Below are positions 1 through 8,773 of a DNA stretch of 8,773 bases, piece after piece. Source of the DNA: Pseudomonadota bacterium (GTDB lineage: Bacteria > Myxococcota > Bradymonadia > UBA4248). Within the stretch, counting starts at the first letter, position 1. Every line of letters begins with the position of its first letter. The notes under the pieces were generated by a model. The model was not told the DNA's origin. It did not search any database and was given only the letters and a program-made list of their open reading frames with translations. Where the stretch lies: contig JAGACY010000392.1 in the NCBI GenBank assembly GCA_017613855.1, positions 1 through 8,773 of the forward strand, given 5' to 3'. The translations under genes and the position numbers were made by a program.

Positions 1-40
1 AGCTTATAGCTTATAGCTTATAGCTTATAGCTTATAGTTA
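1..40. repeat. Tandem heptamer AGCTTAT, five perfect copies at the window edge
   Basis: Positions 1-35 are five exact copies of AGCTTAT, followed by a decayed partial unit. The array may continue to the left of the window. An inverted stretch, AAGCTATAAGCTT, lies at 96-108. The period of seven matches the other arrays in this window, although the unit is TATAGCT rather than AATNNNN. Confidence 0.9.
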
Positions 41-214
41 AGAATCATTTACCTGAGTTTGAGACTATTGCCCTCAAGGCTCAATTAACGTCTACAAGCT
101 ATAAGCTTAAATGTAAATTTCTGTTGCAAAGCTCTTCATCCTCGTACAACACAGCTTCAATCAGCCTGCAGGCGTGAAGTCGCCTATGACTTTGCATCCC
201 CCAAAATAAGAAAT

Positions 215-307
215 GCGCGGTGTATTGGCCTTTGGCCAATAGCCGCGCAGCGCAGTGCGTATCGAAGCCGAAGGGGCGACCCTGTGGTCGCCCAAAGGCG
301 AGATAGC
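215..307 (+). repeat. Bulged-hairpin cluster 1, two units
   Basis: Unit one (215-248) has outer arms GCGCGG/CCGCGC and an inner stem TATTGGCC/GGCCAATA with loop TTT. Unit two (257-307) has the frame GCGTATC...GATAGC and an inner stem GGGCGACC/GGTCGCCC. In both, one G before TAT has no partner, so each stem carries a single-base bulge. Exactly 13 GC-rich bases (244-256) separate the two units, counting from ATAGC to GCGTAT. A heptad array follows at 319. Confidence 0.75.
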
Positions 308-318
308 ACGCGGAAATC

Positions 319-353
319 AATAAATAATGAATAATGGATAATGAACAATTAGG
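319..353 (+). repeat. Degenerate AATNNNN heptad array
   Basis: Five consecutive seven-base units: AATAAAT, AATGAAT, AATGGAT, AATGAAC and AATTAGG. The AAT anchor is constant and the other four bases vary. The array directly follows hairpin cluster 1. Confidence 0.75.
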
Positions 354-454
354 ATGCAAAACTAATGAGAAATTCTAAAGCAAATAGGGAATATCCGTAC
401 CAATTGCTGAAATACAAATATCTTCATACTTTAGAAATCGCCCCGAGAATACCC

Positions 455-488
455 TCATTATCAATTATCAATTATCCATTGTTAATTC
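455..488 (-). repeat. Degenerate AATNNNN heptad array just downstream of the RND gene
   Basis: Read on the minus strand the units are AATTAAC, AATGGAT, AATTGAT, AATTGAT and AATGAGG. The array begins about 17 bases beyond the RND stop codon. Confidence 0.7.
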
Positions 489-505
489 AGAATTCCATCC
501 CTCCC

Positions 506-3500
506 CTATTTCTTCTCTTTGGCTTTCTCTTTCTCAAGTCTTTCGGCTTTTCTCTTTTCGGATTCGCGCTTCATGATGGCTTCGTCATTTTCGATCGAAT
601 CGTCCTCGGGCTCATTGCTGATGCCGAAGATTTTGCGCACGATGCCTTTGCCGTCTTCAATCATAATATAATTGCAGGGGACAATGACAATCGTAATGAC
701 GGCCGAAAAGAGCACGCCGACGCCGAGGCTGATTGCCATTGGAATGAGGAAGCGCGCTTCTTTGCTCGTTTCGAGGATCATCGGAAAAACGCCCAGGAAC
801 GTCGTGATGGTCGACAGGAAGATGGGGCGGAATCGGCGCGTCGCGCCTTCGATAACAGCTTCGCGCAAGGACATGCCTTCGTCCAAGAAGTCATTGACGA
901 CGCTCGTGAGCACAATCGATGCGTTGACGACGATACCCGAGAGCGCGATCATACCCAGAATACTAATCAAGCTTAGATTGTAGCCGAGGGCGACATGCCC
1001 GAGGATGGCACCGACAAACCCGAAGGGAATAGCCACTAGAATCATGATCGGCTGGATATAGGATTTGGATGAAATCGCGAGCATGGCGAACATGACGAAG
1101 ATCGAAAAGCTGAAGAATAGGATCATTTTTGACCACATTTCATCGCTGTCGGCCTGCATGCCGCCCATGCTGAAGGACAATCCGGGGAAGGTTGCCTGCA
1201 GCGAGGCCATATCTTTCTTTTCGAGCTGAGCGCGGATTTCCTCGACGGTCGTCACATCGCCGTCGAGTTCGGCACTGACGGACAGAATGCGCTTGCCATC
1301 GGTACGCGAAATGCTCTTATAGGCATGGCCGCGTTCGACGGTAGCTGCGCGCGACAACGGGATTTCGCCGCCGGACGGCGTCCGGATGAGAAAATCTTCG
1401 ACGAGTGCTTCGGATGATCGCACATCTTTAGGATAGCGTACAAAGACCTTGACTTCGTCATTACCGCGCTGCTGGCGCAGAGCCTCGGTACCATAAACTG
1501 CCGCACGCAACTGGCGCGCAAAGTCGCTTTCGGTCACGCCCAGGCTGCGGGCTTCCTGTGTCAGTTTGTACGAAAGCTGTGCTTTACCGGGCGATGTATT
1601 GACATCGACATCCTTGACGCCATCGTAGGTTTTTAGGATTGCTGCAAATTCTTCGGCAGCTTTTTCGAGTACTTCGCTGCTTCGGTGGGAAAGATTGAAC
1701 GTCGCTCCGGCGCTGCCTGCGCCCGGCCCCTGATTAAACCTGAAGGACGCGCCTTCTACCCCGGGGATTTCGCCGATTTTCTTGCGCCAGAGTTTTGAGA
1801 AATCACTCGAGGCATAATTTCGTTCGGTCGCAGGTTTGAGGTAAACCTGGAACGACCCCGAGGAACCGCCCGAAATCTGTGAATAAACGCCGATGACCGA
1901 ATCGCGCCCGATTTCGTCGATGGCTTCCTGGGTGCGTTCGAGATAGTATTTTTCGACTTCCTTGATGCGGCTCACCGGGCTGCCTTCGGCCATTCGAATG
2001 GATGCCGAAACGGTATCGCCCTCGACCTCGGGCATCATCGTATAACGCAGTCGGCCGCTCGAAACATAGCCAATCGTGCCAATCAGAATGGCGATGGCAA
2101 GCGCCGTCACGACATAGCGCTGATTGACGCAGAACGAAATGAATTTCTTGATGTAGCGTTCGATCCAGCTTTCGAAAGCATCGGCAATTCTGCACTGAAA
2201 ACGCTGAATGAGCTTGATAAACCCATCGGTGCGCGCCTTCATGTGACTGAGATGTGCCGGCAAGACGAGCATCGACTCGATAATCGATATACATAAAATG
2301 ATAATGACGATGATCGGCAAATCCCGATAGACCTTGCCGAGCATACCGGGCAAAAACAGCAGCGGAATAAACGCGATAATCGAGGTTAAAACCGAGAAAA
2401 TGACCGGCTGCGAAACCTCTCTGAGTGCCATCAGCGAGGCAACAATGCCCTTGTGCCCTTCCTGCCGGTTGACATAGACGGATTCGCCCACGACGATCGA
2501 GTCATCGACGACGATACCGAGTGCCAGAATAAAGCCGAACAGCGAAATCATATTAAATGAAACATCAAATACGACCATGACTGCGATGGCACCGACAAAT
2601 GAAGTGAGCATGCCCATGGCGGCCCAGAATGCGATACGGATATCGAGCAGCAATCCCAAAAATATGAGGACGAGCGCCAAACCGGAATACGCATTTTTCA
2701 TGAGCAGATTGATACGGACGCGATAAGAATCGGCGCGGTCTGAACGAATGCCGACGTTGACTCCTTCGGGATATGTGCCCTCGTGTTCGTCCAAATAGCG
2801 GCGAACGGCATCCGAAACGCCGACGGGCGTCTCATCGCCGACGCTGTACACCTGCAGCTGAACAGCGGGCAAACCATTGTATGACGCCGAATAATCCGAT
2901 TCCTCGAAAGTATCAGTCACCGTAGCGACATCGCTCAAGCGCACGACACGCCCATCCGAGCTGGTTTTGAGTACGACACTTTCGAATTCGCTCGCATATC
3001 GTTTACGCAAAGTCGTACGCAGCGTGACAGCACCGCTCTCGGCCTTTAAATTACCGGCCGACAAATCGACCGAGCTTGAACTGATAGCACTGGCCACTTC
3101 CTGCAGTTTCAACCCGTATTTCTGCACAGCTTCCTGCGAAATTTCGACAGCAACCTCGGGACTTTCGACATTCGACAGCTCGACGATGCTCACCCCGTTT
3201 TGCAGCATGAGATCATCGCGCACATCCTGCGCCACTTCGCGAAGCGCCGCCTTGCCGACGTCGCCATACACGAGGACGCTCAAGACGACCGATTTTCGCG
3301 TCATTTCCCGCACAACGGGCTTTTCCATATCATCGGGGAAAGTCGTAATCTGATTGACTGCGCGCTCAATCTCATTTTTGGTGCGCATGACATCGGCACC
3401 ATCTTGCAATTCGAGCTGCACACTGCCCGATCCTTCCGAAGCCGTCGAAGTCATGGTCTTAATACCATCGATGCCGCGCACCGATTCTTCGATTGCAATG

Positions 3501-3781
3501 ACGATCCCCTCTTCGACCTCATCGGGCGTCGATCCCGGATAACTGGCACTCACCATGATGCGCTGTGCCTCGGTATTGGGCATGAGCTCTTTCTTTAAGC
3601 TCGGCAGCATCACGATACCCGCGATGATGAACATAAAGAAGACCAAATTGGCCGCAATATGGTTCTGCGCCATCCAGGCGAGTGGCCCGCGGAAAATCGA
3701 AGGATCGACGGGCTGTTTCGTCTTTTTGGTGTTTTCTTCGGTTTTGTTTTCAACCGGCTGTTTATTCTCTGGAGCGTCCAA
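506..3781 (-). CDS. RND-family efflux transporter, inner-membrane permease
   Basis: This 1091-residue protein is the proton-driven inner-membrane pump of a tripartite efflux system, and its length is normal for hydrophobe/amphiphile efflux RND proteins. The first membrane segment is at about 42-60. A large periplasmic loop follows (about 61-360), then a block of membrane segments at about 365-510. The second half repeats the plan: a segment at about 557-573, a loop to about 885, and segments to about 1039. The TM4 proton-relay pair is visible as D426-D427 in GIVVDDSIVV. At the TM10 position where AcrB has Lys940, this protein reads SGIVVNASIV (948-957), so the Lys is absent, as in several RND subgroups. 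Residues 1-25 are a charged extension, and 1058-1091 are a Lys/Glu-rich, probably coiled tail. The start is TTG, supported by GGAG seven bases upstream; an in-frame stop six codons upstream excludes a longer protein. The substrate is unknown. Confidence 0.95.
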   Translation of the reverse strand: MDAPENKQPVENKTEENTKKTKQPVDPSIFRGPLAWMAQNHIAANLVFFMFIIAGIVMLPSLKKELMPNTEAQRIMVSASYPGSTPDEVEEGIVIAIEESVRGIDGIKTMTSTASEGSGSVQLELQDGADVMRTKNEIERAVNQITTFPDDMEKPVVREMTRKSVVLSVLVYGDVGKAALREVAQDVRDDLMLQNGVSIVELSNVESPEVAVEISQEAVQKYGLKLQEVASAISSSSVDLSAGNLKAESGAVTLRTTLRKRYASEFESVVLKTSSDGRVVRLSDVATVTDTFEESDYSASYNGLPAVQLQVYSVGDETPVGVSDAVRRYLDEHEGTYPEGVNVGIRSDRADSYRVRINLLMKNAYSGLALVLIFLGLLLDIRIAFWAAMGMLTSFVGAIAVMVVFDVSFNMISLFGFILALGIVVDDSIVVGESVYVNRQEGHKGIVASLMALREVSQPVIFSVLTSIIAFIPLLFLPGMLGKVYRDLPIIVIIILCISIIESMLVLPAHLSHMKARTDGFIKLIQRFQCRIADAFESWIERYIKKFISFCVNQRYVVTALAIAILIGTIGYVSSGRLRYTMMPEVEGDTVSASIRMAEGSPVSRIKEVEKYYLERTQEAIDEIGRDSVIGVYSQISGGSSGSFQVYLKPATERNYASSDFSKLWRKKIGEIPGVEGASFRFNQGPGAGSAGATFNLSHRSSEVLEKAAEEFAAILKTYDGVKDVDVNTSPGKAQLSYKLTQEARSLGVTESDFARQLRAAVYGTEALRQQRGNDEVKVFVRYPKDVRSSEALVEDFLIRTPSGGEIPLSRAATVERGHAYKSISRTDGKRILSVSAELDGDVTTVEEIRAQLEKKDMASLQATFPGLSFSMGGMQADSDEMWSKMILFFSFSIFVMFAMLAISSKSYIQPIMILVAIPFGFVGAILGHVALGYNLSLISILGMIALSGIVVNASIVLTSVVNDFLDEGMSLREAVIEGATRRFRPIFLSTITTFLGVFPMILETSKEARFLIPMAISLGVGVLFSAVITIVIVPCNYIMIEDGKGIVRKIFGISNEPEDDSIENDEAIMKRESEKRKAERLEKEKAKEKK

Positions 3782-3788
3782 GTGCGTT

Positions 3789-3792
3789 CTCC
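3789..3792 (-). promoter_or_regulatory. Shine-Dalgarno GGAG fixing the TTG start of the RND gene
   Basis: On the minus strand GGAG lies seven bases before TTG (3779-3781). It overlaps an ATG at 3792-3794 that is out of frame with the pump and opens a 10-codon frame ending in TAA inside the pump's first codons. The ATG has no Shine-Dalgarno sequence of its own, so TTG is the better-supported start. Only six bases (3793-3798) separate this site from the perfect heptamer array. Confidence 0.65.
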
Positions 3793-3798
3793 ATTTTT

Positions 3799-3891
3799 AA
3801 TGCGGAATGCGGAATGCGGAATGCGGAATGCGGAATGCGGAATGCGGAATGCGGAATGCGGAATGCGGAATGCGGAATGCGGAATGCGGAA
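3799..3891. repeat. Perfect heptamer array, 13 copies of AATGCGG, in the RND gene leader
   Basis: From 3799 the plus strand reads AATGCGG 13 times without a single difference, then AATTATT. On the mRNA strand this is a run of CCGCATT ending six bases before the GGAG site of the RND gene. Perfect identity over 91 bases points to recent expansion or ongoing slippage. A length change would alter the mRNA leader, or the promoter spacing if a promoter lies upstream. Confidence 0.95.
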
Positions 3892-3914
3892 TTATTTTGA
3901 TTCTAAATTTAAGT

Positions 3915-3950
3915 AAATGTCAGTTATTCCCTATGGATTGAATGACATTT
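3915..3950. promoter_or_regulatory. Inverted repeat AAATGTCA...TGACATTT, possible operator
   Basis: Exact eight-base arms at 3915-3922 and 3943-3950 are separated by 20 bases. They lie upstream of the heptamer array in the 437-bp gap before the RND gene. The arm spacing would suit a dimeric regulator or a loose hairpin. No regulator gene is in the window, and I could not pair it with a good promoter. Confidence 0.3.
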
Positions 3951-3978
3951 GGAAATTACCGTTCTCATTGTATGTCAT

Positions 3979-4013
3979 AACAATTATTCATTATTCATTG
4001 TCCATTGTTCATT
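3979..4013 (-). repeat. Degenerate AATNNNN heptad array
   Basis: On the minus strand the units are AATGAAC, AATGGAC, AATGAAT, AATGAAT and AATTGTT. It adjoins hairpin cluster 2 on the same side and in the same relative orientation as the array at 319-353 adjoins cluster 1. Confidence 0.75.
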
Positions 4014-4022
4014 GTTTTTATC

Positions 4023-4097
4023 GCGGCTATTTCGTGGCTTTGCCGCGAAATACGTCGCGCTTCGCGGCTGCTATTTGCGTTGCAAATACGCATCCGC
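4023..4097 (-). repeat. Bulged-hairpin cluster 2, two units
   Basis: Read on the minus strand, the unit at 4070-4091 is GC-G-TATTTGC, loop AAC, then GCAAATAGC. The unit at about 4026-4055 is AC-G-TATTTCG with an inner GGC/GCC step around AAA, then CGAAATAGC. About 14 GC-rich bases separate them. The frame and bulge match clusters 1 and 3, but the stem sequences differ and remain complementary. It lies between the adaptor and RND genes. Confidence 0.75.
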
Positions 4098-4125
4098 CTA
4101 TGTTTATGATGCACAATACATTCAT

Positions 4126-4200
4126 AAAAATTGCTTTTCTTTTGGAAGGGGATCTGGGGGAAACCTTTTCTTTTGTGCCAAAAGAAAAGTTTTCCCCCAG
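4126..4200 (-). repeat. 75-bp hairpin element, copy 1, downstream of the adaptor gene
   Basis: Arms at 4154-4174 and 4180-4200 are 21 bases long with one mismatch, around the loop GTGCC. Beyond the hairpin, 4126-4153 contains TTGCTTTTCTTTTGGAAGG, which matches copy 2 in inverted orientation. It begins 18 bases beyond the adaptor stop. No T-run follows the hairpin, so it is not a standard terminator. Confidence 0.85.
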
Positions 4201-4218
4201 CATACCCCAGAAAAACAA

Positions 4219-5463
4219 CTACCTCGGTGGACCGCCCATGCCGGGAGGGCCAAAGCCGCGACCGCCGTCATCCGGAACATCGCCCATTTCCTTGGTTTCG
4301 CCCTTGACGCGCAGGCGTCTGCCTTCGACCGGCGACGTCAACATCGTCGTTACAACGCGCTCACCCTCTTCGATGCCCTCGGTCACATAGACATTGTCAT
4401 TCGTTTTATAGGGCGTCGTGAGCGTTCGAATCGATAGCTTATTATCTTTGGTACAGATATAGGCCTGATTCCCTTCACGCACAAAAGCTCTCGACAGTTC
4501 AATGCTGTCGAGTGGGGCTTCGGCATAAATCGAGGCTGTGACGAAAGTTCCAACCAAAAGAGGTTCATTCACAGGCTCCCCAAGGGGATTTTCGATGGCC
4601 AAAAGGATCTGCACCATGCGCCCTAAGGATTCGACTGCCGGCTGCACCGATTTGACTTTTGCCGCACGCGTCACGTGCTTGCCCCCAATGTCATATTCGA
4701 CTTCGGCCTTGAGAGAAGAGAGTGATTCCCCGACTTTGAGCCACCCGACATTAGATGGGTTTAGACTCAGATAAACCCAGTATTCATCAGTAGAAACGAG
4801 CGTTCCCAAAGAACCGCCGGTAATGTAATCCCCCATCGAAACATTGGCTTCTTTGACGACGGCATCATAAGGGGCTTTGACGATACTGCGGTTGTAATCG
4901 CGCTGCGCCTGGGCGACGTTATTTTTGGCCAGTTCGACGTCGGCAATCGCATTCTGCAATTGCGGTTTACGACGCACCAAATCGGCTTCTTCTTCGGTCA
5001 AATCCGTGTCTGCCATGCTCTTTTTCAGGGCATCGAGTTCTGCCGAAGCCGCTCGGCCCTTGGCTTCTTCCTGCATGAGCGACACTTCTTTTTGCCGCAG
5101 CTGAATTTTGGCATTCGAGAGCTTGGTCGCGTAATCGTCGGTGTTGATCTTTGCGATGACTTCGCCCTTTTTGATGCGCGCCCCCGGATAAAAACCGGGA
5201 TTTATCCAGGTAATTCGCCCATTTGCCTCGCTCTTTATCTGCTGGGAATGGCTCATCTCGACCTGGCCGGTACCCGAAAGCTTGACGACATGCGGCTCTT
5301 TCGTCACAGGAATGACCTCGACGAGTACACCGACATCCCGCATCGGCATCTTCTTGGGTTTGACGCGATCCATCAGGTACGCTCGCGCAACAATAATACC
5401 GACAATCACGACGGCTATTGCGATCAACCCCTGTATAATAAATGGTCTTGCTTTACTGCTCAC
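4219..5463 (-). CDS. RND efflux periplasmic adaptor (HlyD/membrane fusion protein family)
   Basis: This 414-residue adaptor links the RND pump to the outer-membrane duct. An N-terminal membrane anchor is at about 9-28, with no lipobox Cys, so it is a single-pass anchor rather than a lipoprotein. The split lipoyl (barrel-sandwich) domain is visible as about 74-108, including NPGFYPGARIKKGEVIAKI, and about 192-214, including SIVKAPYDAVVKEANVSMGD. Between them, about 111-190 is a Lys/Glu/Ala/Gln-rich alpha-helical hairpin that would contact the outer-membrane protein. Beta-barrel and membrane-proximal domains follow to about 390, and the tail is Gly/Pro-rich, ending GGPPR. The start is GTG, preceded by AAGGA at seven bases (5471-5475). 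The gene is bracketed by two inverted copies of a 75-bp hairpin element, which is unusual inside an efflux operon. Confidence 0.93.
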   Translation of the reverse strand: MSSKARPFIIQGLIAIAVVIVGIIVARAYLMDRVKPKKMPMRDVGVLVEVIPVTKEPHVVKLSGTGQVEMSHSQQIKSEANGRITWINPGFYPGARIKKGEVIAKINTDDYATKLSNAKIQLRQKEVSLMQEEAKGRAASAELDALKKSMADTDLTEEEADLVRRKPQLQNAIADVELAKNNVAQAQRDYNRSIVKAPYDAVVKEANVSMGDYITGGSLGTLVSTDEYWVYLSLNPSNVGWLKVGESLSSLKAEVEYDIGGKHVTRAAKVKSVQPAVESLGRMVQILLAIENPLGEPVNEPLLVGTFVTASIYAEAPLDSIELSRAFVREGNQAYICTKDNKLSIRTLTTPYKTNDNVYVTEGIEEGERVVTTMLTSPVEGRRLRVKGETKEMGDVPDDGGRGFGPPGMGGPPR

Positions 5464-5481
5464 AGTTTTTTCCTTTTTTGC

Positions 5482-5556
5482 GTGGGGAAAACCTTTTCTT
5501 TTGTGCCAAAAGAAAAGGTTTTCCCCACACCCCTTTCCAAAAGAAAAGCAATTTTT
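5482..5556 (+). repeat. 75-bp hairpin element, copy 2, upstream of the adaptor gene
   Basis: Perfect 21-base arms (5482-5502 and 5508-5528) surround the loop GTGCC. The flank 5529-5556 contains CCAAAAGAAAAGCAATTTTT, the inverted counterpart of copy 1. In the mRNA the hairpin ends six bases before the adaptor's AAGGA site. The segment AAAAGAAAAG occurs twice in the element, so two alternative pairings are possible. A further 12-base fragment of the arm, GGTTTTCCCCAC, lies at 5592-5603. Confidence 0.88.
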
Positions 5557-5559
5557 TAT

Positions 5560-5588
5560 ATTACTATCTTATCTTTATTCACGTTCAA
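5560..5588 (-). promoter_or_regulatory. Weak internal promoter candidate upstream of the adaptor gene
   Basis: TTGAAC (5583-5588) and AGTAAT (5560-5565) on the minus strand are separated by 17 bases, each matching the consensus at four of six positions. It lies in the 214-bp gap between the duct and adaptor genes. The gap is AT-rich and the match is modest, so the call is tentative. Confidence 0.2.
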
Positions 5589-5658
5589 CGCGGTTTTCCC
5601 CACGGTTAATCACTACGAATGTACTGCCCCTCCGGGATGTATTTTTCTGTGAATACCA

Positions 5659-5686
5659 TTCTATTATTCATTATCCATTATCCATT
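5659..5686 (-). repeat. AATNNNN heptad array overlapping the duct gene's stop codon
   Basis: On the minus strand the units are AATGGAT, AATGGAT, AATGAAT and AATAGAA. The first units supply the final Asn and Gly codons and the TAA stop of the outer-membrane lipoprotein gene. Confidence 0.75.
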
Positions 5687-7120
5687 ACTGTCTAATTCCT
5701 CCAGCATCTCCTTAGCCTTGTCTTTCCCTCTGGTCCTTGCGTCATTGAGCCATTGAGATCCGCCCATGGCTTTAAATAACGCGATCTGTGCATTCAAAAG
5801 ATTATGTCGTGCATCGAGTTCAGACTGCGAAGAAGAAATCATGCTGCGAAGTGCCGACAAAACGCGGTTATAGTCGAGCAGGCCGTGCGTAAAGTAATCG
5901 CGCGAAGTTTCGAGAATTTCTTTATGCCGTTCGAGGTCCGCCTGTGCATCGGCGAGCAGCTGTTCGCGCAAACGCAGTTCCAAAAGAGCCTGTTCGACTT
6001 CCGAGACAGCCTGCATGACGACGAGTGCATAAGAGATGCGCTGCGAAAGATAAGAGACTTTTGCCCGCTTGATGGCAGTGGTTTTGTTAAAACCATCAAA
6101 GAGATTGGCAGAGAAATTGGCAGCCAAATCCCAAATCAAAGCTTTGAACAAATCGACGATACTCGACGACCTGAAGGCCAGCGAAGCACTCAAACGCAGC
6201 GTTGGCAAGCGATCGGCAATAGCAATGACGACCTGGGCATCGGCCTGTTCGGCACTTCGGCGTGCAGAACGAATGTCGGGACGGCTGTTCAGAAGGGTCT
6301 GGACATCGACGGTACCACCGACTTCGACCGCATCCGGCATGGAACCTTCGACCGCTGGCTTGGTCTTGCCATTGACCAGAATCGAAAGCGACTGCGTGGC
6401 AATGCGAATATTGGTGTCGTATTGGGCAATGGTCGATCGCAGAGACTCGATTTGCTGACGCTGTTCGAGCAAATCCATGCCATTCGTCTGCCCGGTCTTG
6501 TAGTATTCCTGTACGAGTTGATAGTAATCTTCGGACAGTTCGAGCAATTGCTCAGATAAAACCTTGCGATCCCGATAGTAAAGGATATTGAACCACGAGG
6601 TAACGACATTCCCGACGAGCGAGAGCAATGCCGATTCGGCCGAGTCTTCGGCGGACAAATATGACAACTCGCTGACGCGTGTTTGAGCGCGAACTTTGCC
6701 CCAAAGATCGACTTCGTAACTCAGCGAGAGTCCGAGACTGTAACTGGGATCTGCAGTGCTATTCTCCTGAATTCTGCCGCCATAGCCGACGCCGGCAGTC
6801 AGATTCAGATTAGGATAATAATTGGATTTGACCTGTTCAAGCGCCATTTCGCTGTCGAGCATGCGCAGGTAAGCCGCCAGAATGGTCGGGTTCTCTTCGA
6901 GTACGATTTCGACAAACCCATTGAGTTCCGAATTCCCGTAGGCCTGCCACCATTTGTCGCGCACCTGCCCGCTGAGCGCAATATCCCCATAAGTGTATTC
7001 GACCTTTTGCGCCTGTTCATCGAGTTCTTTGCCGTACTTGACGGGACTAAAGCACCCGGTCAGGCCCATGAGACCGAATATCATCAGAAAGAGTAAGATT
7101 GTTTTGAGTTTATTCTTCAT
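5678..7120 (-). CDS. Outer-membrane efflux lipoprotein (TolC/NodT family)
   Basis: This protein is the trimeric outer-membrane exit duct of the efflux pump. From the chosen ATG it has 480 residues, typical of the family. A lipoprotein signal is clear: Lys-rich start, hydrophobic core, lipobox GLTGC with the acylated Cys at residue 23. Family landmarks follow: DKWWQAYGNSELNGFVE (55-71), SYEVDLWGKVRAQ (134-146), RPDIRSARRSAEQADAQ (270-286) and ALFKAMGGSQW (447-457), with helical, Gln/Glu/Leu-rich stretches between. The frame stays open upstream to a GTG at 7160-7162, but those 14 extra residues come from the heptad repeat and would push the signal peptide away from the N-terminus. No strong Shine-Dalgarno sequence is visible at either start. 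The last codons (Asn-Gly-stop) also lie in a heptad array. It is probably the first gene of the pump operon. Confidence 0.93.
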   Translation of the reverse strand: MKNKLKTILLFLMIFGLMGLTGCFSPVKYGKELDEQAQKVEYTYGDIALSGQVRDKWWQAYGNSELNGFVEIVLEENPTILAAYLRMLDSEMALEQVKSNYYPNLNLTAGVGYGGRIQENSTADPSYSLGLSLSYEVDLWGKVRAQTRVSELSYLSAEDSAESALLSLVGNVVTSWFNILYYRDRKVLSEQLLELSEDYYQLVQEYYKTGQTNGMDLLEQRQQIESLRSTIAQYDTNIRIATQSLSILVNGKTKPAVEGSMPDAVEVGGTVDVQTLLNSRPDIRSARRSAEQADAQVVIAIADRLPTLRLSASLAFRSSSIVDLFKALIWDLAANFSANLFDGFNKTTAIKRAKVSYLSQRISYALVVMQAVSEVEQALLELRLREQLLADAQADLERHKEILETSRDYFTHGLLDYNRVLSALRSMISSSQSELDARHNLLNAQIALFKAMGGSQWLNDARTRGKDKAKEMLEELDSNG

Positions 7121-7152
7121 AAAAATGAATACATGATTCAATGAGCAATTGG

Positions 7153-7180
7153 TTGTATTCACTATTCACTATTACTCAAT
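7153..7180 (-). repeat. Heptad array upstream of the duct gene
   Basis: On the minus strand two identical AATAGTG units are flanked by a degenerate unit on each side (ATTGAGT and AATACAA). The array lies 33 bases upstream of the chosen ATG of the outer-membrane lipoprotein and contains the alternative GTG start. Confidence 0.6.
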
Positions 7181-7201
7181 GTTATCCGAACAAGACCAGT
7201 G

Positions 7202-7229
7202 AATACGTAATAGTGAATAATGAATAACT
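7202..7229 (+). repeat. Heptad array, inverted partner of 7153-7180
   Basis: Plus-strand units are AATACGT, AATAGTG, AATAATG and AATAACT. With the array at 7153-7180 it forms an imperfect inverted repeat around about 21 unique bases, and it directly precedes hairpin cluster 3. Confidence 0.65.
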
Positions 7230-7232
7230 AAA

Positions 7233-7344
7233 GCGCAGGGCGTATTGGCGCAGCCAATAGCCCGAGCGCGCAGGGCGTATTGGCGCAGCCAATAGCCCGA
7301 GCGCGCAGGGCGTATGGCGTGCCGAAGGCCGCCATAGCCGCGCA
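7233..7344 (+). repeat. Bulged-hairpin cluster 3, three units of period 35
   Basis: Units 7233-7267 and 7268-7302 are identical. Each contains GC-G-TATTGGC, loop GCA, GCCAATAGC (cores 7240-7261 and 7275-7296). The third begins with the same GCGCAGGGCGTAT but has a different core (7310-7338): stem TATGGCG/CGCCATA, with an inner GCC-GAA-GGC. The bulged G is kept in all three. The cluster lies between the terminator at 7366 and the duct gene, so it could fall in the 5' part of the efflux transcript. Confidence 0.88.
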
Positions 7345-7365
7345 ACAAAAAAATTGTCAAAGAAC

Positions 7366-7387
7366 AAAAAAAGCCCCTCGCGGGGCT
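7366..7387 (-). terminator. Rho-independent terminator of the 7428-7994 gene
   Basis: Read on the minus strand, AGCCCC-GCGA-GGGGCT forms a six-pair stem with a four-base loop, followed directly by seven T. It lies about 40 bases beyond the stop codon of the anchored hypothetical gene. It separates that gene from the efflux operon. Confidence 0.85.
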
Positions 7388-7406
7388 AGAATATAACACA
7401 ATTCAC

Positions 7407-7429
7407 AAAGTCTTAAATTTTGAGACTTT
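7407..7429 (-). repeat. Inverted repeat overlapping the stop codon of the 7428-7994 gene
   Basis: AAAGTCT (7407-7413) and AGACTTT (7423-7429) are exact seven-base complementary arms around a nine-base AT-rich loop. The second arm overlaps the TAA stop. No T-run follows, so it is not the terminator itself, which comes 20 bases later. It may protect the 3' end of the mRNA or be incidental. Confidence 0.4.
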
Positions 7430-7994
7430 ATTCATCCTCTCGTCCAAATCCCGACTCAACGGTCCTGAATGAACGCACGGACTGATTATATGCCTTGACG
7501 AAATCGGGATCCGACGTCAAATCGATTCGCCATACCATGTCATTGCGCAGCAGCGTATAGTTTTTCTGTCTCTCTTTGTCGCGTTCCTTATCAAAATAAA
7601 CGATTTCGAGTTTGGCCTTGCCATCGATCATATAATCGAAAAATTTGGTAGACGTTTTTTTAACTTCAAAGCCGCCCTGCTTGGACATGCGGTCCATGAG
7701 CGTATCCCAGGTCCAGAAGAGCTCGGGTTTTTCGCGATCGGAGGTCGTTCCCGACTCGCGGTTCATGTTGTTATCGTGCATGGCCTGCATCTTTTCCTGA
7801 ATATCCTTGGTAAAGGTGCGCTTAAAAGCTTTGAGATCATGCTGCTGAGCCGCATAGATGGCATCGTCGAGTACGCCGTCTGGCATGCGCACGAAATCGC
7901 GCGGTGTCAGACGCATAAAAAACATGTAACCAGCAGCCAGTATCGTCAAAAGAACGATGCCACCAATGATTTTTAAGGATTTTGGAATTGCCAT
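7428..7994 (-). CDS. Membrane-anchored hypothetical protein
   Basis: I do not recognise this 188-residue protein. A single hydrophobic segment at about 8-27 follows MAIPKSLK, giving an N-terminal anchor with the rest probably outside the cytoplasm. The soluble part begins with a helical stretch (LDDAIYAAQQHDLKAFKRTF) and then has alternating strands and charged segments, with no Cys and an acidic end (GREDE). This layout resembles small anchored NTF2-like/DUF4878-type proteins, but only weakly. The start is well supported: AGGAG at 8000-8004 with five bases to the ATG. It has its own candidate promoter and a Rho-independent terminator, so it looks monocistronic and separate from the pump operon. 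Confidence 0.8.
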   Translation of the reverse strand: MAIPKSLKIIGGIVLLTILAAGYMFFMRLTPRDFVRMPDGVLDDAIYAAQQHDLKAFKRTFTKDIQEKMQAMHDNNMNRESGTTSDREKPELFWTWDTLMDRMSKQGGFEVKKTSTKFFDYMIDGKAKLEIVYFDKERDKERQKNYTLLRNDMVWRIDLTSDPDFVKAYNQSVRSFRTVESGFGREDE

Positions 7995-8028
7995 GTTTGC
8001 TCCTGAATGATTTCTTGCGAAAGGAATT

Positions 8029-8058
8029 ATTATTAGGAAGAGATATGCAAATCATCAA
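8029..8058 (-). promoter_or_regulatory. Candidate sigma-70-like promoter for the 7428-7994 gene
   Basis: The minus strand carries TTGATG (8053-8058) and AATAAT (8029-8034), separated by 18 bases and placed upstream of the AGGAG-ATG start. The hexamers match the consensus at four and five of six positions. AT-rich intergenic DNA produces such matches by chance, so this is a candidate only. Confidence 0.35.
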
Positions 8059-8069
8059 ATGACATACCT

Positions 8070-8082
8070 TAGGATTTTCCTA
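8070..8082. repeat. Short dyad TAGGA-TTT-TCCTA upstream of the candidate promoter
   Basis: Five-base arms around a three-base centre lie between the stop of the Cys-rich gene and the candidate promoter. It could be a small operator or a weak transcript-end hairpin. There is no T-run to make it a convincing terminator for the upstream gene. Confidence 0.25.
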
Positions 8083-8098
8083 TAATTCGGCTGTTTAA

Positions 8099-8773
8099 TT
8101 AAAAGCTGACCGGAAATTCGATGATGGGACCTTTATTAACACTCGTTCCGATATCTTTTATATTATTATTAGCGGATGTCGAAATAGACACTTGAAAACT
8201 ATCTTTACCGGCAGTGTAAGTCGTGCGCACACTGCAATTTGATTGTATATTATCCAAATAGCAGCCTCCGATTTCATAGACTTTAATAATATCATTGTTG
8301 TAAATCGGTGCACTCATTTTATAAACAATAAAATTATTATTTCCGCCGAGTGATGTAAAAAGAAGAGTACTTGTACCGCATTTTTTATAATGACATGTGC
8401 TGGAATCTACGACAGCATCATGTTTTCCTGTTGACTGGTCTATATGAGAAAAATCTTTGGATTTATCAGCGATACTTTCTGCATATCCGACCATCTCTCC
8501 ATTGCGCCATATCTCGACAGCATCAATATCCGCGCCGGGATCTTCACCACTACCATTTGTCAAATCAACGATTCGTACATATTGATAGATTTCACACCTA
8601 CCGCCATCGCATATTCCCAGGCACTCGGGATCATCTTTCCATTGGCTGTCCATACATTTTTGAACTTTTGTGCCGGAACACCGTGTTTTTCCTTCTTCAC
8701 ACTGAACGCATACATTCCCCATGCAAATAGGCCTTTCATCCGGACATTTATCTTCTTTATATCGATAATTCAC
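8099..8773 (-). CDS. Secreted Cys-rich protein, C-terminal part (cut by window edge)
   Basis: The reading frame runs off the right edge. The GTG at the very edge gives no signal peptide, so I treat the 224 visible residues as the C-terminal part of a longer protein. Residues 10-60 contain nine Cys in a repeat-like spacing, including RCSGTKVQKC followed by a Trp and two more Cys pairs. Modules of this kind are common in secreted proteins of Myxococcota and Bradymonadota. From about 65 a beta-rich domain begins with YVRIVDLTNGSG and the acidic motif DPGADIDAVEIWRNGE, possibly a calcium-binding sandwich fold. It carries four more Cys (127, 132, 171, 180) and runs to the C-terminus. An extracellular or surface location is inferred. 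Two hand-counted 60-base lines are 35% and 38% GC, against 55% for one line in the RND gene. Confidence 0.75.
   Translation of the reverse strand: MNYRYKEDKCPDERPICMGNVCVQCEEGKTRCSGTKVQKCMDSQWKDDPECLGICDGGRCEIYQYVRIVDLTNGSGEDPGADIDAVEIWRNGEMVGYAESIADKSKDFSHIDQSTGKHDAVVDSSTCHYKKCGTSTLLFTSLGGNNNFIVYKMSAPIYNNDIIKVYEIGGCYLDNIQSNCSVRTTYTAGKDSFQVSISTSANNNIKDIGTSVNKGPIIEFPVSF

Follow-up and report, generated by a model that had tools for sequence, protein, structure and literature searches.

The window, the whole 8,773-nt stretch of DNA analysed here, contains seven copies of a hairpin family that is real and restricted to one clade. Our results show that these hairpins share a constant base with a single extrahelical G, that their upper stems vary within a constant body while the pairing is preserved, and that neighbouring arrays of hairpins tend to lie on opposite strands. 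The folded form seems to be one strand of DNA, not RNA. We tentatively explain the hairpins, at a little under even confidence, as non-autonomous, strand-specific single-stranded DNA sites that act like REP or attC sites, together with a putative enzyme or with template switching.

Hairpins in the window

The initial annotation had described seven hairpins in three clusters, and all seven could be located. Array 1 (213..313 including arms and spacer, plus strand) begins with a hairpin at 222..241 (plus; GTAT-TGGCC-TTT-GGCCA-ATA, with the outer arm GCGCGG/CCGCGC). It is followed by a hairpin at 259..305 (plus; outer arm GTGC/GCAC), in which the TATC/GATA stem runs on through a tandem G.A mismatch into GCC/GGC and is closed by a long apical hairpin. 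Array 2 (4018..4100 including arms and spacer) lies on the minus strand, opposite to both neighbour arrays, and the array order in the window is plus, minus, plus. It consists of a hairpin at 4028..4053 (minus; TATTTCG/CGAAATA, then GGC/GCC and the loop AAA), which the stricter scan missed when run alone, and one at 4072..4089 (minus; TATTTGC/GCAAATA). Array 3 (7233..7346 including arms and spacers, plus strand) has a hairpin at 7242..7259 (plus; TATTGGC-GCA-GCCAATA), an identical one at 7277..7294 (plus), the repeat being tandem with a unit of 35 nt, and a third at 7312..7336 (plus; TATGGCG.../CGCCATA). The window also encodes a minus-strand RND efflux operon (506-7162; Pfam ACR_tran, HlyD and OEP).

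The frame proposed for these hairpins was borne out. GC precedes GTAT in five of the seven, the exceptions being GT (222) and AC (4028). Six of the seven were folded as single-stranded DNA, the hairpin at 7277 being identical to that at 7242, and the G of GTAT was unpaired in all six (z-scores -2.0 to -6.0).

Family size and distribution

Relatives were reached via the RND protein of the window operon, which led to seven MAGs. Four are titled Proteobacteria (from ruminant guts), two are uncultured Myxococcales, and one is Myxococcales bacterium UBA4248 of the phylum Myxococcota (locus L007), which is 92% identical in the best segment. When both strands were searched for GCGTAT-N8-38-ATAGC, these seven relatives gave 608-943 matches per genome, against 46-197 for the reversed pattern. 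A scarcity of other copies, which would have spoken against the family, was looked for and did not occur, as the eight hairpin-bearing MAGs have 309-943 frame matches each. In a class survey of 57 genomes, at least 309 frame matches were found only in G001-G007 and G040, while the other 49 all had at most 48. A stricter pattern for composite elements (see below), in which GTAG is fixed, was found in six of 188 phylum-sampled genomes, and all six are within the hairpin-bearing group. The eight hairpin-bearing genomes are all MAGs and may miss genes.

A structural catalogue of 983 kb from the eight genomes comprised 265 hairpins (250 distinct, summed over genomes), whereas the reversed sequence yielded 10 and shuffled sequence 21. 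Although 83% of this sequence is coding, 249 of the 265 hairpins lie outside called genes (19 of these at contig edges). With weak hairpins within called genes set aside, they form 174 arrays, which fill roughly 28% of the 595 intergenic regions. Two to four hairpins are present in 74 arrays, and 71 of these 74 have all their hairpins on a single strand. Spacing within arrays is narrow: from ATA to the next GTAT it is 15-19 nt in 82 of the 87 same-strand gaps under 60 nt.

A constant base and a single folding strand

The core of the family can be written as C-[bulged G]-TAT...ATA-G, with pairing kept both above and below it while the letters vary. The claim that the stems differ yet pair holds well beyond the window. 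Among 246 hits found by the frame only, stem pairs 1-6 were Watson-Crick in 72-87% of cases, where column composition predicts 34-46%, and the five pairs just under the frame were so in 57-84%, against an expected 31-39%. Stems that fail to pair, the other contrary outcome that was looked for, did not appear: pairing exceeds expectation within and outside the frame. An unbiased scan recovered the bulge as well: in 300 kb of G007, we sought any hairpin that has a one-base bulge with three or more further pairs beyond it. Of 51 such hairpins, 41 had the family bulge, which read as G before TAT in 21 and as the complement in 20.

The kinds of mismatch indicate which strand folds. Across eight pair positions in 435 frame-only hits, we counted 2576 Watson-Crick pairs, 328 G.A, 39 C.T, 87 G.T and 82 A.C mismatches, and 222 positions with equal bases. 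G.A is far above C.T, which marks the strand with the bulged G as the folding strand, and G.T is not above A.C, which speaks against RNA. Outside called genes, 19 tandem 5'-GA mismatches were found, every one of them at stem pairs 2-3, none in the order AG, and 17 in a Py-GA-Pu context. Likewise, 142 of 220 short hairpins outside called genes end in a triloop, which is a GNA in 57 of them, and in the frame-only hits GNA triloops numbered 42 of 132, compared to 25 expected by column composition. Both C-GNA-G loops and Py-GA-Pu tandems have a high stability in DNA.

Composite elements and the replacement of stems

The likeness to REP sequences suggested by the initial annotation finds support in copies that are scattered, sharply bounded at one end and set in unrelated flanks. 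These composite elements have G-run arms. One pattern detected 44 copies in G005 and a second detected 41-80 copies in each of seven genomes, while the reversed composite patterns had no copies. Thirty of the 44 copies in G005 share a sharp 5' end (2.0 bits at -14, 0.0 at -15), have unrelated outer flanks and carry 25 kinds of stem. Read by eye, the G005 element has a C/A-rich 3' tail next to its sharp 5' end, and no target duplication was seen.

Stem variation is most pronounced in G002, where 40 copies fetched out of 54 had 40 different stems. Distances between these copies are 0.08-0.09 in the body compared to 0.69 in the outer stem. Thirty G002 copies with one common left arm had 30 stems, with pairs 1-4 kept in 29 of 30, 28 of 30, 29 of 30 and 19 of 26, respectively. 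This variety is uneven among genomes, since one stem occurs in at least 13 of 55 G004 copies and stems repeat more outside G002. Two related three-hairpin arrays at locus L050 differ by compensatory changes in one stem and by the whole replacement of another. We also considered whether stems are copied from the insertion site, and rejected this: among 23 long stems of G002, the longest match averaged 7.9 nt in the stem's own flanks and 8.1 nt in other flanks.

Strand alternation of neighbouring arrays

A more sensitive detector found 529 hairpins in 1.64 Mb, compared to 23 in the reversed control. Hairpins outside called genes were counted here, as also in the distance classes, the spacing comparison and the earlier catalogue below. 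Neighbour arrays separated by one gene or more were on opposite strands in 140 cases and on the same strand in 49 (p = 2e-11). The imbalance depends on distance. With sites merged within 250 bp, all 120 loci together gave same/opposite counts of 4/41 at 250-2000 bp, 18/56 at 2-5 kb, 17/31 at 5-8 kb and 10/13 beyond. The four same-strand pairs in the shortest class are all at 1-2 kb, and one of them consists of two identical hairpins in L250. At loci of at least 14 kb only, there were 0 same-strand and 32 opposite-strand pairs below 2 kb. The pattern recurred in held-out loci, 88 of which (309 kb) were left once those that overlapped one another or the first set had been removed: applied with no gene filter, the count was 17 opposite and 2 same, and within 2 kb 11 and 0.

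An earlier, less sensitive catalogue gave 127 opposite and 51 same overall, with 23 and 5 at 1-2 kb. In that catalogue alternation was evident in G005, G003 and G007; in G001, G002, G004, G006 and G040, where counts were mostly small, it did not reach significance. Alternation was present in every pairing of array type, and where two opposite arrays lie within one intergenic region the order is minus then plus in 16 of 18. At loci of at least 14 kb, arrays are spaced more evenly than if placed at random (CV 0.64 versus 0.79, sd 0.04), and 27 opposite pairs were observed at 1-2 kb, compared to 24-29 simulated for all random pairs. Opposite pairs are thus as numerous as all random pairs would be, which is more than a mere loss of same-strand neighbours would leave. 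To our knowledge, a strand-orientation rule for neighbouring arrays has not been met before.

A replication-strand bias as the origin of array orientation was rejected, because array strand agreed with local GC skew in 149 cases and disagreed in 134 (hairpins outside called genes). A process on the lagging strand might show such a link with GC skew, and the lack of one counts against our best explanation.

Persistence across relatives

Several hairpins of the window recur at the same place in related genomes. Upstream of the OEP gene, two window hairpins, one of them that at 7312..7336, are kept in L007. Each differs by a single change between GTAT and ATA, although the rest of the spacer aligns poorly. 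Conversely, L007 lacks the two hairpins that the window has between the HlyD and RND genes, while G002, G004 and G006 have a same-strand hairpin in the gene gap of the window hairpin at 4072..4089. Downstream of the RND gene, window and L007 each have an array; the two arrays agree in strand but do not align in sequence.

Nucleotide orthology between G001 and G003 gave just nine collinear gaps, one of which had hairpins, in both genomes, and for this reason we used neighbour pairs defined at the protein level. Among 143 gene pairs adjacent in two genomes, both gaps held hairpins at 14, compared to 7.4 when permuted (p = 0.001, a value that is too kind, because the 14 represent seven distinct places, some of them fetched for their hairpin). 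The hairpins were on the same strand in 12 of these 14 cases, with stems that differ but pair. Among the genomes compared, we saw no empty site and no strain-level gain or loss.

Search for a partner enzyme

The idea of a RAYT partner, raised with the REP comparison, did not find support. Six of the eight hairpin genomes have Y1 genes; the two that yielded none, G003 (776 frame hits) and G005 (927 frame hits), are MAGs that may be incomplete. Eight Y1 loci were read closely by eye, and the palindromic repeats beside the gene were of other kinds; no Y1 gene framed by copies of the family was seen there. Family hairpins lie within 0.5 kb of four of the eight loci (L041-L044), and at L042 three of them follow, the first 31 nt after the Y1 gene. 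Since arrays occupy roughly 28% of intergenic regions, about four of eight Y1 loci are expected to have hairpins nearby.

Other enzymes gave a similar picture. No integron integrase exceeded the cut-off in the eight hairpin genomes (0 of 8). Matches to general tyrosine recombinases alone occurred in seven of the eight, and also in all 14 control genomes. Retroposition was rejected as a candidate, with RVT_1 present in two of the eight genomes. A composite transposon or cassette was rejected as well: where sites lie less than 2.1 kb from each other, the DNA between them encodes 61 proteins, and among these, judged by eye, no transposase was noticed, while several are products of ordinary chromosomal genes (lysyl-tRNA synthetase, UvrC, a PilB/GspE-type ATPase and an ABC transporter).

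Comparison with known systems

The family works like REP or attC sites, yet it fails the tests for membership of both. REP sequences are described as short, high-copy, mostly intergenic imperfect palindromes with alternative complementary stems within families (excerpts of PMC3733652), and our hairpins share all of these features. For TnpA-REP of E. coli, recognition needs GTAG and the bulge, the upper half serving as non-specific structure (excerpts of PMC8266576), and here too a bulge is present and the upper half appears to matter as structure only. In contrast to REP sequences, an unpaired GTAG is lacking in the family at large. Outside called genes, it is found at -8 in just 23 of 416 hairpins and in at most one at any other offset, and the composite elements alone carry it, immediately 5' to their hairpin. 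The stems of the family are nearly all different in some genomes, its arrays alternate in strand across genes, and two hairpin-rich genomes yielded no RAYT. Moreover, REP dimers are mostly head-head or tail-tail, with head-tail dimers rare according to PMC3733652, whereas 71 of the 74 multi-hairpin arrays here are same-strand tandems.

In attC sites the strand is set by one extrahelical G and the terminal structure varies (excerpts of PMC2727003). Judged from the sequence, our hairpins likewise appear to have one folded strand, an extrahelical G, a conserved base and a variable terminal structure. They differ in their setting, being scattered among ordinary genes with alternating strand in genomes where no integron integrase passed the cut-off. 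The constant bases C-G-TAT / ATA-G presumably also differ from the attC R and L box consensus.

The ends of IS200/IS605 elements are strand-specific single-stranded DNA hairpins that are read by structure (excerpts of PMC8266576), and they differ in that no transposase gene framed by family hairpins was seen at the eight Y1 loci. Mitochondrial double-hairpin and repetitive hairpin-forming elements are similarly dispersed, structurally diverse and intergenic (excerpts of PMC2800124). They belong to organelle genomes. We know of no constant bulged core or strand alternation in them. Among the open-licence papers listed by our literature searches, none described a family like the present one in its title or the opening of its abstract.

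Proposed explanation and alternatives

According to parts of PMC8266576 and PMC2727003, TnpA-REP and integron integrases recognise a single folded strand whose base is constant and bears an extrahelical G and whose upper stem varies freely but stays paired, and by analogy this suggests a REP- or attC-like reading of the family. The hairpin strand would fold when single-stranded, as it could be in the lagging-strand template. Recognition may rest on the fixed hairpin base, C-[G]-TAT / ATA-G with its extrahelical G, while the upper stem would need only to pair. Copies could then spread between genes by a process on the folded strand, most likely through a putative single-stranded DNA transposase or recombinase. 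If two same-strand sites were single-stranded together they might be joined, with loss of the intervening DNA. Such losses between direct sites would weed out close same-strand neighbours and leave inverted ones, over one to a few kilobases. New stems would arise by paired replacement, for which template switching at the hairpin is a plausible and the likeliest source. A more far-reaching version seems doubtful to us: that these are chromosome-wide, strand-specific recombination sites in single-stranded DNA, hundreds per genome, where a putative enzyme reads the bulged G at the base and removes same-strand neighbours, which yields the alternation, and where the upper stem is repeatedly rebuilt as a new perfect palindrome.

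The main rival is template switching alone, a passive mutational origin with no dedicated enzyme, which we regard as unlikely in the same degree as that broader version. Template switching would make and repair the stems, slippage would delete between same-strand hairpins, and selection would remove pairs that endanger genes. Template switching has been reported to create and maintain perfect stems (excerpts of PMC8794818). The near-absence of wobble pairs and of mismatches except G.A fits the copying of one arm from the other, the same-strand depletion fades with distance as slippage would make it do, and the searches for Y1, RVT_1 and integron integrase revealed no enzyme. However, a passive origin alone leaves the constant base, the hundreds of sharp-ended dispersed copies and the G.A tandems with their constant position and order unexplained, and the stems do not match their own flanks. 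We consider it improbable that the hairpins are moved, as in a classical REP/RAYT family, by a REP-associated Y1 transposase that their own genome encodes. High-copy intergenic palindromes, composite elements with GTAG just 5' of the hairpin and the Y1 genes, including the one at L042, would fit this, but it is at odds with the two genomes in which no Y1 was found, the other palindromes that adjoin the Y1 genes, the absence of GTAG from most hairpins and the dominance of tandem same-strand arrays.

A role in RNA, as raised in the initial annotation, where the hairpins end or stabilise transcripts, appears highly improbable for the family as a whole. Hairpins lie near the 3' ends of genes, 143 of 245 being no more than 100 bp away. 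Of 164 arrays, counted outside called genes, 36 have an A-run on their left side, and for 28 of the 34 that could be classified the gene they face is transcribed towards them, the arrangement expected of a terminator on the complementary strand. This subset indeed looks like terminators on the complementary strand, which argues against a pure DNA role. The composite elements of G002 are antisense to codirectional genes in 21 cases and sense in 4 (33 of 40 classified). Yet those of G005 go the other way (12 to 6), and the hairpins overall show no orientation relative to codirectional genes (71 same, 86 opposite). Nor is there an excess of wobble pairs, and none of the 17 Rfam matches in the window reached the gathering score. 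Least probable of all, in our view, are chromosome-organising sites, whose alternating arrays would anchor small DNA loops. Strand alternation, the regular spacing and the conservation of strand in shared gene gaps would agree with such a role, against which stands the freedom with which stems and array types differ.

Implications

With 40 stems among 40 copies in G002, the family offers an unusually clean natural experiment on the origin and upkeep of perfect DNA hairpins. The shortage of same-strand neighbours at 1-5 kb gives a quantity by which a process on a single folded strand can be tracked, and genomes rich in REP sequences, such as those of E. coli and Pseudomonas, can readily be screened for it. 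Should an enzyme be responsible for these sites, it would be a new one acting on single-stranded DNA hairpins, whose substrate would require no more than a short constant base, and it may find use in single-strand tools.

The family hairpins and other repeats

Neighbouring hairpin arrays mostly lie on opposite strands. A counterexample to this rule is found at locus L250 (5608–7284), where two identical family hairpins occur in direct orientation at a separation of 1.6 kb, and where their near flanks are identical too.

The composite element of the hairpin-rich genome G005 (L108–L137), a dispersed larger unit that carries a family hairpin, has a sharp 5' end, whereas its 3' side terminates in a variable tail of C-run, CA-run and A-run.

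The intergenic regions of the window that hold family hairpins also contain arrays of 7-bp units (1–37, 319–349, 457–480, 3799–3892, 3983–4016 and 5663–5687), with AGCTTAT, AATGCGG (13 times), ATTATCC and others as the unit. The HlyD-type gene of the window is flanked on either side by a 74-nt repeat, of which the two copies (4126–4199 and 5483–5556) are mutually inverted, 88% alike, and both enclose a 22-bp near-perfect hairpin with a 3-nt terminal loop.

The Y1 transposase genes at L038–L045 are adjoined by several other palindromic repeat families, for instance GCACCCTGAAAGGGTGC and GCGGCTTCCAGCCGC. At L046 (1–2346) and L047 (163–1821), a Y1 transposase domain lies in frame inside a longer ORF. 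These ORFs also contain repeated GDAGVSPA-like peptides, as if a further repeat family resided within the coding sequence.

Some upper stems of the family hairpins (L016, L050, L184, L192) carry a recurrent cap, resembling GAGACGTG...CACGTCTC or GGGACGT...ACGTCCC. Perhaps this cap is a second hairpin repeat nested inside the first.
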